In this document: in pieces, positions 1-64,000 of the stretch | Position numbering within the stretch: the stretch's first letter is position 1 | How the letters are laid out: every line of letters starts with the position of its first letter | The notes under the pieces: model-generated | Databases searched by the model: none | The model's input: only the letters and a program-made list of their open reading frames with translations | What the model was told of the DNA's origin: nothing | Assembly (NCBI RefSeq): GCF_001648175.1 | Contig: NZ_CP015243.1 | Location: 2,170,001-2,234,000 of the forward strand | From: Halotalea alkalilenta | Lineage (GTDB): Bacteria; Pseudomonadota; Gammaproteobacteria; Pseudomonadales; Halomonadaceae | Reading direction: 5' to 3' | Length of the DNA: 64,000 nucleotides | Position numbers and translations under genes: made by a program

Positions 1-1
1 C

Positions 2-874
2 ACCGGGGCTTTGCTGCATGGCGCGCCGCGCGAGCGTTTCATTGGGTTCGATGAGCTCGAGCAGCCTTTGGCGTTGCAGCTGGGAGGGAGCGATCCTGGA
101 GCGCTGGCGGAGTGCGCGGCGATCGCTGAGCAGTGGGGCTTCGACGAGGTCAATCTCAACGTCGGCTGTCCGAGTGATCGGGTGCAGAACAATATGATCG
201 GGGCCTGCTTGATGGCGCACCCCGGGTTGGTGGCTGACTGCGTGAGGCGGATGCGCGACGCGGTGGGCATACCGGTGACGGTCAAGTGCCGGATCGGTAT
301 CGACGATCAGGATGCGGAGGAGGACTTCGATCGGTTCGTCGACACGGTGGCCGACCTGGGGGGGTGCGAGACGTTCATCGTCCATGCGCGCAAGGCTTGG
401 CTCCAGGGGCTGTCGCCGAAGGAGAACCGCGAGGTGCCGCCGCTGGACTATGCGAGGGTGCATCGGCTCAAGGCGCGTCGCCCGGAGCTTTGGGTCGCGA
501 TCAATGGGGGACTCAAGAGCCTCGAGGCTTGCGTCGAGCAGTTGGCGCCGCTTGACGGGGTGATGGTCGGGCGCGAGGCCTACCAGAATCCTTATCTGCT
601 CGCAGAGGTGGACCAGCGGCTGTTCGGTGCCGAGCGCCCGGTGGTGAGCCGTGCCGAGGCGCTGCTGGCGTTTCGTCCCTACATGGTCGCGCGACTCGAG
701 CAGGGCGCTCGGCTCAATCACCTCACCCGTCATCTGCTCGGGCTGTTCCAGGAGCAGCGTGGTGGGCGGCGATTCCGTCGTCATCTTTCGGAGAACGCTC
801 ATCGACCGGAAGCTGGGATCGAGGTGCTTGACCAGGCGCTGGCGATGGTGGAGGCCGTGCCTGCTTCAGCGTGA
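2..874 (+). CDS. dusA: tRNA-dihydrouridine(20/20a) synthase DusA, 5'-truncated by window edge
   Basis: FMN-dependent enzyme that reduces U20/U20a in the D-loop of tRNAs. The reading frame is open from base 2, with residues TGALLHG before the first possible inner start, so the true start lies upstream of the window. The family signature NVGCPSDRVQ is followed by GACLM, which contains the catalytic cysteine. VKCRIGID, FIVHAR and the FMN-phosphate loop motif INGG follow, then GVMVGREAYQNPY, all in the order expected for DusA. The C-terminus (HLLGLFQEQ, then a basic helix) matches the tRNA-binding domain. Only about 45 N-terminal residues seem to be missing. The gene stands alone here, with a short stem and T-run over its stop. 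Confidence 0.93.
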   Translation, partial: TGALLHGAPRERFIGFDELEQPLALQLGGSDPGALAECAAIAEQWGFDEVNLNVGCPSDRVQNNMIGACLMAHPGLVADCVRRMRDAVGIPVTVKCRIGIDDQDAEEDFDRFVDTVADLGGCETFIVHARKAWLQGLSPKENREVPPLDYARVHRLKARRPELWVAINGGLKSLEACVEQLAPLDGVMVGREAYQNPYLLAEVDQRLFGAERPVVSRAEALLAFRPYMVARLEQGARLNHLTRHLLGLFQEQRGGRRFRRHLSENAHRPEAGIEVLDQALAMVEAVPASA

Positions 875-892
875 CCCGCTGGTAATTTTTTT
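867..892 (+). terminator. weak candidate terminator over the dusA stop
   Basis: CAGCG and CGCTG can pair across a five-base loop that includes the stop codon, and a run of seven T follows after GTAA. The stem is only five base pairs, so this is tentative. Confidence 0.35.
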
Positions 893-1184
893 CTCCCAAC
901 CGTAAGCAAGTTCGCGATTGGCATTAAATGGATGCAATTGACGGATTTTGCCGGTTTTTCACCCCCAGATTGCGCGATTCATCGTGTTAGGCTTTGGGCT
1001 GGCATGACCGGTGTGGACTTTAGTCGCCGGTCGGCTCGGCTGCCCCGCAGCGGCTGCTTGCCGGTTCGCGAGCAACGGGGTCTTAGCCGTGCCATGCCCA
1101 ATGACCCATCGCCCTCGCGCCGAATCTTTCCACTACCCGAGAAGGTGGTTGGGTCTCCTTTCGCATGATCAGAGGGAGGTCTGG
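893..1184. other. intergenic region, no gene recognised
   Basis: A relatively AT-rich stretch follows dusA and then GC-rich sequence leads to the next gene. The open frame of the acyltransferase extends upstream to about 1011, but the predicted residues there (Cys/Arg/Pro-rich) do not resemble the family. The region therefore looks like leader and promoter DNA. No convincing -35/-10 pair was picked out. Confidence 0.4.
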
Positions 1185-2258
1185 ATGTCGCCGGATTCGA
1201 GCCTGCTCGCCCGGATGTCGTCGCCGGCGCAGAGAAGAACGAAGATCGACACGCTGCGGGGACTCGCCTGCCTGCTGCTGGTGTTCTATCACGCGGTCGA
1301 CGGCTATACCCGTGCGTCGCTTTTGAAAGAAGGCTCGCTCCTGGTCAGCTTCGGAGACTCCTTCACCTACCTGCGCATGCCGCTGTTCACCTTTCTTTCC
1401 GGCTATGTCTATGCGCTGAAACCGGTCCAGACGGCGATGCTGGTTCGTTTCGCCCAGGGCAAGCTGCGCCGCCTCGGGCTGCCTCTGCTGTTCGTCGGCC
1501 TGCCGCTCGCCCTGCTGCAGGTCTATCTCGGCAGCGAGGGTGAACATAGCCTGATTGACGCGCTGTGGTCCCCGCTCTATCCGATCACCGTGCTTTGGTA
1601 TCTCGATGCGCTGCTGCTGATATTCCTGCTCGTCGCCGTGCTGGAACTGGGGGGGCTTTTGAGAACGCCGCTGCACTTGGGCGGCTGCCTGGCCGTGGCG
1701 CTGGTGGCGACGCTCTGGTCGGGGGATGGCTCTGGGCTGCTTGCGATCAGCGGTGCGCTCTATCTGCTGCCGTTTTTTCTTCTCGGCGTCTGGGCACAGC
1801 GCTTCGCGGTGCGCCCTTCGCGCTCTACCCGCCGTGTGGCGGTCGCAAGCCTGTGGCTGATCGTGCCGCTATGCGGCCTGCCGGTGCTGTTGCTCGACCG
1901 TGACACGCTGCTGGAGAGTAAGACCTTGCCGTGGGCGATCGGACTCTCCGCGGCAAGCTGCCTGGCGCTCTACTTCCTCGACTGGCGAAACATGACGCTG
2001 GCCCGCTTGGGCGCGTATTCCTACGCCGTGTTCCTGTTCCATACCCTGTTCATCTCCGGCTCGCGGATCGTGATGAAGCAGCTGCAGCTCGACGACTACA
2101 TCGCTAGCGAATGGCTGCTGGCGATGAGTTTCGCCTGCGGCCTGGTCGGGCCGATCCTGCTGCAGCGCCTGGTCAGGCATTGGCGCCTGGTCCACATGGT
2201 GCTGCTCGGCAGCGCTGCCTCGCCGCGGCGGGAGAGGGGCGAGGTATCGCGGGCCTGA
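1185..2258 (+). CDS. acyltransferase 3 family membrane protein
   Basis: Integral membrane acyltransferase of the OafA/WecH/NodX type, which transfers acetyl, succinyl or similar groups to sugars or other envelope molecules. The start at MSPDSS is chosen because AGGGAGGT sits just upstream; the protein is then 357 residues. Near the N-terminus is the typical KIDTLRGLACLLLVFYHAV block, whose Arg and His are the conserved catalytic-region residues. About ten hydrophobic segments follow through the rest. The C-terminus is short and basic. It is followed 18 bp later by the convergent end of deoD, so it is probably monocistronic. The acceptor is not predictable from sequence; neighbours give no polysaccharide context. 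Confidence 0.8.
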   Translation: MSPDSSLLARMSSPAQRRTKIDTLRGLACLLLVFYHAVDGYTRASLLKEGSLLVSFGDSFTYLRMPLFTFLSGYVYALKPVQTAMLVRFAQGKLRRLGLPLLFVGLPLALLQVYLGSEGEHSLIDALWSPLYPITVLWYLDALLLIFLLVAVLELGGLLRTPLHLGGCLAVALVATLWSGDGSGLLAISGALYLLPFFLLGVWAQRFAVRPSRSTRRVAVASLWLIVPLCGLPVLLLDRDTLLESKTLPWAIGLSAASCLALYFLDWRNMTLARLGAYSYAVFLFHTLFISGSRIVMKQLQLDDYIASEWLLAMSFACGLVGPILLQRLVRHWRLVHMVLLGSAASPRRERGEVSRA

Positions 2259-2276
2259 GCGTTAGTTTCCCTACCA

Positions 2277-3005
2277 TCACCCTGGATGACGGAGATCGTC
2301 GCGCAGTATTGCATCGAGGGCGATGTCGATCATCGCGGTGAAGCTACGCTCGCGCTCCTCGGCGCTGGTGGCTTCACCGCGCTTGATGTGGTCGGATACC
2401 GTGCAGATGGTCATCGCTCGGGCGCCGAACTCGGCGGCGAGTCCATAGAGACCGGCGGCTTCCATCTCGACCCCGACGATGTTGAAGCGTGCCATGGTGT
2501 CGAACAGCGCGGGCTCGGGGCTGTAGAACAGGTCGGCGGAGAACAGGTTGCCGACCTTGACCTCGGTGCCGCGCGCCTCGGCGGCCTCCACCGCCGCGCG
2601 AACCAGATCGAAGTCGGCGATGGCGGCGAAGTCGTGGCCGTGGAAGCGGCTGCGATTGACCTTGGAGTCGGTGCAGGCGCCGGCGCCGATGACGATGTCG
2701 CGCAGCCCGATCGAGGGGTCGACCGCGCCACACGAGCCGACCCGAATGATGCGCTTCACTCCATATTCGCGAATCAGTTCGGTGGCATAGATCGAGCTCG
2801 ATGGAATACCCATCCCCGAACCCATCACCGAGACGCGGCGGCCCTTGTATTCGCCGGTATAGCCGAGCATGCCGCGAACCTGGTTGACCAGTTCGGGGGC
2901 CTCGAGGAAGGTTTCGGCGATGTACTTGGCGCGCAGCGGGTCGCCTGGGAGCAGGACGACATCGGCGAATGCGCCGGGCGCGGCCTCGATATGGGGCGTC
3001 GGCAT
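2277..3005 (-). CDS. deoD: purine-nucleoside phosphorylase DeoD
   Basis: Cytosolic hexameric phosphorylase that splits purine (deoxy)ribonucleosides with phosphate into base and (deoxy)ribose-1-phosphate. Start at MPTPHIEA with AAGGAG upstream, giving 242 residues, close to the E. coli enzyme. Visible motifs: [17 protein letters not shown] (phosphate loop), [28 protein letters not shown] (phosphate-binding Arg), DSKVNR and [11 protein letters not shown] (ribose-binding Glu), then the catalytic Asp in VSDH. Unlike several of its operon partners, it looks like the enteric type. It is the last gene of the minus-strand deo cluster, about 45 bp after deoA. Confidence 0.95.
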
Positions 3006-3049
3006 GGAAAGAACTCCTTGCGGTGCGGGCACTCGGCCCGCGGATGGAA

Positions 3050-4351
3050 TCAGGCGCTGACCAGTTCGTGGATCAATACCGGCGGTTCGGCGTGTTCGCT
3101 GATCACTACCGCGCGGCCGACCAGCTCGAGCACCTCGTCGAGATCGTCCTGGTTGGCGTGCAGCACCAGCAGCGGGTCGCCTGCGCGGACCCGGTCGCCG
3201 ACCTTGGCGTTGAGCACCATGCCGGTGGCGAGATCGATCGTCGAGGTCTTGGTCTCGCGACCTGCGCCGAGTTTCATTACCGCCGTGCCGAGCAGCGCGG
3301 CATCGAGCCGGGCAACGACGCCGTCGCGCGGCACCTCGACCGTCACCTGGCGGCGCGCCCGGGGCAGCCGCTCGGGATGGTCGATCAGCGAGGCGTCGCC
3401 GCCCTGGTTCGCGACGAAGCGCCTGAAGGTCTCGATCGCGCGGCCGTCGGCCATCGCCGCCTCGAGCAGGGCGCGGGCTTCATCGAGATCAGCTGCGCGC
3501 CCTGCGAGTACCACCATTTGGGCGCCGAGCGTCAGGCACAGCTCGTGCAGGTCAGCGGGGCCTTCGCCGCGCAGGGTCTGGATCGCTTCCTCGACCTCCA
3601 GGGCATTGCCGATCGCGCGGCCGAGCGGCTGGCTCATATCGGAGATCACCGCCATGGTCCGCCGGCCGACCTGATTGCCGATCCGCACCATCGCCTCGGC
3701 GAGGTGTCGGGCGTCGTCGACGCTCTTCATGAAGGCACCTTCGCCGCACTTGACGTCGAGCACGATCGCATCCGCGCCGGCGGCGATCTTCTTGCTCATG
3801 ATCGAGCTCGCGATCAGCGGGATCGAATCCACCGTCGCGGTGACGTCGCGCAGCGCATAGAGCTTCTTGTCCGCAGGCGTCAGGTCGCCGCTCTGGCCGA
3901 TCACCGCAAGCCGATGGCGATTGACCTGGTCGATGAAGTCGGCGCTCGAGAGCTCGACATTGAACCCGGCGATCGATTCGAGCTTGTCGATGGTGCCGCC
4001 GGTGTGGCCGAGGCCGCGTCCGGACATCTTCGCCACCGGTACGCCCAGCGCGGCGACCAGCGGGCCTAGCACCAGCGTAGTGGTATCGCCGACGCCGCCG
4101 GTGGAGTGCTTGTCGACCTTGATGCCTTCTATTTCGCTGAGGTCGAGGGTGTCGCCCGAGTTGGCCATCGCCAGGGTAAGGTCGGCCCGTTCACGATCAT
4201 CCATGTCGCGAAAGTAGATCGCCATCGCCAGTGCCGCGGCCTGGTAATCGGGGATTTCGTCGCGGCTGTAGCCATTGACGAAGAATTCGATCTCCTCGCG
4301 CGACAGCGACTCGCCGTTTCTCTTCTTCTCGATGATGTCGACCATTCGCAT
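3050..4351 (-). CDS. deoA: thymidine / pyrimidine-nucleoside phosphorylase
   Basis: Converts thymidine, and possibly uridine and deoxyuridine, plus phosphate to base and (deoxy)ribose-1-phosphate. The 433-residue protein opens with [20 protein letters not shown], and the phosphorylase signature [20 protein letters not shown] is intact. KHSTGGVGD is the phosphate-binding stretch, and the C-terminal alpha/beta domain (LDAALLG to VLHANQDD) is complete. The N-terminus and central motifs resemble Bacillus-type Pdp more than E. coli DeoA, so it may act on both uridine and thymidine. It lies between deoB and deoD with short gaps, consistent with one transcript. The DeoA-versus-Pdp choice is a judgement from remembered sequences. 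Confidence 0.92.
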
Positions 4352-4372
4352 CGGCTTTCTCCTGGGAATAAT

Positions 4373-5572
4373 TCAGTTGAGCTCGACGAGAAAGCTCTCG
4401 CCGTGGTCGGGTGCGGCAACGCCGAAGTTCTCGGCGATGGTGGCACCGACGTCGGCGAAGCTGGTTCGCTCGGGCAGCACGCCACCGCCAGCGAAACGCG
4501 GCGAGCAGGCGATCAGCGGCACCCGTTCACGGGTATGGTCGGTGCCGCGGAAGGTCGGGTCGTTGCCGTGATCGGCGGTGATCAGCAGCAGGTCGTCGGC
4601 CTGCAGGGCCGCGAGCAGCTCGGGCAGCCGGGAGTCGAAGGCCTCGAGTGCGCGGGCATAGCCTCGTGGGTCGCGCCGGTGGCCGTAGATCGCATCGAAG
4701 TCGACCAGGTTGAGAAACGATAGCCCCTCGAATGGCTCGTCGAGGAGCTCCAGCAGGGTATCGATTCCGTGCGCGTTCGACTGGGTGCGCAGGCTCCTGG
4801 AGATGCCTTGGCCATCGAAGATGTCACCGATCTTGCCGATGCCGATGGTGGCGAAGCCGCTGGCCTCGAGCGCATCGAGCACGGTGGGGGCGAATGGCTT
4901 CAGTGCGTAGTCGTGGCGGTTGGCGGTGCGCATGAACTCTCCTGGCCGATGGCCGAGGAACGGGCGGGCGATCACTCGACCGACCCGGCAGTCCGGCGCC
5001 AGGGTGAGCTCGCGCACCTTCGCGCAGATCGCATAGAGCTCATCGATCGGCACCACCTCCTCGTGGGCGGCGATCTGCAGCACCGAGTCCGCCGAGGTAT
5101 AGACGATCAGGGCGCCGGTCTCGATCTGCTCCATCCCAAGCTCGTCGAGCACGTCGGTGCCGCTGGCGGGTTTGTTGCCGATCACCCGGCGGCCACTGAG
5201 CGTCTCGATCCGCTCGATCAGCGTAGGCGGAAAACCCTCGGGGAAGACCTGGAAGGGGGTGTCGATCTTAAGCCCCATCAGCTCCCAGTGCCCGGTCATG
5301 GTGTCCTTGCCCTTTGATGCTTCGATCATCCGGGTGACCCGGCCGGTCGGTGCCGCGGCGGCCGGCACGCCGTCGATCGGCGCAAGTCCATGCGCGGTGC
5401 GGATATTGGAGAGCCCGAGCGCGGCCAAGTGGGGCAGGTGGAAGTCCTCCACGGTAGCGCCGATATGGCCCAGCGTGTCGGCACCGAGATCGCCGAACGC
5501 CGCTGCGTCAGGCGCTTCCCCGATACCCACCGAATCGAGCACGATCAGGTGGATGCGCTTGAATCGCCGCAT
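4373..5572 (-). CDS. deoB: phosphopentomutase DeoB
   Basis: Mn-dependent alkaline-phosphatase-superfamily mutase that converts (deoxy)ribose-1-phosphate to the 5-phosphate, linking the phosphorylases to DeoC. Start at MRRFKRIH, with AAGGAG upstream; the longer frame adds 16 unlikely residues. The protein is then 399 residues, normal for the family. Metal and phosphate motifs are visible: [12 protein letters not shown] (first metal Asp), [10 protein letters not shown] (with the acceptor Thr), [21 protein letters not shown] and [10 protein letters not shown], then HTRERVPL. The overall sequence is close to the Bacillus Drm form. It sits between nupC and deoA in the cluster. Confidence 0.95.
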
Positions 5573-5616
5573 GTTGATACTCCTTCGGTCGGTGTGGCTG
5601 CTCGGGAGGTTCCCCT

Positions 5617-6795
5617 TCATAGGAACAGACTAGCGATGGTTCCCGACAGCAGGCTGACCAGGGTGGCGCCGTAGAGCAACTTGAGCCCGAAGCGGGCGAC
5701 CTCCGTACCCTGGGGGTCGTTGAGCGCCTTGATCGCGCCGACGATGATACCGATCGACGAGAAGTTGGCGAACGAGACCAGGAAGACGGAGATGATGCCG
5801 ATCGTGCGCGGCCCGAGCTCTGGATACTGGCCGAGCTGGAGCATGGCGACGAACTCGTTGCTCAATAGCTTGGTCGCGATCAGGCTGCCCCCGGCCACCG
5901 ATTCCGCCGGCGGGATGCCGATCAGCATCGCCAGCGGGGCGAACAGATAGCCGATCAGGGTCTGGAAGTCGACCCCGACCAAGGACTCGCAGAGGCCGTT
6001 GATCATCGCGATCAGCGCGACATAGCCGATCAGCATGGCGGCGACGATCACCGCGACCTTGAAGCCATCGAGGATGTATTCACCGAGCATCTCGAAGAAC
6101 GCTTGATTGCGCGGATTCTCGACTTCGAGCAGGTCCTCGTCCGCGGAAACCCGGTAAGGATTGATGATCGACGCGATCATGAAGCCGCCGAACAGGTTGA
6201 GCGCCAGCGCGGTGACCACGTAGCGGGGCTCGATCATTTGCATGTAGGCACCGACGATCGACATCGAGACCGTCGACATCGCCGAGGCGCAGAGGGTGTA
6301 GAGCCGCTGCCTGGGCAGCCGGCCGAGCTGCTTCTTGAGCGAGATGAAGACTTCCGACTGGCCGAGCACCAGTGAAGCGATGCCATTGTACGACTCGAGC
6401 CTGCCCATGCCGTTGAACCAGCTGAGCACCCAGCCGATACCGCGCATCAACAGCGGCAGCACGCCGATGTACTGGAGAATGCCGATCAGCGCGGAGATGA
6501 ATACGATCGGCAGAAGCACTGCGACGAAAAACGAGAACGCGCCTTCATTGACCATGCCACCGAAGACGAACTCGATGCCCTCTCCCGCGAAGCCGAGCAG
6601 CGCTTCGAATCCAGCGGCGAAGCCACCGATCAGCCAGGCGCCGGCAGTGGTATTGAGCAACAGGAAGGCGAGCACCACCTGGGTGAGCAGCATCACCAGC
6701 AAGGGGCGATAGCGAATGCCGCGGCGATCGCTGGAGACGGCCCAGGCGAGCAGGTAGATCACCGCCAGACTGGCGGGAACGAGCAGCAGCTTCAT
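5617..6795 (-). CDS. nupC: NupC-family concentrative nucleoside transporter
   Basis: Inner-membrane symporter that imports nucleosides for the catabolic enzymes encoded around it. It has 392 residues with about 8-10 hydrophobic segments. Family hallmarks are the gate domain [13 protein letters not shown], the long block [20 protein letters not shown] (nucleoside and cation site), [35 protein letters not shown] and SNEFVAM, then [18 protein letters not shown]. The length and central segments match the Bacillus NupC type closely. The ion used (H+ or Na+) cannot be read directly. It lies upstream of deoB and downstream of cdd. Confidence 0.93.
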
Positions 6796-6860
6796 CGGTG
6801 TGGCTCCACATGAAGGCCCGGCGGCCTCGTGATTATGATTGTTCGTGGGATGCGAGCGGC

Positions 6861-7274
6861 TCAGTCTTCGTGCATGTCGCGGGCGCGGAAGGCGCCGGGC
6901 AGCAGTTCATCGATGCTGCATTCGCACACTTGTCCGCCGAGGTTGGCGAGCAGGATGCGGGTATGCTCGTCGCAGAACTCGGCGAGCACCTGGCGGCAGG
7001 CGCCACAGGGCGAGACTGGCTCGAGGGTGTCTGCGACCACCGCGATCGCCTTGAACCGGCGCTGGCCGGAGGAGACCGCCTTGAACACCGCGGTTCGCTC
7101 GGCGCAGTTGGTCAGTCCGTAGGAGGCGTTCTCGATGTTGCAGCCGAGGAAGACCTCACCGTCCTCGCTGAGAATCGCTGCACCCACCGCGAAGGAGGAG
7201 TAGGGCATGTAGGCCTGTCGGCGGGCCTCGATCGCCTGCGTGACGAGTGCCTGGACCTGATCGTCGTCGAGCAT
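6861..7274 (-). CDS. cdd: cytidine deaminase
   Basis: Zinc enzyme that deaminates cytidine and deoxycytidine to uridine and deoxyuridine, feeding the pyrimidine phosphorylase. It is 137 residues, the short homotetrameric form rather than the about 294-residue E. coli dimeric form. Zinc and catalytic residues are C57 and E59 in NCAERTA and C90/C93 in PCGACRQ. The substrate loop FAVGAAI and GCNIENASYG are present. The position between deoC and nupC fits the salvage role. Confidence 0.95.
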   Translation of the reverse strand: MLDDDQVQALVTQAIEARRQAYMPYSSFAVGAAILSEDGEVFLGCNIENASYGLTNCAERTAVFKAVSSGQRRFKAIAVVADTLEPVSPCGACRQVLAEFCDEHTRILLANLGGQVCECSIDELLPGAFRARDMHED

Positions 7275-7294
7275 CGGGTGAATCTCCTGGAAGG

Positions 7295-7957
7295 TCAGTA
7301 GTTGGTTTCGCCGCGTTCGCCCCGGGCTATCGATACCCCTGCGCTGGTACCGAGGCGGCTGGCGCCGGCGTCGACCATGCGCTGTGCATCCTCGCGCGAG
7401 CGGATGCCGCCTGAAGCCTTGACCTCCATGCCGGGGGGAATCGCTTCGCCCATCAGGGCGACATCCTCGACGGTGGCACCGCCCGAGGCGAAACCGGTCG
7501 AGGTCTTGACGAACCGAGCACCGGCCCGCGAGGCGATCGCGCAGGCACGGCGCTTTTGTTCATCATCGAGCAGTGCGGTCTCGATGATTACCTTCACCAA
7601 AGCTTCGCCCGCCGCCTCGACCACCGCGCGCACGTCCGCCTCGACCAGCAGATCATCGCCGCTCTTCAGCGCGCCGATGTTGATCACCATATCGATCTCA
7701 TCCGCGCCGTGGGAGACGGCCTCCCGGGTTTCGAATGCCTTGGTCGCGGTGGTGGTGGCGCCGAGCGGGAATCCCACCACGGTGCACACCCGTACTTCGA
7801 CATCCGCCAGCCGTTCGGCGCAGGTCGCCACCCAGTAGGGATTGACGCAGACCGAAGCGAACCCATGCTCCCGGGCTTCCTCGATCAGGGCGAGGATCTC
7901 CCCGCGGGTCGCGTCAGCGCGCAGCAGGGTGTGATCGATCAGGCGGGTGAGGGACAT
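7295..7957 (-). CDS. deoC: deoxyribose-phosphate aldolase
   Basis: Class I aldolase that cleaves 2-deoxyribose-5-phosphate to glyceraldehyde-3-phosphate and acetaldehyde, the exit step of deoxynucleoside catabolism. It has 220 residues, the short (Bacillus/archaeal) form. Visible motifs: [12 protein letters not shown] at the N-terminus, [34 protein letters not shown], and FVKTSTGF carrying the Schiff-base Lys. [13 protein letters not shown] and RLGTSAGV follow near the phosphate site. It is the first structural gene after the promoter and palindromes found upstream. Confidence 0.96.
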
Positions 7958-7992
7958 GGCGGTCTCGTAGCAAGGGAAGTGTCTGCGCGATG

Positions 7993-8021
7993 TGATAGCA
8001 TGAACCTGATCAGGTGTAAAA
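7993..8021 (-). promoter_or_regulatory. sigma70-type promoter for the deoC operon
   Basis: Read on the minus strand, TTTACA (8021-8016) is followed after 17 bp by TATCAC (7998-7993), preceded by TG one base away as in an extended -10. The predicted start point is near 7986, about 30 bp before the deoC ATG. This allows the structural genes to be transcribed separately from deoR. Confidence 0.6.
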
Positions 8022-8044
8022 CAGGATGTGAAATTTATTTCACC
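8005..8044 (-). promoter_or_regulatory. candidate DeoR operator (two palindromes)
   Basis: A perfect inverted repeat GTGAAAT-TT-ATTTCAC occupies 8029-8044, which is about -43 to -58 relative to the predicted deoC start point. A second perfect 12-bp palindrome ACCTGATCAGGT (8005-8016) lies between the -35 and -10 elements. One site upstream of the promoter and one inside it is how I recall the Bacillus DeoR operator region. DeoR is encoded immediately upstream, so DeoR is the natural candidate; binding is inferred. Confidence 0.5.
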
Positions 8045-8050
8045 AATGGA

Positions 8051-9001
8051 TCAGACATGGTCGAGCAGTGCCCGTGCGGTGTATTGATCGGTGATCAAAA
8101 CGTTTGCGTAGCCGCCGCGCAGTGCCGCGTGGATGGCATCCAGGCGCTCCGCGCCCCCGGCCACCAGCACCGAGCTCTCCTTGGTCTTGAGCTCCTCGAG
8201 TCGGATGCCGACGGTGCGCGCGTCGAGGTCGGGGCTGACGATGCGCCCCTCGGCGTCGATCACCCGCGAGCAGATGTCGCCGACGCCGCGCGCGAGCAGC
8301 CCGGCGATCTCGCCCTGGTCGAAGTAGCCGAGTTGGAACAGCAGGGCTTGCGGGCTGACCACGCCGACGGTGAATACGGCGATGTTGGCGCGGCGGCCCA
8401 GCTCGATGATTCGACGCACGTGGGGATCCTCCTCGGCCATTCGCTTGACCGGTTGGCAGGCGAAGATCACCGGTAGCGGCAGGTAGTGGGGCACGGTGTG
8501 GAAGGCGTCGGCGAAGCGGTGGGCGATTTCGAAAGCGTGGGTGTCGACCTCCGAGTGGCTTATCCCGCCCTTGAGCTGGACCACCTCGACGTTCTTGATC
8601 GGCTTGGCGGCGAGTCGTCGCGCCACCGCGTACATCGTGGTGCCCCAGGTGACGCCGATGATGTCGCCGTCCTTGACGTTGTCATGGATCCACTCCGCCG
8701 CGGTCTCGCTGAGATGGCGCTGGATCTCCTCGTATTGATCGAGCGGCGAATGGCACAGCCGTGCCTCTTTGAGGCCAAAGTGTTCGACCAGGCGTGCGGC
8801 CAGCTCGTCCAGGGTATCGCGCGGGTCATGGATCTCGATGCGCACATAGCCCTGCTGCTTGGCATGCTGGAGCAGGCGAGAGACGGTGGGGCGGGAGAGG
8901 CCGAGGCGATTGGCGATCTGCTGCTGGCTGTAGTCGGCTTGGTAGTAGAGGCGGGCGGCTTCGATGCTCAGTGCTTGCTTGTCGTCGCTGATCTTGGACA
9001 C
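8051..9001 (-). CDS. deoR: deoxyribonucleoside regulator DeoR (SorC family)
   Basis: Transcription factor with an N-terminal helix-turn-helix (YSQQQIANRLGLSRPTVSRL) and a SorC-type sugar-phosphate-binding domain with motifs GVTWGTTMYAVARRL and VEVVQLKGGISHS, then FTVGVVSPQALLFQLGYF and VGDICSR, and a C-terminal VLITDQYTARALL. It is strikingly like Bacillus subtilis DeoR and unlike the unrelated E. coli DeoR. The start is taken at the GTG giving VSKISDDKQALSIEAARLYY, which aligns with the Bacillus start; the longer frame opens with TTG. No strong ribosome site is visible. The likely inducer is deoxyribose-5-phosphate, by family knowledge. Confidence 0.88.
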   Translation of the reverse strand: MSKISDDKQALSIEAARLYYQADYSQQQIANRLGLSRPTVSRLLQHAKQQGYVRIEIHDPRDTLDELAARLVEHFGLKEARLCHSPLDQYEEIQRHLSETAAEWIHDNVKDGDIIGVTWGTTMYAVARRLAAKPIKNVEVVQLKGGISHSEVDTHAFEIAHRFADAFHTVPHYLPLPVIFACQPVKRMAEEDPHVRRIIELGRRANIAVFTVGVVSPQALLFQLGYFDQGEIAGLLARGVGDICSRVIDAEGRIVSPDLDARTVGIRLEELKTKESSVLVAGGAERLDAIHAALRGGYANVLITDQYTARALLDHV

Positions 9002-9072
9002 GTGAGGGCACTCGATTCGGGAAGGAGGCGTGTGGCGCCGAGTGGAGCAGTGTAAGCAAAAAAGGAGCAACG

Positions 9073-9100
9073 AAAAAACGCGAAGCCGAGGCTTCGCGTT
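9073..9100 (-). terminator. rho-independent terminator after the OMP gene
   Basis: On the minus strand an 8-bp stem CGCGAAGC/GCTTCGCG with a four-base loop is followed by six T. It lies about 37 bp beyond the stop of the outer-membrane protein gene and upstream of deoR, separating the two units. Confidence 0.8.
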
Positions 9101-9136
9101 CGTTGGTAGCGGTCGGATGGCTCAGGCCATCTGGAA

Positions 9137-9703
9137 TCAGAACTGGGCGCCGATGGAGAGCTGGGTGGTGTCCAGTTTGAAGTCCGAATCGATGTCGTAA
9201 CGGGTGTACTCGAGACGGGTGAACAGCGGCACGGTTTCCCACTGGTACTTGACGCCAAGACCGTAGACCGGGGCCCACTCGCTGTTGACGTCGACACCCA
9301 CATCGCTGCTGCTGATGTCGGAATCGATGTAGGCACCGCCGACGCGGCCATAGCCGATCAGGCCGGCCCAGACCGGGATCTCACCGATCGCGCTCAGGCT
9401 GTAGGCCTTGGAACCCAGCTCCGAGGTGGAGCCATCGGCGTTGTTGAAGCGCAGGTCGCCGAAATCGTTGAAGCCGAGTTCAGTCGAGAACCAGTTGTTG
9501 AACTTGTAGCCGACGAAGGCGTTCAAGTTGGTGTCGTTGTTGTCGTCCAGACCGGCGCTGCTCTGGACATCGTGAGCGATGGTGTTACCCACGCCGATAC
9601 CGGAATACAGACCGCTGCTGACGTCTGCCGCGTTGGCGGCGTTGAGGCCGATCAGTGCGGAAGAGAGAACCACTGGTGCAGCTAGGAAAGTGGAAAGTTT
9701 CAT
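9137..9703 (-). CDS. OmpA/OmpW-like outer-membrane beta-barrel protein
   Basis: Predicted small porin-like barrel of 188 residues. The start MKLSTF has AGGAG upstream. A signal peptide ends at NAANA, after residue 25. The mature part has alternating strands with aromatic girdles, such as LYSGIGVGNTIAHD, NLNAFVGYKFNNWFSTELGF, SLSAIGEIPVWAG, LIGYGRVGGAYI and LFTRLEYTRYDI. It ends in IGAQF, the usual C-terminal Phe for BAM insertion. The length fits an eight-stranded barrel without a peptidoglycan-binding domain. Function beyond a surface barrel is not clear. Terminators on both sides indicate its own transcript. Confidence 0.82.
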   Translation of the reverse strand: MKLSTFLAAPVVLSSALIGLNAANAADVSSGLYSGIGVGNTIAHDVQSSAGLDDNNDTNLNAFVGYKFNNWFSTELGFNDFGDLRFNNADGSTSELGSKAYSLSAIGEIPVWAGLIGYGRVGGAYIDSDISSSDVGVDVNSEWAPVYGLGVKYQWETVPLFTRLEYTRYDIDSDFKLDTTQLSIGAQF

Positions 9704-9826
9704 CGACTTGCTCCTAATCAATAGTCGTTGCAAGGCATCCGCCTGGGTGTTCGATACGTTGCCGAACAGTGTTTTTTAATATGCACCCGCCGGGACATTA
9801 AATCAAGCGCCTGAGGTCGTGCAGCC

Positions 9827-9861
9827 AAAAAAAACTCTCGATTAGTGGAACTGTCGAGAGT
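9827..9861 (-). terminator. rho-independent terminator after acnB
   Basis: Read on the minus strand, ACTCTCGA pairs with TCGAGAGT, with further internal pairing (AGT/ACT) around a GGA loop, and eight T follow. It lies about 90 bp after the acnB stop. Confidence 0.82.
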
Positions 9862-9948
9862 ATGTACATCGTATAGACGGGAAACAGTGTTCGCGCAAGA
9901 AAGGATGCTCGCCGCCGCAATGCCGAGGGCACCGCGGCGGCGAGTGGA

Positions 9949-12549
9949 TCAAGCCTGCTCGAGCGGAATCACCGTCGATGCCGCCTGCTGGTACTCGGCG
10001 ATCTCGTGGAAGTTCATGTAGCGGTAGATCTCGCCGGCCATGGCATCGAACTCGCCCATGTAGCCCATGTACTCCTCGACGCTCGGCAGCCGGCCGATCA
10101 CCGCAGCGATCGCCGCCAGCTCGGCGGAAGCGAGGTAGACGTTGGCACCGTCGCCGAGGCGATTGGGGAAGTTGCGGGTGGAGGTCGAGACCACCGTCGA
10201 TTTCGCCTCGACCCGCGCCTGGTTACCCATGCACAGCGAGCAGCCCGGCATCTCCAGCCGTGCGCCCGCGTGCTCGTAGATGGCGTAGTAGCCTTCCTCG
10301 GTGAGCTGGTGCTTGTCCATCTTGGTCGGTGGTGCGAGCCACAAGCGGGTCTTCAGCGAACCGGGGGGCTGCTTCTCGAGCAGTTTGCCGGCGGCGCGGA
10401 AGTGACCGATGTTGGTCATGCACGAGCCGATGAACACCTCGTCGATCTTCTCACCGGCGACTTCGGAAAGGCGGCGCGCATCGTCGGGGTCGTTCGGTGC
10501 GCAGAGCACCGGCTGGTCGACCTCGGCGAGATCGATCTCGATCACCTCGGCGTACTCGGCATCGGCATCGGCACGCAGCAGGCTGGGGTTGGCCAGCCAC
10601 TCTTCCATCGCCTTGATCCGGCGCTCGATGGTGCGTACTTCGCCGTAGCCGTTGCTGAGCATCCACTTCAACAGCGTGACGTTGGACTTCAGGTACTCGG
10701 TCACGCTCTGCTCGGACAGCGTGATGGTACAGCCCGCTGCACTGCGCTCGGCGGAGGCGTCGGAGAGCTCGAAGGCCTGTTCGACGGTAAGATCCTCGAG
10801 TCCTTCGATCTCGAGGATGCGCCCGGAGAAGGCATTCTTCTTGCCGGACTTCTCGACCGTCAGCAGGCCCTGCTGGATCGCGTAGTAGGGGATCGCATGG
10901 ACCAGGTCACGCAGGGTCACGCCGGGTCGGCGCTCGCCCTTGAAGCGGACCAGGATCGACTCCGGCATGTCGAGCGGCATCACCCCGGTGGCGGCGGCGA
11001 AGGCGACCAGCCCGGAGCCGGCGGGGAAGGAGATCCCCATCGGGAAGCGGGTGTGGGAGTCTCCGCCGGTGCCGACGGTGTCGGGCAGCAGCATGCGGTT
11101 GAGCCAGGAGTGGATGATCCCGTCGCCCGGGCGCAGCGAGACGCCGCCGCGGTTCATGATGAAGTCGGGCAGGGTATGCTGCATCTCGACGTCGATCGGC
11201 TTCGGGTACGCCGCGGTGTGGCAGAACGACTGCATCACCAGGTCGGCCTGGAAGCCGAGGCAGGCGAGGTCCTTGAGCTCGTCGCGGGTCATCGGTCCGG
11301 TGGTGTCCTGGGAGCCGACGGTGGTCATCCGCGGCTCGCAGTACATGCCTGGACGCACGCCTTCCATGTTGCAGGCGCGACCGACCATCTTCTGCGCCAG
11401 GGTGTAGCCCGCGGTGGAGTCCTTCGGCTGTTCGGGCTTGGCGAACACCTCGCTCGGCGCCAGGCCGAGGAACTCGCGCGCCTTCTGAGTCAGCCCGCGG
11501 CCGATGATCAGCGGAATGCGTCCCCCCGCGCGCACTTCGTCGAGCAGCACCTTGGTCTTGAGCTCGAAGGTCGAGATCACTTCCGAGCTGTCATGACGGG
11601 TGACCTTGCCTTCATAGGGATAGACGTCGATCACATCACCCATCGCCATCTTCGAGACGTCCATCTCGATCGGCAGCGCACCGGCATCCTCCATGGTATT
11701 GAAGAAGATCGGCGCGATCTTGCCGCCGAAGCAGAAGCCGCCGCTGCGCTTGTTGGGCACGAAGGGAAGGTCGTCGCCGAAGAACCACAGCACCGAGTTG
11801 GTCGCCGATTTACGCGAGGAGCCGGTGCCGACCACGTCGCCGACGTAGACCACCGGGTAGCCCTGGGAACGCACCGCCTCGATCTGGCCCTGGGGACCGC
11901 GCTTGCCGGGCTCCTCGGGCTCGATGCCCTCGCGCTGGTTCTTCAGCATCGCGTTGGCGTGCAGCGGGATATCCGGACGCGACCAGGCGTCCGGCGCGGG
12001 AGAGAGGTCGTCGGTGTTGGTCTCGCCGGGAACCTTGAACACGCTCAGGGTGATCTTCTCGGCAAGCTTCGGCCGCTTGGTGAACCATTCGGCTTCCGCC
12101 CAGGACGCGACCAGCGCCTTGGCGTGAGGATTGCCGGCCTCGACGCGCTCGGTGACATCGTGGAAAGCGTCGAACATCAAAAGCGTGTGCTTGAGCTGCT
12201 CGGCGGCCTCGGCGGCCAATGCCTCGTCGTCGAGCAGTTCGACCAGGGTGGCGATGTTGTAGCCGCCCTGCATGGTGCCGAGCAGTTTGACCGCGTGGAC
12301 CTCGTCGATCAGCGGCGAGGTGGCTTCACCTTTCGCGATCGCAGCGAGAAAGCCCGCCTTGACGTAGGCGGCTTCATCGACGCCGGGCGGCACGCGATGG
12401 GTCAGCAGGTCGAGCAGGAACTGCTCCTCGCCGGCCGGCGGGGCCTTGAGCAGCTCGACCAGCTGAGCGGTCATCTCGGCGTTCAAAGGCTGCGGCGGCA
12501 CGCCTTCCTGGGCGCGCTCCTCTACGTGTTGGCGGTAGGCTTCTAGCAC
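9949..12549 (-). CDS. acnB: bifunctional aconitate hydratase 2 / 2-methylisocitrate dehydratase AcnB
   Basis: TCA-cycle enzyme that isomerises citrate and isocitrate through a 4Fe-4S cluster. It has 866 residues, as in E. coli AcnB. The order is that of AcnB: an N-terminal HEAT-like domain ([13 protein letters not shown]...), then the swivel domain ([40 protein letters not shown]), then the three catalytic domains. Cluster cysteines are in [10 protein letters not shown] and [17 protein letters not shown] and in [31 protein letters not shown] and [16 protein letters not shown] motifs (here [12 protein letters not shown]) bind substrate. The gene is monocistronic and divergent from miaE. Confidence 0.97.
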
Positions 12550-12739
12550 GGGGGCATCCTCATCGGTCCGGTTGTAATGGCGCGAATTCTAGCGCGGAAT
12601 GTCGACAATGTTAAGACGGATACCCCGATTGGGCGTCCGGTCTCTCCTCCTCGGCATCGATGCATTATCATGCCCGCGGCGGAGCGTGTAAGCACGTCTT
12701 CGACCATTCTATCCAGTCACTGAAACCAAGGACCTGCCG

Positions 12740-13378
12740 ATGTCCAGTCCCGAGCTCGCCGAGCCATTGCCCCAGGCGCTGCGCGATTTTCTACCCTGTC
12801 CCACACCGGCGGCGTGGATCGAGGCGGCGCTCGGCAACGAGCGCCTCTTGCTGATCGATCACGCGCAGTGCGAGAAGAAGGCCGCGACCACCGCGATGAA
12901 CCTGATGTATCGCTATGTCGACCGGTCTGAATTGTTGACAAAGATGTCGCAGCTCGCCCGCGAGGAGCTGCTCCACTTCGAGCAGGTGGTCACGCTGATG
13001 CGTGAGCGCGGGATCGAGTATCAGCACTTGAGCGCCTCGCGCTACGCCGAGGGGCTGCGACGCCATGTGCGCACCAGTGAGCCGGGCCGGTTGATCGACA
13101 TCCTGATCGTCGGTGCGCTGATCGAGGCGCGCTCCTGCGAGCGCTTCGCGGTGCTGATCCCGCATCTCGATCCAACGCTTGCGAAGTTCTATCGCACGCT
13201 GGTGCGTTCGGAGGGGCGCCACTTCGAGGACTATCTGGCACTCGCGCAGCAGTACGCGCAAGAGCAGGGCGTCGGCCCGATCGACCAGCGGGTGGCGTTC
13301 TTCTGCGCCTGCGAGCGCGAGCTGATCGAGGCGCCCGACGAGGAGTTTCGATTCCACAGCGGCCCGCCGGCGGCGTAG
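12740..13378 (+). CDS. miaE: tRNA-(ms2io6A37) hydroxylase MiaE
   Basis: Non-haem diiron monooxygenase that hydroxylates the isopentenyl group of ms2i6A37 in tRNAs reading UNN codons, using O2. It has 212 residues. The four-helix ferritin-like core carries ligands E45 (AQCEKKA), E76/H79 (REELLHFEQ), E129 (LIEARSCERF) and E158/H161 (SEGRHFEDY), matching the ExxH pairs expected. Start MSSPELAEP is preceded by only a modest purine stretch. It is convergent with lpxH and divergent from acnB. Confidence 0.93.
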   Translation: MSSPELAEPLPQALRDFLPCPTPAAWIEAALGNERLLLIDHAQCEKKAATTAMNLMYRYVDRSELLTKMSQLAREELLHFEQVVTLMRERGIEYQHLSASRYAEGLRRHVRTSEPGRLIDILIVGALIEARSCERFAVLIPHLDPTLAKFYRTLVRSEGRHFEDYLALAQQYAQEQGVGPIDQRVAFFCACERELIEAPDEEFRFHSGPPAA

Positions 13379-13405
13379 GCGGGCACCAAGGTGATGGGCG
13401 GCGGG

Positions 13406-14167
13406 CTAGTGGTAGGCGAGTTCGCTGAGCGAGAACTGCTCGAGCGTCAGGGTCAGGCCGTCGTGGCGCACTTCCCAGCCGATGTCGACATCGGCCTCGC
13501 GATCGAGCCGCCAGTCGCCGACCACGTAGCGGCGTACCACCTCGTCGTCGATCAAGAAGTCGTGCACGTCGGGGCGGTGGGTGTGTCCCTGGATCAGGGT
13601 GCGTACCTGGCACTGGCGCATGATCCGTTCCACCGCCCCGGGGTTGACGTCCATGATCTCGTCGCTCTTGTTCGAGTTGGACGCGCCCGAGCGCTCGCGC
13701 AGCTGCGCGGCCATCCGCAGCCGCTCGGCGATCGGCAGGGCGAGGACCGATCGCTGCCACTGCGGGTCGCGGACCATGGCGCGAAACGCCATGTATTCCT
13801 GGTCGTCGGTGCACAGGCTGTCGCCATGCATCAGTAGAAGCGGTACGTCGCCGAGCATGATCAGCGAGGGATCCTCGATCAGTTCGGCGCCGGCCGCCGT
13901 GGCGAAGTCCTGTCCAAGGAGAAAGTCGCGGTTGCCGTGCATCAGGTAGAGCTGGGTGCCCTTGCCTGCGTACTCGGCCAGTTTGTCGGCGACCGAGCGC
14001 TCGAATTCGCCGATCGCGTCGTCGCCGATCCAATAGTCGAACAGATCGCCCAGTATGTAGAGCGCGTGCGCACCTGCAGCGCGGTAGTCCAGGTAGTCGA
14101 AGAGTGCCTGGGTGAGCTCGGGATGCTCGGGCGAGAGGTGCAGGTCTGCGATGAACAGGGTGATCAT
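13406..14167 (-). CDS. lpxH: UDP-2,3-diacylglucosamine diphosphatase LpxH
   Basis: Mn-dependent calcineurin-like hydrolase that makes lipid X from UDP-diacylglucosamine, an essential step of lipid A synthesis at the inner membrane. Start MITLFIADLHLSPEHP gives 253 residues. Metal motifs are DLHLSPEHPE, LGDLFDYWIGDD, MHGNRDFLLG and MHGDSLCTDD, with HGHTHRPDVH (QGHTHRP) near the C-terminus; the order is complete. The insertion PQWQRSVLALPIAERLRMA matches the lipid-binding cap. It lies 80 bp downstream of ppiB on the same strand, a common gammaproteobacterial pairing. Confidence 0.95.
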   Translation of the reverse strand: MITLFIADLHLSPEHPELTQALFDYLDYRAAGAHALYILGDLFDYWIGDDAIGEFERSVADKLAEYAGKGTQLYLMHGNRDFLLGQDFATAAGAELIEDPSLIMLGDVPLLLMHGDSLCTDDQEYMAFRAMVRDPQWQRSVLALPIAERLRMAAQLRERSGASNSNKSDEIMDVNPGAVERIMRQCQVRTLIQGHTHRPDVHDFLIDDEVVRRYVVGDWRLDREADVDIGWEVRHDGLTLTLEQFSLSELAYH

Positions 14168-14247
14168 GAGGTCTCTTTGTAATGAGGATGTGACTTGAGC
14201 ATATCGTGTCGTCGCGGCGGCGCAACACGGCCGCCGCGACGAGTCGC

Positions 14248-14745
14248 TCAGGCGTCGACCACCTGGGCGCGCTCGATCACCACGTCCTCGCTCGGAACGT
14301 CGGCATGCATGCCGCGGCGACCGGTGGCCACGCCCTCGATCGCCTCGACCACATCCATGCCTTCGACCACCTCGCCGAACACACAGTAGCCCCAGCCTTG
14401 GGAGGTCGGCGCGGTGTGGTCGAGGAAGGTGTTGTCGGCGACGTTGATGAAGAACTGTGCGCTTGCCGAATGCGGGTCGGCGGTGCGCGCCATCGCCAGG
14501 GTGCCGCGGCGGTTGCTGAGGCCGTTGTCGGCTTCGTTCTTGATTGGCGCCTGGGTCGGTTTCTGCGCGAAGTCGGTGTCGAAGCCGCCGCCCTGGATCA
14601 TGAAGTTGCCGATCACGCGGTGGAACAGGGTGCCGTCGTAGTGGCCGTCGCGGACGTAGCGCTCGAAGTTGGCGGCGGTCTCGGGTGCCTTGTCGTCGAA
14701 CAGACGAACCTTGATGTCGCCCTTCGAGGTGGAGAGGAGAATCAT
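14248..14745 (-). CDS. ppiB: peptidyl-prolyl cis-trans isomerase B (cyclophilin)
   Basis: Cytoplasmic cyclophilin that catalyses proline isomerisation during folding. The start at [16 protein letters not shown] gives 165 residues; the longer frame is not family-like. Core motifs: [51 protein letters not shown] and [14 protein letters not shown], which include the catalytic Arg and substrate-pocket Phe, Gln and Met. There is no signal peptide, so PpiB rather than the periplasmic PpiA. It is divergent from glnS, with 230 bp between. Confidence 0.95.
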
Positions 14746-14975
14746 GCGGAAATCCCTGGTTGAGCGCCTTGATGGCGCAGGAGGGGGACCGGCGCGTGCG
14801 GCGGTCCCGCTGGATCGGCGCTTGGATGCGTACAGCATCGCTGCGTGGCGTTATAATAGCGGTTTCGATCGGATCGGCGAAACCGCCCTCCGCGCGCGCC
14901 CGGAACCCGGCGCCAAGCCATTTTTCCCGCGCCTCGAGCGGCGCGGTAGCCAACCACGAGGTTCAGCGACGCCCC

Positions 14976-16655
14976 ATGAGTGTTGAGAGCAGCAGCGCCC
15001 CGAATTTCCTTCGCAACCAGATCCGCGACGAGATCGAGCGCGAAGGTGAGGTGTCGATCGTCACCCGCTTCCCGCCGGAGCCCAACGGATTCCTGCATAT
15101 CGGCCATGCCAAGTCGATCTGGGTCAATTTCGGCCTCGCCGAACAGTTCGGCGGTCGCTGCAACCTGCGCTTCGACGATACCAACCCGGCGAAGGAGGAG
15201 CAGGCCTACATCGATGCGATCCAGGAGGATATCCACTGGCTCGGCTTCGAGTGGGCGGGCAAGGTACGCTACGCTTCCGACTATTTCGACCAGCTCTACG
15301 CCTGGGCCCAGCACCTGGTTCGCCAAGGGCTGGCCTACGTCGACGACCTCAGCGCGGAAGAAATGCGCGAATATCGTGGCACGCTCACCGAGCCGGGGCG
15401 GCCGAGCCCCTATCGCGAACGCCCGGCCGAGGAAAACCTCTACCTGCTCGAGCGGATGCGCCTGGGCGAATTCGCCGAGGGCGAGAAGGCGCTGCGCGCC
15501 AAGATCGATATGGCGGCACCGAACATCAATCTGCGCGATCCGGTGCTCTATCGCATTCGCCATACCAGCCATCATCAGACCGGCGACAAGTGGAAGATCT
15601 ATCCTTCCTACGACTTCGCCCACGGCCAGTCCGATGCGATCGAGGGCATCACCCACTCGATCTGCACCCTCGAGTTCGAGGACCATCGCCCGCTCTACGA
15701 TTGGCTGCTCGAGCATCTGCCGGTGCCGAGCCGTCCGCGCCAGATCGAATTCGCGCGGATGAACGTCAACTATACGGTGACGTCCAAGCGCAAGCTCAAG
15801 CTGCTGGTCGACCGAGGCATCGTCGAAGGTTGGGACGACCCTCGCATGCCGACCCTCTCCGGGATGCGCCGGCGCGGCTATACCCCGGCCTCGCTGCGCA
15901 AGTTCTGCGAGATGACCGGCGTCGCGCGCGCCAATGGCGTGGTCGACATCGCCATGCTGCACCATGCCATTCGCTCGGATCTCGAGGACAACGCGCCCCG
16001 GGCGATGTGCGTGCTCAAGCCGCTCAAGGTGGTGCTGACCAACCTCGACGAGGCGCATGAGGAGATCATCGAGGTGCCGGGCCATCCGGCGCGTGACGAC
16101 ATGGGCGTGCGTCGACTGCCGCTCAACCGCGAGATCTACATCGACGCCGACGATTTCATGGAAGAGCCGCCGAAGAAGTTCTTCCGCCTCGCGCCCGGCC
16201 AGGAGGTGCGGCTGCGCAACGCGTACGTGATCCGCTGCGACGAAGTGGTGAAGAACGCGGCCGGCGAGATCGAGGCGCTGCACTGCAGCGTCGATCTCGC
16301 CACCCTCGGCGCCAACCCCGAGGGCCGCAAGGTCAAGGGCGTGATCCACTGGGTCAGCGCACGCCACGGTGTGCCGGTCGAAGTGCGCAACTACGACAAC
16401 CTGTTCACCGTCGAGGCGCCGGACAAGGACAAGGAGGGCGATTTCCTCTCCCATCTCAATTCGCACTCGCTCGAGGTGGTGCAGGGGATCGCCGAGCCGT
16501 CGCTGGCCGGTGCCGCGTCGGAGGATCGCTTCCAGTTCGAACGGGTCGGCTACTTCTGCGCCGATCGACGTGAGCATGGGGTCGACGGTAAGCGTGTATT
16601 CAATCGCACGGTAAGTCTCAAGGACGGCTGGGCCAAGGCGCAGAAGAAGGGGTGA
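14976..16655 (+). CDS. glnS: glutaminyl-tRNA synthetase
   Basis: Class I synthetase that charges tRNA-Gln. The start [16 protein letters not shown] is chosen by family length; the protein is 559 residues. The HIGH motif is in [14 protein letters not shown] and the KMSKS-equivalent is [19 protein letters not shown] and [12 protein letters not shown] are typical GlnRS/GluRS catalytic blocks. The C-terminal anticodon-binding beta-barrels run from about residue 340 to the end ([30 protein letters not shown]). cysS follows after 4 bp, with its ribosome site inside the last glnS codons, so the two are probably co-transcribed. Confidence 0.97.
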
Positions 16656-16659
16656 AGTG

Positions 16660-18048
16660 ATGAGCGTACGGATCTACAACACCCTGACCCGGAGCAAGGC
16701 ACCGCTGGTGCTGCTCGATTCCAAGCGGGTGAGGATGTACGTCTGCGGGATGACCGTCTACGACTACTGCCATCTCGGTCACGGTCGAGTGATGGTCGCC
16801 TTCGATGTGGTCACCCGCTACCTGCGCTCACGCGGTTACGTGGTCGAGTACGTGCGCAACATCACCGATATCGACGATAAGATCATCAAGCGCGCCCAGG
16901 AGAACGGCGAGCCGATCGATGCGCTGACCGCGCGGATGATCGAGGCGATGCACGAGGACGAGGCACGACTCAACGTGCTGCGGCCCGACCATGAGCCTCG
17001 CGCCACCGCGCACATCGGCGATATCCAGCGGATGATCCAGACGCTGATCGTCAAGGGCCACGCCTACGCGGCCGACAACGGGGACGTCTACTACCGGGTG
17101 CGCAGCTTCGCTGGCTACGGCAAGCTCAACAACCGCAACCCTGATGAGATGCGCTCCGGTGCCAGGATCGAAGTCGGCGAGGCCAAGGAGGACCCGCTCG
17201 ACTTCGTGCTATGGAAGGCAGCGAAGCCGGGCGAGACGCGCTGGCCTTCGCCCTGGGGCGACGGACGCCCCGGCTGGCATATCGAGTGCTCGGCGATGTC
17301 GACCTGCTGCCTGGGCGACAGCTTCGACATCCATGGGGGCGGGCCGGATTTGACCTTCCCCCATCACGAGAACGAGATCGCCCAGAGCGAGGCGGCCACC
17401 GGCAAGCCCTACGCGATGGTTTGGATGCACGCGGGAGCGCTCAGGGTCAACGACGAGAAGATGTCGAAGTCGCTGGGCAACTTCTTCACCCTGCGCGAGG
17501 TGTTCGAGCACCACGATCCCGAGAGCGTGCGCTACCTGCTGCTGGCCAGCCACTATCGCAGCCCGATCAGCTACACTGCGGATTCGCTCGAGGATGCCCG
17601 GCGCTCGCTGGTTCGCTTCTATACCGCGCTCGAGGGAGTCGAGGCGGCTGCCGGAGAAGTGGATGGCAGCTTCGCCGAGCGCTTCTTCGCTGCGATGGAC
17701 GACGACTTCAACACCGCGCTGGCGCTGGCGGCGCTGTTCGATCTCGTCCGCGAGCTCAATCGCGCCAAGGGTGAATCGCCTCAGCTTGCGCCCGCGCTCG
17801 CTTTCGAGCTCAAGCGGCTGGCGGCGATCCTCGGCCTGCTCGAGCGTGCGCCGAGCGATTTCCTCCGTGGCGAGGCGGCGCTGCCACTGCCGGCCGAGGA
17901 GATCGAAGCGCGTATCGAGGCGCGTGCGCAGGCCAAGCGCAGCAGGGATTTCGCCACCGCTGATCGGATTCGTGACGAGCTCGACTCGCTCGGTATCGTG
18001 CTCAAGGATGGTCGCGAAGGAACCAGCTGGGTGTTCGACAAGCGCTGA
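16660..18048 (+). CDS. cysS: cysteinyl-tRNA synthetase
   Basis: Class I synthetase that charges tRNA-Cys. An ATG start ([16 protein letters not shown]) is preferred to the GTG one codon upstream; GAAGAAGGGG inside glnS is the likely ribosome site. It has 462 residues. The zinc Cys residues are in [11 protein letters not shown] and ECSAMS, with [11 protein letters not shown]; the HIGH motif reads HLGHGR and [11 protein letters not shown] is intact. The C-terminal DALR/anticodon domain ends with [17 protein letters not shown] clear terminator follows. Confidence 0.97.
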
Positions 18049-18066
18049 GCACGGTCAGGATTCAAG

Positions 18067-18097
18067 GCCCGCCTTCCGTTGGATGGCGGGCTTTTTT
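18067..18097 (+). terminator. rho-independent terminator after cysS
   Basis: GCCCGCC and GGCGGGC form a 7-bp GC stem around an 11-base loop, followed by six T, 18 bp after the cysS stop. Confidence 0.85.
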
Positions 18098-18223
18098 GCG
18101 CCCGGCGGAAGGGGCGGGAGGAAGGGGCGGCGAGCGCTGCGGCGGGCCTTCACGGTTTAAGTGAATCGCTGCGGCAAAGCTGCTAGTCTTGCTCGGCTCG
18201 TCTGCAAACCAATGGGTAACCCT

Positions 18224-18583
18224 ATGCTTCGTAAGTCGTTTACCGCCCTGGCGCTGACCCTGGTCGCGCCGCTTGCCTTCGCTCACGCCAGCCTGACATC
18301 GAGCCAACCCGCCGATGGCGCCGAACTCGCGACCGCGCCCACCGAGCTGGTATTTGATTTCAGTGAAGGCGTCGAGACCTCGCTGAGCCAGGTGACGCTC
18401 GAAGATGAAGCCGGACAGGCGATCGAGATCGGTGCGCTCACCGCCGATGCTTCGGGGACCCATCGTTACCGGGTCGAACTGCCCGAACTGGCGCCAGGCC
18501 AATACAGCGTCGAGGTGAAAGTCACTTCGGTCGACACGCATCGGATCGAAGATAGCCTGGAATTCACCGTCCAGCCGGACTGA
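18224..18583 (+). CDS. copC: CopC-domain periplasmic copper-binding protein
   Basis: Periplasmic copper carrier of the CopC/PcoC/YobA type. The start MLRKSFTALALTLVAPLAFA gives a signal peptide whose cleavage would leave His as the first mature residue (HASLTSSQPADG), as needed for the Cu(II) site. The other site residues are expected in SVDTHRIEDS. No Met-rich Cu(I) loop is seen, so it is probably a Cu(II)-only form. It has 119 residues including the signal. An in-frame ATG four codons upstream is possible. It is followed after 3 bp by copD, which suggests translation as a pair. Confidence 0.87.
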   Translation: MLRKSFTALALTLVAPLAFAHASLTSSQPADGAELATAPTELVFDFSEGVETSLSQVTLEDEAGQAIEIGALTADASGTHRYRVELPELAPGQYSVEVKVTSVDTHRIEDSLEFTVQPD

Positions 18584-18586
18584 TCC

Positions 18587-19513
18587 ATGGTGCTCAATCT
18601 GTTCGGCGAGCGGGTCAGCGAGACTCCTCTGCAACTGCTGCTCGCCGCCGTACGCGCGAGCTACCTCGGGTCGGTATCGGTCGCCCTCGCCAGCCTGGTA
18701 GTGGCGTGGCTGCTGCTGCCGGCCAGCCTAGATGGCGTTGGCGCGCTGCGCCGACGCCTGCTGTGGCTCAGTCACTGCTGCCTGCCGCTGGCGATGCTGC
18801 TTGCTTTGGGCTGGTGGCCGCTGATCGGGGTGCAGATGACTGGGGTGGAGACGCTTGGTGAGGTGCGTCCCTACCTCGAGGTGATCCTGTTCCAGACCTT
18901 CTTCGGTGGCGAGCTGCGCGTGCGTCTCGCACTGCTGGCGCTTGCCTGGGTGTTGGTCGCATTGGCGTGCTGGTCGCGCTTGAACGTCGTGGTCAAGGAG
19001 CTGCGCGGCGCGGCGCTGGTGGTGTTGGCGCTGGTCGCGCTGCTGCAGCCGATGATGGGGCATGGCGCTTCGATCGCACCCGGCTATCTATGGCCGATGA
19101 CGGTGCATGTGCTGGCGGCGGCGCTGTGGCTCGGCAGCCTCCCAGGCCTGCTGATCGGCTGCATCCTGGCGCCCAGCGCGGCGGGCGTGATGCTATCGCG
19201 TTTTTCGCTGCTGGGAATGGGCTGCGTGGTGGCGCTGTTGATTAGCGGGCTGTTCCAGTCCGCGGCTCTGGTCGGCAGTTGGGAGGCGCTGTTCAACACG
19301 AGCTACGGTGTGCTGGTGCTGCTCAAGGGGATATTGTTCCTTGGCTTGCTCGCACTGGCAGCGATCAACCGGTTTTGCTGGCTCGCGCGCGCCGAGCACT
19401 CGCCGGGTGGCCTGCGAGTCACGCTGGGAATCGAGATCCTGCTTGGCTGCGCCATGCTGCTGGCCGCGGCGCTGCTCGCTGGTCAGCCTCCCCCGGGTCA
19501 CATGGGGCATTGA
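18587..19513 (+). CDS. copD: CopD-like copper transport membrane protein
   Basis: Inner-membrane partner of CopC, thought to take up copper from the periplasm. The 308-residue protein has about eight hydrophobic segments. Typical CopD elements are an Arg-containing first helix (LAAVRASYLGSVSVALA), MTVHVLAAALWLGSLPGL (His/Trp motif), and FSLLGMGCVVALLISGLFQS, followed by YGVLVLLKGILFLGLLALAAINR. A His/Met-containing tail (GHMGH) could bind metal. It forms a two-gene operon with copC and is closed by a terminator. Confidence 0.88.
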   Translation: MVLNLFGERVSETPLQLLLAAVRASYLGSVSVALASLVVAWLLLPASLDGVGALRRRLLWLSHCCLPLAMLLALGWWPLIGVQMTGVETLGEVRPYLEVILFQTFFGGELRVRLALLALAWVLVALACWSRLNVVVKELRGAALVVLALVALLQPMMGHGASIAPGYLWPMTVHVLAAALWLGSLPGLLIGCILAPSAAGVMLSRFSLLGMGCVVALLISGLFQSAALVGSWEALFNTSYGVLVLLKGILFLGLLALAAINRFCWLARAEHSPGGLRVTLGIEILLGCAMLLAAALLAGQPPPGHMGH

Positions 19514-19535
19514 GTGAGACGGGTGGGAGGCGCTC

Positions 19536-19572
19536 AAGCCCCAGTGGGAAGGTCTTCCCGTCGGGGCTTTTC
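19536..19572 (+). terminator. terminator between copD and mtnN
   Basis: AAGCCCC pairs with GGGGCTT around an inner GGGAA/TTCCC stem, with a short T-run after it. It may act for both convergent genes. Confidence 0.7.
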
Positions 19573-19599
19573 GCATTCGCTAGCGGATGGAGCGTGGAG

Positions 19600-20316
19600 T
19601 CAGTCGAGGCGCTCGAGCATCGAGGCCACCATTCGCGCCGAGTTGGCCGCAGCGATGCCGAGGAAGGTCTCGAAATCGACGCTGTTGGCCTCGCGCTCGG
19701 GCAAGTCCGAGACCGCGCGGGTGACCACGAATGGACAGCCATGGCGATGGCAGGTCTGGGCAACGGCGGCGGCTTCCATCTCGGCGGCGATCATTTCGGG
19801 AAACCGGCTGCGCAGGCTCGCGACCACAGCGCCTCCGGCGACGAAGACATCGCCTGAACCGATCAGCCCCTCATGGGCGGTGATACCGTCCAGCCCCTCG
19901 AGCGCTTCGCGAGCGAGGGCGACCAGCCGCGGGTCGGCGGCGAAGCGAGCCGGCATGCCCGGCACCTGGCCCAGTGCGTAGCCGAACGGGGTAACGTCGA
20001 CATCGTGATGGCAGACTTCGCTCGAGATCACTACGTCGCCGATCGCGAGCCGATCGCCGAAGCCGCCGGCGGAGCCTACGTTGATCACCGCCCTAGGCGC
20101 GAAACGCTCGAAGGCAAGCGTAGTGGCGATCGCTGCATTGACCTTGCCGATCCCCGACTCGAGGACCACGACCTCGATGCCGCGCAGGCGGCCGAGGTGG
20201 AAGGTCGAGCCGCCATGCTCCAAGCGCTCGCCTCTCTCCAAATGAGTGAGTAGCGCGTCGACCTCCTGGGCCATTGCGCCGATCAGCGCGACCTGCACAC
20301 CGCTACTCGCCGCCAT
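19600..20316 (-). CDS. mtnN: 5'-methylthioadenosine/S-adenosylhomocysteine nucleosidase
   Basis: Hydrolyses SAH and MTA to adenine and the thioribose product, removing methylation inhibitors and making S-ribosylhomocysteine for LuxS. The start [20 protein letters not shown] overlaps the luxS stop as TGATG, supporting translational coupling; the longer frame adds seven doubtful residues. It has 238 residues. Active-site motifs: GAMAQEV (catalytic Glu), ESGIGKVNAA, INVGSAGGF, GSGDVFV, EMEAAAVAQ and TRAVSDLP (catalytic Asp). The luxS-mtnN pairing points to one detoxification and AI-2 pathway. Confidence 0.94.
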   Translation of the reverse strand: MAASSGVQVALIGAMAQEVDALLTHLERGERLEHGGSTFHLGRLRGIEVVVLESGIGKVNAAIATTLAFERFAPRAVINVGSAGGFGDRLAIGDVVISSEVCHHDVDVTPFGYALGQVPGMPARFAADPRLVALAREALEGLDGITAHEGLIGSGDVFVAGGAVVASLRSRFPEMIAAEMEAAAVAQTCHRHGCPFVVTRAVSDLPEREANSVDFETFLGIAAANSARMVASMLERLD

Positions 20317-20786
20317 CAGGCGAACACCTGCGACCACTCGTCACGCTTGGCGAGAAACGCCTGGGCGAGGCGCTTCGCGCCGTTGAGGCTGTGGCTGGCC
20401 GCCCAGCCGCACTGCACTTCGTTGCAGGCCGGCACTTCATCGGCCTCGAGCACGTCACGCAGGGTCTTCTCGAGCAGCGCGAGTACGTCGTCGTAGTCGT
20501 CGTGGTTGATCAGCGCGACGTAGAAGCCGGTCTGGCAGCCCATCGGGCTGATGTCGACGATCTTGTCGCTATGGTTGCGCGACAGTTCGGCCATCAGGTG
20601 TTCCAGCGAGTGCAGCGCAGGCATGTCCATGTGCTCCACGTTGGGCTGGCAGAAACGCATGTCGTACTTGTGGATGCGATCACCGTTGACGCCTTCCTTG
20701 ATGCCTGCAAGGCGAACGAACGGCGCCTTCACCTTGGTGTGATCCAGGTTGAAGCTTTCGACGTTCATTCTCTTCTCTTCGCTCAT
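20316..20786 (-). CDS. luxS: S-ribosylhomocysteine lyase LuxS (AI-2 synthesis)
   Basis: Metalloenzyme that cleaves S-ribosylhomocysteine to homocysteine and DPD, the precursor of autoinducer-2. It has 156 residues from MSEEKR; a second ATG ([13 protein letters not shown]) six codons in is equally close to the family start and also has a purine-rich leader. Metal ligands H59 and H63 (HSLEH) and C126 (VQCGWAA) and the catalytic C84 (PMGCQTG) are present. It precedes mtnN with a one-base overlap. Confidence 0.96.
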
Positions 20787-20858
20787 GGAGTTCTCCAGGT
20801 TGAGTGTGTGGGCGCTGGCTTGAGGGCGGCCGCTGGATGAGAAGTATAGAGGATCGGC

Positions 20859-21719
20859 TCAGTGCGCAGCGTCGTGCAGCTGTGCCGCCAGCAGCGTGTT
20901 CTCCAGCAGCGAGGCGACGGTCATCGGCCCGACGCCGCCGGGCACCGGCGTGATCCAGGCCGCGCGCTCGGCGGCTGGAGCGAACTCGATGTCGCCATAA
21001 AGCCGGCCGTCTTCCATGCGGTTGATCCCCACATCGATGACGATGGCGCCCTCGCGGATCCATTCGCCCTTGACCAGCCCAGGCTTGCCTACCGCGACCA
21101 CCAGCAGCTCGGCATTGCGCACGTGGCGTTCGAGGTCGTGGGTGAAGCGATGGCAGATGGTGGTCGTCGCGCCGGCGAGCAGCAACTCGAGCGCCATTGG
21201 ACGGCCGACGATGTTACTGGCGCCGACGATCGTGGCATCGAGGCCGCGAGTGGGCAACTGGTAGTGCTCGAGCAAGCGCATGATCCCTTTCGGCGTGCAA
21301 GGACGCAGCACCGGCAGGCGCTGGGCGAGGCGGCCGAGGTTATAGGGATGGAAGCCGTCGACGTCCTTGTCCGGGTGAATGCGCTCGAGGATCGGGCGTG
21401 CATCGAGGTGGGCGGGCAGTGGTAGCTGAAGCAGGATGCCATCGATGCTCAAGTCTGCGTTGAGGTTGTCGACCAGCCGCTCGAGTTCGGCCTGGGTCGT
21501 ATCGGCGCCGAGCCGATGCTTCACCGAATGGATGCCAGCCTGCTCGCAGGCGCGCTGCTTGTTGCGCACATAGACTTCCGATGCGGGGTCCTCGCCGACC
21601 AGGATCACCGCAAGCCCCGGGGTGCGCTGGCCGTTACGATGGCGTTTCGCTATTTCGGCGGCGACCTCCTTGCCAATGAGTTGGGCGACCGTCTTGCCAT
21701 CGATCAATTGCGCGGCCAT
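20859..21719 (-). CDS. folD: bifunctional methylenetetrahydrofolate dehydrogenase/cyclohydrolase FolD
   Basis: Interconverts 5,10-methylene-, methenyl- and 10-formyl-THF with NADP. The start [13 protein letters not shown] gives 286 residues; the much longer open frame upstream runs through tRNA genes and is not coding. Motifs: [20 protein letters not shown] (with the catalytic Tyr and Lys), [48 protein letters not shown] (NADP loop) and [17 protein letters not shown]. It lies downstream of luxS on the same strand, with a separate start. The tRNA cluster on the other strand follows its upstream region. Confidence 0.96.
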
Positions 21720-21982
21720 CGATTGAGTATCCTCTTGCTTGAAGCCGGTGATTGGAAGGAGAGGGGTCCGTATCCCGGCGGGAATGGCGAGGGTGCGCGG
21801 GTGACCACGGCCGTGCCGGCGGAGTGCGCGCAGCGCAAACCGCAGGGACGAGAATGCGACGATTGTCTCACGCCACCGCGAGCAGGCAAAGCCGCCGGCG
21901 CGGGCATCGTGGAGGAGGATGCTTGACCGTCGCGAGAAAGCCGGTAGAATGCGCCTCGCATCGATGGAGATCGACGCCGCCT

Positions 21983-22059
21983 CGGGGTATAGCGCAGTCT
22001 GGTAGCGCGCCTGCTTTGGGAGCAGGATGTCGGGGGTTCGAATCCCTCTACCCCGACCA
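21983..22059 (+). tRNA. tRNA-Pro (anticodon TGG)
   Basis: A 77-nt cloverleaf with acceptor CGGGGTA/TACCCCG, anticodon stem CCTGC/GCAGG with loop TTTGGGA (anticodon TGG), T-arm with GTTCGAATC, and an encoded CCA. Confidence 0.97.
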
Positions 22060-22124
22060 ACTCTTTGATTTGGAATGAAAATTTCAAAAAAGAGTTTGAC
22101 GAGAAGGGTTGCTGGACGTACCAT

Positions 22125-22201
22125 GCGCCCATAGCTCAACCGGATAGAGCAACGGCCTTCTAAGCCGTAGGTTGCAGGTTCGAGTCCTGCTGGGCGTGCC
22201 A
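22125..22201 (+). tRNA. tRNA-Arg (anticodon TCT)
   Basis: A 77-nt cloverleaf with acceptor GCGCCCA/TGGGCGT (first pair G-U), anticodon stem ACGGC/GCCGT with loop CTTCTAA (anticodon TCT), T-loop TTCGAGT, and an encoded CCA. It follows tRNA-Pro by 65 bp and is probably in the same transcript. Confidence 0.96.
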
Positions 22202-22270
22202 AGCATCGTCCGCATGGGTGAGGCCCAAGGTTGGGTGAGTCGGCGAAATCCGATGCGTTGTTTCGGTAGT

Positions 22271-22346
22271 GGTGGATGTAGCTCAGTGGTAGAGCCCCGG
22301 ATTGTGGCTCCGGTGGTCGTGGGTTCGATCCCCATCATCCACCCCA
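22271..22346 (+). tRNA. tRNA-His (anticodon GTG)
   Basis: Acceptor GTGGATG/CATCCAC is preceded by an extra G at 22271, as needed for the G-1 identity base opposite discriminator C. The anticodon loop TTGTGGC gives GTG. CCA is encoded. It is the third tRNA of the cluster. Confidence 0.97.
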
Positions 22347-22397
22347 TTGCCGAATCGCCTCTCGTCTGCCAGCGGTTGGCTGAACGGGAAGGAAGAG

Positions 22398-22430
22398 AAA
22401 AAAAGAGAGCCTTGATGCTCTCTTTTTTTA
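22398..22430 (+). terminator. terminator after the tRNA cluster
   Basis: GAGAGC and GCTCTC form a stem around CTTGAT, flanked by A-rich and seven-T arms that extend the pairing. It ends the Pro-Arg-His tRNA transcript. Confidence 0.85.
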
Positions 22431-22691
22431 TGCCTGTCAGTTTGTCCGAGGCTGAACGCCGATTCGCCTCTCTCGACCAAATAATCCCTGGAAAACCGCT
22501 GCCAGGCTTGAATCAGCCGATTTTATCCCCATTTTTAGCCTTCGAGTGCGCTTGCCAGCGCGGGGCGGGGTTCTTAGAATCTTCGCCTTTGATATCCAGT
22601 CTCGATTCATTCCTGTCGCCGTGCGAGCGTCGTTTGACCAGGATTCGCACGGTGCGCCAACACGCAACTCCCAGCGGGTAGAGGATCATCC
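22431..22691. other. tig upstream region
   Basis: The stretch between the tRNA terminator and the trigger factor gene has no gene I can support. Only the purine-rich AGAGGATC before the tig ATG was recognised as a likely ribosome site. Confidence 0.4.
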
Positions 22692-24053
22692 ATGCAAGTG
22701 TCTGTCGAAACGACTTCTGCGATCGGGCGCCGCCTGACCATCCAGGTACCGGCCGCTCAGGTCGACCAAGCCGTCGATGCCCGTCTGCAGCAGACTGCCA
22801 GGAATGTGAAGCTCAAGGGTTTCCGCCCGGGCAAGGTGCCGATGAAGGTGGTGCGCAGCCGTTTTGGTTCGGAAGCGCGCAGTGAAGCCGTAGGCGAGCT
22901 GATTCGTCAGAACTACGTACAGGCGCTGACCCAGGAGTCGCTGAACCCGGCCGGTTTCCCCGAAATCGAGCCGACCGTCAACGAGCCGGGCAAGGATCTT
23001 GAATTCGTCGCCAGCATCGAAGTCTATCCGCAGATCGAGCTGGTCGGCATCGAAGGCGCCGAGATCGAGCGTCCCAAGGCCGAGATCACCGACGCCGACG
23101 TCGACGAGATGGTCGAGACCCTGCGCAAGCAGGCGGCCGACTGGAGCGTGGTCGAGCGTGCGGCCGAAGATGGCGACCAGGTCACCATCGATTTCGAAGG
23201 ATTCATCGGCGATGAGGCTTTCGAGGGCGGCAAGGGCGAAGGGCACAAGCTGGTGCTCGGATCCGCAAGCTTCATCCCTGGCTTCGAAGGCCAGCTGGTC
23301 GGCGCCAGCGCGGGCGACGAGCCGACTCTCAGCGTGACTTTCCCGGCTGACTACCAGGCCGAGCACCTGGCGGGCAAGGAAGCGACCTTCAAGACCAAGG
23401 TGCACAAGGTCGAGGCGCAATCACTGCCCGAGATCGACGCCGAGTTCACCAAGCGTTTCGGTGTCGAGAGTGGCGATCTCGCCGAATTCAAGGCCGAGGT
23501 CCGCAAGAACATGCAGCGCGAGCTGGATTCGGCGGTCGAGAACCGGGTCAAGCAGCAGGTGATCGATGCGCTGAAGAGCGCTAATCCGATCGAGGTGCCC
23601 AAGGCGCTGGTGCAGCAGGAAATCGACGCGCTCAAGCGTCAGGCTGCGCAGCAGTTCGGGCTCGGGGATGACTTCGACGTCACCCAGCTACCGAACGAAC
23701 TGTTCGAAGAGCAGGGGCGTTCGCGCGTGCAGGTCGGTCTGCTGCTCGCCGAGGTGATCAGCCAGCAGGGCGTCGAGGCGAGCGACGAAGAGATTCGCGC
23801 ATTCGCCGAGCGCGTCGCCCAGCAGTACCAGCAGCCCGAGCAGGTGGTCGAGCAGTACCTCGCCAACGAGCAGATGAAGAATCAGCTCAAGTCCGCGGTG
23901 CTTGAGAACAAGTCGGTCGAGAAGCTGCTCGAGCAGGCCAAGGTGAGCGAGGTCGAAATGTCCTATCAGGATGCGCTGGCCGCCGCGCAGGCGAAGGAAG
24001 AGGACGAGCAGGATGCCGATGCCGACGCCGAGGAAAAGCAGACCCAGGCGTGA
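22692..24053 (+). CDS. tig: trigger factor (ribosome-associated chaperone and PPIase)
   Basis: Binds the ribosomal tunnel exit and shields nascent chains. It has 453 residues. The ribosome-binding signature GFRPGKVP lies at about residues 42-50 (LKGFRPGKVPMKVV). The FKBP-type PPIase domain spans about 150-245 (GDQVTIDFEGFIGDEAFEGG, FIPGFEGQLVG, VTFPADYQAEHLAGKEATF). A long helical C-terminal chaperone domain follows and ends in an acidic tail (EEDEQDADADAEEK). The start has AGAGG upstream. It leads the conserved tig-clpP-clpX-lon order. Confidence 0.97.
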   Translation: MQVSVETTSAIGRRLTIQVPAAQVDQAVDARLQQTARNVKLKGFRPGKVPMKVVRSRFGSEARSEAVGELIRQNYVQALTQESLNPAGFPEIEPTVNEPGKDLEFVASIEVYPQIELVGIEGAEIERPKAEITDADVDEMVETLRKQAADWSVVERAAEDGDQVTIDFEGFIGDEAFEGGKGEGHKLVLGSASFIPGFEGQLVGASAGDEPTLSVTFPADYQAEHLAGKEATFKTKVHKVEAQSLPEIDAEFTKRFGVESGDLAEFKAEVRKNMQRELDSAVENRVKQQVIDALKSANPIEVPKALVQQEIDALKRQAAQQFGLGDDFDVTQLPNELFEEQGRSRVQVGLLLAEVISQQGVEASDEEIRAFAERVAQQYQQPEQVVEQYLANEQMKNQLKSAVLENKSVEKLLEQAKVSEVEMSYQDALAAAQAKEEDEQDADADAEEKQTQA

Positions 24054-24060
24054 TTTCTCC

Positions 24061-24142
24061 GGCGGGTGCGCGGTCGCACCCGCCTGGGGAGGCGATGCGC
24101 TGATCGCAGCGGGTCGCGCGCGACCCGGCTTCGGCCGGGTCG
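24061..24142 (+). other. two strong hairpins between tig and clpP
   Basis: A 10-bp perfect stem GGCGGGTGCG/CGCACCCGCC with loop CGGT begins 8 bp after the tig stop. A second stem CGACCCGGC/GCCGGGTCG closed by a TTCG loop lies at 24121-24142. Neither has a proper T-run, so they may stabilise or process the mRNA end rather than terminate it. Confidence 0.5.
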
Positions 24143-24305
24143 TGGGTTTGCAATGCAGGGTCATTGGCATGACAGCCCCATGACGTGCGTTGAAGAGTGT
24201 GCTTTCATTGGCTAGTCGCGTGGTGATCGCCGTCGAGCCTCTTTCCACGGCGATCTTCAAGGCTAGGCACGACGATGGATCTACATGACTAAGGGCAGGG
24301 TCACG

Positions 24306-24926
24306 ATGCGCAGCGAGTTCGATATCAGTAACGCCGGTGGACTGGTCCCCATGGTCGTGGAGCAGAGCGCGCGGGGCGAGCGCGCTTATGACATCTACTC
24401 CCGGCTGCTCAAGGAGCGGGTGATCTTCCTGGTCGGCCCAGTCGAAGACTACATGGCCAACCTGGTGGTGGCGCAGCTTCTGTTCCTCGAGTCGGAGAAC
24501 CCCGACAAGGACATCCATCTCTACATCAATTCGCCGGGTGGTTCGGTCACCGCAGGGATGTCGATCTACGACACCATGCAGTTCATCAAGCCCGACGTCT
24601 CCACGCTCTGCATCGGTCAGGCGGCCAGCATGGGCGCGCTGCTGCTGGCAGGCGGCGCGGCCGGCAAGCGCTACTGTCTGCCCCATTCGCGGGTGATGAT
24701 CCATCAGCCGCTGGGCGGCTTCCAGGGCCAGGCGAGCGACATCGAGATCCACACGCGGGAGATTCTCACCATTCGTGAGAAGCTCAATCGGATCCTCGCC
24801 CATCACACCGGGCAGGACATCGAGACCGTCGCGCGTGACACCGATCGCGATAACTTCATGGATGGCCAGCGCTCCGTAGAGTACGGTCTGATCGATGCCG
24901 TGCTAGAGAAACGTCCAAGCGTCTGA
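24306..24926 (+). CDS. clpP: ATP-dependent Clp protease proteolytic subunit ClpP
   Basis: Serine protease that forms the tetradecameric barrel used by ClpX and ClpA. The start [12 protein letters not shown] is preferred because AAGGGCAGGG lies in front; an ATG seven codons upstream is possible but lacks a ribosome site. The catalytic Ser is in QAASMGA (S108 from this start) and the His in MIHQPLGG (H133); the Asp follows in the DTDRDNFMD region. The hydrophobic docking surface [20 protein letters not shown] is intact. Its partner clpX is next, 88 bp downstream. Confidence 0.96.
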
Positions 24927-25014
24927 CGTCCGATTGCTCTTGCCCGACGGGTGAGGGAAGAACCAGCTAGAGCGGCGGGCTCATTGGCCCGCCGCGAATC
25001 GAAGAGGTACACGA

Positions 25015-26310
25015 ATGGCCGACGGTAAAGACAAGGACCGGGATGAGAACGGTAAGCTTTTGTACTGCTCGTTCTGCGGCAAGAACCAGAACGAAGTACG
25101 CAAGCTGATCGCGGGCCCGTCCGTCTACATCTGCGATGAGTGTGTCGATCTCTGCAACGACATCATTCGTGAAGAGGTACTGGAGGCCGAGGGCGAGGAG
25201 GATCAGGAACGCCTGCCCACGCCGCACGAGATCCGCCAGACGCTCGACGAATACGTGATCGGGCAGGAGCGCGCCAAGACCGTGCTCGCAGTGGCGGTGT
25301 ACAACCACTACAAGCGTCTCAAGCTGAGCGCTGGTGACGATGTCGAGCTGGGCAAGAGCAACATCCTGCTGATCGGTCCCACCGGCAGCGGCAAGACGCT
25401 GCTGGCCGAGACCCTCGCGCGACTGCTCAACGTTCCCTTCACCATCGCCGATGCGACCACGCTGACCGAGGCGGGTTACGTCGGTGAGGATGTCGAGAAC
25501 ATCATCCAGAAGCTTCTGCAGAAGTGCGACTACGACGTCGAGAAAGCGCAGCGCGGCATCGTCTACATCGATGAGATCGACAAGATCTCGCGCAAGTCCG
25601 ACAACCCCTCGATCACCCGTGACGTGTCCGGAGAAGGGGTACAGCAGGCGCTGCTCAAGCTGATCGAGGGCACCACCGCCTCGGTGCCGCCGCAGGGCGG
25701 GCGCAAGCATCCCCAGCAGGAGTTCCTGCAGGTCGATACCGGCAACATCCTGTTCATCGTCGGCGGTGCCTTCGCCGGGCTGGACAAGGTGATCCGGGAT
25801 CGCGCCGAGAAGGGCGGGATCGGCTTCAACGCCACGGTGAAGAGCAAGGAGTCCAGCAAGGGCGTGGGCGATATCCTCGCCGATGTCGAGCCGGATGATC
25901 TGGTCAAGTTCGGCCTGATTCCCGAGTTCGTCGGGCGTCTGCCGGTGATCGCCACGCTCAACGAGCTCGATGAAGCGGCTTTGATCCGGATCCTCACCGA
26001 GCCGAAGAACTCGCTGGTGCGCCAGTACGCGCGCCTGTTCGAGATGGAGGGCGTCGAGCTGGACTTCCGTGAAGACGCGCTCAAGGCGGTCGCGCACAAG
26101 GCGATGTCCCGTCGCACCGGTGCACGTGGCCTGCGCTCGATCATGGAGTCGGTGCTGCTGGACACGATGTACGACATCCCTTCGGCGAGCAATGTCTCCA
26201 AGGTGGTGGTCGACGAGAACGTCATTGCGGGCTTGAGCGATCCGCTGCTGATCTACTCCTCCGCCAAGGATGAGGAAAAAAAGAAGCGTACCGTCAACCG
26301 CGACGCTTGA
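25015..26310 (+). CDS. clpX: ATP-dependent Clp protease ATPase subunit ClpX
   Basis: AAA+ unfoldase that feeds substrates to ClpP. It has 431 residues. The N-terminal zinc-binding domain has C18, C21, C40 and C43 ([18 protein letters not shown]). Walker A is GPTGSGKT, Walker B is [10 protein letters not shown], sensor motifs follow, and the ClpP-docking loop IGF is in [10 protein letters not shown]. The pore loop sequence [10 protein letters not shown] is intact. A strong terminator closes the unit. Confidence 0.97.
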
Positions 26311-26331
26311 AGCCGCGATAGCGATGACGGC

Positions 26332-26358
26332 AAAAAGGGGCCCGATGGGCCCCTTTTT
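26332..26358 (+). terminator. rho-independent terminator after clpX
   Basis: A perfect 12-bp stem AAAAAGGGGCCC/GGGCCCCTTTTT with loop GAT. It is symmetrical and could work in both directions. Confidence 0.88.
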
Positions 26359-26497
26359 CGATCCCGATGCGCGTGTTCGCACCAAATGGTGGTTGCAATC
26401 GCTTCGTATTGCCCTCATCAAGGAAGCAATCCAGGTAGCTGCCGGTCGATGATTCGCCAGGCAGGGCCGCTCATTTTAATCACGAGGACAGTCTGCG

Positions 26498-28903
26498 ATG
26501 GCGAACTCTCCCGAACAGACGCAAATCCTGCCTCTGCTGCCACTGCGTGACGTGGTGGTCTATCCGCAGATGGTGATCCCGCTCTTCGTTGGTCGCGAGA
26601 AGTCCATCCGCGCGCTCGAAGCGGCGATGGAGGAGAACAAGCGCGTGCTGCTCGTTGCGCAGCGCGAGGCCGGCCAGGACGATCCGGACGGCGAGGATCT
26701 GTTCTCGGTGGGAACGGTCGCTGAGATCATGCAGCTGCTCAAGCTGCCTGATGGCACCGTCAAGGTATTGATCGAAGGCGTTGCGCGTGCCGATGTCGGC
26801 GCCATCAACGAGACCGAGGAGTACGCCAGCGCCGAGGTTCGCCTGCGTGAGAGCCAGGCGTTGAGCGAGCGTGAACGGGATGCGCTGGTGCGTGTACTGC
26901 TCGAGCAGTTCGAACAGTACGTCAAGCTGTCCAAGAAGGTGCCCAACGAGGTGCTGACCTCTCTGCAGGGCATCGATGACCCTGGCCGGCTGGTCGATAC
27001 CATCAGCGCGCATCTTTCGCTGGGCATCGGCGACAAGCAGTCGCTGCTCGAGATGGACAAGGTCCGTGAGCGCATCGAGCACTTGATGGCGCTGATCGAG
27101 GCCGAGATCGACCTGCTCCAGGTCGAGAAGCGCATCCGCTCGAGAGTCAAGGAGCAGATGGAGAAGTCCCAGCGCGAGTACTATCTCAACGAGCAGCTCA
27201 AGGCGATCCAGAAGGAGATGGGCGAGCTCGATAACGTTCCCAACGAGGCCGAGCAGTACGAGAAGCGCATCGAAGAGAGCGGGATGCCCAAGGAGGCCGA
27301 GGAGAAGGCCCGCCAGGAGCTCGGCAAGCTCAAGATGATGGCGCAGAGCTCGGCCGAAGCGACCGTGGTGCGCACCTACCTCGACTGGGTGCTGTCGGTG
27401 CCATGGAAGAAACGTACCCGGGTGCGCCACGACATCCCGCGTGCGGCCAAGATCCTGGACGAGGACCACTACGGTCTCGAAGAGGTCAAGGAGCGCATCC
27501 TCGAGTATCTCGCGGTGCAAAAGCGGGTCAAGAAGCTCAAAGGACCTGTGCTCTGCCTGGTTGGCCCTCCTGGCGTCGGCAAGACCTCACTCGGCCAGTC
27601 GATCGCCCGGGCGACCAATCGCAAATACACCCGTCTCGCGCTCGGCGGGGTGCGCGACGAGTCCGAGATTCGCGGCCACCGGCGTACCTACATCGGTTCG
27701 ATGCCCGGCAAGCTGCTGCAGCGGATGGGTAAGGTCGGGGTCAAGAACCCGCTGTTTTTGCTCGACGAGATCGACAAGCTCGGTATGGATCACCGCGGCG
27801 ATCCCGCCTCGGCGCTGCTCGAAGTGCTCGATCCTGAACAGAACGACAAGTTCAGCGACCATTACTTCGAGCTCGACTACGATCTCTCCGACGTGATGTT
27901 CATCTGTACCGCCAACTCGATGAACATTCCCGGGCCGCTGCTCGACCGCATGGAAATCATCCGGCTGCCTGGCTACACCGAGGACGAGAAGCTCGCGATC
28001 GCCAGGCGCTACCTGGTGCCCAAGCAGCTCACCGCCAATGGGCTCAAGGATGACGAACTGGCCTTCGACGACAGCGCGTTGCTCGAGCTGATTCGCTACT
28101 ATTCCCGCGAAGCCGGGGTGCGCGAGCTCGAACGCCAGATCGCCAAGGTCGCGCGCAAGGTGCTGCGTGAACGTGTCGAGCGTGAGCGCGACGCGGCGGC
28201 GCAGGCCAGCCAGACGCTCGGGTTCGAGGACATCGAGCGCTACGCCGGTGTACGCAAGTACAGCTACGGCCTCGCCGACCAGACCGATCAGGTAGGGCGG
28301 GTCACTGGACTTGCCTGGACCTCCGTTGGCGGCGAGCTGCTTTCGATCGAATCGGTGACCACTCCCGGGAAAGGGCGGGTGAACAAGACCGGCTCGCTTG
28401 GCGATGTGATGAAGGAGTCGGTCAGCGCCGCGCTCACCGTGGTACGCTCCCGCGCCAAGTCGCTGGGGATCGATCCCGATCGGTTCGAAAAGGAAGACCT
28501 GCATATCCACGTTCCCGAGGGGGCGACACCCAAGGATGGTCCCAGCGCCGGTATCGGCATGGTCACCGCCATGGTCTCCGCCTATACCGGGCGCGCGGTG
28601 CGCTGCGATGTGGCGATGACCGGCGAGGTCAATCTGCGCGGTGAAGTGATGCCGATCGGTGGCTTGAAGGAGAAATTGCTGGCCGCTAGGCGCGGTGGTA
28701 TAAAGACGGTGCTCATTCCTGAGGAGAATCGGCGAGATCTCAAGGAAGTTCCCGATTCGATCAAAGGCGCACTGGACATCCGTGCCGTCAAATGGATTGA
28801 TGAGGTACTGAGTGTGGCGCTCGGGGAAAAGACGAACGTCGAAGCCGAAGACAAGCGCAAGGATGAGCTTGGCGCTAATCGGACAACGATTAGTACCCAT
28901 TGA
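26498..28903 (+). CDS. lon: ATP-dependent protease Lon (La)
   Basis: Cytosolic AAA+ serine protease that removes misfolded and regulatory proteins. It has 801 residues. The N-terminal LON substrate domain starts with ILPLLPLRDVVVYPQMVIPL; coiled coils lie at about 190-300. Walker A GPPGVGKTS begins at residue 356, and Walker B is LFLLDEIDKL. The protease dyad is S683 in DGPSAG with the Lys in GGLKEKLLAA. Its own leader lies after the clpX terminator. hupB follows, as in enterics and pseudomonads. Confidence 0.97.
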   Translation: MANSPEQTQILPLLPLRDVVVYPQMVIPLFVGREKSIRALEAAMEENKRVLLVAQREAGQDDPDGEDLFSVGTVAEIMQLLKLPDGTVKVLIEGVARADVGAINETEEYASAEVRLRESQALSERERDALVRVLLEQFEQYVKLSKKVPNEVLTSLQGIDDPGRLVDTISAHLSLGIGDKQSLLEMDKVRERIEHLMALIEAEIDLLQVEKRIRSRVKEQMEKSQREYYLNEQLKAIQKEMGELDNVPNEAEQYEKRIEESGMPKEAEEKARQELGKLKMMAQSSAEATVVRTYLDWVLSVPWKKRTRVRHDIPRAAKILDEDHYGLEEVKERILEYLAVQKRVKKLKGPVLCLVGPPGVGKTSLGQSIARATNRKYTRLALGGVRDESEIRGHRRTYIGSMPGKLLQRMGKVGVKNPLFLLDEIDKLGMDHRGDPASALLEVLDPEQNDKFSDHYFELDYDLSDVMFICTANSMNIPGPLLDRMEIIRLPGYTEDEKLAIARRYLVPKQLTANGLKDDELAFDDSALLELIRYYSREAGVRELERQIAKVARKVLRERVERERDAAAQASQTLGFEDIERYAGVRKYSYGLADQTDQVGRVTGLAWTSVGGELLSIESVTTPGKGRVNKTGSLGDVMKESVSAALTVVRSRAKSLGIDPDRFEKEDLHIHVPEGATPKDGPSAGIGMVTAMVSAYTGRAVRCDVAMTGEVNLRGEVMPIGGLKEKLLAARRGGIKTVLIPEENRRDLKEVPDSIKGALDIRAVKWIDEVLSVALGEKTNVEAEDKRKDELGANRTTISTH

Positions 28904-28967
28904 TCACAAAGTTTCACCATGCTGCAGCAAAAACTGCGGCATGGTGCGGCCCGTACGCTGCTATTGC

Positions 28968-28996
28968 TTGACGCTATTTGGGCTCATTGCTATACA
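28968..28996 (+). promoter_or_regulatory. sigma70-type promoter for hupB
   Basis: TTGACG and TATACA are separated by 17 bp, and TG stands one base before the -10 (extended -10). The predicted start is near 29003, leaving a leader of about 75 nt before hupB. Confidence 0.7.
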
Positions 28997-29078
28997 ATGA
29001 TGCCCGATGCGATCCTTCATTTTGCATTGATCACCGCGTACAGGCCTAGTCATTATCCGTTAACCCAAGGGGTGAAAA

Positions 29079-29351
29079 GTGAATAAATCCGAACTGATCG
29101 AAGCCATCGCGGCTTCCGCCGACATTCCGAAGGCGGCTGCCACTCGTGCTCTTGACGCGATGATCGATTCTGTCACTGATAGCCTCAAAAAAGGCGACAC
29201 CGTTGCGCTGGTAGGTTTCGGTACCTTCACCATCAAGGAGCGCGCCGCTCGCACCGGTCGCAACCCCCAGACCGGTAAGCCGATCGAGATCTCAGCGGCT
29301 AAAGTCCCGAGCTTCAAAGCCGGCAAAGCACTCAAGGACGCGGTCAACTAA
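29079..29351 (+). CDS. hupB: DNA-binding protein HU-beta
   Basis: Small histone-like protein that bends and compacts DNA. It has 90 residues, beginning at GTG with AAGGGGTG upstream ([20 protein letters not shown]). The flexible arm signature [12 protein letters not shown] and the preceding [14 protein letters not shown] are intact, as is the C-terminal helix [12 protein letters not shown]. It is transcribed from its own promoter after lon and ended by a perfect hairpin. Confidence 0.97.
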
Positions 29352-29427
29352 GCCGTTCCCACGTCAACGGGCGGTGAATGGCGCAATGACCTGATAGCAT
29401 TCGTTTATCTCCTAGCCCGTGATACGT

Positions 29428-29457
29428 AAAGCGCATCGGATCCGATGCGCTTTTTGT
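29428..29457 (+). terminator. rho-independent terminator after hupB
   Basis: A long palindrome, AAAGCGCATCGGA/TCCGATGCGCTTT, with a T-run extending the right arm. Confidence 0.85.
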
Positions 29458-29603
29458 TTGTCCGTGGTCATGGCGTCAAGCCGGAGCTTCGATCCCAGCG
29501 ACCTCTCTTAAGCAGGTGAGTGGGCGTCGCTTGGCGTGGCGCGGGCCGGCATGGGTATAATGCTGCGCCATACCGGGACAGCCAGCGATCAATCGAGGTC
29601 TGA

Positions 29604-31421
29604 ATGCTGCAAGATATCAGGGACCGCTCCAAGGGGTGGGGCGCGAAAATCATCGTTGGTGTGATCGTCGTCGTGTTTGCGCTGTTTGGCCTCGAGTCAC
29701 TCGGCTACTTGCTTTCCGGCTCGAGCAACGATGCCGCGACGGTGAACGGTGAAGGGATCAGTCGACAGAGCGTCGACGAGGAGCTGATGCGGGCGATGCG
29801 GATGGGCCAGCTGCCGCCCGGCCAGGAGCAGGCCGCGCGCGGGCAGTTCCTCGACCAGCTGATCCAGCGTGAGCTGCTCTCGCAGTACGCGCACGGGGGC
29901 GGGATGGGCTTCTCCGATGGCCAGATCGACCAGCTGCTGGTGGGGCTGCCGGACTTCCATGACCAGAGCGGGCGTTTCTCGAGCCAGATCTTCCTGCAGC
30001 GGCTGGCCCAGATCGGCCACTCGCCGGAGAGTTTCCGCGCCTACCTGCGCGAGGACATGGTGATCCGCCAACTCCAGGATGGGTTCGGTCTCGCCAGCTT
30101 CTCCACGCCGAGCGAGCGCAGCCGTCTGGCGAGCTTGAGCAACGAGACGCGCAGCTTCCGCTATGCGACGCTTTCGCCTGATGACCTGGGCGAATCACCC
30201 AGCGTCGATGAGGCTGAGCTCCAGGCCTACTATGAGGCCCATCAGGCTGACTACCTGCGCCCGGAGCAGGTGCGCCTCGATTACATCGTGCTCGACAAAT
30301 CGACGCTCGCGCAGAACATCGAAGTGAACGACGAGGAGCTGCGCGAGGAGTATGCCCGCCAAGCGGCGGACGTGCCGCGCCAGGTCTCCGACATCGTCGT
30401 CTCGATCGACGACCAGCGCGATGAGGCCGAGGCTCGGGAGCTGGTCGCGACGATCCAGAGCCGGCTGGCCGAGGGCGAGGATTTCGCCGCGCTCGCCCGC
30501 GAGTTTTCCGATGATGCTGCCTCCGCCAGACGCGGTGGCGACCTGGGCAGCGTAACGCCCGGCATCTTCGGCGATCCCTTCGACAGCACCATCACCGCGC
30601 TCGAGGTCGGCCAGGTCGGCGAGCCGATCCTGTTCGACGGTGCTCTCCACCTGCTTAAGGTCACCGGTCTGGACATGCCCTCGTTCGATGAGCTGCGCGA
30701 TCAGCTTGCGGATCAGCAGCGCATGCAGCGTATCGATGGCGAGTTCCAGCAGCTGGCGCAGGAGCTCTACGACCAGAGCTTCACCGCCGATGACCTGTCG
30801 AGCGTCGCCGAGGCGACCGATCTACCGCTGCAGCACAGCGAGTGGATCTCCCGCGACACCGACGAGGCGCCATTCAGCGAGCCCGGTGTGATGGATGCTG
30901 CGTTCTCCTCCCAGGTGCTCGAAGAGGGCTTCAACAGCGACGTGCTCGAACTGGGCGACGATCGCCGCCTGGTACTGCGCGTCGCCGAGCATCGCGACCA
31001 GGAGACCCTGCCATTCGAGCAGGTGCGTGATCAGGTGCGCGAGGCGGTGATCTTCGAGAAGAACCGCAGCGCACTGGCGCAGCGGGCCGAACAGCTGATC
31101 GAGTCGCTGCGCAGTGGTGAACAGCCGAGCGTCGACTGGCAGCGTGCCGATGCGGTGGGACGCGATGCGCAGGCGCCGGAGCGTGCGGTGATCGACGCCG
31201 CCTTCTCACTGCCGCGTCCGCAGCAGGAGGGTCCGCGCTACGGTCGCATCGCGCTCGAGGATGGCCGCGAAGTGGTGATCGCGCTCGATCAGGTCGGCAC
31301 CCGCGACGATGCCGCCGCAGAGGGCCAGATCGCCACCTCGCTGCGCCGCGTCGAAGCCCAGAGCGCAGTGGGTGGGCTATTCAGGGAGTTGAACGAGCGG
31401 GCCGAGATCGAGCGTCACTGA
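29604..31421 (+). CDS. ppiD: periplasmic folding chaperone PpiD (SurA N-terminal and rotamase domains)
   Basis: Inner-membrane-anchored periplasmic chaperone that receives proteins leaving the Sec translocon. It has 605 residues. A short cytoplasmic N-terminus (MLQDIRDRSKGWGAK) and one transmembrane helix (about 15-36, IIVGVIVVVFALFGLESLGY) match PpiD. The SurA-like chaperone domain (VNGEGISRQSVDEELMR) follows. The parvulin-type domain lies at about 255-355 (FAALAREFSDDAASARRGGD, LGSVTPGIFGDPFD). The C-terminal helical part completes the family length. It follows hupB in the conserved order. Confidence 0.94.
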   Translation: MLQDIRDRSKGWGAKIIVGVIVVVFALFGLESLGYLLSGSSNDAATVNGEGISRQSVDEELMRAMRMGQLPPGQEQAARGQFLDQLIQRELLSQYAHGGGMGFSDGQIDQLLVGLPDFHDQSGRFSSQIFLQRLAQIGHSPESFRAYLREDMVIRQLQDGFGLASFSTPSERSRLASLSNETRSFRYATLSPDDLGESPSVDEAELQAYYEAHQADYLRPEQVRLDYIVLDKSTLAQNIEVNDEELREEYARQAADVPRQVSDIVVSIDDQRDEAEARELVATIQSRLAEGEDFAALAREFSDDAASARRGGDLGSVTPGIFGDPFDSTITALEVGQVGEPILFDGALHLLKVTGLDMPSFDELRDQLADQQRMQRIDGEFQQLAQELYDQSFTADDLSSVAEATDLPLQHSEWISRDTDEAPFSEPGVMDAAFSSQVLEEGFNSDVLELGDDRRLVLRVAEHRDQETLPFEQVRDQVREAVIFEKNRSALAQRAEQLIESLRSGEQPSVDWQRADAVGRDAQAPERAVIDAAFSLPRPQQEGPRYGRIALEDGREVVIALDQVGTRDDAAAEGQIATSLRRVEAQSAVGGLFRELNERAEIERH

Positions 31422-31437
31422 GCTCGGCCCCTCACGC

Positions 31438-31465
31438 AAACGGGCAGCCTTCGGGCTGCCCGTTT
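31438..31465. terminator. bidirectional terminator between ppiD and ykgJ
   Basis: An 11-bp stem AAACGGGCAGC/GCTGCCCGTTT around CTTCGG, symmetrical and located between convergent genes. Confidence 0.8.
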
Positions 31466-31481
31466 GCGTTTGCGGGAATCA

Positions 31482-31739
31482 TCAGGTGCTGGATTCGAGC
31501 CAGCTCAAGCGTACGAGGGCTGTCGCTGCATCGCTTGCGCAGATCTCGCGGTCGAAGGAGAAATCGAGGCATACCTTCGGCCGCGAGGGCTGGCCGAACA
31601 GCCTGCAGCGATTGTCCTCATCGAGCTGCACGCAGCGTACTCCCGCCGGCTTGCCCAGCGGCATGCCTGGAATCGTCGAGCTGATCGACGGCGCGATGCA
31701 GCAGGCACCGCAGCCGGCTCGGCAGCCCGCTGCGGTCAT
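31482..31739 (-). CDS. YkgJ-family cysteine-cluster protein
   Basis: Small protein (85 residues) of the YkgJ / UPF0153 type, thought to bind zinc or iron through clustered cysteines. Visible Cys pattern: CRAGCGACCIAP, then VRCVQLDEDNRCRLFG and KVCLDFS. The central GMPLGKPAGVRC is characteristic of the family. It starts inside the queD stop (ATGA overlap), so it is the last gene of the queC-queE-queD transcript. No specific reaction is established for the family, and a link to queuosine synthesis is only suggested by position. Confidence 0.8.
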   Translation of the reverse strand: MTAAGCRAGCGACCIAPSISSTIPGMPLGKPAGVRCVQLDEDNRCRLFGQPSRPKVCLDFSFDREICASDAATALVRLSWLESST

Positions 31740-32575
31740 CGCTTCGCCTCGGCGGTGGCACCCTTGCCGATTCCCTCGAAGGCCTGTACCCGGATTCGAC
31801 CGCCATGGGCCAGCGCGGTCTCCTCGGCGAGCCAGTGGGCGATCTGCTCGACGGTGGTGGTGAAGGGCATCAGCACCACCCGTTCCCGCGGCAGGCGAAT
31901 ACGGAACTGGCCCTGGAGGGATTCATAGGCGAAGCGCAGTGACTCATCCTCTTCGCTGCCCACCAGGTCGGCGCGATCGGCGAGATAGATGTCGGCGAGC
32001 CGTGCGCACCAGCGCTGGATCAACGCCTCGTCGAGCTCTCCATCGCGCCAGATTCCGAGCCGCGAACGGTGCCCGTGGGCGATGCGCTGGCAGTTGCCGG
32101 CATGGTGCTTGAGGCCGTGGCTATAGGTATAGCCAAAGCCCGGCGCAATGGGCTCCTCGCGCAGCTGCACGCGGACTTCGCCGACCCGGGGCGGTGGGCG
32201 CTTGCCGAGCTGCTCGCCCAGGTAGCGGCTGAGCCGCTGCGGCTCGATCGTCGACCAGGGCAGCAGAGTGAAGGCCTGGCGCGGCGCGCGTACCTCCATC
32301 GGCCAGGGCAGCTGGGTACGCACGCAGAGCCCTTCGGCGCACTCGCTGACGCTTAGGCCCGGCATTTGCGTCGGTACGATCAGGGTATGGTCGAGGGTGG
32401 CGTCGATCTGGCGCTTGGCCCAGGGTTTGACCTCGCCGAAGTCGAACAGCATGCCGTCTTCGCCGAGCTCGCCGTCGAGCTCGACGTCGACCTGCCAGCT
32501 GGCGCCGACCAGGCCACGCTCGGCGCACCAGTAAGAGGCGTCGAGCGCGGTAAGGGAGTGCACGAACAGGTTCAT
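31736..32575 (-). CDS. queD: two-half 6-carboxytetrahydropterin synthase family protein (QueD-like)
   Basis: Likely makes 6-carboxy-5,6,7,8-tetrahydropterin from dihydroneopterin triphosphate in preQ0/queuosine synthesis. At 279 residues it is over twice the length of E. coli QueD. The N-terminal half keeps the DGMLFDFGEVK and LDHTLIVP blocks but has SYWCAE and GASWQV where zinc His residues are expected. The C-terminal half has YSHGLKHHAGNCQRIAHGHR (H153, H157/H158, C162, H167, H169), the zinc/catalytic motif, but not the DF..LK block. The two halves seem to share one active site. Its start overlaps the queE stop by one base. Confidence 0.82.
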   Translation of the reverse strand: MNLFVHSLTALDASYWCAERGLVGASWQVDVELDGELGEDGMLFDFGEVKPWAKRQIDATLDHTLIVPTQMPGLSVSECAEGLCVRTQLPWPMEVRAPRQAFTLLPWSTIEPQRLSRYLGEQLGKRPPPRVGEVRVQLREEPIAPGFGYTYSHGLKHHAGNCQRIAHGHRSRLGIWRDGELDEALIQRWCARLADIYLADRADLVGSEEDESLRFAYESLQGQFRIRLPRERVVLMPFTTTVEQIAHWLAEETALAHGGRIRVQAFEGIGKGATAEAKR

Positions 32576-33219
32576 CAGTCGATTCCTACGATCTTGTGCA
32601 TCTGCAGCGACAGCCGCCAGCGCGGATGGCGCATGCAATATTCGAGCGTCTCCTTCAGGGTATCGCCTTGGCCGCCGCGCGGTGCAAGATCCATCGCCTG
32701 GAGGAAGAAATGGGTGAATCCAAGCGCCTCGAAGCGCTCCGGCGGCGCTTCGAGCTGCGGATAGACCAGTTTGATCTCGTCTCCGCCGCTCACCGCAAGC
32801 TGGCTCGCGCCCTTGGGGCTGACGCAGAGCCAGTCGATTCCCGCCGGTGGCGCCAAGGTGCCGTTGGTCTCCACCGCGATTTCGAAGCCGCGCGCATGCA
32901 TTTCTTCGATCAGCGCGGTGTCGAGCTGCAGCAGCGGCTCGCCGCCGGTGAACACCACGTAGGGCACGACGCCCGCCGCGCGGCTCGGCCACAAACGATC
33001 GATATGTTCACCGAGCGCCTGCGCGGTGCGAAAACGCCCGCCGTTCTGGCCGTCGGTGCCGACGAAGTCGGTGTCGCAGAAGCGACAGATGCTGCGCTCG
33101 CGGTCCTTCTCCCGCCCGGACCACAGATTGCAGCCGGTGAAGCGGCAGAACACCGCCGCCCGGCCGCTGCGCGCACCTTCCCCCTGCAGGGTGTAGAAGG
33201 CTTCCTTGACCGCGTACAT
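32575..33219 (-). CDS. queE: 7-carboxy-7-deazaguanine synthase QueE
   Basis: Radical-SAM enzyme that rearranges 6-carboxytetrahydropterin to 7-carboxy-7-deazaguanine. The start [19 protein letters not shown] overlaps the queC stop (TGATG); the protein is 214 residues. Its cluster motif is the QueE-specific C-X14-C-X2-C (C30, C45, C48), not the usual CX3CX2C. VVFTGGEPLLQLD (SAM site) and AVETNGTLAPP follow, and the tail LSLQMHKIVGI is family-like. It is translated between queC and queD. Confidence 0.95.
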   Translation of the reverse strand: MYAVKEAFYTLQGEGARSGRAAVFCRFTGCNLWSGREKDRERSICRFCDTDFVGTDGQNGGRFRTAQALGEHIDRLWPSRAAGVVPYVVFTGGEPLLQLDTALIEEMHARGFEIAVETNGTLAPPAGIDWLCVSPKGASQLAVSGGDEIKLVYPQLEAPPERFEALGFTHFFLQAMDLAPRGGQGDTLKETLEYCMRHPRWRLSLQMHKIVGID

Positions 33220-33920
33220 CAGCGCACGCCGTCGACGTAGTCGAGCGGGTCCTCGAGCCCATGGGCGGCGAAGGCGGCCAGCCGCTCGCGGCAGCTGCCG
33301 CACTCGCCGCAGGCCTGCGCCTCGCCGAGGTAGCAGGTCCAGGTCTGCGCGTAGTCGAGTCCCATCGCCAGGCCATCGGCGAGGATGCTCGTTTTGTCGG
33401 CATGCAGGTAGGGGGCGACCACCTCGACCGGCTGGTAGTTGGCGATCGCCGCCACCGCATTGATCTTTTCGACGAATTCGGGGCGGCAGTCGGGGTAGAT
33501 CGCATGATCGCCACCATGGGCGCCGTAGAAGCACACCGGCGCTTCGATATTGACCGCATGGCCGATCGCCAGCGCAAGCAGGATCATGTTGCGGTTCGGC
33601 ACCACGGTCGAACGCATGTTGTCGCCGGCATAGGCGGCCTTGGGCAGCGGCTTCGACGCATCGGTCAGCGAGGATGCATCGATCAGGCCGTGGATCGCGC
33701 GCAGATCGACGACGCGATGGTCGATGCCGAGCCGGCTGCAGACCCGTGCGGCGACCTCGAGTTCGCGGCGGTGGCGCTGGCCGTAGTCGAAGGAGAGGGC
33801 GTGGACCTCGAAGCCTTCGTTGATCGCACGGTGCAGGACGGTGAAGGAGTCCATACCGCCGGAGTAGATGACGACGGCGCGGCGGGAAGCAGCGCGAGGG
33901 TATTGGGCATTACTGGACAT
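33219..33920 (-). CDS. queC: 7-cyano-7-deazaguanine (preQ0) synthase QueC
   Basis: ATP-dependent amidoligase/dehydratase that turns 7-carboxy-7-deazaguanine into preQ0. It has 233 residues. The PP-loop [12 protein letters not shown] lies near residue 20, and [10 protein letters not shown] and VPNRNMILL are typical. The zinc site is formed by C196, C204, C207 and C210 ([15 protein letters not shown]). It is the first gene of a tightly overlapping queC-queE-queD-ykgJ unit; the 200 bp upstream show no preQ1 riboswitch that I could recognise. Confidence 0.95.
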
Positions 33921-34121
33921 GGCGGAGAATTTGTTCCGATGGATGATCGGGCCCGGGATCCGGTCCGGGACGTCAGGAGACGCCGATGGCGTGCCATTGG
34001 CGTCGAGAGCGCGCGATTGTAACGCCCCAAACGCGGCGAGGCCAGTTGGCTTCGCCGCGGTGCGCCACTGCTGGGCGGGTGTGGGGCGGCGAGACTCATC
34101 GATGTCATGCCGCCGGTTCGC

Positions 34122-35336
34122 TCAGCTCTGCAGGTAGGTCATCAGCGACTGGAACGCCAGCACCACGCCGACCACCATCAGCGCGGCGGTGATCCAGCCG
34201 ATCACCAGCATCCAGCGCGGGTGCCGGTAGTCGCCGACGATCTCGCGGCGGGTCGCCGCGACCAGCAGGCAGGCGAGCGCCAGCGGCAGCACCAGGGCGT
34301 TGAGCGCACCCGCTGCGACCAGGATCTTCACCGGTCGGCCGATGCCGGTGTAGATCGCGGTGGAGATCACGATGAAGGCGATCACCGCCCAGCGGCTGTA
34401 GGGTTGGATCAGCCTGTGCCAGGAGTACATGAACGTGGTGCTGGTGTAGGCTGCGCCGATCACCGAGGTGAGCGCGGCACAGAACAGCACCAGTCCGAAC
34501 AGCCGGTAGCCGATGTCGCCGAGGGCATAGCCGAATACCGATGCGGCCGGGTTCGAGGCATCGAGCAGGTGCCCGGCGGTGACCACGCCGAGGGTGGCGA
34601 GGAAGATACAGACGCGGATCACACCGGTGATCAGGATCCCGGTCACTGCGATGCGGGTCACGTCACGGACGTGCTCGACGCCGGTGATCCCGGCATCGAC
34701 CAGCCGGTGGCCGCCGGCGAAGGTGATGTAGCCGCCGACGGTGCCGCCGACCAAGGTGACGATCGGCAGGAACAAGAGCCAAGGCGCCTCGGGCACGAAG
34801 GCCTGGCGCAGTGCCTCGAGCACCGGCGGTCGCGTGAGCAGCATGGCGTAGATGATCATCACCAGCATCACCAAGCCCATCACCTGGATCACCACGTCCA
34901 TCGCTCGGGTGGCGTTGCGAACCAGGAAGATGGCGATCACAAGTGCCGCGGAGATCACCGACCCAAACACGGGATCGATGCCGAACATCGCATTGAGGCC
35001 GAGCCCGGCACCGGCGATGTTGCCGATGTTGAAGGCCACGCCGCCGAGCACGATCAGCACCGCGATCAGGTGCCCCGCGCCCGGGAACACGCGGTTGGCG
35101 ATGTCCTGGCCGCGCAGCCGGGAGACGCTGATGATGCGCCACACGTTGAGCTGCACGGCGATGTCGATCAGCACCGAGACCAGGATCGCGAAGGCGAAGC
35201 TGGCCAGGTACTGCTGGGTGAACACGGTGGTCTGGGTCAGGAAGGCGGGGCCAACGGCGGAAATCGCCATCAGCGACATCGCACCGCGCAGGGCGCTGCG
35301 CTTGCCTGAAGCACTAAGATTCGGAGCTTCTGCCAT
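34122..35336 (-). CDS. NRAMP-family divalent metal transporter-like membrane protein
   Basis: Predicted 404-residue inner-membrane transporter with about 11 hydrophobic helices. ISAVGPAFLTQTTVFTQQYLASFAFAIL at the start corresponds to NRAMP helix 1, but the metal-binding DPGN motif of MntH is not present; GPAFLTQT occupies that position. This resembles the YcsG-like branch often found beside 5-oxoprolinase genes, so the substrate may not be Mn or Fe. LGGVAFNIGNIAGAGLGLN and GGYITFAGGH are further family-like blocks. It is divergent from the LysR gene. The specific substrate is unknown. Confidence 0.7.
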   Translation of the reverse strand: MAEAPNLSASGKRSALRGAMSLMAISAVGPAFLTQTTVFTQQYLASFAFAILVSVLIDIAVQLNVWRIISVSRLRGQDIANRVFPGAGHLIAVLIVLGGVAFNIGNIAGAGLGLNAMFGIDPVFGSVISAALVIAIFLVRNATRAMDVVIQVMGLVMLVMIIYAMLLTRPPVLEALRQAFVPEAPWLLFLPIVTLVGGTVGGYITFAGGHRLVDAGITGVEHVRDVTRIAVTGILITGVIRVCIFLATLGVVTAGHLLDASNPAASVFGYALGDIGYRLFGLVLFCAALTSVIGAAYTSTTFMYSWHRLIQPYSRWAVIAFIVISTAIYTGIGRPVKILVAAGALNALVLPLALACLLVAATRREIVGDYRHPRWMLVIGWITAALMVVGVVLAFQSLMTYLQS

Positions 35337-35697
35337 GGGGGTCTCGATTTGTTGTCTTTGAATTGAGCGCTGCTCGGCATCGATGCGACGAACTCATGCT
35401 GTTTAGTGCAATGGCTCGATGCAGTCCCGCGTGAGTCGGCTGATACTGGATCGGTGGTACATGCTGTTGGCGCGGCATGGGCGCAGTGCTCGACGCTGGA
35501 CCAGACCGGGTGGAAAACCACACGGATCCGGTGAAGCGCGCACCATGACCGGCGATCGTGTTGTTGATCTTTTGTCGATCGTGCTGTCGTCGGTCGCAGC
35601 GAGGCATCGCTGCGTCGCTGTATGCTGGTCCATCTTGTTGAGCTGGCCGGACATCGTCCAGCAAAAAAAATCGTTCGCGGGAGATAAGGAAAATACG
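35337..35697. other. divergent intergenic region (NRAMP-like / LysR)
   Basis: About 360 bp without a supported gene. It must contain both divergent promoters. An eight-A run near 35663 and the ribosome site of the short leader frame are the only features picked out. Confidence 0.4.
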
Positions 35698-35739
35698 ATG
35701 GGCGCGAGTCTTTCATGTCGCTCGGAGGTGGGGCGGTGA
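35698..35739 (+). CDS. possible 13-codon leader peptide before the LysR gene
   Basis: An ATG preceded by GGGAGATAAGGAAAATACG opens a 13-residue frame (MGASLSCRSEVGR). Its TGA overlaps the GTG start of the LysR gene as GTGA. The good ribosome site in front of the short frame suggests translational coupling. It could be chance, and an alternative LysR ATG lies inside it at 35715. Confidence 0.35.
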   Translation: MGASLSCRSEVGR

Positions 35740-36650
35740 ACGTCCGCTTTCTCGAAACCTTCGTCTGGGTCGCACGCCTTGGCAGCTTCAGGCTCACCGC
35801 CGAGAAGCTCTCGACCACCCAGGCCGCGGTCTCCAGCCGCATCGCCGCGCTCGAGAATTCGCTCGGTGCCAAGCTTTTTCTGCGCGACGCCCGCGGCGCC
35901 ACGCTGACCACTGCCGGGCGTACCGCGCTCGAACACGCCGAGCGGATGCTCGAGGAGTTCGGCGCGCTGCGCCGCGCGCTGAACCACGATGCGCCGCTCG
36001 CCGGCCGCCTGCGCCTGGGGGTGATGGATACCGTGGTCCACAGCTGGCTGGGGGCCTTCTGCCGACGCATGGTCGAACGCTTCCCAGGGGTCGAGATCGA
36101 GCTCAGCGCCGACACCTCCTTCGGGCTGATCGATCTGCTCCGCCGAGGCCAACTCGACGTCATCCTGCAGACCGACGTCGTTCGGGTCGAAGAGGTCTTC
36201 AACCGTAGGTTGATGGGGTTTCCACTCGGCTGGGTGGTGGCGGTGGGCTCGGAGCTCGACCGTGACCCCGCTGATCTGGAGGCGCTCGCCCGCGAGCGCC
36301 TGTTGACCTTCTCGCGGCTGTCACGTCCGCACCAGGACCTGCTCGAGTTCTTCGGGCGCCGGGGCATCAAGTCGCCGCGAATCGGTACGGTCAACTCGGT
36401 AGCGGCGATCATCCAGCTGGTCAGCGATGGCTTCGGTATTGGGGTGATTCCCCCAGCGCTGATTTCGACCGCGCTCGACCAGGGGCGAATGCGCTGCCTG
36501 GCGCTGCCGACGCCGCCCGCGGTCGAGGTCTATGCCTCCTGGCGCGGCGGCGTGGGACTCGAGCTCGGCGAGGCGGTGAGCGAAGTCGCCGTCGAAGTGG
36601 TCGAGGCATTCTGCCGCGAGCAGGGAGAGGCGCGCGCCCGGCTCGACTGA
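35736..36650 (+). CDS. LysR-family transcriptional regulator
   Basis: DNA-binding regulator with an N-terminal winged HTH (FLETFVWVARLGSFRLTAEK, then STTQAAVSSRIAALE) and a substrate-binding domain from about residue 90 (GRLRLGVMDTVVHSWLGAF; FGIGVIPPALI). The GTG start (VNVRFLETF) is preferred because GGAGG lies 8 bp upstream; it gives about 304 residues. Position upstream of the dimethylglycine/sarcosine oxidation genes on the same strand, and divergent from the NRAMP-like transporter, makes either set a possible target. The effector is unknown. Confidence 0.85.
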   Translation: MNVRFLETFVWVARLGSFRLTAEKLSTTQAAVSSRIAALENSLGAKLFLRDARGATLTTAGRTALEHAERMLEEFGALRRALNHDAPLAGRLRLGVMDTVVHSWLGAFCRRMVERFPGVEIELSADTSFGLIDLLRRGQLDVILQTDVVRVEEVFNRRLMGFPLGWVVAVGSELDRDPADLEALARERLLTFSRLSRPHQDLLEFFGRRGIKSPRIGTVNSVAAIIQLVSDGFGIGVIPPALISTALDQGRMRCLALPTPPAVEVYASWRGGVGLELGEAVSEVAVEVVEAFCREQGEARARLD

Positions 36651-36913
36651 GAGCGTCACCCGATGCGATCGTCGCAAAACCCCCCGTCCATCCCGTCCCA
36701 CACCCTCTAGCACCCCGCGCACCGACGGCGCTTCCGACCCAATGGAGGCGCCACTCTATTTGCACACCGTCACTCACATACGAATAAGCGACGCATTGGC
36801 CCGCGGACGATTGTCGAGCATGCGCTTGCCGCCGTAATTTCGTCGCATGTCATATCGCGAACAACAACTCAGGCCTTCACATCGTTGCCGCTGGCTTCCA
36901 GGAGCGTCCCACC

Positions 36914-39432
36914 GTGTCAGACATTTCCCAACCGAAGGATCAGCCTCGCATCGTCATCATCGGTCTCGGTGTGGTGGGTGCGGCGCTCGCTGATGAACTC
37001 ACGCAGCGGGGCATGAAGCACGTCACGGTCTTCGAGCAAGGTCCGTTGTACGAGACTGGCGGCTCCTCGTCCCACGCCCCGGGATTCGTCTATCAGACCT
37101 CGCCGAACAAGACCATGAGCGAGTTGGCGACCCGCACGCTTGACAAGCTCGACGGCCTGGAGCTCGATGGCCAATGGCTTTTGAAACGGGTCGGCGGGCT
37201 GGAGATCGCCTGCACGCCGGAGCGCCTGCACGACATCCACCGCCGGCACGGGCTCGCCCGTGCCTGGGGCATCGAGTCGAGGGTCATCTCCGCGGCCGAG
37301 TGCGCCGAGCTGTGGCCGGGGCTCGATCAAAGCAAGATCCTTGGTGGCTTCTTCACCCCCGGCGATGGGATCGTGAAATCCACCCGCGCGGTCGAATGGC
37401 AGGCCAGGAGGGCGGCCGAGCACGGCGCTCGAATCGTCGGCCACACCCAGGTGACGGCAATTTTGCGCGAGGGCGGGCGGGTCACCGGGGTCGAGATCCG
37501 CGCGACGCCGAAAGGCCCGGATGATCGCGTCTCGGATGCCACCGAGACCGTAGCGGCGCAGATCGTGGTCTGCTGCGCCGGGCTCTGGGGGCCGGGAGTG
37601 GCCAAGAACCTGCTTGGCTTCGAGCTGCCGATGCTGCCGGTCGAGCACGGTTTCGGATTCAGCCGGCAGGTTCCATCGCTGGCCGGGCTCAACGACGAGC
37701 TCGACGAGGCCAAGCGGCCGATCCTGCGCCACCAGGACTTCTCGATGTACTTTCGCGAGTACAACGACGTCATCGGCATCGGTGCCTACAATCACCGCCC
37801 GATCGGCCTGGAGCAGGAGCAGATCAGCACGCCCGAGGAGTTCGCCAGAACCCAGGTGCATCCGGCGATGCACCCGTTGACCTGGGAGGACTTCGAGCCG
37901 ACCTGGCAGGAAGCGCAGAGGCTCCTGCCCGAGCTCGAGGAGGTCGAGTTCGATCACGGTTTCAACGGCATCTTCTCGTTCACCCCGGACGGCGGCCCGC
38001 TGCTAGGGCCGGTGCCGGGCAACGAGGGGCTGTGGCTCGCCCAGGCGGTCTGGGTGACCCAGTCCGCCGGGGTCGCCCAGGTGGTCGCCGACTGGATCGT
38101 CAGCGGCGACCCTGGCATCGATACCCACGGCCTCGAGTTCACCCGCTTCGACCCCCAGGTGGTCAGCCACGCATTCACCGTCGGCCGCGGCGAGGAGTCC
38201 TACGACGAGGTCTACGACATCCGCCACCCGCACCAATCGACCCAGGTGCTGCGCGGCCTGCGCACTTCGCCTTTCTACCTGCGCCAGCAGGCGCTCGGCG
38301 CGGTGTTTGGCGAGGCCAATGGCTGGGAGCGCCCGCTGTGGTTCGAGTCGAACGAGCACCTGCTCGCCACCCTCGACAAACGTCCGCGTCGCGACCCCTG
38401 GGCGGCCACCGATTGGTCGCCGATCGCCGCGGCGGAGGCCAAGGCCACCCGCGAGGGGGTGGCGCTGTACGACATGTCGTCTTTGACCCGCCTTGAAGTC
38501 GAAGGCCCCGGCGTGGTCGATTTTCTCCAGCGCGTGCTGACCAACCAAATCGATAAATCGATCGGCTCGGTGACCTACTCGCTGATGCTCGACCAGGGCG
38601 GGGGATCCTCTCCGACGTCACCGTCACCCGGCTCGGCACCGAGCTGTTCCAGATCGGCGCCAACGGCCACCTCGACGAGGTCTATCTCAACTCGCTCCTG
38701 CCGAGGGATTCGATGATCCGCGTGCGCGACATCACCCCGGGAAGCTGTGGTCTCGGCCTGTGGGGACCGAAAGCCCGCGAGGTGCTCGCCCAGCTCACCA
38801 GCGACGACATTTCCAATGAGGGACTCAAGTACTTCCGCGCCGCCCGCATAGAGGTCGCAGGCGTCCATGTGCTCGCCCTGCGAGTGAGCTATGTCGGCGA
38901 ACTCGGCTGGGAGCTCTATGCCAGCGCCGATCACGGTCTATGGCTCTGGGACAGGATCTGGGAGGCGGGGCAGGCGTTCGGCATCGTCGCCGCGGGCCGG
39001 CGGGCGTTCAACAGCCTGCGTCTCGAGAAAGGCTACCGCTCCTTCGGTACCGACATGACGCGCGAGCATTCACCGCAGGAGGCCGGTCTCGGCTTTGCCG
39101 TGCGCCCCGCCAAGGGCGAGTTCATCGGCCGGGAGGCGCTCGAGGTCAGGCCGGTCGAGCGCCGTCTGGCCTGCCTGACCCTGGACGATCCGGAGGCGAT
39201 CGCGCTGGGCTCGGAACCGGTGTTCGCCGCTGGAACGGACGAGTGCATCGGTTATATCACCAGCGCCGACCAGGGTTACACCATCGGTGCGACGATCGCC
39301 TATGCCTGGGTGCCGGCGCGGTTCGCCGAAGCGGGACAGCGACTGGAGCTCGAGTACTTCGGCAAGCGATTCGCCGCCACCGTGCGTTGCGAACCGCTCT
39401 TCGACCCTGAAATGGCGCATATCAAACGCTAG
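36914..39432 (+). pseudogene. dimethylglycine/sarcosine dehydrogenase-like FAD + GcvT protein, frameshifted
   Basis: Two abutting frames together encode one about 839-residue enzyme. The first (GTG start, VSDISQPKDQPR) carries the FAD fold IIGLGVVGAALADEL and GGSSSHAPGFVYQ, whose His could hold FAD covalently. The second carries the GcvT-like folate domain (GLWGPKAREVLAQL, VSYVGELGWELY, LEKGYRSFGTDMT). The reading frame is lost in the G-rich tract 38596-38604: after LMLDQGG the residues ILSDVTVTRLG continue only one frame back, so one base is missing. This could be a real mutation, phase variation at a G-run, or a sequencing error. The family demethylates dimethylglycine or sarcosine, passing the methyl group to folate. 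Which methylamine is used is inferred from the next gene. Confidence 0.82.
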
Positions 39433-39466
39433 AACTTCCACCAATGAACAAAGCGAGCAGAGTGTG

Positions 39467-40630
39467 ATGGAACATTACGATGTCATCGTCATCGGGGTCG
39501 GCTCCATGGGTGGTGCCGCGGCCAACGTGCTGGCCGAACGAGGCGTCAAGGTGCTAGGGCTCGAGACCTTCTGGCCGGGACATGACCAGGGTTCGGCCCA
39601 CGGCGGTACCCGGATCGTCCGCCAGGCCTACTTCGAAAGCCCCGACTACGTGCCGCTGCTGCGCCGGGCCTACGAGGGCTGGCACAAGCTCGAGCGCGAG
39701 TCCGGGCGCGAGATCGTCAATCTCTGCGGTGGCATCTACATTGGCGATCGCGACAACTTGGTGTTCAAGGGCAGCATGGAAGCGGCGCAGCTGCATGGCA
39801 TCGAGCACGAGGTGCTCGATGCCACCGAGGTAAAGCGCCGCTTCCCGACGATGAACCCGACCGATGACGCCTTCGCGCTCTACGAGCCCAACGCGGGCTA
39901 CGTGCGCCCGGAGGAGACCACCATGGCGAACGCCGAAGTGGCGGCGCGCAAGGGCGCGACGATCCGCTTCGGCGAGCCGGTGACCCACTGGTCGGCGACG
40001 CCGGGCGGCGGTGTCGAAGTGGTCACCAGCCAGGGCCAGTATGGCGCCGACAAGCTGATCATCACCCCCGGCGCCTGGGCACCGCAGCTGCTACCGGAGC
40101 TGCGCTTCCCGCTGAGCATCGAGCGGATGGTGTTCTACTGGTTCACTCCCGAATTCTCCGACGCCGTGCCCTATGAGCTCTACGAGGACAAGCGTCACCC
40201 GATCTACATCGAAGAGACCCACGGCAACCAGCAGATCTACGGCTTCCCGATGACCGACGGCCGCGAGGGCGGTTTCAAACTGGGCTTCTTCCGCCTCGGC
40301 ACCCCGACCACACCGCAGACCATCGACCGCAACGTCTACGACGCCGAAGTCGAGCAGATGCGCCGTCGCGCGCTCGAGCTGTTCCCCTATCTGACCGGGG
40401 GGCTGGTGCAGGCCAAGACCTGCCTCTACTCAGTCACCCCGGACGAACACTTCATCCTCGGCCCCTACCCGGACAAGCCCCAGGTGGTGCTCGGCTGCGG
40501 CTTCTCCGGCCACGGCTTCAAGTTCGTACCGGTGATCGGAGAAGTCCTCGCCGACCTGGCGACCACCGGCACCACCGAGCATCCGATCTCGCTGTTCGAT
40601 CCGAAGCGGTTAGTGCTCAGCCCTGGCTGA
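39467..40630 (+). CDS. monomeric sarcosine oxidase-like FAD oxidase (MSOX/SolA family)
   Basis: Flavoprotein that oxidatively demethylates N-methyl amino acids such as sarcosine to glycine, formaldehyde and H2O2. The start MEHYDVIVIGVGSMGGAAAN gives 387 residues, normal for the family. The FAD loop is GVGSMGG, SAHGGTRIVRQAYFE lines the flavin, and KTCLYSVTPDEHFI contains the Cys used for covalent FAD. GCGFSGHGFKF near the C-terminus binds the pyrophosphate and substrate carboxylate. It follows the dehydrogenase-like gene by 34 bp, suggesting one methylglycine-degradation operon. N-methyltryptophan oxidase (SolA) is the alternative assignment. Confidence 0.88.
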   Translation: MEHYDVIVIGVGSMGGAAANVLAERGVKVLGLETFWPGHDQGSAHGGTRIVRQAYFESPDYVPLLRRAYEGWHKLERESGREIVNLCGGIYIGDRDNLVFKGSMEAAQLHGIEHEVLDATEVKRRFPTMNPTDDAFALYEPNAGYVRPEETTMANAEVAARKGATIRFGEPVTHWSATPGGGVEVVTSQGQYGADKLIITPGAWAPQLLPELRFPLSIERMVFYWFTPEFSDAVPYELYEDKRHPIYIEETHGNQQIYGFPMTDGREGGFKLGFFRLGTPTTPQTIDRNVYDAEVEQMRRRALELFPYLTGGLVQAKTCLYSVTPDEHFILGPYPDKPQVVLGCGFSGHGFKFVPVIGEVLADLATTGTTEHPISLFDPKRLVLSPG

Positions 40631-40935
40631 CCTTTACACTGGTTTTCACGAGGGCGGTTCTACGAACTCACTACGAACGGATATGTAAGTTCCGCCACTA
40701 CGGGTTGGTCGAGGGATCTGTACGACGCATCTCTCTCCCGGGTTTTCGCGCAATTCCTAAGCCGGCCTTGAGCCGGCATCCCTCCCTTTTGGTCTAGCAG
40801 CAGGCGCATCGATTCGCGTGCTAAGCTGGGCCGAACCGTGGCTTGCGTGCTTGGCGGCATGCGGCCGGCTTACTGGGATCGCCCCCAGCAGAGGGGCGGC
40901 GAATGTCCGGTATCGACGCTGGATGAGGAGAGGTG
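40631..40935. other. intergenic region before the formate dehydrogenase operon
   Basis: About 305 bp with no supported gene. GCCGG and CCGGC around 40760-40778 can form a hairpin followed by a pyrimidine-rich stretch, perhaps ending the upstream transcript. Promoter elements for the fdh operon must lie here, but none was convincing. Confidence 0.4.
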
Positions 40936-43900
40936 ATGAGTATCAGAGTGACCCGACGAGGGTTTTTCAAGCTCGGGGCGGCGGGGGTGGCAAGCTCGAG
41001 CATGGCGATGATGGGCTTCGCCCCGGAGGCCGCCGCGGCTTCCGTGCGCCAGTTCAAGCTCACCCACACCCGCGAGACCCGCAACATCTGCACCTACTGC
41101 TCGGTAGGCTGCGGTGTGTTGATCTACAGCCGGGGCGATGCGGCGAAGAACGCCCATCAGCAGATCATCCATATCGAAGGCGACCCCGACCATCCGGTCA
41201 GCCGCGGCGCGCTGTGCCCCAAGGGCGCGGGGCTGCTCGACTTCGTCAAGAGCCCGTCGCGGCTCAGGTTCCCCGAGGTGCGCGAGCCCGGCACCAGCGA
41301 GTGGAAGCGGATTTCCTGGGATGAGGCGCTGACGCGCATCGCCCGTCACATCAAGACCGACCGCGACGCCAACTTCGTCACCACCGACGAGCAGGGCCAC
41401 ACGGTCAACCACTGGGCCACGACCGGCTTTCTCGCTGCCTCGGCTTCTTCCAACGAATCCGGCTATCTGACCCACAAGGTGGTCAGGAGCCTCGGCATGG
41501 TCGCATTCGACAACCAGGCGCGCGTCTGACACGGACCGACGGTGGCAGGTCTTGCCCCAACATTCGGTCGCGGTGCGATGACCAATCACTGGGTCGATAT
41601 TCGCAACGCCGACGTCATCCTGGTCATGGGTGGCAACGCCGCGGAGGCGCATCCAGTGGGATTCCGCTGGGTCACCGAGGCGAAGGAGCACAATAACGCC
41701 ACGCTGATGGTGGTCGACCCGCGCTTCACGCGGACCGCGTCGGTGGCGGACTACTACGCGCCGATCAGGACCGGTACCGACATCACCTTCCTCGGTGGGT
41801 TGATCAAGTACCTGATCGACAACGACCGGATCCAGCGCGAGTACGTGCTCAACTACACCGACGCAGCGCTCCTGGTCGACGAGGCGTTCGGCTTCGAGGA
41901 TGGCCTGTTCGACGGCTACGACGAGTCGCGCCGCAGCTATGCCAAGGAGAGCTGGCGCTATCAGACCGGTGCGGATGGCTTCGTGCTGCGCGACGATTCC
42001 CTCAGTCACCCGCGCTGCGTGTATCAATTGATGCGCGCGCATTTCGACGCCTACACCCCGGAGATGGTCTCGAGCATCTGCGGTACGCCGGTCGACCGGA
42101 TGCTGCACGTGTGGGAGCAGATGGCCTCCACGGCGACCGAGGATCGTACGCTGACGATCCTCTATGCGCTCGGCTGGACCCAGCACTCGATCGGTGCGCA
42201 GATCATCCGCACCGCGGGGATGGTCCAACTGCTGCTCGGCAACATCGGGCTGCCGGGCGGTGGGGTCAATGCGCTGCGCGGCCACTCCAATATCCAGGGG
42301 CTGACCGACCTGGGGCTGTTGTCGAACCAATTGCCTGGTTACATCGCGGCCCCCGCGGCGATCGAGCAGTCGCTTGCCGGCTTCCTCGACGCCCGGCGCA
42401 AGATGCCCACGGTGGCTGACCAGGTCTCCTACTGGCAGCACATGGACGCCTTCTTCATCAGCCTGATGAAGGCGTGGTACGGCGAGCGTGCCCAGGCCGA
42501 CAACGACTGGTGCTACGGCTGGCTGCCGAAGCTCACCCAGCCCCTGTACGACGTGCTCGACACCTTCGATCGGATGTCGCGAGGCGAGATCTACGGCTAC
42601 TTCTGCCAGGGCTTCAACCCGCTGGCGGCGATCCCCGACAAGAACAAGGTGTCGAAGGCGCTGGCCAAGCTCAAGTACCTGGTCTCGATCGATCCGCTCA
42701 ATACCGAGACCGCCGAGTTCTGGCGCAATGCCGGCGAGTTCAACGACGTCGACCCCAGCGAGATCCAGACCGAGGTGTTCCGCCTGCCGGCCAACTCGTT
42801 CGCCGAGGACGAGGGCTCGATCGTCAACAGCGCCCGCTGGCTGCAGTGGCACTACGTCGCCGCCGATGGTCCGGGCGAGTCGATGCCGGACACCCACATC
42901 ATCGGTGCGTTGTTCCACCGGGTGCGTGAGCTCTATGCCAGCGAAGGCGGCGCGTTCCCTGAGCCGATCCTGAACCTTGCCTGGGACTACAAGCAGCCCG
43001 AGCGTCCGGAAGCCGACGAGATCGCGCGCGAGTTCAACGGCCGCGCGCTTGCCGATATCCGCGACCCGAACGGTGTGCTGGTGCGCCGGGCCGGCGAGCA
43101 GCTCTCAGGGTTCAGCGAGCTGCGCGACGACGGCTCGACGCTCTCCGGCTGCTGGGTCTTCGCCGGTGCCTGGACCGAGCAGGGCAACCAGATGGCCAAC
43201 CGCGACAACTCGGACCCCTACGGCAATGGCCAGACGCTCGGCTGGGCCTGGGCGTGGCCCGCCAATCGGCGGATCCTCTACAACCGTGCCGCGGCGCGGC
43301 CGGACGGCACACCCTGGGCGCCGCGCAAGGCGTTGATCTGGTGGAACGAGGCCCAGTCGCGCTGGGTCGGCTCCGACGTGCCCGATTTCCCAGCCAACTC
43401 GCCACCGGCGCTCGGCCAGATGCCATTCATCATGAATCCCGAGGGGGTGGGGCACCTGTTCGCCGGCCAGAGCATGAACGATGGGCCGTTCCCGACCCAC
43501 TACGAGCCGTTCGAGAGCCCGGTGCCGGAGGGCAACCTGCTGTTCCCGCGCAAGGAAAAGGTGAAGAACAACCCCGCGGCGCGGATCTTCGACGCCGACC
43601 GCGCGATGCTCGGGGATTGGCAGGAGTTCCCTCACGCCGCGACCACCTATCGGCTCACCGAGCACTTCCACTACTGGACCAAGCACTCGCATCTCAATGC
43701 GGTGGTCCAGCCGGAGCAGTTCGTCGAGATCGGCGAGGCGCTCGGCAATGAGTTGGGGATCCGCGCGGGCGATTGGGTCAAGGTGTCGTCGAAGCGCGGC
43801 TACATCCGCGCGGTGGCGGTGGTGACCAAGCGGATCAGGGCGATCACCGTGGGTGGCCGGATCGTCCACCAGGTCGGTATCCCGATCCACTGGGGTTTCC

Positions 43901-44037
43901 TCGGCCAGGCGCGCAAGGGCTTTCTCGCCAACACGCTGACCCCTTCGGTCGGCGACGCCAACACCCAGACGCCGGAGTACAAGTCGTTCCTGGTCAAGGT
44001 CGAGAAGGACGATGCCGATCATGGAGGTGAACGATGA
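40936..44037 (+). CDS. fdnG: formate dehydrogenase-N/O alpha subunit, selenocysteine-containing (internal UGA)
   Basis: Large molybdopterin subunit that oxidises formate to CO2 on the periplasmic side. The ATG start, with GGAGAGG upstream, gives a Tat signal ([15 protein letters not shown]). The N-terminal cluster motif is [14 protein letters not shown]. The frame reaches TGA at 41527-41529 within [16 protein letters not shown], exactly where FdnG/FdoG carry selenocysteine (residue 198 here). The rest ([17 protein letters not shown] onward) continues in frame, giving 1033 residues, full family length. So the TGA is read as Sec, not stop. It overlaps the beta-subunit start by ATGA. An automatic caller would split this gene in two. 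Confidence 0.95.
41530..41569 (+). promoter_or_regulatory. bacterial SECIS element in fdnG
   Basis: Immediately after the UGA, GACCGA (41534-41539) can pair with TCGGTC (41564-41569). Above it an apical GGCA-GGTCT-TGCC hairpin (41544-41556) exposes GGUCU, the SelB-binding loop known from E. coli fdhF and fdnG. Confidence 0.85.
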
Positions 44038-44993
44038 CCAACCCGCAGAACATCGTGCGCCGCTCGGCGACCACCACCACCCCGCCGCGGGTGCGCGAGG
44101 AGGTCGAGGAGGTCGCCAAGCTGATCGATGTCTCCAAGTGCATCGGCTGCAAGGCCTGCCAGGTCGCCTGCATGGAGTGGAACGACATCCGTGACGAGGT
44201 CGGGATCGTCGATGGCACCTACAACAACCCAACCGACCTCACCGAGCACTCCTGGACGGTGATGCGCTTCACCGAGCACGAGAACCCGGCGGGCGATCTC
44301 GAGTGGCTGATCCGCAAGGACGGCTGCATGCACTGCGCGGAGCCGGGCTGCCTCGAAGCCTGTCCGGCGCCGGGGGCGATCGTCCAGTACGCCAACGGGA
44401 TCGTCGATTTCGACTCCGACAAGTGCATCGGTTGCGGCTACTGCGTCACTGGCTGCCCGTTCGACATCCCGCGGATCTCCAAGCACGACAGCAAGTCGTA
44501 CAAGTGCACGCTCTGCTCAGACCGCGTCTCGGTCGGGCTCGAACCGGCCTGCGTCAAGACCTGTCCGACCGGCTGCATCGAGTTCGGCTCCAAGGATGCG
44601 ATGCTGATTCGCGCGGCCAAGCGGGTGGACGATCTCAAGGCGCGCGGCTTCGACCAGGCAGGGATCTACGACCCCGCCGGCGTCGGCGGCACCCACGTGA
44701 TGTACGTGCTGCACCACGCCGATGAGCCGGGACTCTATGCGGGTCTGCCCAAGGACCCGCGCATCTCGCCGCTGGTCGGCGCCTGGAAGGGTGTGACCAA
44801 GCCGCTGATGAGCGCGATCCTCGGCATCACCGCCTTCGCTGGCTTCATCCATTACGTCACCAAAGGGCCCAAGGAGGAGCCGACGGATGAAGAGGTGTTC
44901 GGCGCAGAGGGTGAAGAGGGCTACCTGCGCGACACCCGGGGCGAGGAGGCGGCCGCGACGGTGCGCGACCCGGCCAAGGAGGAAGAGCGATGA
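44034..44993 (+). CDS. fdxH: formate dehydrogenase beta (iron-sulfur) subunit
   Basis: Electron-transfer subunit with four 4Fe-4S clusters between the alpha subunit and cytochrome b. It has 319 residues. Cysteine groups are [48 protein letters not shown], and CTLCSDRV with [14 protein letters not shown]-terminal membrane anchor ([19 protein letters not shown]) is followed by an acidic tail. Start and stop overlap the neighbouring subunit genes by ATGA, so the complex is made from one mRNA. Confidence 0.95.
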
Positions 44994-45718
44994 AGCACGA
45001 CGAGGTCAAACGCAACCAGCGCGGCCAGCGGATGATGCTGCGCTATCCCGCCTCGACCAGGGTCAACCACTGGACCATGGCGGTGAGCTTCATCCTGCTG
45101 GCGCTCTCGGGGCTGGCGTTCTTCCATCCGGCGTTCTTCTTCCTCTCCCATACGCTTGGGGGGCCGGTGTGGGCGCGGATACTCCACCCGTTCATCGGCG
45201 TGGTGTTCTTCCTGCTCTTCGTCGCCATCGCGGTGAGCAACGTGCGCTACAACCTCTGGATCAAGAACGACCTGCGCTGGGTGCGCCAGATCGGCGATGT
45301 GCTCGGCAACCACGACGAGCGGCTGCCGCCGATCGGCAAGTTCAACCCCGGCCAGAAGCTGGTGTTCTGGTGCCTGGTGATCAGCGTGCCGCTGCTGCTG
45401 GTCACCGGGGTGATCATGTGGCGGCCGTGGTTCGCAGGCTACTTCCCGATCCCGCTGATCCGCCTGGCGAGCCTGCTCCATGCGCTCGCTGCGTTCGTCG
45501 CCATCGCCACCATCATTGTCCACATCTATGCGGCGATCTGGGTCAAGGGCTCGATCAGGGCGATGACCCGCGGCTGGGTCAGCCGGGCCTGGGCCAAGCA
45601 CCATCACCCGCTTTGGTACGAAGACCACGTCGACCAGGATCTCGCCGAGCAGCGTAAAGCGCGAGACGGGCAAGGCGAGCGGCCGGGCGCCGAGCGCGAT
45701 CTCAAGGCACGGGAATGA
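44990..45718 (+). CDS. fdoI: formate dehydrogenase gamma subunit (cytochrome b556)
   Basis: Membrane dihaem cytochrome b that passes electrons from the beta subunit to quinone. It has 242 residues with four hydrophobic helices. Haem-ligand His candidates are in [22 protein letters not shown] and [11 protein letters not shown] with [16 protein letters not shown], as in FdnI/FdoI. The C-terminus (WYEDHV then a charged tail) is cytoplasmic. It overlaps fdxH and fdhE by four bases on either side. Confidence 0.93.
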
Positions 45719-46677
45719 CCATGAGCGAGTGGATATCGGATACCCCCTTCGACCCCAAGCCCGCGCGCCACGGCGAACCGCCCCAAGTGGTGGTCGCCGG
45801 GCAGCGGATCTTCGCCCATCGCGCCGAGCGCCTGCGCCAGCTGGCCGCGCGCCTGCCGGCAATGGGCGAGTTCCTCCACTTCTCGGCGCTGCTGTGTCAG
45901 GCGCAGCACCGGACCAGCCTCGACCGCGTTTCCACCGTCGGCTTCGATGCGCGTGCCTGGCGCGTCGCCGTCGAGCAAGGCGTACCGCCGCTGACCCCGG
46001 CGGCGCTGCTCGGCTCGCTGGACTGGCGGGACGATCTCGATGCGCTGCTGGAGACGCTCGACGCAATACTCGCGCGGGAGGGCGAGCGTTTTGCCGCCCA
46101 GCGCCTGCTGCTTGGGCGGCTCATCGACGTTGCTGCGCAGCGGCGCCTGGCGCTGGCGCGACGGCTGCTCGACCATGCACCGATCCCGCGCGATACCCGG
46201 GCGCTTGCACCTTTCGTGGGTGGCGCATTGCAGGTCGCCTGGACGCGCCTCGCCCGCACGCTCGAGCCGCTGCCCGGCCGACCGCTGGCCGGTGCCGAAG
46301 GCCGCTGCCCGTGCTGCGGCTCGGCACCGCTCGCCTCGGTGGTGCAGCTCGGCCGCCAGCGTTCTCGGACGCGCTACCTGCACTGTGGCCTGTGTGCCAC
46401 TGAGTGGTACTTCGAACGCGCGCGCTGCAGCCAGTGTACCGGCACCGCCAAGCTCGACTACATCGGCTGCGAGGATGAGCAGGGCAAGCGTGGGCTCGCG
46501 CTGCGCGCGGAGTGCTGCGGCGAGTGTGGCGGCGGCCTCAAGCTGGTCGACCGGGAGTGGGAGGCCGACGCGGAGCCGCTCGCCGAGGACCTCGCAAGCC
46601 TCGGGCTGGACGCGCTGCTCGACGCCGAAGGCTACGCCCGCGCCGGCTTCAACCCGCTGCTCGCCTTCGGTGATTAG
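45715..46677 (+). CDS. fdhE: formate dehydrogenase accessory protein FdhE
   Basis: Cytoplasmic rubredoxin-like maturation factor needed for active respiratory formate dehydrogenases. It has 320 residues (or 318 from the second ATG, MSEWISDTPFDP). Metal-binding cysteine pairs are CPCCGSAPLAS, CGLCATEWYF, CSQCTGTAKLDYIG and CCGECGGGLK, the set expected for FdhE. The final domain ends in YARAGFNPLLAFGD. It is the last gene of the fdn operon. A repeat-like hairpin and a broken toxin gene lie beyond it, before selA. Confidence 0.93.
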   Translation: MTMSEWISDTPFDPKPARHGEPPQVVVAGQRIFAHRAERLRQLAARLPAMGEFLHFSALLCQAQHRTSLDRVSTVGFDARAWRVAVEQGVPPLTPAALLGSLDWRDDLDALLETLDAILAREGERFAAQRLLLGRLIDVAAQRRLALARRLLDHAPIPRDTRALAPFVGGALQVAWTRLARTLEPLPGRPLAGAEGRCPCCGSAPLASVVQLGRQRSRTRYLHCGLCATEWYFERARCSQCTGTAKLDYIGCEDEQGKRGLALRAECCGECGGGLKLVDREWEADAEPLAEDLASLGLDALLDAEGYARAGFNPLLAFGD

Positions 46678-46681
46678 GCAA

Positions 46682-46770
46682 ATGCATGGAACGCCGCTCG
46701 GTTCCACTTCGCTTCTTTCGGGACGAACTGCAAGGGTCGATCCACGGCCTGGCGCCGATGTCCGGCTCCT
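46682..46770. repeat. REP-like intergenic repeat after fdhE
   Basis: Beginning just after the fdhE stop, GGAACGCCGCTCGGTTCC (46688-46705) forms an imperfect hairpin. On the minus strand the stretch reads RPERSEVEPSG in one frame, a peptide often predicted spuriously from dispersed palindromic repeats. Copy number in this genome cannot be judged from one window; this is the only copy noticed. Confidence 0.4.
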
Positions 46771-46778
46771 CGCGTCGG

Positions 46779-46991
46779 GTTGACCCGGATGGAACATTTG
46801 CCCCGCAGGGTGCCGTTGAGATGCTCGAAGCGATTGCCGGGCGGGACTCTCAGGTCGGCTTCGCTCGTCGAGGCATCGATGAGGTCCAGTTTTCTGGCCA
46901 AGGCCCCTTCGAGGCTGGCCAGAATGGATCGATGGCTGGCACCGAAATTGAAGAAGTCATGCAGCCACCCGTAGCGAAATCGAATGGACAT
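46779..46991 (-). pseudogene. truncated HigB-type (RelE-fold) toxin gene
   Basis: From MSIRFRYGWLHDFFNFG, with AAGGAG upstream, the frame shows about 70 residues of HigB family sequence (ARKLDLIDASTSEADLRV, then LNGTLRGKCSIRVN). After VN the expected NxWR(I/L)xFxW and DYH segments are missing, and the frame runs into the repeat next to fdhE. No HigA antitoxin gene follows. The toxin is therefore likely inactive. The intact N-terminal half and ribosome site suggest a recent break. Confidence 0.6.
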
Positions 46992-47256
46992 CCATCTCCT
47001 TGTGCGTATGACCGCTATACCGCCTTGTGTAATAGGAGCAAGTCGGTGCGTTACCGGTGTTGCCGAACACGGGCGTTTCGCTACTACGAGATATCCCTGA
47101 ATGCAGGTCTCGGCACAGAAGCGGGAATGTTTAGCCATCGGCCCGCTGCGGGTGTCCCGCGTACGGCCTGAAATATGAACCCGACGGGCGTTGGCTGGCG
47201 TCGGGTTGATCGCTGAGCGATCCTGATTTCATCAATCTTCGTTGATCGAGAGTCCC
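46992..47256. other. selA leader region with two inverted repeats
   Basis: No gene is supported here. CCCGACG/CGTCGGG (47180-47205) forms a stem with a 12-base loop, and GATCGCT-G-AGCGATC (47208-47222) is a tight palindrome, 34 bp before the selA ATG. They may terminate the upstream unit or regulate selAB. Confidence 0.4.
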
Positions 47257-48699
47257 ATGCCTGATCTTCCCGCCTCTATCGTCGATGCCCGCCGGCTGCT
47301 GCCCTCGGTGGACCGTCTACTGCGCCATCCCCTGCTGCAGGCCGCGGTCGAGCGCTACGGCCACAAGCTGAGCCTGCGCATGGTGCGTGACGAGCTGGCC
47401 TCGGCGCGTGAAGGGGCGACCCTCGAGGCAGTGACCGAGGAAGCGCTGGCGCGAGCCGTGCTCGAGCGCCTTAGCCGCTGGACCCGGCCCCGGGCGCGGG
47501 CGGTGTTCAATCTCACCGGCACGGTGATCCACACCAATCTCGGCCGCGCGCTGCTCTCGGAGCCGGCGATCGAGGCGCTGGGCCGAGTGGCGCGCGCGCC
47601 GGTGGCACTCGAGTACGACCTCGAGGACGGCGGACGGGGCGATCGTGATGCGCTGGTCGAGGCGCTGCTCTGCGAGCTCACCGGTGCCGAGGCCGCGACG
47701 GTGGTCAACAACAACGCGGCCGCCGTGGTGCTGACCCTCGGCGCGCTCGGCGCCGGGCGCGAGGCGATCGTCTCGCGCGGTGAGTTGATCGAGATCGGCG
47801 GGGCCTTCCGCATGCCCGATATCATGGCCGCCGCCGGCTGCAGGCTGCGCGAGGTCGGCACCACCAACCGCACCCACCCGCGCGACTACCGGGATGCGAT
47901 CAACCAGGAGACCGGGCTGCTGGTCAAAGTCCACGCCTCCAACTACGCGATCGAGGGCTTCACCAGCACGCTCAGTGAACGCGAGATGGCCGAGATCGCC
48001 CACGCCGCCGGGCTTCCGCTGGTGGTCGACCTGGGCAGCGGCGCGCTGATCGATCTCGCCGATTTCGGGCTGCCCCACGAGGCCCTGCCGCGCGATGCGA
48101 TCCTTGACGGCGCCGACGTGGTCACCTTCAGCGGCGACAAGCTGCTCGGCGGCCCGCAGGCCGGCATCATCGTCGGCCGGCGCGACTGCATCGAGCGAAT
48201 CAAGCGCCATCCGCTCAAGCGCGCGCTGCGCCTCGACAAGCTGGTGCTCGCCGCGCTGGAGGCGACCCTGCGCCACTATCGCGACGACGACCATCTCGAG
48301 CGAACGCTGCCGACCCTGCGTCTGCTATGTCGCGACGAGGGCTCGATCCGCGCCACCGGTGAACGCCTGCTGGCGCGGCTGGGCAACGACCTCGACGCCC
48401 GCTTCGAAGGATTCAATATCGAGCTCGCCGCCTGCATGAGCCAGCTCGGCAGCGGCTCGCTGCCGGTCGACCGACTGCCGAGCCACGCCTTGGTATGGCG
48501 CCCCCGGGCCGAGCGACGCGAGGAGCGCGAGCGCGCGCTGCGCCGGCTCGAGGCGCAGATGCGCGGGCTCGAGCGCCCGGTGATCGGACGGCTCAAGGAG
48601 GGCGCACTGTGGCTCGACCTGCGCTGCCTGGAAGAGGGCGACGAGGCGGCCTTCATCGACCAGCTCGCACGGCCCACCGGGACGGAGGGGCTGCGGTGA
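47257..48699 (+). CDS. selA: L-seryl-tRNA(Sec) selenium transferase SelA
   Basis: PLP enzyme that converts seryl-tRNA(Sec) to selenocysteyl-tRNA(Sec) with selenophosphate. The start [19 protein letters not shown] (ATG) is preferred over an upstream TTG; the protein is 480 residues. The N-terminal tRNA-binding domain is followed by [19 protein letters not shown] sequence ([18 protein letters not shown]). The PLP Lys is K295 in [23 protein letters not shown] and [11 protein letters not shown] are typical. selB starts within its stop codon (GTGA). Confidence 0.96.
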
Positions 48700-50615
48700 T
48701 CATCGGTACCGCCGGCCACGTCGACCACGGCAAGACCGCGCTGATCAAATGCCTCACCGGCATCGACACCGACGCGCTCAAGGAGGAGAAGGCGCGGGGG
48801 TTGACCATCGAGCCGGGCTTCGCCTATCCGCAGGGACTCGAAGGCGTCGAGCTCGGTTTCATCGACGTGCCCGGGCATGAGAAATTCATTCACAACATGC
48901 TCGCCGGCATCGGCGGCATCGACGGTGCGCTACTGGTGGTCGCCTGCGACGACGGGATCATGCCGCAGAGCGTCGAGCACCTTGCGATCCTGCGGCTGCT
49001 GTCGATTCCGGTACGCGCAGTGGCACTGACCAAGTGCGACCTGGTCGACGCCGATCTGATCGAACAGCGCCAGTTGGAACTCGCCGATTGGCTCGGCGAG
49101 CCCGCGCCGATCTTCGCGCTGTCCAACCGCAGCGGCGAGGGGATCGAGGCGCTGCGCGACTGGCTCTGGCAGTGCGCCAGCCGCTGGCGCGCCCGCCCCG
49201 CACCGGGGCTGTTTCGTCTCGCGGTCGACCGTGCCTTCGTCAAGACCGGCGCGGGGCTGGTGGTCACCGGCACCGTGGTCGATGGCGAGGTCGAGGAGGG
49301 TGCCCAGCTGCGGCTCTTTCCCGCCCAGGAGAGCGTCCGGGTGCGCGGGCTCAGGCGCCAGAACCGGCCCGCCGAGCGCGCCCGGCGCGGCGATCGCTGC
49401 GCGCTCAACCTCGCTGGCGTCGAGCGCAACGAGATCCAGCGCGGCGGCTGGGTGGTCGAAGCGAGCGAGCCCCCCGAGGGCCACGAGCGCTTGGACATCG
49501 ACCTGCGCCTGCTCGCCGATCTCGACCGGCCGCTGGCCCACTGGACCCCGGTGCACGTGCATCTGGGCGCCGCCCACCTCACCGGCCGGGTAGGGCTGCT
49601 CGAAGGCAGCGAGCTTGCTCCCGGTGGCCGCGCACTGGCCCAGCTCACGCTCGACCAGCCGGTGCTCGCCTGCTGCGCGGACCGGGTGGTGATTCGCAGC
49701 CACGGCGCCGATCGCACGCTTGGTGGCGGCCGGGTGCTCGATCGCCGCCCACCGCGGCGCGGCGCCCGGCGAGCCGAGCGGCTGGCATGGCTTGGCATAC
49801 TGCGCCGCGCGCTCGATCACGGCGCGACCGAGTCGGCCGAGGGCTTCGACTCCGCCCTCGCCGCGCTCGCCGAACTGCGCGGCGACGGCATCGAGCTGGC
49901 GCCGCTCGCCGCCAACCTCAACCGCCGGATGGAAGCGCTACGCCTGCGCGCCGAGGCCCAGGGTCTGGTGATCATCAGCGCCGACAGCGAGACCCGGCTG
50001 TTCGCCCCGGGCCACCTCGCCGCGCTGGAACAGCGCCTGTGCGAGGTCGTCGCCGCCAACCACCAGCTCGAACCCGCCGCCGCCGGCACCGAGCGCGAGC
50101 GCCTGCGCCGCCAGGCCGCCCCCAGGCTCGCCAGCCCGATCTTCCGCCAGCTGCTCGAGCGGCTGCTCGCCCAGGGCCGGCTGGTCAGCCACGGCCCCTT
50201 CATCGCCGAACCCGGCCATCGCGCCCGGCTGGGGGAAGAAGACGAAGCGCTATGGCAGCGCATCGCACCGCTGCTCGATGAAAGCTTCGATCCCCCCCGG
50301 GTCCGCGACATCGCCCAGAGCCAAGGGCTCGCTGAACAGCGGGTGCGCGAAGTACTCAGCGCCAGCGCCCGGCTCGGCGCGCTTTACCAAGTGCGCAAGG
50401 ATCACTTCTACCCACTCGCCACCATCCAAACCCTGGCTGAAATAGGATTGGCAATCGAGGCTGAGCATGGCAGCATCCTCGCCCGTGAATACCGTGATCG
50501 CATCCAGGTAGGCCGCAAGCTCGCGATCCAGCAGCTCGAATTCTTCGACCGCATCGGCTTCACCCGGCGGGTACGCGACGTGCACCGCATTCGACGGCCC
50601 GATATGTGGCACTGA
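48696..50615 (+). CDS. selB: selenocysteine-specific elongation factor SelB
   Basis: GTPase that brings Sec-tRNA to UGA codons carrying a SECIS hairpin. The GTG start ([18 protein letters not shown]) overlaps the selA stop; it has 639 residues. G motifs are [20 protein letters not shown] (switch II) and TKCDLVDAD, with IEPGFAYP as the G2-region block of SelB. Domains II and III follow, then four winged-helix repeats at the C-terminus for SECIS binding ([49 protein letters not shown]). selC follows 25 bp later. Confidence 0.96.
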
Positions 50616-50640
50616 AGGACCGAGCGGCAAGCGCATCAAA

Positions 50641-50738
50641 GGAAGAGGATCGACCCCCGGTGGGGCGACCGGACTTCAACTCCGTGTGGGGGCTGCCAAG
50701 CAGTCCTCGGTGGGTTCGACTCCCACGCTCTTCCGCCA
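50641..50738 (+). tRNA. selC: tRNA-Sec (anticodon TCA)
   Basis: A 98-nt tRNA with acceptor GGAAGAG/CTCTTCC, anticodon loop CTTCAAC (TCA at 50676-50678) and T-arm GTGGG-TTCGACT-CCCAC. It has a long variable arm (GGGCTGC/GCAGTCC) and encoded CCA. A six-or-more pair D-stem region (CCCC GG TGGGG) is typical of Sec-tRNA. The expected eighth acceptor pair is G-G, and the outer anticodon-stem pair is C-T, both unusual. The 3' end is the apparent attachment site of the island. Confidence 0.95.
50724..50738 (+). repeat. attL-like sequence: selC 3' end
   Basis: CACGCTCTTCCGCCA, the last 15 bases of selC, recurs with one T missing at 56540-56553. The pair brackets the AT-rich island, as expected for integrase-mediated insertion into a tRNA 3' end. 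Confidence 0.6.
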
Positions 50739-51697
50739 TCACTCCCCTCTACCGTTCGTCCCGAGCGGCGTCCTTACGCGCCGAAGCGGCGATTCGTCTC
50801 GGCATTGATGGACGCCTGTCGAGGGATACAGACGAAGCCCCGGCGTTAGCTTGCTCGAGGTGATTCAATACCCGCTATAAGCTTATGGTTGGAGCGATAG
50901 GCTAGGCGCCGCGCGCTGATCGACCGGCTGTCACTTCGGTATCCCTGTGCCATCTTGTGCCCGAAAGGCCGAGAGTGGAGGCGAGACACCACGCACTGCT
51001 ACTGCCAATGGCTCGAAGCGCTGATCGGCTGGTCTCACGCAATAGGGAGGGCGACGCTATCACAGTTCATTCTTCTGTCTAGTGTCAGTACCCTTCGCCT
51101 GGAGCGGGAGCAGGCCATATAGCGCCAGCGCAGCTGATCGCCAACAACATTCACCCCAGGCCTGATCGCGTACTGCACGACCTGTCCTTTGGTGCACCGA
51201 TTTCGCCATCGTGCTGCGACCCTCGCCTGCGCATTTTCGACTCTCCGCCCCGCGTGCGCGCTAAATGGGTGGGTTTTTCGGCAGGCCGGACACGGCCGAA
51301 AGCCGCGCCAGTGCTGGGGCGGCGGACAGGGGAGGGAGGGCAAAAAATTATGCGGATTTATGCGTTTTTTCGAGAAGGGAAGGAAAAATGCGGCGAGAGT
51401 CTGGAAGCTATGCTACAGATTGTGTCAAATTGATTCAAAATGTGTTCTTGTTGAAGCCACGGTGTTCCTGACAGGTCTGACGTTCTAAGCAGCCGCCGCC
51501 TCGGCGAAAGTTGAGAGCTGTTTTATTGGTTTGAATTTGTTAAAGCGTATTTAGACTAAAGAGCGATCTGGGAATAGAGGACTATCACACAAAATGATTC
51601 TCTGGCTTTAGTAGATCCGCGTTATAAATTAAGAATAAGTCTTGAAATTCCGCTGTTCGCAAGAATAATAAGTCCCAGTCGGAGGAATGTTGATTCA
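50739..51697. other. gene-free left part of the island
   Basis: About 960 bp where an integrase would usually lie beside the tRNA. The first 650 bp are GC-rich like the host and contain only short Arg/Pro/Cys-rich open frames without family resemblance. After about 51.4 kb the sequence turns AT-rich and becomes the upstream region of the SIR2 gene. It may be the eroded remains of an integrase module. Confidence 0.45.
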
Positions 51698-52702
51698 ATG
51701 AACTATGAAAAGCAGGCACAAGATTATTATAGTAAGGCTCCTTTAATAATATTAGGAAGCGGAGCTTCTTGCGCCCATGGAATGTCAGGCATGGAAGCAT
51801 TGGCGGAATATTTAGTAAAAAAAATTGACATATCAGACATTTCTGCCAAAGATAAAATCACTTGGTCTGAATTTTGTAGGGTTCTTGAGTCAGGTACCGA
51901 CCTGGAGACAGCTCTCCATCAAGTGGCAACTTCAGAAGAGCTGACATCATGCATAATAAGAAAGACATGGGAGCTTATAAATGCTGAAGATCTAGGAATA
52001 TTTCACGAGTATCTTCAAAATAACCAACGCTTTAGCTTGGGAAAGATAATTTCCCATATGTTTAAATCTAGCATATCTAACATCAATATTATTACTACTA
52101 ACTATGATAGACTCGCTGAGTACGCATGTGAAAGGGAAAAAATCCACCACTATACAGGATTTACTCATGGCTTTTTTCGGCAGTTAAGTCAGCCGAAAGA
52201 AATAAAAGTAAATCGGAAGGTTAACATATGGAAGGTTCATGGATCGATCGACTGGTTTAAGTCTCCTTTAGAAGATATTATAGGATTACCGCATCTTCAA
52301 GACATCCCTAAGGGATATGGCCCTCAAATAGTCACTCCTGGCACACAAAAATATCAGAGAACTCATTTAGAACCTTATCGCTCCATTATTAATAATGCTG
52401 ATCAGGCTATTACAGCAGCGACTTCATATTTATGTATCGGATATGGGTTCAACGATGAGCATATACAGCCTAAACTCATGACCAAATGCGCTCGCCAGGG
52501 TGCACCTATCACTATAGTGACATATGCACTTTCTGATGCTACAAAAAGGTATGTCATTAATGGCGGTATGAGCAACTATTTGGCGATTGAGCGTGGTGAT
52601 CATGACGATCAGTCTGTGGTTTACAGTTCTCTAGAAGAAAATCCTGTAATAGTTGAAAAAAACTTCTGGAACATCGATGGCTACTTAACTCTAATAACGT
52701 AG
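51698..52702 (+). CDS. SIR2-family NADase-like protein of a SIR2-HerA defence system
   Basis: A 334-residue protein with the SIR2 NAD-binding plan: ILGSGAS (residues 18-24), NIITTNYDRLAEYA (TTNYD 133-137) with the conserved Asn and Asp, and IWKVHGSIDWF, whose H181 is the likely catalytic His. SYLCIGYGFNDEHIQ near the C-terminus is the further NAD-site block. In SIR2-HerA systems this subunit destroys NAD+ or attacks nucleic acid when phage is sensed. The start has GGAGGA upstream, though 14 bp away. herA follows after 10 bp. The gene is AT-rich (many AAT, ATA, TTA codons) compared with flanking genes, consistent with transfer. Confidence 0.85.
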   Translation: MNYEKQAQDYYSKAPLIILGSGASCAHGMSGMEALAEYLVKKIDISDISAKDKITWSEFCRVLESGTDLETALHQVATSEELTSCIIRKTWELINAEDLGIFHEYLQNNQRFSLGKIISHMFKSSISNINIITTNYDRLAEYACEREKIHHYTGFTHGFFRQLSQPKEIKVNRKVNIWKVHGSIDWFKSPLEDIIGLPHLQDIPKGYGPQIVTPGTQKYQRTHLEPYRSIINNADQAITAATSYLCIGYGFNDEHIQPKLMTKCARQGAPITIVTYALSDATKRYVINGGMSNYLAIERGDHDDQSVVYSSLEENPVIVEKNFWNIDGYLTLIT

Positions 52703-52712
52703 GAGAGTAATA

Positions 52713-54440
52713 ATGTCTATTTTCAATTTTGTTGATGATGAAGCGCTTGGAAAAGTAGCATCTGTTGACACTGCAACGGTAATTGTTGATGTCGAAAATA
52801 TAAATCAATTGAAAAGGTTACAGGTTAATCATTTGGCTGTATTACAAAGCAGTAGGCCTGGCCAGCATTTGATTGGTCTAATTACTCAAGTTACTCGAAA
52901 AAAGTCTGCTGCTGAAGAGTTAAATGATGGTATTGTCGATCAATATGCGGAACTCAATCTTTGCAGAATCGCATTAATAGGGACATTATTAGATCGCGAT
53001 GGGAATAAAGAGAATGTGTTTCGTCGTACCTTAGAGTCTGTTCCAGAAATAGACGCCAATTGTTTTTCTTTAGAAGGAGATAATCTTACCGGCTTCATGA
53101 GAACCCTGTCGAGTATAGCTGCAGATAAAAACTCATTGACGCTGGGAAGATATACTCTTGATGAACATGCTGTGGCTTATTTGAATGGAAATAAATTTTT
53201 CCAGCGACATGCTTTTATTGGTGGTAGTACAGGATCCGGAAAGTCATGGACAACCGCTAGGATTATTGAGCAGATGGAGAGGCTGGACTCAGCAAATGCG
53301 ATAATCTTTGATCTTCATGGTGAATATTCACCTTTGGTAGGCGACGGCATTCAACAGCTTAAAGTGGCAGGCCCAGCCGATGTGGAGAGTGCGCGCACAC
53401 TAGATGAAGGCATAGTTTTCTTGCCCTATTGGTTGCTTTCTTATGAAGCATTAGTTTCTATGTTTGTCGACCGTAGTGACCAGAATGCGCCCAATCAAGC
53501 CATGATTATGGCAAGGGAAATAAACCAAGCAAAAAGGAAATACCTTGAAGATAGAAATTATGTGGATATATTATCACATTTTACCGTTGATAGTCCCGTT
53601 CCATTCGATCTGAAGGAGCTCTTAGCAAGATTGAACTCTATAAATACAGAGATGGTCGCGGGTGCAAGAGGAGATAAACAAGGCGAATTCTATGGAAAAC
53701 TGGCAAGAATGATTTCTAGGCTAGAGAATAAAATTTCTGATAGACGTTTGGGTTTTTTGTTTAGTGGCGGTGAAGATGTTTTAGATTTTTCATGGTTGAA
53801 CAAGCTTTCTGCTAATTTAGTAGGGTGTACTTCAGAAAATAATATTGCAGGAATAAAAATAGTTGATTTTTCAGAAGTTCCATCAGATATTCTCCCATTA
53901 ATCGTTTCACTGGTTGCACGTGTCGCATTCTCTATCCAGCAGTGGACTCCCTCTGAATTGCGCCATCCAATAGCGTTGCTATGTGATGAGGCTCATCTCT
54001 ATATACCACAAAGAAGTATGGCGGATTCTGCCAATAATATATCAATTGATATATTTGAAAGAATAGCTAAAGAGGGTAGGAAATATGGCCTGAGCCTTGT
54101 GGTTATAAGCCAAAGGCCTTCAGAGGTTAATAAAACCATACTTAGTCAATGCAGCAATTTTATTTCAATGAGATTAACCAATGCTGAAGACCAAGGGGTA
54201 ATTAAAAAGCTGCTTCCAGATAGCTTGGGTGGTTTTGGAGATATTCTCCCTACTTTGGATACAGGAGAAGCATTAATGGTTGGCGACGCAAGTTTACTCC
54301 CTAGTCGAATAAGGGTAGACGAGCCAGCGAATAGACCCAATAGTGGAACTGTAGATTTTTGGGACGAGTGGCAGGCACCTGTTGAGGAACATCGACTTAC
54401 AGCGGCAATCGATAATTGGAGAAAGCAAAATATTCAATAG
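52713..54440 (+). CDS. HerA-type DNA translocase ATPase (SIR2-HerA partner)
   Basis: A 575-residue FtsK/HerA-fold ATPase. The N-terminal HAS-barrel-like domain (ALGKVASVDTATVIVDVEN, HLIGLITQVTRK) is followed by Walker A GSTGSGKS at residues 171-178, then IIFDLHGEYSPLVG. Walker B LLCDEAHLY has D425 and E426. A sensor and arginine-finger region reads GLSLVVISQRPSEVNKTIL. The C-terminus (LPSRIRVDEPANRP) matches the DUF853/HerA clamp. A ribosome site AGGAG stands before the ATG. HerA hexamers are expected to assemble with the SIR2 protein and control its activity. No NurA nuclease gene is adjacent, so a repair HerA-NurA pair is unlikely. Confidence 0.87.
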   Translation: MSIFNFVDDEALGKVASVDTATVIVDVENINQLKRLQVNHLAVLQSSRPGQHLIGLITQVTRKKSAAEELNDGIVDQYAELNLCRIALIGTLLDRDGNKENVFRRTLESVPEIDANCFSLEGDNLTGFMRTLSSIAADKNSLTLGRYTLDEHAVAYLNGNKFFQRHAFIGGSTGSGKSWTTARIIEQMERLDSANAIIFDLHGEYSPLVGDGIQQLKVAGPADVESARTLDEGIVFLPYWLLSYEALVSMFVDRSDQNAPNQAMIMAREINQAKRKYLEDRNYVDILSHFTVDSPVPFDLKELLARLNSINTEMVAGARGDKQGEFYGKLARMISRLENKISDRRLGFLFSGGEDVLDFSWLNKLSANLVGCTSENNIAGIKIVDFSEVPSDILPLIVSLVARVAFSIQQWTPSELRHPIALLCDEAHLYIPQRSMADSANNISIDIFERIAKEGRKYGLSLVVISQRPSEVNKTILSQCSNFISMRLTNAEDQGVIKKLLPDSLGGFGDILPTLDTGEALMVGDASLLPSRIRVDEPANRPNSGTVDFWDEWQAPVEEHRLTAAIDNWRKQNIQ

Positions 54441-54606
54441 TCAGGATAAGGTATGTATAAAGATGAAAATAGTAAATAGTTTTACTAGAAAACTTTTCGG
54501 AATATAGCATATGGTTGCTAGCTATTTATATAAATTGTTTGTGTAATGAATTTAGCATGTGAATTGTCAATAAAATACGTTAATTGCACAACTTAAAGGA
54601 GTTTAT

Positions 54607-54966
54607 ATGTCAACCAATTTAGAAAAAGAGGTTGCTTGCCTCCTCTGCGGTATACGAGTGAAAAAATATAATTTACAGCGCCACCAGATCAAGCATCATT
54701 GCCTGAATCCAGATGACTATATATCGTGTTCTTTTTGTCGGTTTCCTGTCAAGAACAAAAATTACCATAAGCATATTAAGTGCCATCTTAAAGATATTAC
54801 GATCAAATCCGGTCGGACAAAGCTTTGTGATATGATGCCTGCTCAACGTCGTCGCTGGCTTGATAATCTTGACCGACCGGATCGAGAATACAGTGAAGAC
54901 GCGTTATCACCTGGACGATATCTCTTAGGTGGTAGTTATGGGCTTGGTAAAAACCGGAAAAACTAA
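54607..54966 (+). CDS. small protein with two tandem C2H2 zinc fingers, function unknown
   Basis: A 119-residue protein with two CX2CX11HX3H motifs exactly 30 residues apart: C11, C14, H26, H30 and C41, C44, H56, H60 (CLLCGIRVKKYNLQRHQIKH; CSFCRFPVKNKNYHKHIKCH). Basic residues around the second finger suit nucleic-acid binding. The C-terminal half is basic and Arg-rich (MPAQRRRWLDNLDRP). The ribosome site AAAGGAG is strong. It lies 166 bp after herA on the same strand, within the same AT-rich island. It is not MucR/Ros, whose single finger has different spacing. It might regulate or assist the SIR2-HerA pair, but that is inferred only from position. Confidence 0.75.
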   Translation: MSTNLEKEVACLLCGIRVKKYNLQRHQIKHHCLNPDDYISCSFCRFPVKNKNYHKHIKCHLKDITIKSGRTKLCDMMPAQRRRWLDNLDRPDREYSEDALSPGRYLLGGSYGLGKNRKN

Positions 54967-55505
54967 AGGGAGTAAGGTAAACAAATTGTCAAACTTTCAT
55001 TAAATAAATTATTTATGACGCCTGAATCTATTTAGAATATTTTGTAGCTGGGCTATTTACATGTTCAGTCTTGGATTCTGTTGACCAAGTCTGGCTTAAT
55101 AGGTATTAATTAGATCCTTGAGTTACTATTAATCCAGTCTGTCCAGAAAGGAAAATGGTTTGACTATATTTAAATAATATTTTGACTCCACAGTGTAGCC
55201 ATGCTCGATGGCAGGAGATCGAAGGTTGTTGGCATGACATGGCTCATGCGCTTTTCGATAGGGTCAAGCGAGCGCGTGGTAGGGAAGAATCCGCAAGCGA
55301 TTCTATGCTTTCTTTACGTGTGCAAAGACATAAGCGGACTTGATGAAATTTATTAGGTATATTCGTGACCTGATATTTCATTAGGTATATTGATAGGTAT
55401 ATTTGGTATGGAAAAAAATTTCATTCCTCCATTAATCAATGGGTTGCATGCTTGGTTATCATCCCGCCAGGCCTGTATTCTTACCTCGCAGATCATCGCG
55501 AGGCA
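54967..55505. other. AT-rich gene-free stretch of the island
   Basis: About 540 bp between the zinc-finger gene and the transposase remnant. No open frame resembles a known family. It contains the GGTATAT repeat cluster at 55344-55403. Confidence 0.4.
55344..55403 (+). repeat. direct repeats with core TAGGTATATT
   Basis: TTAGGTATATT occurs at 55353 and 55381, and ATAGGTATATT at 55393. The first two are part of longer near-copies, TGAAATTTATTAGGTATATT and TGATATTTCATTAGGTATATT, spaced about 28 bp apart. Two looser GGTATAT copies lie at about 56456-56475, on the far side of the transposase remnant. They could be protein-binding sites such as iterons. Confidence 0.5.
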
Positions 55506-55549
55506 AAAAGCCCCGAAGAACAGCTAATTCGCTGGCTTTCGGGGCTTTT
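55506..55549. terminator. terminator-like hairpin
   Basis: A 12-bp stem AAAAGCCCCGAA/TTCGGGGCTTTT around a 20-base loop. It lies just beyond the broken end of the transposase and could terminate in either direction. Confidence 0.55.
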
Positions 55550-55579
55550 CCATTGTGGGCATTCCTTGGCATTCGAGCC

Positions 55580-56378
55580 TCGGAGATGCGCTGATAGCGC
55601 GTCTAGGCTAGCGTAGTGGAAGGCCTGCGTCGTGGCCTCCTTCAGCGTCCGATTCATCCGCTCGACTTGGCCGTTGGTCCACGGATGATAGGCCTGGGTC
55701 CGCCGATGCTCGATGCCGGTGGCAAATGAGATCGAAACGATGGGGCTTGTATGTCTCGGTCCTCGGACGCTTGGCGAACTGCACACCGTTGTCGGTCAGT
55801 ACCGTGTGAACACGGTACGGTAGTTGGGACAGCGTTTCCTAGAGAAAGGCAGCGGCCTCGTTTCGGCCCGCTTGGCGGTTCAGCTTGGCGTGCACGAACT
55901 TCGAGGTACGATCGACGGCGACGAACAGATACGCCTTCCCTTCGCCAGTGCGGATCTCATTGAAATCGATGTGCAGATAACCGATCCGATAGGATTTGAA
56001 GCGTTTGGGGGTGGGCTGTTCATGGCTGTCTTCCGGCAGCCGGCTGATCTCATGACGTTGGTAGAGTCGATGGAGTTTCGCCCGGGTCAGGTGCGGGATG
56101 AATCGCTGCAAGGTGAACAGACAATCATCGAGCGGGTGCAAGGTCCGTCGACGAAACTCGAGCGCCGCGCTTTCCTCCAGCGGTGCTAAGGAGTGTGAGC
56201 GAGGGCGTTTGGGTCCCATGGCCACGTCCTCGACCGAGTCCCGTGCACGCCATTTGCGAACGGTCTTGGGATTGAGGCCATAGCGGCGGCTCAATGCCGC
56301 GACCGAAGCCTTCGATCGCTGTATTTCTTTTCGGATGGCGTGCACGGTCTTGGCGCGTGAGTGAAGAATCTGAGCCAT
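55580..56378 (-). pseudogene. IS481-family transposase remnant
   Basis: From MAQILHSRAKTVHAIRKEIQ the frame shows an HTH (RYGLNPKTVRKWRARD) and the start of a DDE integrase core (YRIGYLHIDFNEIRTGEGK, FVAVDRTSKFVHAKL). It is then stopped by TAG after RNEAAAFL. TVLTDNGVQFAKR, with the second Asp, follows in the same frame. After a frameshift, AYHPWTNGQVERMNRTLKEA supplies the Glu region. Homology ends near SLDALSAHLR, so the C-terminus is missing. A sequence like an IS end (TGTAGGGGATTGTGGTATCA) lies upstream on the minus strand, ending at 56419. It is inactive. Confidence 0.85.
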
Positions 56379-56399
56379 GGGTCCTCTGCAGACATAGGT

Positions 56400-56419
56400 T
56401 GATACCACAATCCCCTACA
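56400..56419 (-). repeat. surviving end of the IS481-like element
   Basis: Read on the minus strand, TGTAGGGGATTGTGGTATCA starts 41 bp before the transposase ATG, where a terminal inverted repeat is expected. No inverted partner was found on the other side, consistent with loss of that end. Confidence 0.5.
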
Positions 56420-56539
56420 CCTAGACTCTGATTTACCGACTCTTCAAATATTTATGGTATATGAAAGGGTATATTACGATTGGTTTGCATCGTATTTAAT
56501 GCCATTAAAATCAATGTGTTATAGTGCATTGTGGCATCT

Positions 56540-56553
56540 CACGCTCTCCGCCA
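56540..56553 (+). repeat. attR-like near-copy of the selC 3' end
   Basis: CACGCTCTCCGCCA matches the last 15 bases of selC except for one missing T. Its place at the change from AT-rich to host-like sequence makes it the likely right boundary of the island. Confidence 0.6.
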
Positions 56554-56863
56554 CATTGCTGTTCTGAATCATTGGGTTGTGATCATATTTCTGGGTTCTT
56601 GGGACTTGTCTGGGGCAAATCTCCTTTGAGTGCTGTGTCCAGCCCCACCATCTCCATGTGGCTTTGAGCGCCATCCAGCCACCTGGAGTGGGTGTACAAG
56701 ATCACCTCTATGCTTTGGCCCAGTTGCCTTGCGCAAAATGCCGGCATCAAAGCCCCCACCTTTTTCGATCTTTGCTTGATCCTCGCCAACCTTGGCAATC
56801 CCTTCGCTAACCATGAGAATCCAGGCTCCGATGTTTTCCACCCCTTGGATGGAGGGAGCGGCG
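56554..56863. other. region upstream of selD, no gene recognised
   Basis: About 310 bp. A minus-strand open frame here ([20 protein letters not shown] and onward) resembles no family I know and runs antisense to the selD start, so it is left out. The selD ribosome site GGAGGGAGCGGCG is at its right end. Confidence 0.4.
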
Positions 56864-57898
56864 ATGAGTGAGCCGATCCGCTTGACCCAGTACAGCCACG
56901 GTGCGGGCTGCGGCTGCAAGATTTCGCCCAAGGTGCTGGAGGTGATCCTCGCTGGCAGTGGGGCGCAGCATCTCGATCCCAGGCTGTGGGTGGGCAATGC
57001 CTCGCGTGACGATGCGGCGGTCTATGCGATCGACGAGGAGCGCGGGGTGATCTCGACCACCGATTTCTTCATGCCGATCGTCGATGATCCGTTCGATTTC
57101 GGTCGGATCGCGGCGACCAATGCGATCAGCGATGTCTATGCGATGGGGGGTGATCCGCTGATGGCGATCGCGATCCTCGGTTGGCCGGTCGACAAGCTCG
57201 GTCCGGAGGTGGCGCGTGAGGTGATTCGCGGTGGACGGGCGGTGTGCGATGAAGCGGGCATTCCGCTGGCTGGGGGCCATTCGATCGATGCGCCGGAGCC
57301 GATCTTCGGTCTCTCGGTCACGGGCCTTGTCGACAAGCGTTGGATCAAGCGCAACGACACCGCCACCGAGGGCTGCCGGCTCTACCTGACCAAGCCGCTG
57401 GGCATTGGCATCCTCACCACCGCGGAGAAGAAGGGCGCGCTCTTCGATCAGGACGTCGGCGTGGCGCGGGATCTGATGTGCACGCTCAACCGCGCGGGCA
57501 GTCGCTTCGCTCGGCTCGAGGGGGTCAGGGCGATGACCGATGTGACCGGCTTCGGCCTGCTCGGGCATCTGGTCGAGATGGCCGACGGCAGCGAGCTCAC
57601 CGCCAGCATCGATGCCGCCAGGGTGCCGGTGCTCGAGCGGGTGGATGAGTACATCGAGCGCGGCTGCGTGCCGGGCGGGACGCAGCGCAACTTCGCAAGC
57701 TACGGTGAGCGGATCGAGGGGCTGAGCGAGCGTCAGCGGCAGGTATTTTGCGATCCGCAGACCAGCGGTGGGCTGCTGGTCGCGGTCGAGCCGCGCGAGG
57801 AGGGGGCGTTCCTGGCGATGGCCGCGGAGCTCGGCCTTGCGCTGGTCTCTTTCGGCGAACTGGTGGCGAAGCGGCGCCATGCGGTCGAGCTGCGTTGA
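56864..57898 (+). CDS. selD: selenide, water dikinase (selenophosphate synthetase) SelD
   Basis: Makes selenophosphate from selenide and ATP, the donor used by SelA. The start [19 protein letters not shown] has GGAGGGAG upstream; it gives 344 residues. The catalytic loop [12 protein letters not shown] uses Cys (C16, C18) with K19, as in E. coli, not Sec. [42 protein letters not shown] and [18 protein letters not shown] are ATP- and metal-site blocks, and [10 protein letters not shown] and [11 protein letters not shown] close the fold. It completes the sel gene set, separated from selC only by the island. Confidence 0.96.
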
Positions 57899-57928
57899 TG
57901 CGCACTGCGCGACCCGCCCCGCGAGCGT

Positions 57929-58966
57929 TCAGTCCCGCGTGGCCAGCGCAGGGCGCGCTTGCCTGAAGGAGACCAGCCGTCGTTGGTCTTCGTCCCACAG
58001 CATCAGGCGCACCAGGGCGAGGCTCTGCCCCAGGGTCAGCCGGCCGATGTCGCGGAGCTCGGGATGTTCCCGCAGCACTTCGGGCAGGCGGTAGCAAGGG
58101 ATGCGCGAGCACAGGTGGTGGACATGGTGGACGCCGATGTTGGCGGTGAACCAGCGCAGCACGGCCGGCAGGTCATAGTGCGAGCTGCCGTGCAGCCCCG
58201 CTACGCGCACGTTCCACTCCTCGTCGCGGGCCCAGAAGGTCTCCTCGAACTGGTGCTGGACGTAGAACAGCCATACCCCGATCGAGGCGGCCAGCAGCAT
58301 GATCGGTAGCTGCACGAGCAGGAAGGGGACGACGCCGACCAGCCAGATCATCGCCGCCGCCACGGTGGCGATCGCTAGATTGGTCGCCATGGTGCTCAGC
58401 CAAGGCATCGCGCCTGCACGCATGAAGCCCACCGGCAGCCGGTTGTCGAGCAGGAAAATGTACGCCGGGCCGAGTCCGAACAGTACCAGCGGGTGGCGGT
58501 AGGCGCGATAGCGCAGCCGCTGGAGCGGCGTAAGCGCACGATACTCGCGCACGGTCAGGGTGTCGATGCCGCCGACGCGCGAGCGGTCGAGATTGCCTGA
58601 GTTGGCGTGATGGAGCTCGTGGGTGTGGCGCCAGAAGTCGAACGGGGTCAGGGTCAGCACGCCGATTGCCCGGCCGACCCAGTCGTTGGCGCGCCGGGAG
58701 CGAAAGAACGAGCCGTGGCTGCAGTCGTGCATGATCATGAACATGCGTACCAGCAATCCCGCCGCGGGGATGACCAGCGCCAGGCCTATCCAGTAGCCCT
58801 GGCTTACGCAGTACCAGAGCAGCGCCCAGACGAGGACGAAGGGAATCACCGTGATCGCGATCTCCGCCAGGCTGCGGGACAGATGCGCTACGCGGTAGCC
58901 ACCCAGCGCGCGCACCAGCGTGCGGGTCTGTGCGGTGGCATCGACTGGCGCGGCCAGAGGTTTCAT
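57929..58966 (-). CDS. membrane fatty acid desaturase
   Basis: Diiron acyl-lipid or acyl-CoA desaturase that introduces double bonds into membrane fatty acids. The start MKPLAAPVDATAQTRTL has AGGAG upstream; it has 345 residues. The three histidine boxes are HDCSHGS, HTHELHH and HHVHH (within NIGVHHVHHL). Four to six hydrophobic helices lie between them. FYVQHQFEETFWARDEEWN is typical of the DesA/omega-3/6 group. Regiospecificity cannot be told from sequence. It is convergent with selD and divergent from the Crp/Fnr gene. Confidence 0.88.
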   Translation of the reverse strand: MKPLAAPVDATAQTRTLVRALGGYRVAHLSRSLAEIAITVIPFVLVWALLWYCVSQGYWIGLALVIPAAGLLVRMFMIMHDCSHGSFFRSRRANDWVGRAIGVLTLTPFDFWRHTHELHHANSGNLDRSRVGGIDTLTVREYRALTPLQRLRYRAYRHPLVLFGLGPAYIFLLDNRLPVGFMRAGAMPWLSTMATNLAIATVAAAMIWLVGVVPFLLVQLPIMLLAASIGVWLFYVQHQFEETFWARDEEWNVRVAGLHGSSHYDLPAVLRWFTANIGVHHVHHLCSRIPCYRLPEVLREHPELRDIGRLTLGQSLALVRLMLWDEDQRRLVSFRQARPALATRD

Positions 58967-59248
58967 AGCGCAGCTCCTGAGAGGCTCGGAGGCTCGCCGG
59001 GCAACCGTTGAAGCGATTGCCCGGCGAGCCTGTCCGGGGCAGGGGGCGTGCCGAGGTGAAGTTCGGCGAAGGGTATTCTGTGACCCCATTGTGCGCCGTG
59101 CGCCGTCCGATGTCTGAGCATTATTGATCACCGTCGCCGTGCTACGCTCGATCAGAGCGGTTCCAGCGGCCGCCGTATGGCTCTAGCGCCGATGCCATCG
59201 GCGCTTCCCAGCGATAGCCTGCGGTGCGTCACCAGAGGAGGTCGTGTC

Positions 59249-59920
59249 ATGACGATCCGTCATCCGCCGTCGTTCGAGGCCGCATCGGTGCTGTCGAGGA
59301 TCGGCGAGGGGCAGCGCATCGAGCGCTACCAAAGCGATCAAACCGTGTTCGTCCAGGGCGAGGTGGCCGATGCGGTCTTCTACCTCCAGTCGGGCAAGGT
59401 CAAGGTCAGCGTGGTCTCCGCGCAGGGCAAGGAAGCGGTGGTCGCGATGCTCGGCAAGGAGGAGTTCTTCGGCGAGGGGTGCCTCGCCGGGCAGGCGCTG
59501 CGCATCTCGACAGTGACGACCATGACCGATGCGGTGATCGTGCGCCTGGAGAAGCCGGCGATCGTTCGCCTGATCCGCGAGCAGCCGGAGTTCTCCGAAG
59601 CCTTCATCGCCCATCTGCTGAGCCGCGCCATTCGTGTAGAGGCGGACCTGGTCGACCAGCTGTTCAACTCGAGCGAAAAGCGCCTTGCCCGGACCCTGCT
59701 GCTGCTGGCGAATTTTGGCCAGGAGGGGGGCCCTGAGCCTGTGATCGCGAAGATCAGCCAGGAGACGCTGGCGCAGATGATCGGCACCACGCGCTCGCGG
59801 GTCAGTTTCTTCATGAATCGCTTCCGCGAGCTCGGCTTCATTTCCTATAACGGCGGTATCGAGATCCACAGCTCGCTGCTCAACGTCGTGCTCCACGATC
59901 ACCCGTGGATCGACCCCTGA
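59249..59920 (+). CDS. Crp/Fnr-family transcriptional regulator
   Basis: Regulator of 223 residues; the start MTIRHPPSFEAAS is chosen for its AGAGGAGG ribosome site. The N-terminal cyclic-nucleotide-binding-type beta roll (VFVQGEVADAVFYLQSGKVKV, FFGEGCLAG) lacks the N-terminal Cys set of FNR, so it is not an Fe-S oxygen sensor. A winged HTH at the C-terminus reads ISQETLAQMIGTTRSRVSFF and MNRFRELGFISYNGG. It stands between the divergent desaturase and pxpABC, either of which could be a target. Confidence 0.86.
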   Translation: MTIRHPPSFEAASVLSRIGEGQRIERYQSDQTVFVQGEVADAVFYLQSGKVKVSVVSAQGKEAVVAMLGKEEFFGEGCLAGQALRISTVTTMTDAVIVRLEKPAIVRLIREQPEFSEAFIAHLLSRAIRVEADLVDQLFNSSEKRLARTLLLLANFGQEGGPEPVIAKISQETLAQMIGTTRSRVSFFMNRFRELGFISYNGGIEIHSSLLNVVLHDHPWIDP

Positions 59921-60059
59921 TCGCGCCCATTCAGGCCATCGGCTTATCGCCTGTGATCTGGTTTTTTTGTTGGACACCGTGCGCGTGGCTTGCGCAGACT
60001 CGTCGTCCAAGCTTCGACAACAGCATTCAATAACGACGAGCTACAGGAGAGACCCCCGC

Positions 60060-60803
60060 ATGGCACGGCTGCTGCTCAATTGCGATATGGGTGAGAGTTT
60101 CGGTAACTGGCGGATCGCCGACGAGGCGCCGGCGATGGCGCTGGTCGATCAGGCCAACCTGGCCTGCGGCTTCCACGCCGGCGATTTCAGCGTCATGGCG
60201 CAGAGCGTGCGGCTTGCCGTCGAGCACCGGGTATCGATCGGCGCCCATCCCGGCTATCCCGATCTGCAAGGCTTCGGACGCCGGGCGATGGCGATGCGTG
60301 CTGATGAAGTCACCGACCTGCTGCTGTACCAGATCGGTGCGCTGGACGCCTTCTGCCGCGCCAATGGCACCCAGGTCGACTACGTCAAACCCCACGGTGC
60401 GCTGTATCACGCGATCTACCAGCAGGCGGAGATGCTCGACGCGGCGCTGCGCGCCTGCCGGCTCTACCGAGAGGGCCTACCGCTGATGACGCTGGCGGTG
60501 GCGGATCGCGCGCCGGTGCTCGCGGCCGCCGAGGCGGCGGGGGTGCCGGTGCTGTTCGAGGCCTTCGCCGATCGCGCCTACCTCGCGGATGGGCAGCTTT
60601 CGCCGCGCTCGCGTGCGGATGCGGTGCACAAGGACCCGGAGCGGATCGTCTCCCAGGCGCTTGCGATCGCGCGCGGCGAGGCGTTCGACGACATCGACGG
60701 CCAGCCGATGCGGCTCGCCGCCGACACCCTCTGCGTTCACGGTGACAATCCGCAGTCGCGCGCGGTGCTGGCCCGGCTGCGCGCAGCGCTGGAGGCCCAG
60801 TGA
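60060..60803 (+). CDS. pxpA: 5-oxoprolinase subunit A (LamB/YcsF family)
   Basis: Subunit of the PxpABC complex that opens 5-oxoproline to glutamate with ATP. The start MARLLLNCDMGESFGNW has AGGAGAG upstream; it has 247 residues. Family motifs: LNCDMGESFG, ANLACGFHAGD, GAHPGYPDLQGFGRR, YVKPHGALYH, FEAFADRAYLADGQL-type sequence (EAFADRAYLADGQLSPR) and CVHGDNP. pxpB begins within its stop codon (GTGA). Confidence 0.95.
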   Translation: MARLLLNCDMGESFGNWRIADEAPAMALVDQANLACGFHAGDFSVMAQSVRLAVEHRVSIGAHPGYPDLQGFGRRAMAMRADEVTDLLLYQIGALDAFCRANGTQVDYVKPHGALYHAIYQQAEMLDAALRACRLYREGLPLMTLAVADRAPVLAAAEAAGVPVLFEAFADRAYLADGQLSPRSRADAVHKDPERIVSQALAIARGEAFDDIDGQPMRLAADTLCVHGDNPQSRAVLARLRAALEAQ

Positions 60804-61504
60804 TCCGGATCGAACCCGCCGGGGCCGAGGCTGCGCTGATCAGCTTCGAGCGCCCGCCGAGCCGTTTGCTTTCCAGCTCGATCATCGACTTCGCCCGCCG
60901 GGTCGAAGCCCGCCTCGGAGAGGCAGTGCTCGACATGATTCCCGGCTGGGACACCCTGCTGATTCACTATTCGCTGCGTCGCATCGACTACCCGAGCCTC
61001 GAGCGCTTGCTCGGGCCGATGCTCTCCGAATGGCGTGAGCTCGATACTGGCCAGGCACGCACCGCGCGCCGCCACGAGATGCCGGTGTGGTACGCCGGCG
61101 AAGACCTCACCGAGGTCGCCGAGGCTTGCGGGCTCTACGTGGAGGAGGTGATCGAACGCCACGCCGCCGGCGACTACTACGTCGGCGCGGTCGGCTTCGT
61201 GCCTGGCTACGCCTATCTCGGTGGGCTCGACCCGCTGCTCGTGCGTCCGCGTCGTGCTACCCCGCGCACCCTGGTGCCGGCGGGGAGCGTGGCGATCGCC
61301 GAGCACCAGACCGGGATCTACCCGCAGGCCCTGCCGGGTGGCTGGAACCTGATCGGGCGCTGCCCGACCCGACTCTACGACCCATCGCGCTGGCCGCCCG
61401 GGCGCTTCGAGGTAGGCGACGCGGTGCGCTTCTACGCCATCGACGAAAACGAGTTCCATGCCCTCGACGGCGAGTGGGAGATGCCGGTGGGGAGAGTGAC
61501 ATGA
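60800..61504 (+). CDS. pxpB: 5-oxoprolinase subunit B (allophanate hydrolase subunit 1-like)
   Basis: Second Pxp subunit (KipI-like), 234 residues from a GTG that overlaps pxpA. Visible motifs: EAALISFERPPSRL, MIPGWDTLLIHY, MPVWYAGEDLTEVAEACG, GAVGFVPGYAYLGGLDP, PRRATPRTLVPAGSVAIAE, QTGIYPQALPGGWNLIGR and YDPSRWPPGRFEVGDAVRF, in the family order. It overlaps pxpC by four bases (ATGA), so the three subunits should be made in equal amounts. Confidence 0.95.
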   Translation: MIRIEPAGAEAALISFERPPSRLLSSSIIDFARRVEARLGEAVLDMIPGWDTLLIHYSLRRIDYPSLERLLGPMLSEWRELDTGQARTARRHEMPVWYAGEDLTEVAEACGLYVEEVIERHAAGDYYVGAVGFVPGYAYLGGLDPLLVRPRRATPRTLVPAGSVAIAEHQTGIYPQALPGGWNLIGRCPTRLYDPSRWPPGRFEVGDAVRFYAIDENEFHALDGEWEMPVGRVT

Positions 61505-62475
61505 CCCAGCGAAAGAAGGGCGGGACGGGGGCGCTTGAGCTACTCGAACCGGGGGTGCTGTCTTTGATCCAGGATCGTGGCCGGATCGGCAGCCAACGCT
61601 TCGGCGTCTCCCGCTCCGGGGTGATGGACCCCCACGCGGCGGCCTGGGCCAACCGGATGCTCGACAACCCGGTCGGGAGCGCCTTGATCGAGGTCACCCT
61701 CGGCGGCCTGCGGCTGCGTGCCCGCGAGGATACCTGGCTGGCTTTCACCGGCGCGCGAATGGCGCTGCACCTCGACGGGCGTCCGCTCTCCGGCTGGAGC
61801 CGCTTCGCCATCCGCGCCGGGCAGACCCTGAGCGTCGGCTTCGCCTCCAGCGGCCAGCGCGGCTACCTGGCGGTGCGCGGTGGATTCTTGGTTGAACCCA
61901 AGCTGGGCTCGGTAGCCACCCACGCGCGCAATCGCCTCGGTGGCCTGCACGGTGACGGACGCCCGCTTGCGCGCGGCGACCTGCTCGCCCATCCGCCCGG
62001 TGGGGACGCCTTTCGCTTAGGCGCGCGCGCGCCGTGGAAGATGATTCCCGACTATCGGGAGGTACCGCTGCTGCGCGTGCTGCCGGGAGGCGATCATCGT
62101 CACTTTCCCGCGGCGCAGATCGAGCGATTCTTCGACCAGCGTTGGCAGGTCTCGGCCAGCTCGGACCGGATGGGGATCCGCCTCTGCCACGAGCAGCCGC
62201 TGCGCGAGGTGCCGAGCCGCAAGATGTCGCTCGGCATCTGCCCGGGCGCAATCCAGGTGCCGCCCAATGGCGAGCCGATCGTGCTGATGTCTGACTGCCA
62301 GACGATGGGGGGCTACCCGCTGTTCGGCTGGCTGCACCCGCTCGATCTCGGCCGTCTGTCCCAGGTGCCGGCGCGCCAGGAGGTGCGTTTCGCGCCGATC
62401 GATGTGGAGACCATGCAAGCGGAGCTCGCGCGCTTCAACGACTTCTTCGATCATCCGCCGCCGCAGCCGTACTGA
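61501..62475 (+). CDS. pxpC: 5-oxoprolinase subunit C (allophanate hydrolase subunit 2-like)
   Basis: Third Pxp subunit (KipA-like), 324 residues. Start MTQRKKGGTGALELLEPG. Motifs: LIQDRGRIGSQRFGVSRSG, MDPHAAAWANRMLDN, EVTLGGLRLR, FTGARMAL, SGQRGYLAVRGGF, SDRMGIRLCHEQPL, GICPGAIQVPPNGEPIVLM and DCQTMGGYPLFGWLH, as in the biotin-dependent-carboxylase-like family. It is the end of the pxp operon. The NRAMP-like transporter often linked to these genes is about 25 kb away. Confidence 0.95.
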   Translation: MTQRKKGGTGALELLEPGVLSLIQDRGRIGSQRFGVSRSGVMDPHAAAWANRMLDNPVGSALIEVTLGGLRLRAREDTWLAFTGARMALHLDGRPLSGWSRFAIRAGQTLSVGFASSGQRGYLAVRGGFLVEPKLGSVATHARNRLGGLHGDGRPLARGDLLAHPPGGDAFRLGARAPWKMIPDYREVPLLRVLPGGDHRHFPAAQIERFFDQRWQVSASSDRMGIRLCHEQPLREVPSRKMSLGICPGAIQVPPNGEPIVLMSDCQTMGGYPLFGWLHPLDLGRLSQVPARQEVRFAPIDVETMQAELARFNDFFDHPPPQPY

Positions 62476-62710
62476 GTGTTGTGGCCTGGCTGGCGATCAA
62501 AAAGCTGCCTGTGTCAGGCCTTTCGAGCAAATGACAAGAAGGGTGAAACCATATACGGGACAATACGTTAGCGCTTTCTCTTGGAAGTTGCCGGGCGTGA
62601 GCCGCTGTCAGCCAGGAGCCGCACAAGAGCCTAGAAAAAGAAAGCTGGAGCGTGCTGCAGGGGGATAACTGATCTTTCCTGCGGATGCCTTTGCCCGATA
62701 GGCCGTTGCA

Positions 62711-63637
62711 CTATCCCACGACGGCAGCGACGTCGATGCCCCGCACCAATCGCGCCGCCAGCCGCTTGTTCTTCAACTGCTCTAGCCACCAATCCAGCCC
62801 ACGTCCCTGATGGTCGCCGCGCCAAGCCACGAAGAGTTGGTTGGGCTCGCGCGGATCGACCATCTCCTTCTCGATCAATTCGCCACGCTTGAGCAAACCG
62901 GCGACACGATCGCGCGGTAACCAGCCGACGCCTAGAGCCTGGCGCTGGGCCTCGATCTTGGCGCGCATACTTGGTACGGCGAGCGTTGCCTGGCCGCCCT
63001 GCACGCCATAGCCGCGCACATCCAGCCTGCGCGAGGTATCGGCCACGACGATCGATCGGTGCTGAATGACGGCATCCCTGTCCAGCGGCTTCTTCGCCTT
63101 GGCCAGCGGATGGCGCGGCGATACAGCGAAGACCCAATCCATCACGCCCAGCTCGAACCAGCGCAGCCCGGGAATGACCGGCGGCTCGTTGGTGGCGCCC
63201 ACCACTAGATCCGCGCGGCCTTCGCGCAACGCATCCCAGGTGCCAGTCAATACCTCCTGGGTAAGGCGCAGTGTGACGCCGGACTTCAGTGCGTCGAACG
63301 CCTGGATAACCGGCACCAGGGTCTCAAATTCGAGCACTTCGTCAGTAACGATCCACAAACGGTTTTCCCAACCACCAGCCACCTGCTTGACTCGCTGCGT
63401 CAATCTGGAGACGTCCTGCATGAGCCGCGCGGCCTCGTGAGCCAAGACGTGACCGGCTGGGGTGAGCTGTAGCCGGTAGCGACGGCGGTCGAACAGCAGA
63501 GCGTCGAACCGGTCTTCCATCTGCCTCGCGGCGTGCGACACCGTGGACGGTGCTTTGCCCAATCGAACTGCGGCGCGCGACAGGCTACCAGTATCCCGGA
63601 TGGCTTCCAGCAGGGCCAGTTCATCGAAGGACAACAT
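62711..63637 (-). CDS. LysR-family transcriptional regulator
   Basis: A 308-residue regulator with HTH (MLSFDELALLEAIRDTGSLS, AAVRLGKAPSTVSHAARQM) and a LysR effector domain (NRLWIVTDEVLEFETLVPVI, LVVGATNEPP, FAVSPRHPLAK). It is transcribed away from a short-chain dehydrogenase gene 105 bp away, the usual arrangement for a LysR that controls its divergent neighbour. The inducer is unknown. Confidence 0.86.
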   Translation of the reverse strand: MLSFDELALLEAIRDTGSLSRAAVRLGKAPSTVSHAARQMEDRFDALLFDRRRYRLQLTPAGHVLAHEAARLMQDVSRLTQRVKQVAGGWENRLWIVTDEVLEFETLVPVIQAFDALKSGVTLRLTQEVLTGTWDALREGRADLVVGATNEPPVIPGLRWFELGVMDWVFAVSPRHPLAKAKKPLDRDAVIQHRSIVVADTSRRLDVRGYGVQGGQATLAVPSMRAKIEAQRQALGVGWLPRDRVAGLLKRGELIEKEMVDPREPNQLFVAWRGDHQGRGLDWWLEQLKNKRLAARLVRGIDVAAVVG

Positions 63638-63742
63638 GTTCGATTCCTTCGCACGATTTCATCGTGGACATGATGCGTAAAACTGCTAATGACGCTCCAT
63701 CATTCAGCTACAGCAATTCGCTGATATCGAGGGAGAAATCTC

Positions 63743-64000
63743 ATGAACCGCTTTTCCGATAAGACCGTACTCGTCACCGGCGGCAGCAGTGGCATCGGCC
63801 TGGCCTCCGCTAAAGCATTCGCCGCCGAAGGCGCCCGTGTGGTCATTACGGGCCGAGATGTCGTCGCATTGGAGCAAGCTCAAGCCGCGCTGGGCGGCAA
63901 CGCCATTGGTTTGCGTAACGATGCAGGCGACTTGGCCGACGCCAAGGCACTGGCCGGGAGCCTTATCGAGCTCGATATACGCCTGGATGCCGTTTTTCTC
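63743..64000 (+). CDS. short-chain dehydrogenase/reductase, 3'-truncated by window edge
   Basis: The first 86 codons of an NAD(P)-dependent SDR. The start MNRFSDKTVLVTGGSSGIGL has GGGAGAAA upstream. The cofactor loop TGGSSGIG and the Arg in VVITGRD (favouring NADP) are visible; the catalytic Ser, Tyr and Lys lie beyond the window. The substrate is unknown. It is divergent from the LysR gene, its probable regulator. Confidence 0.88.
   Translation, partial: MNRFSDKTVLVTGGSSGIGLASAKAFAAEGARVVITGRDVVALEQAQAALGGNAIGLRNDAGDLADAKALAGSLIELDIRLDAVFL

Follow-up and report, generated by a model that had tools for sequence, protein, structure and literature searches.

Within the 64-kb stretch of DNA that was analysed (the window), two genes on the forward strand lie between selC, a tRNA-Sec gene called by ARAGORN at 50641..50738 (+), and selD at 56792..57898 (+). 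The first (51698..52702) encodes a SIR2 protein of 334 aa, a predicted NADase effector, and the second (52713..54440), which starts after a gap of 10 bp, encodes a HerA ATPase of 575 aa. Both ORFs are intact, each start is preceded by a Shine-Dalgarno-like sequence, and the GC content between 51500 and 55480 is 0.39 vs 0.63 for the whole window. An earlier model-written reading of the letters and ORF translations (the sequence-only reading) had described a SIR2 and HerA defence pair in an AT-rich island at a tRNA gene, and both parts of this description were borne out, the tRNA gene being selC. When compared to four relatives, the proportion of changed nonsynonymous sites was 0.16–0.20 for SIR2 and 0.09–0.13 for HerA, vs 0.79–0.97 (near saturation) for synonymous sites.

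The first protein was placed in SIR2 by Pfam (SIR2_2, E = 4.3e−13), by the PADLOC SIR2 model PDLC04087 (461 bits over residues 2–333, approximately the whole chain) and by its predicted fold, for which the best matches were the SIR2 subunits of solved SIR2-HerA systems over the whole chain, at about 16–18% identity; the profile searches therefore gave no sign of a protein outside SIR2. The TTNYD and VHGS motifs named by the sequence-only reading are present and contain the predicted catalytic residues Asn135 (codon 52100..52102, +) and His181 (codon 52238..52240, +), which were invariant in 51 of 51 aligned sequences including the query. This alignment was built from 39 of 120 listed proteins and 12 genome loci, and its 50 non-query members are 33–76% identical to the query.

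The second protein, identified by ORF call, Pfam, PADLOC, alignment and fold, matched Pfam DUF87 (E = 1.8e−26) and the PADLOC HerA model PDLC04105 (800 bits, residues 1–573, approximately the whole chain). Its Walker A motif GSTGSGKS (residues 171–178; 53223..53246, +) was invariant in an alignment of 33 HerAs, save for S175, which is nearly invariant. Within the Walker B motif LLCDEAHLY (residues 422–430; 53976..54002, +), the residues C424, D425, E426, A427 and H428 were invariant in the same alignment. The HerA motifs named by the sequence-only reading are thus present and conserved. A C-terminal tail (residues about 538–573; 54324..54431, +) aligns to the chain end of the HerAs of DUF4297 systems.

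These results support the prediction that the pair is a NAD-depleting SIR2-HerA (Nezha-type) system, made by analogy with characterised members. As in the solved systems (E. coli 8j4u, 8su9 and 8sub; also 8w9l/8wld and 8yhx), a SIR2_2 gene lies directly upstream of a HerA gene on the same strand, the SIR2 fold extends over the whole chain, the catalytic Asn and His are present and the HerA carries DUF87 with both Walker motifs. However, the window SIR2 is shorter than the solved ones (334 vs 381–428 aa), and the window HerA is only distantly related to theirs. Scores against the NCBIfam equivalog models were also below the cut-offs: 29.8 bits vs 500 for SIR2_antiphage, 159 bits vs 800 for HerA_antiphage and 302 bits vs 850 for HerA_antiphage_2. 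Judged by these scores, the pair belongs to another subtype than those modelled by NCBIfam, within the broader set covered by PADLOC, and extrapolation from known systems therefore crosses subtypes.

Among solved HerAs, the closest to the window HerA were those of DUF4297 systems (E values of 3.8e−69, 3.7e−68 and 3.5e−63), a group that includes 8xau/8xav, 8ziq and 9c1m; the SIR2-type HerAs followed at 3.3e−46 (8wiv), 2.1e−28 (8j4u) and 7.4e−26 (8yho). 8xau/8xav is described as DUF4297-HerA (PMC11291478), and the partner chains in 9c1m and 8ziq carry the name DUF4297. The best fold matches of the predicted HerA model, which is of moderate quality (pLDDT 74), were likewise DUF4297-type HerAs. 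By sequence comparison, the window HerA thus resembles DUF4297-system HerAs more closely than it does any HerA from a characterised SIR2-HerA system, even though its effector is a SIR2 and a DUF4297 nuclease partner is absent. The alignment to DUF4297-system HerAs runs to the very C-terminus, where a hook has been described for DUF4297-HerA (An et al. 2024, PMC11291478). For the SIR2-type HerAs, the last aligned residue is 572 with 8wiv, 554 with 8j4u and 541 with 8yho. We considered this tail as a mark of DUF4297-type HerAs and rejected it because similar tails occur in other SIR2-partnered HerAs (L006, L090, L112–L114, L117 and L124).

A tree was built from 42 of 79 HerAs, a set from which near-copies and fragments had been removed. 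In it, the clade of the window HerA (22 rows, support 100/100) grouped with DUF4297-partnered HerAs, HerAs lacking a partner and one SIR2-partnered row, L090 (98/92), and other SIR2-partnered HerAs were placed elsewhere. A p-AU of 0.035 was obtained against DUF4297-partnered and partnerless HerAs, but SIR2 and DUF4297 rows already form two sides of one branch and long branches are present, making the tree a weak basis for a partner-swap test. An exchange of effector partner in the lineage of the window HerA is plausible from these sequences.

A SIR2 match was found just upstream of this type of HerA in 46 of 47 related genome loci, in agreement with the defence architecture that had been proposed; the remaining locus (L082) begins inside HerA at a contig end. 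Short partner ORFs or a break in the SIR2 or HerA frame were seen in at least five loci (L054, L066, L079, L084 and L085), and some of the pairs are thus probably no longer intact. The hosts include Pseudomonas, Acinetobacter, Vibrio, Bradyrhizobium, Nitrosomonas, MAGs and others. The distribution is sporadic: HerA matches at E ≤ 1e−20 were found in 6 of 58 genomes of the window's kin and at E ≤ 1e−40 in 12 of 369 genomes of the class (own genome included in both counts). The only HerA with more than 36% identity among the 58 was that of a same-genus genome (G001, 46%), at another locus, and the possibility raised beforehand that the pair sits at a core locus in all relatives can be set aside. 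SIR2 matches were present on 99 plasmid records, with 76 of these covering ≥ 80% of the query. A phage origin of the pair was rejected, as SIR2 had no match in the phage collection and a relative of HerA was encoded on one viral contig only (L137). The left flank of the pair (50741–51700) had no match in plasmids or phages.

The neighbours of the related loci are rich in defence genes. A set of 120 proteins encoded around 20 of these loci matched 93 PADLOC families (E ≤ 1e−30); the 25 families listed include Hachiman, Zorya, JetA, Gabija, type I and III RM, DRT and LmuA. The 41 window ORFs outside the island matched no PADLOC family at the same threshold; this comparison is qualitative because the control is smaller and from another genome and because families rather than the proteins behind them were counted. 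SoFic was seen in the first member of the flank comparison. A tRNA gene was found in 4 of 44 related loci scanned (the 47 less three short ones) and a tmRNA gene in 2 more. Relatives of the integrase of the element described below were found in 3 of 50 loci (L046, L048 and L070) and its replication genes in one (L063, Azotobacter beijerinckii), where they precede the SIR2-HerA pair and no integrase was found. A tRNA or satellite setting as a rule for this subtype was therefore rejected, most SIR2-HerA loci showing no such backbone in the stretch of DNA available around them.

The island fills exactly the interval between selC and selD. Co-linear homology to G001 extends two bases beyond the 3′ end of selC, to 50740. 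It is picked up again at 56746, just ahead of selD, where the matching G001 sequence belongs to a different contig of the draft assembly, and the selC of G001 is followed by other cargo; the comparison with a related genome suggested by the sequence-only reading thus outlined an insertion. Starting from selC, the left attachment side, the island contains a remnant of the 3′ end of an element backbone gene (50934..51137, +; 82% over the matched parts), a conserved left border (51138..51478; 81–85% identity, 4 copies), the SIR2-HerA pair and the right end of an element (55381..55584), which matches at 75–81% a repeat found at both ends of an element at a tRNA-Arg gene. An IS481-like element (55584..56421, −), with its transposase in two ORFs (55493–55786 and 55839–56408), sits inside this right end. 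It is followed by a candidate attR (56533..56553, +), a degenerate direct copy of the selC 3′ end with 6 edits in 26; apart from selC itself, a search of both window strands gave only one other hit. The sequence GGTATATT occurs four times in the window, always at the right end of the island (55356, 55384, 55396 and, past the IS, 56468). It was also found at both ends of the complete element described below (L168) and in L169, but it was rejected as a general mark of such elements, since it is absent from two congener copies (L107 and L186).

L168 is located in the same genome at about 394.07–406.28 kb (~12 kb), beside tRNA-Arg(CCG). It encodes, in order, a tyrosine integrase, a Toprim protein, a DUF927 protein, a 305-aa protein (L168:7508-8425:-, the full copy of the remnant gene) and an AT-rich cargo of a 493-aa AAA ATPase and a 230-aa protein (GC 0.35–0.36), and is bounded at both ends by a repeat of about 160 bp that is 78–89% identical in its parts. 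With its integrase, primase/helicase module, tRNA site and size, it has the features of a satellite-like integrative element. Among 146 genomes, 7 encode the 305-aa protein, the window's own being one of them, and in five further genomes of the bacterial family the order integrase, BB312, Toprim, DUF927 and BB305 homologue was the same. Four of these five copies lie at tRNA-Arg genes and in the fifth (L181) the stretch starts within the integrase. AT-rich ORFs (GC 0.35–0.47) are present downstream in four of the five and absent from L185; they follow the backbone directly in L183 and come after GC-rich ORFs in L181, L182 and L184. The DUF927 protein of L168 is 61–64% identical to those of the Pseudomonas elements vB_Pae_U10, pHS87b and phiAH14b, which have the same order of integrase, small regulators, Toprim primase and DUF927 helicase and which, unlike the window, have no SIR2-HerA in their listed annotation. 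DUF927 has been listed among satellite primases (PMC10111431), and capsids of a co-resident phage were reported to package phiAH14b, which has been proposed to be a satellite (PMC4936722). From these matches, we interpret the island as the remnant of a satellite-like integrative element. In the window copy, integrase and replication genes are missing and all that is left is the 3′ end of one backbone gene together with the right end of the element, so its history is read from fragments.

The cargo between the borders differs between copies. In both the window genome and G001, the relic of the backbone gene lies between selC and the cargo, and in G001 the cargo consists of a 261-aa ORF without a family match followed by an 850-aa protein with a SIR2_2 domain, which resembles the N-termini of ThsA, LmuA and Dsr1. 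A congener contig (C32) has both borders and the same IS position as the window, with DRT3 genes between them (Drt3b 520 bits; Drt3a and Drt3b each split in two ORFs). Joining C32 to another congener contig, C25, which would place DRT3 beside selD, was rejected because one and the same IS of 737 bp, identically oriented, forms the start of both. In copies elsewhere, the slot is thus occupied by reverse transcriptases of DRT3, by another SIR2 protein or by an AAA ATPase. We consider it rather probable that the bacterial family carries a satellite-like lineage (Int, regulators, Toprim, DUF927, 305-aa protein, slot, end) in which one fixed slot exchanges whole defence systems. With similar confidence we propose that the exchanged contents include SIR2-HerA, DRT3, the 850-aa SIR2 protein, the AAA ATPase pair and several unnamed AT-rich gene sets, and that these unnamed sets are candidates for new defence systems. 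Unnamed cargos lie at L168:4643-6847, L182:9790-13487 and L184:6548-8807.

Alternatively, unrelated insertions at selC could have built up an ordinary defence island, with the shared borders being chance relics of common repeats. The relic and IS481 are present at several sites, short pieces of the relic spacer match places in 12 other genomes of the 58, GGTATATT is missing from the two congener copies, and, of the four relatives that have AT-rich cargo, three have GC-rich ORFs between it and the 305-aa homologue. However, the left relic corresponds to the terminal part of a single coding gene with the spacer that follows it, and four copies of it are alignable to the same point (51450–51478) and divergent after it. 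The match of the right end to the end repeat of a complete element, the two borders and IS481 position shared with C32 around a different cargo, and the backbone order kept in five further genomes also speak against chance, leaving this explanation unlikely.

The slot is similar to the hotspots of P4-like satellites, which are small integrative elements with one slot of a few kb and exchangeable defence genes (PMC9122126). It differs in its Toprim and DUF927 replication proteins, its tRNA-Arg and tRNA-Sec sites, its bacterial family and the decay of the window copy. Among the genes named for the hotspot of such satellites in E. coli are SIR2 and HerA (Rousset et al. 2022, PMC9122126). The carriage of such a pair by a satellite is therefore known in kind, and a claim of novelty for SIR2-HerA as satellite cargo was withdrawn. 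Our literature search found no report of such a slot in this type of element and host family; neither did it find one of SIR2-HerA in a DUF927 satellite, in a search that covered mainly open-access papers.

Taken together, the two genes very probably form an abortive-infection system of the SIR2-HerA (Nezha) type, for which a decayed satellite-like integrative element at selC is the carrier. This is directly supported by the intact and constrained genes, the SIR2 fold, the conserved catalytic residues, the pairing, the insertion at selC and the shared slot borders. For SIR2-HerA systems, a single complex (12:6 in E. coli), HerA-dependent activation, NAD+ hydrolysis and abortive infection have been reported (PMC11559045, PMC12198126). 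By analogy, SIR2 and HerA would assemble into one such ring complex, a phage cue would act via the HerA ATPase, SIR2 would then hydrolyse NAD+ and the infected cell would stop ahead of phage release. The pair may have entered by cargo exchange between two fixed borders, the end of the 305-aa backbone gene on the left and an attachment-type end on the right, with the window copy losing its integrase and replication genes afterwards.

Another possible mechanism is that infected cells or phage DNA are destroyed mainly by DNA binding and degradation through a HerA-driven complex, with NAD+ loss being secondary, as in DUF4297-HerA nuclease systems. The closeness of the window HerA to the DUF4297 type in sequence, fold and C-terminal tail is consistent with this, as are the several enzymatic activities, nuclease included, that have been reported for E. 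coli SIR2-HerA (PMC11559045). However, the effector is a SIR2 in which both catalytic residues are invariant, Pfam found no nuclease domain in either protein, there is no DUF4297 partner and the NADase site is reported to be required in V. cholerae Nezha (PMC11559045), and we regard this mechanism as quite improbable compared to NAD+ depletion by the SIR2-HerA pair. A housekeeping pair for host DNA repair, performing HerA-NurA-like end resection with a sirtuin, can be discounted almost entirely, as the sequence-only reading had argued from the lack of NurA: HerA family membership and the reported role of archaeal HerA-NurA in end resection (PMC12977600) favour it, but the whole 4.39-Mb genome contained no match to NurA in a search that was positive in 7 of 14 control genomes, the AT-rich insertion at selC is not co-linear with the congener, the distribution is sporadic and the neighbours of the relatives are defence-rich.

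While the pair itself is ordinary, it gains value from its setting, as interchangeable cargo of a satellite-like element, and from its DUF4297-like HerA. With it, SIR2-HerA comes to include a subtype distant from those with solved structures, one that couples a SIR2 effector to a HerA whose closest solved relatives come from DUF4297 nuclease systems; whether HerA is a common motor for different effectors can therefore be tested directly. As the slot holds three recognisable defence systems (SIR2-HerA, DRT3 and the other SIR2), the unnamed AT-rich genes of related elements become candidates for new defence systems; if the exchange is real, the slot would offer a modest means of finding such systems, comparable to the one that P4-like satellites are known to provide.

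Downstream of the pair, an orphan ORF of 119 aa (54607..54966, +) contains two CX2CX11HX3H fingers. It had no homologues in the protein collection (itself only), 57 relatives, viral contigs or the 47 SIR2-HerA loci, and was rejected for now as a third component of the system. Two such spacings were found in none of 200,000 shuffles and one in 116, and the presence of two identical spacings suggests that the ORF encodes a real protein.

The cargo slot, the variable part of the satellite-like integrative element between the end of the backbone genes and the end of the element, was found to be occupied by the following genes in other copies. At the same selC in the congener G001, it holds an 850-aa protein (L107:10016-12568, minus strand) with a SIR2_2 domain and a weak PIN match. 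None of the 136 plasmid records with a match to this protein reached 80% coverage, and the six plasmid matches listed are all confined to the N-terminal part. On congener contig C32 the same slot contains DRT3 (L169:2424-5808, minus strand), with Drt3a and Drt3b each broken into two ORFs. The cargo of the complete element in the H. alkalilenta genome itself (L168:4643-6847, minus strand; at approximately 394.6-396.8 kb) consists of a 493-aa AAA ATPase and a 230-aa protein, for which PADLOC gave only a weak match (mad8, 19 bits) and distant matches were found in 11 plasmid records.

In four further family genomes with the same backbone order, unnamed AT-rich gene sets lie 3' of the backbone (L181:11273-12881, L182:9790-13487, L183:4871-9580 and L184:6548-8807), one of which encodes a 692-aa protein resembling annotated DEAD/DEAH helicases. 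These sets are candidate defence genes.

A second, distinct SIR2-HerA pair (361 and 597 aa) was found in G001 (L109:5917-15592), where its neighbours are an integrase of the phage type and a subunit of a type I restriction system. In genome G318 (L134:4928-8957, minus strand) the HerA match covers residues 234-573 alone and is separated from an upstream SIR2 gene by other ORFs; this pair looks interrupted.

Downstream of HerA in the window lies an orphan 119-aa ORF (54607-54966, plus strand) with a good ribosome-binding site and two fingers, both spaced CX2CX11HX3H; no homologues were found among 5.8 billion proteins and in 57 relatives.

The frame at 40933-44037 (plus strand), which we take to be fdh, encoding the formate dehydrogenase large subunit, contains a single in-frame TGA at codon 199, which is likely a selenocysteine codon; selA, selB, selC and selD are in its vicinity. 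The genome also carries a second selD-like gene (G000:C1:89045-90004; 52% identical).
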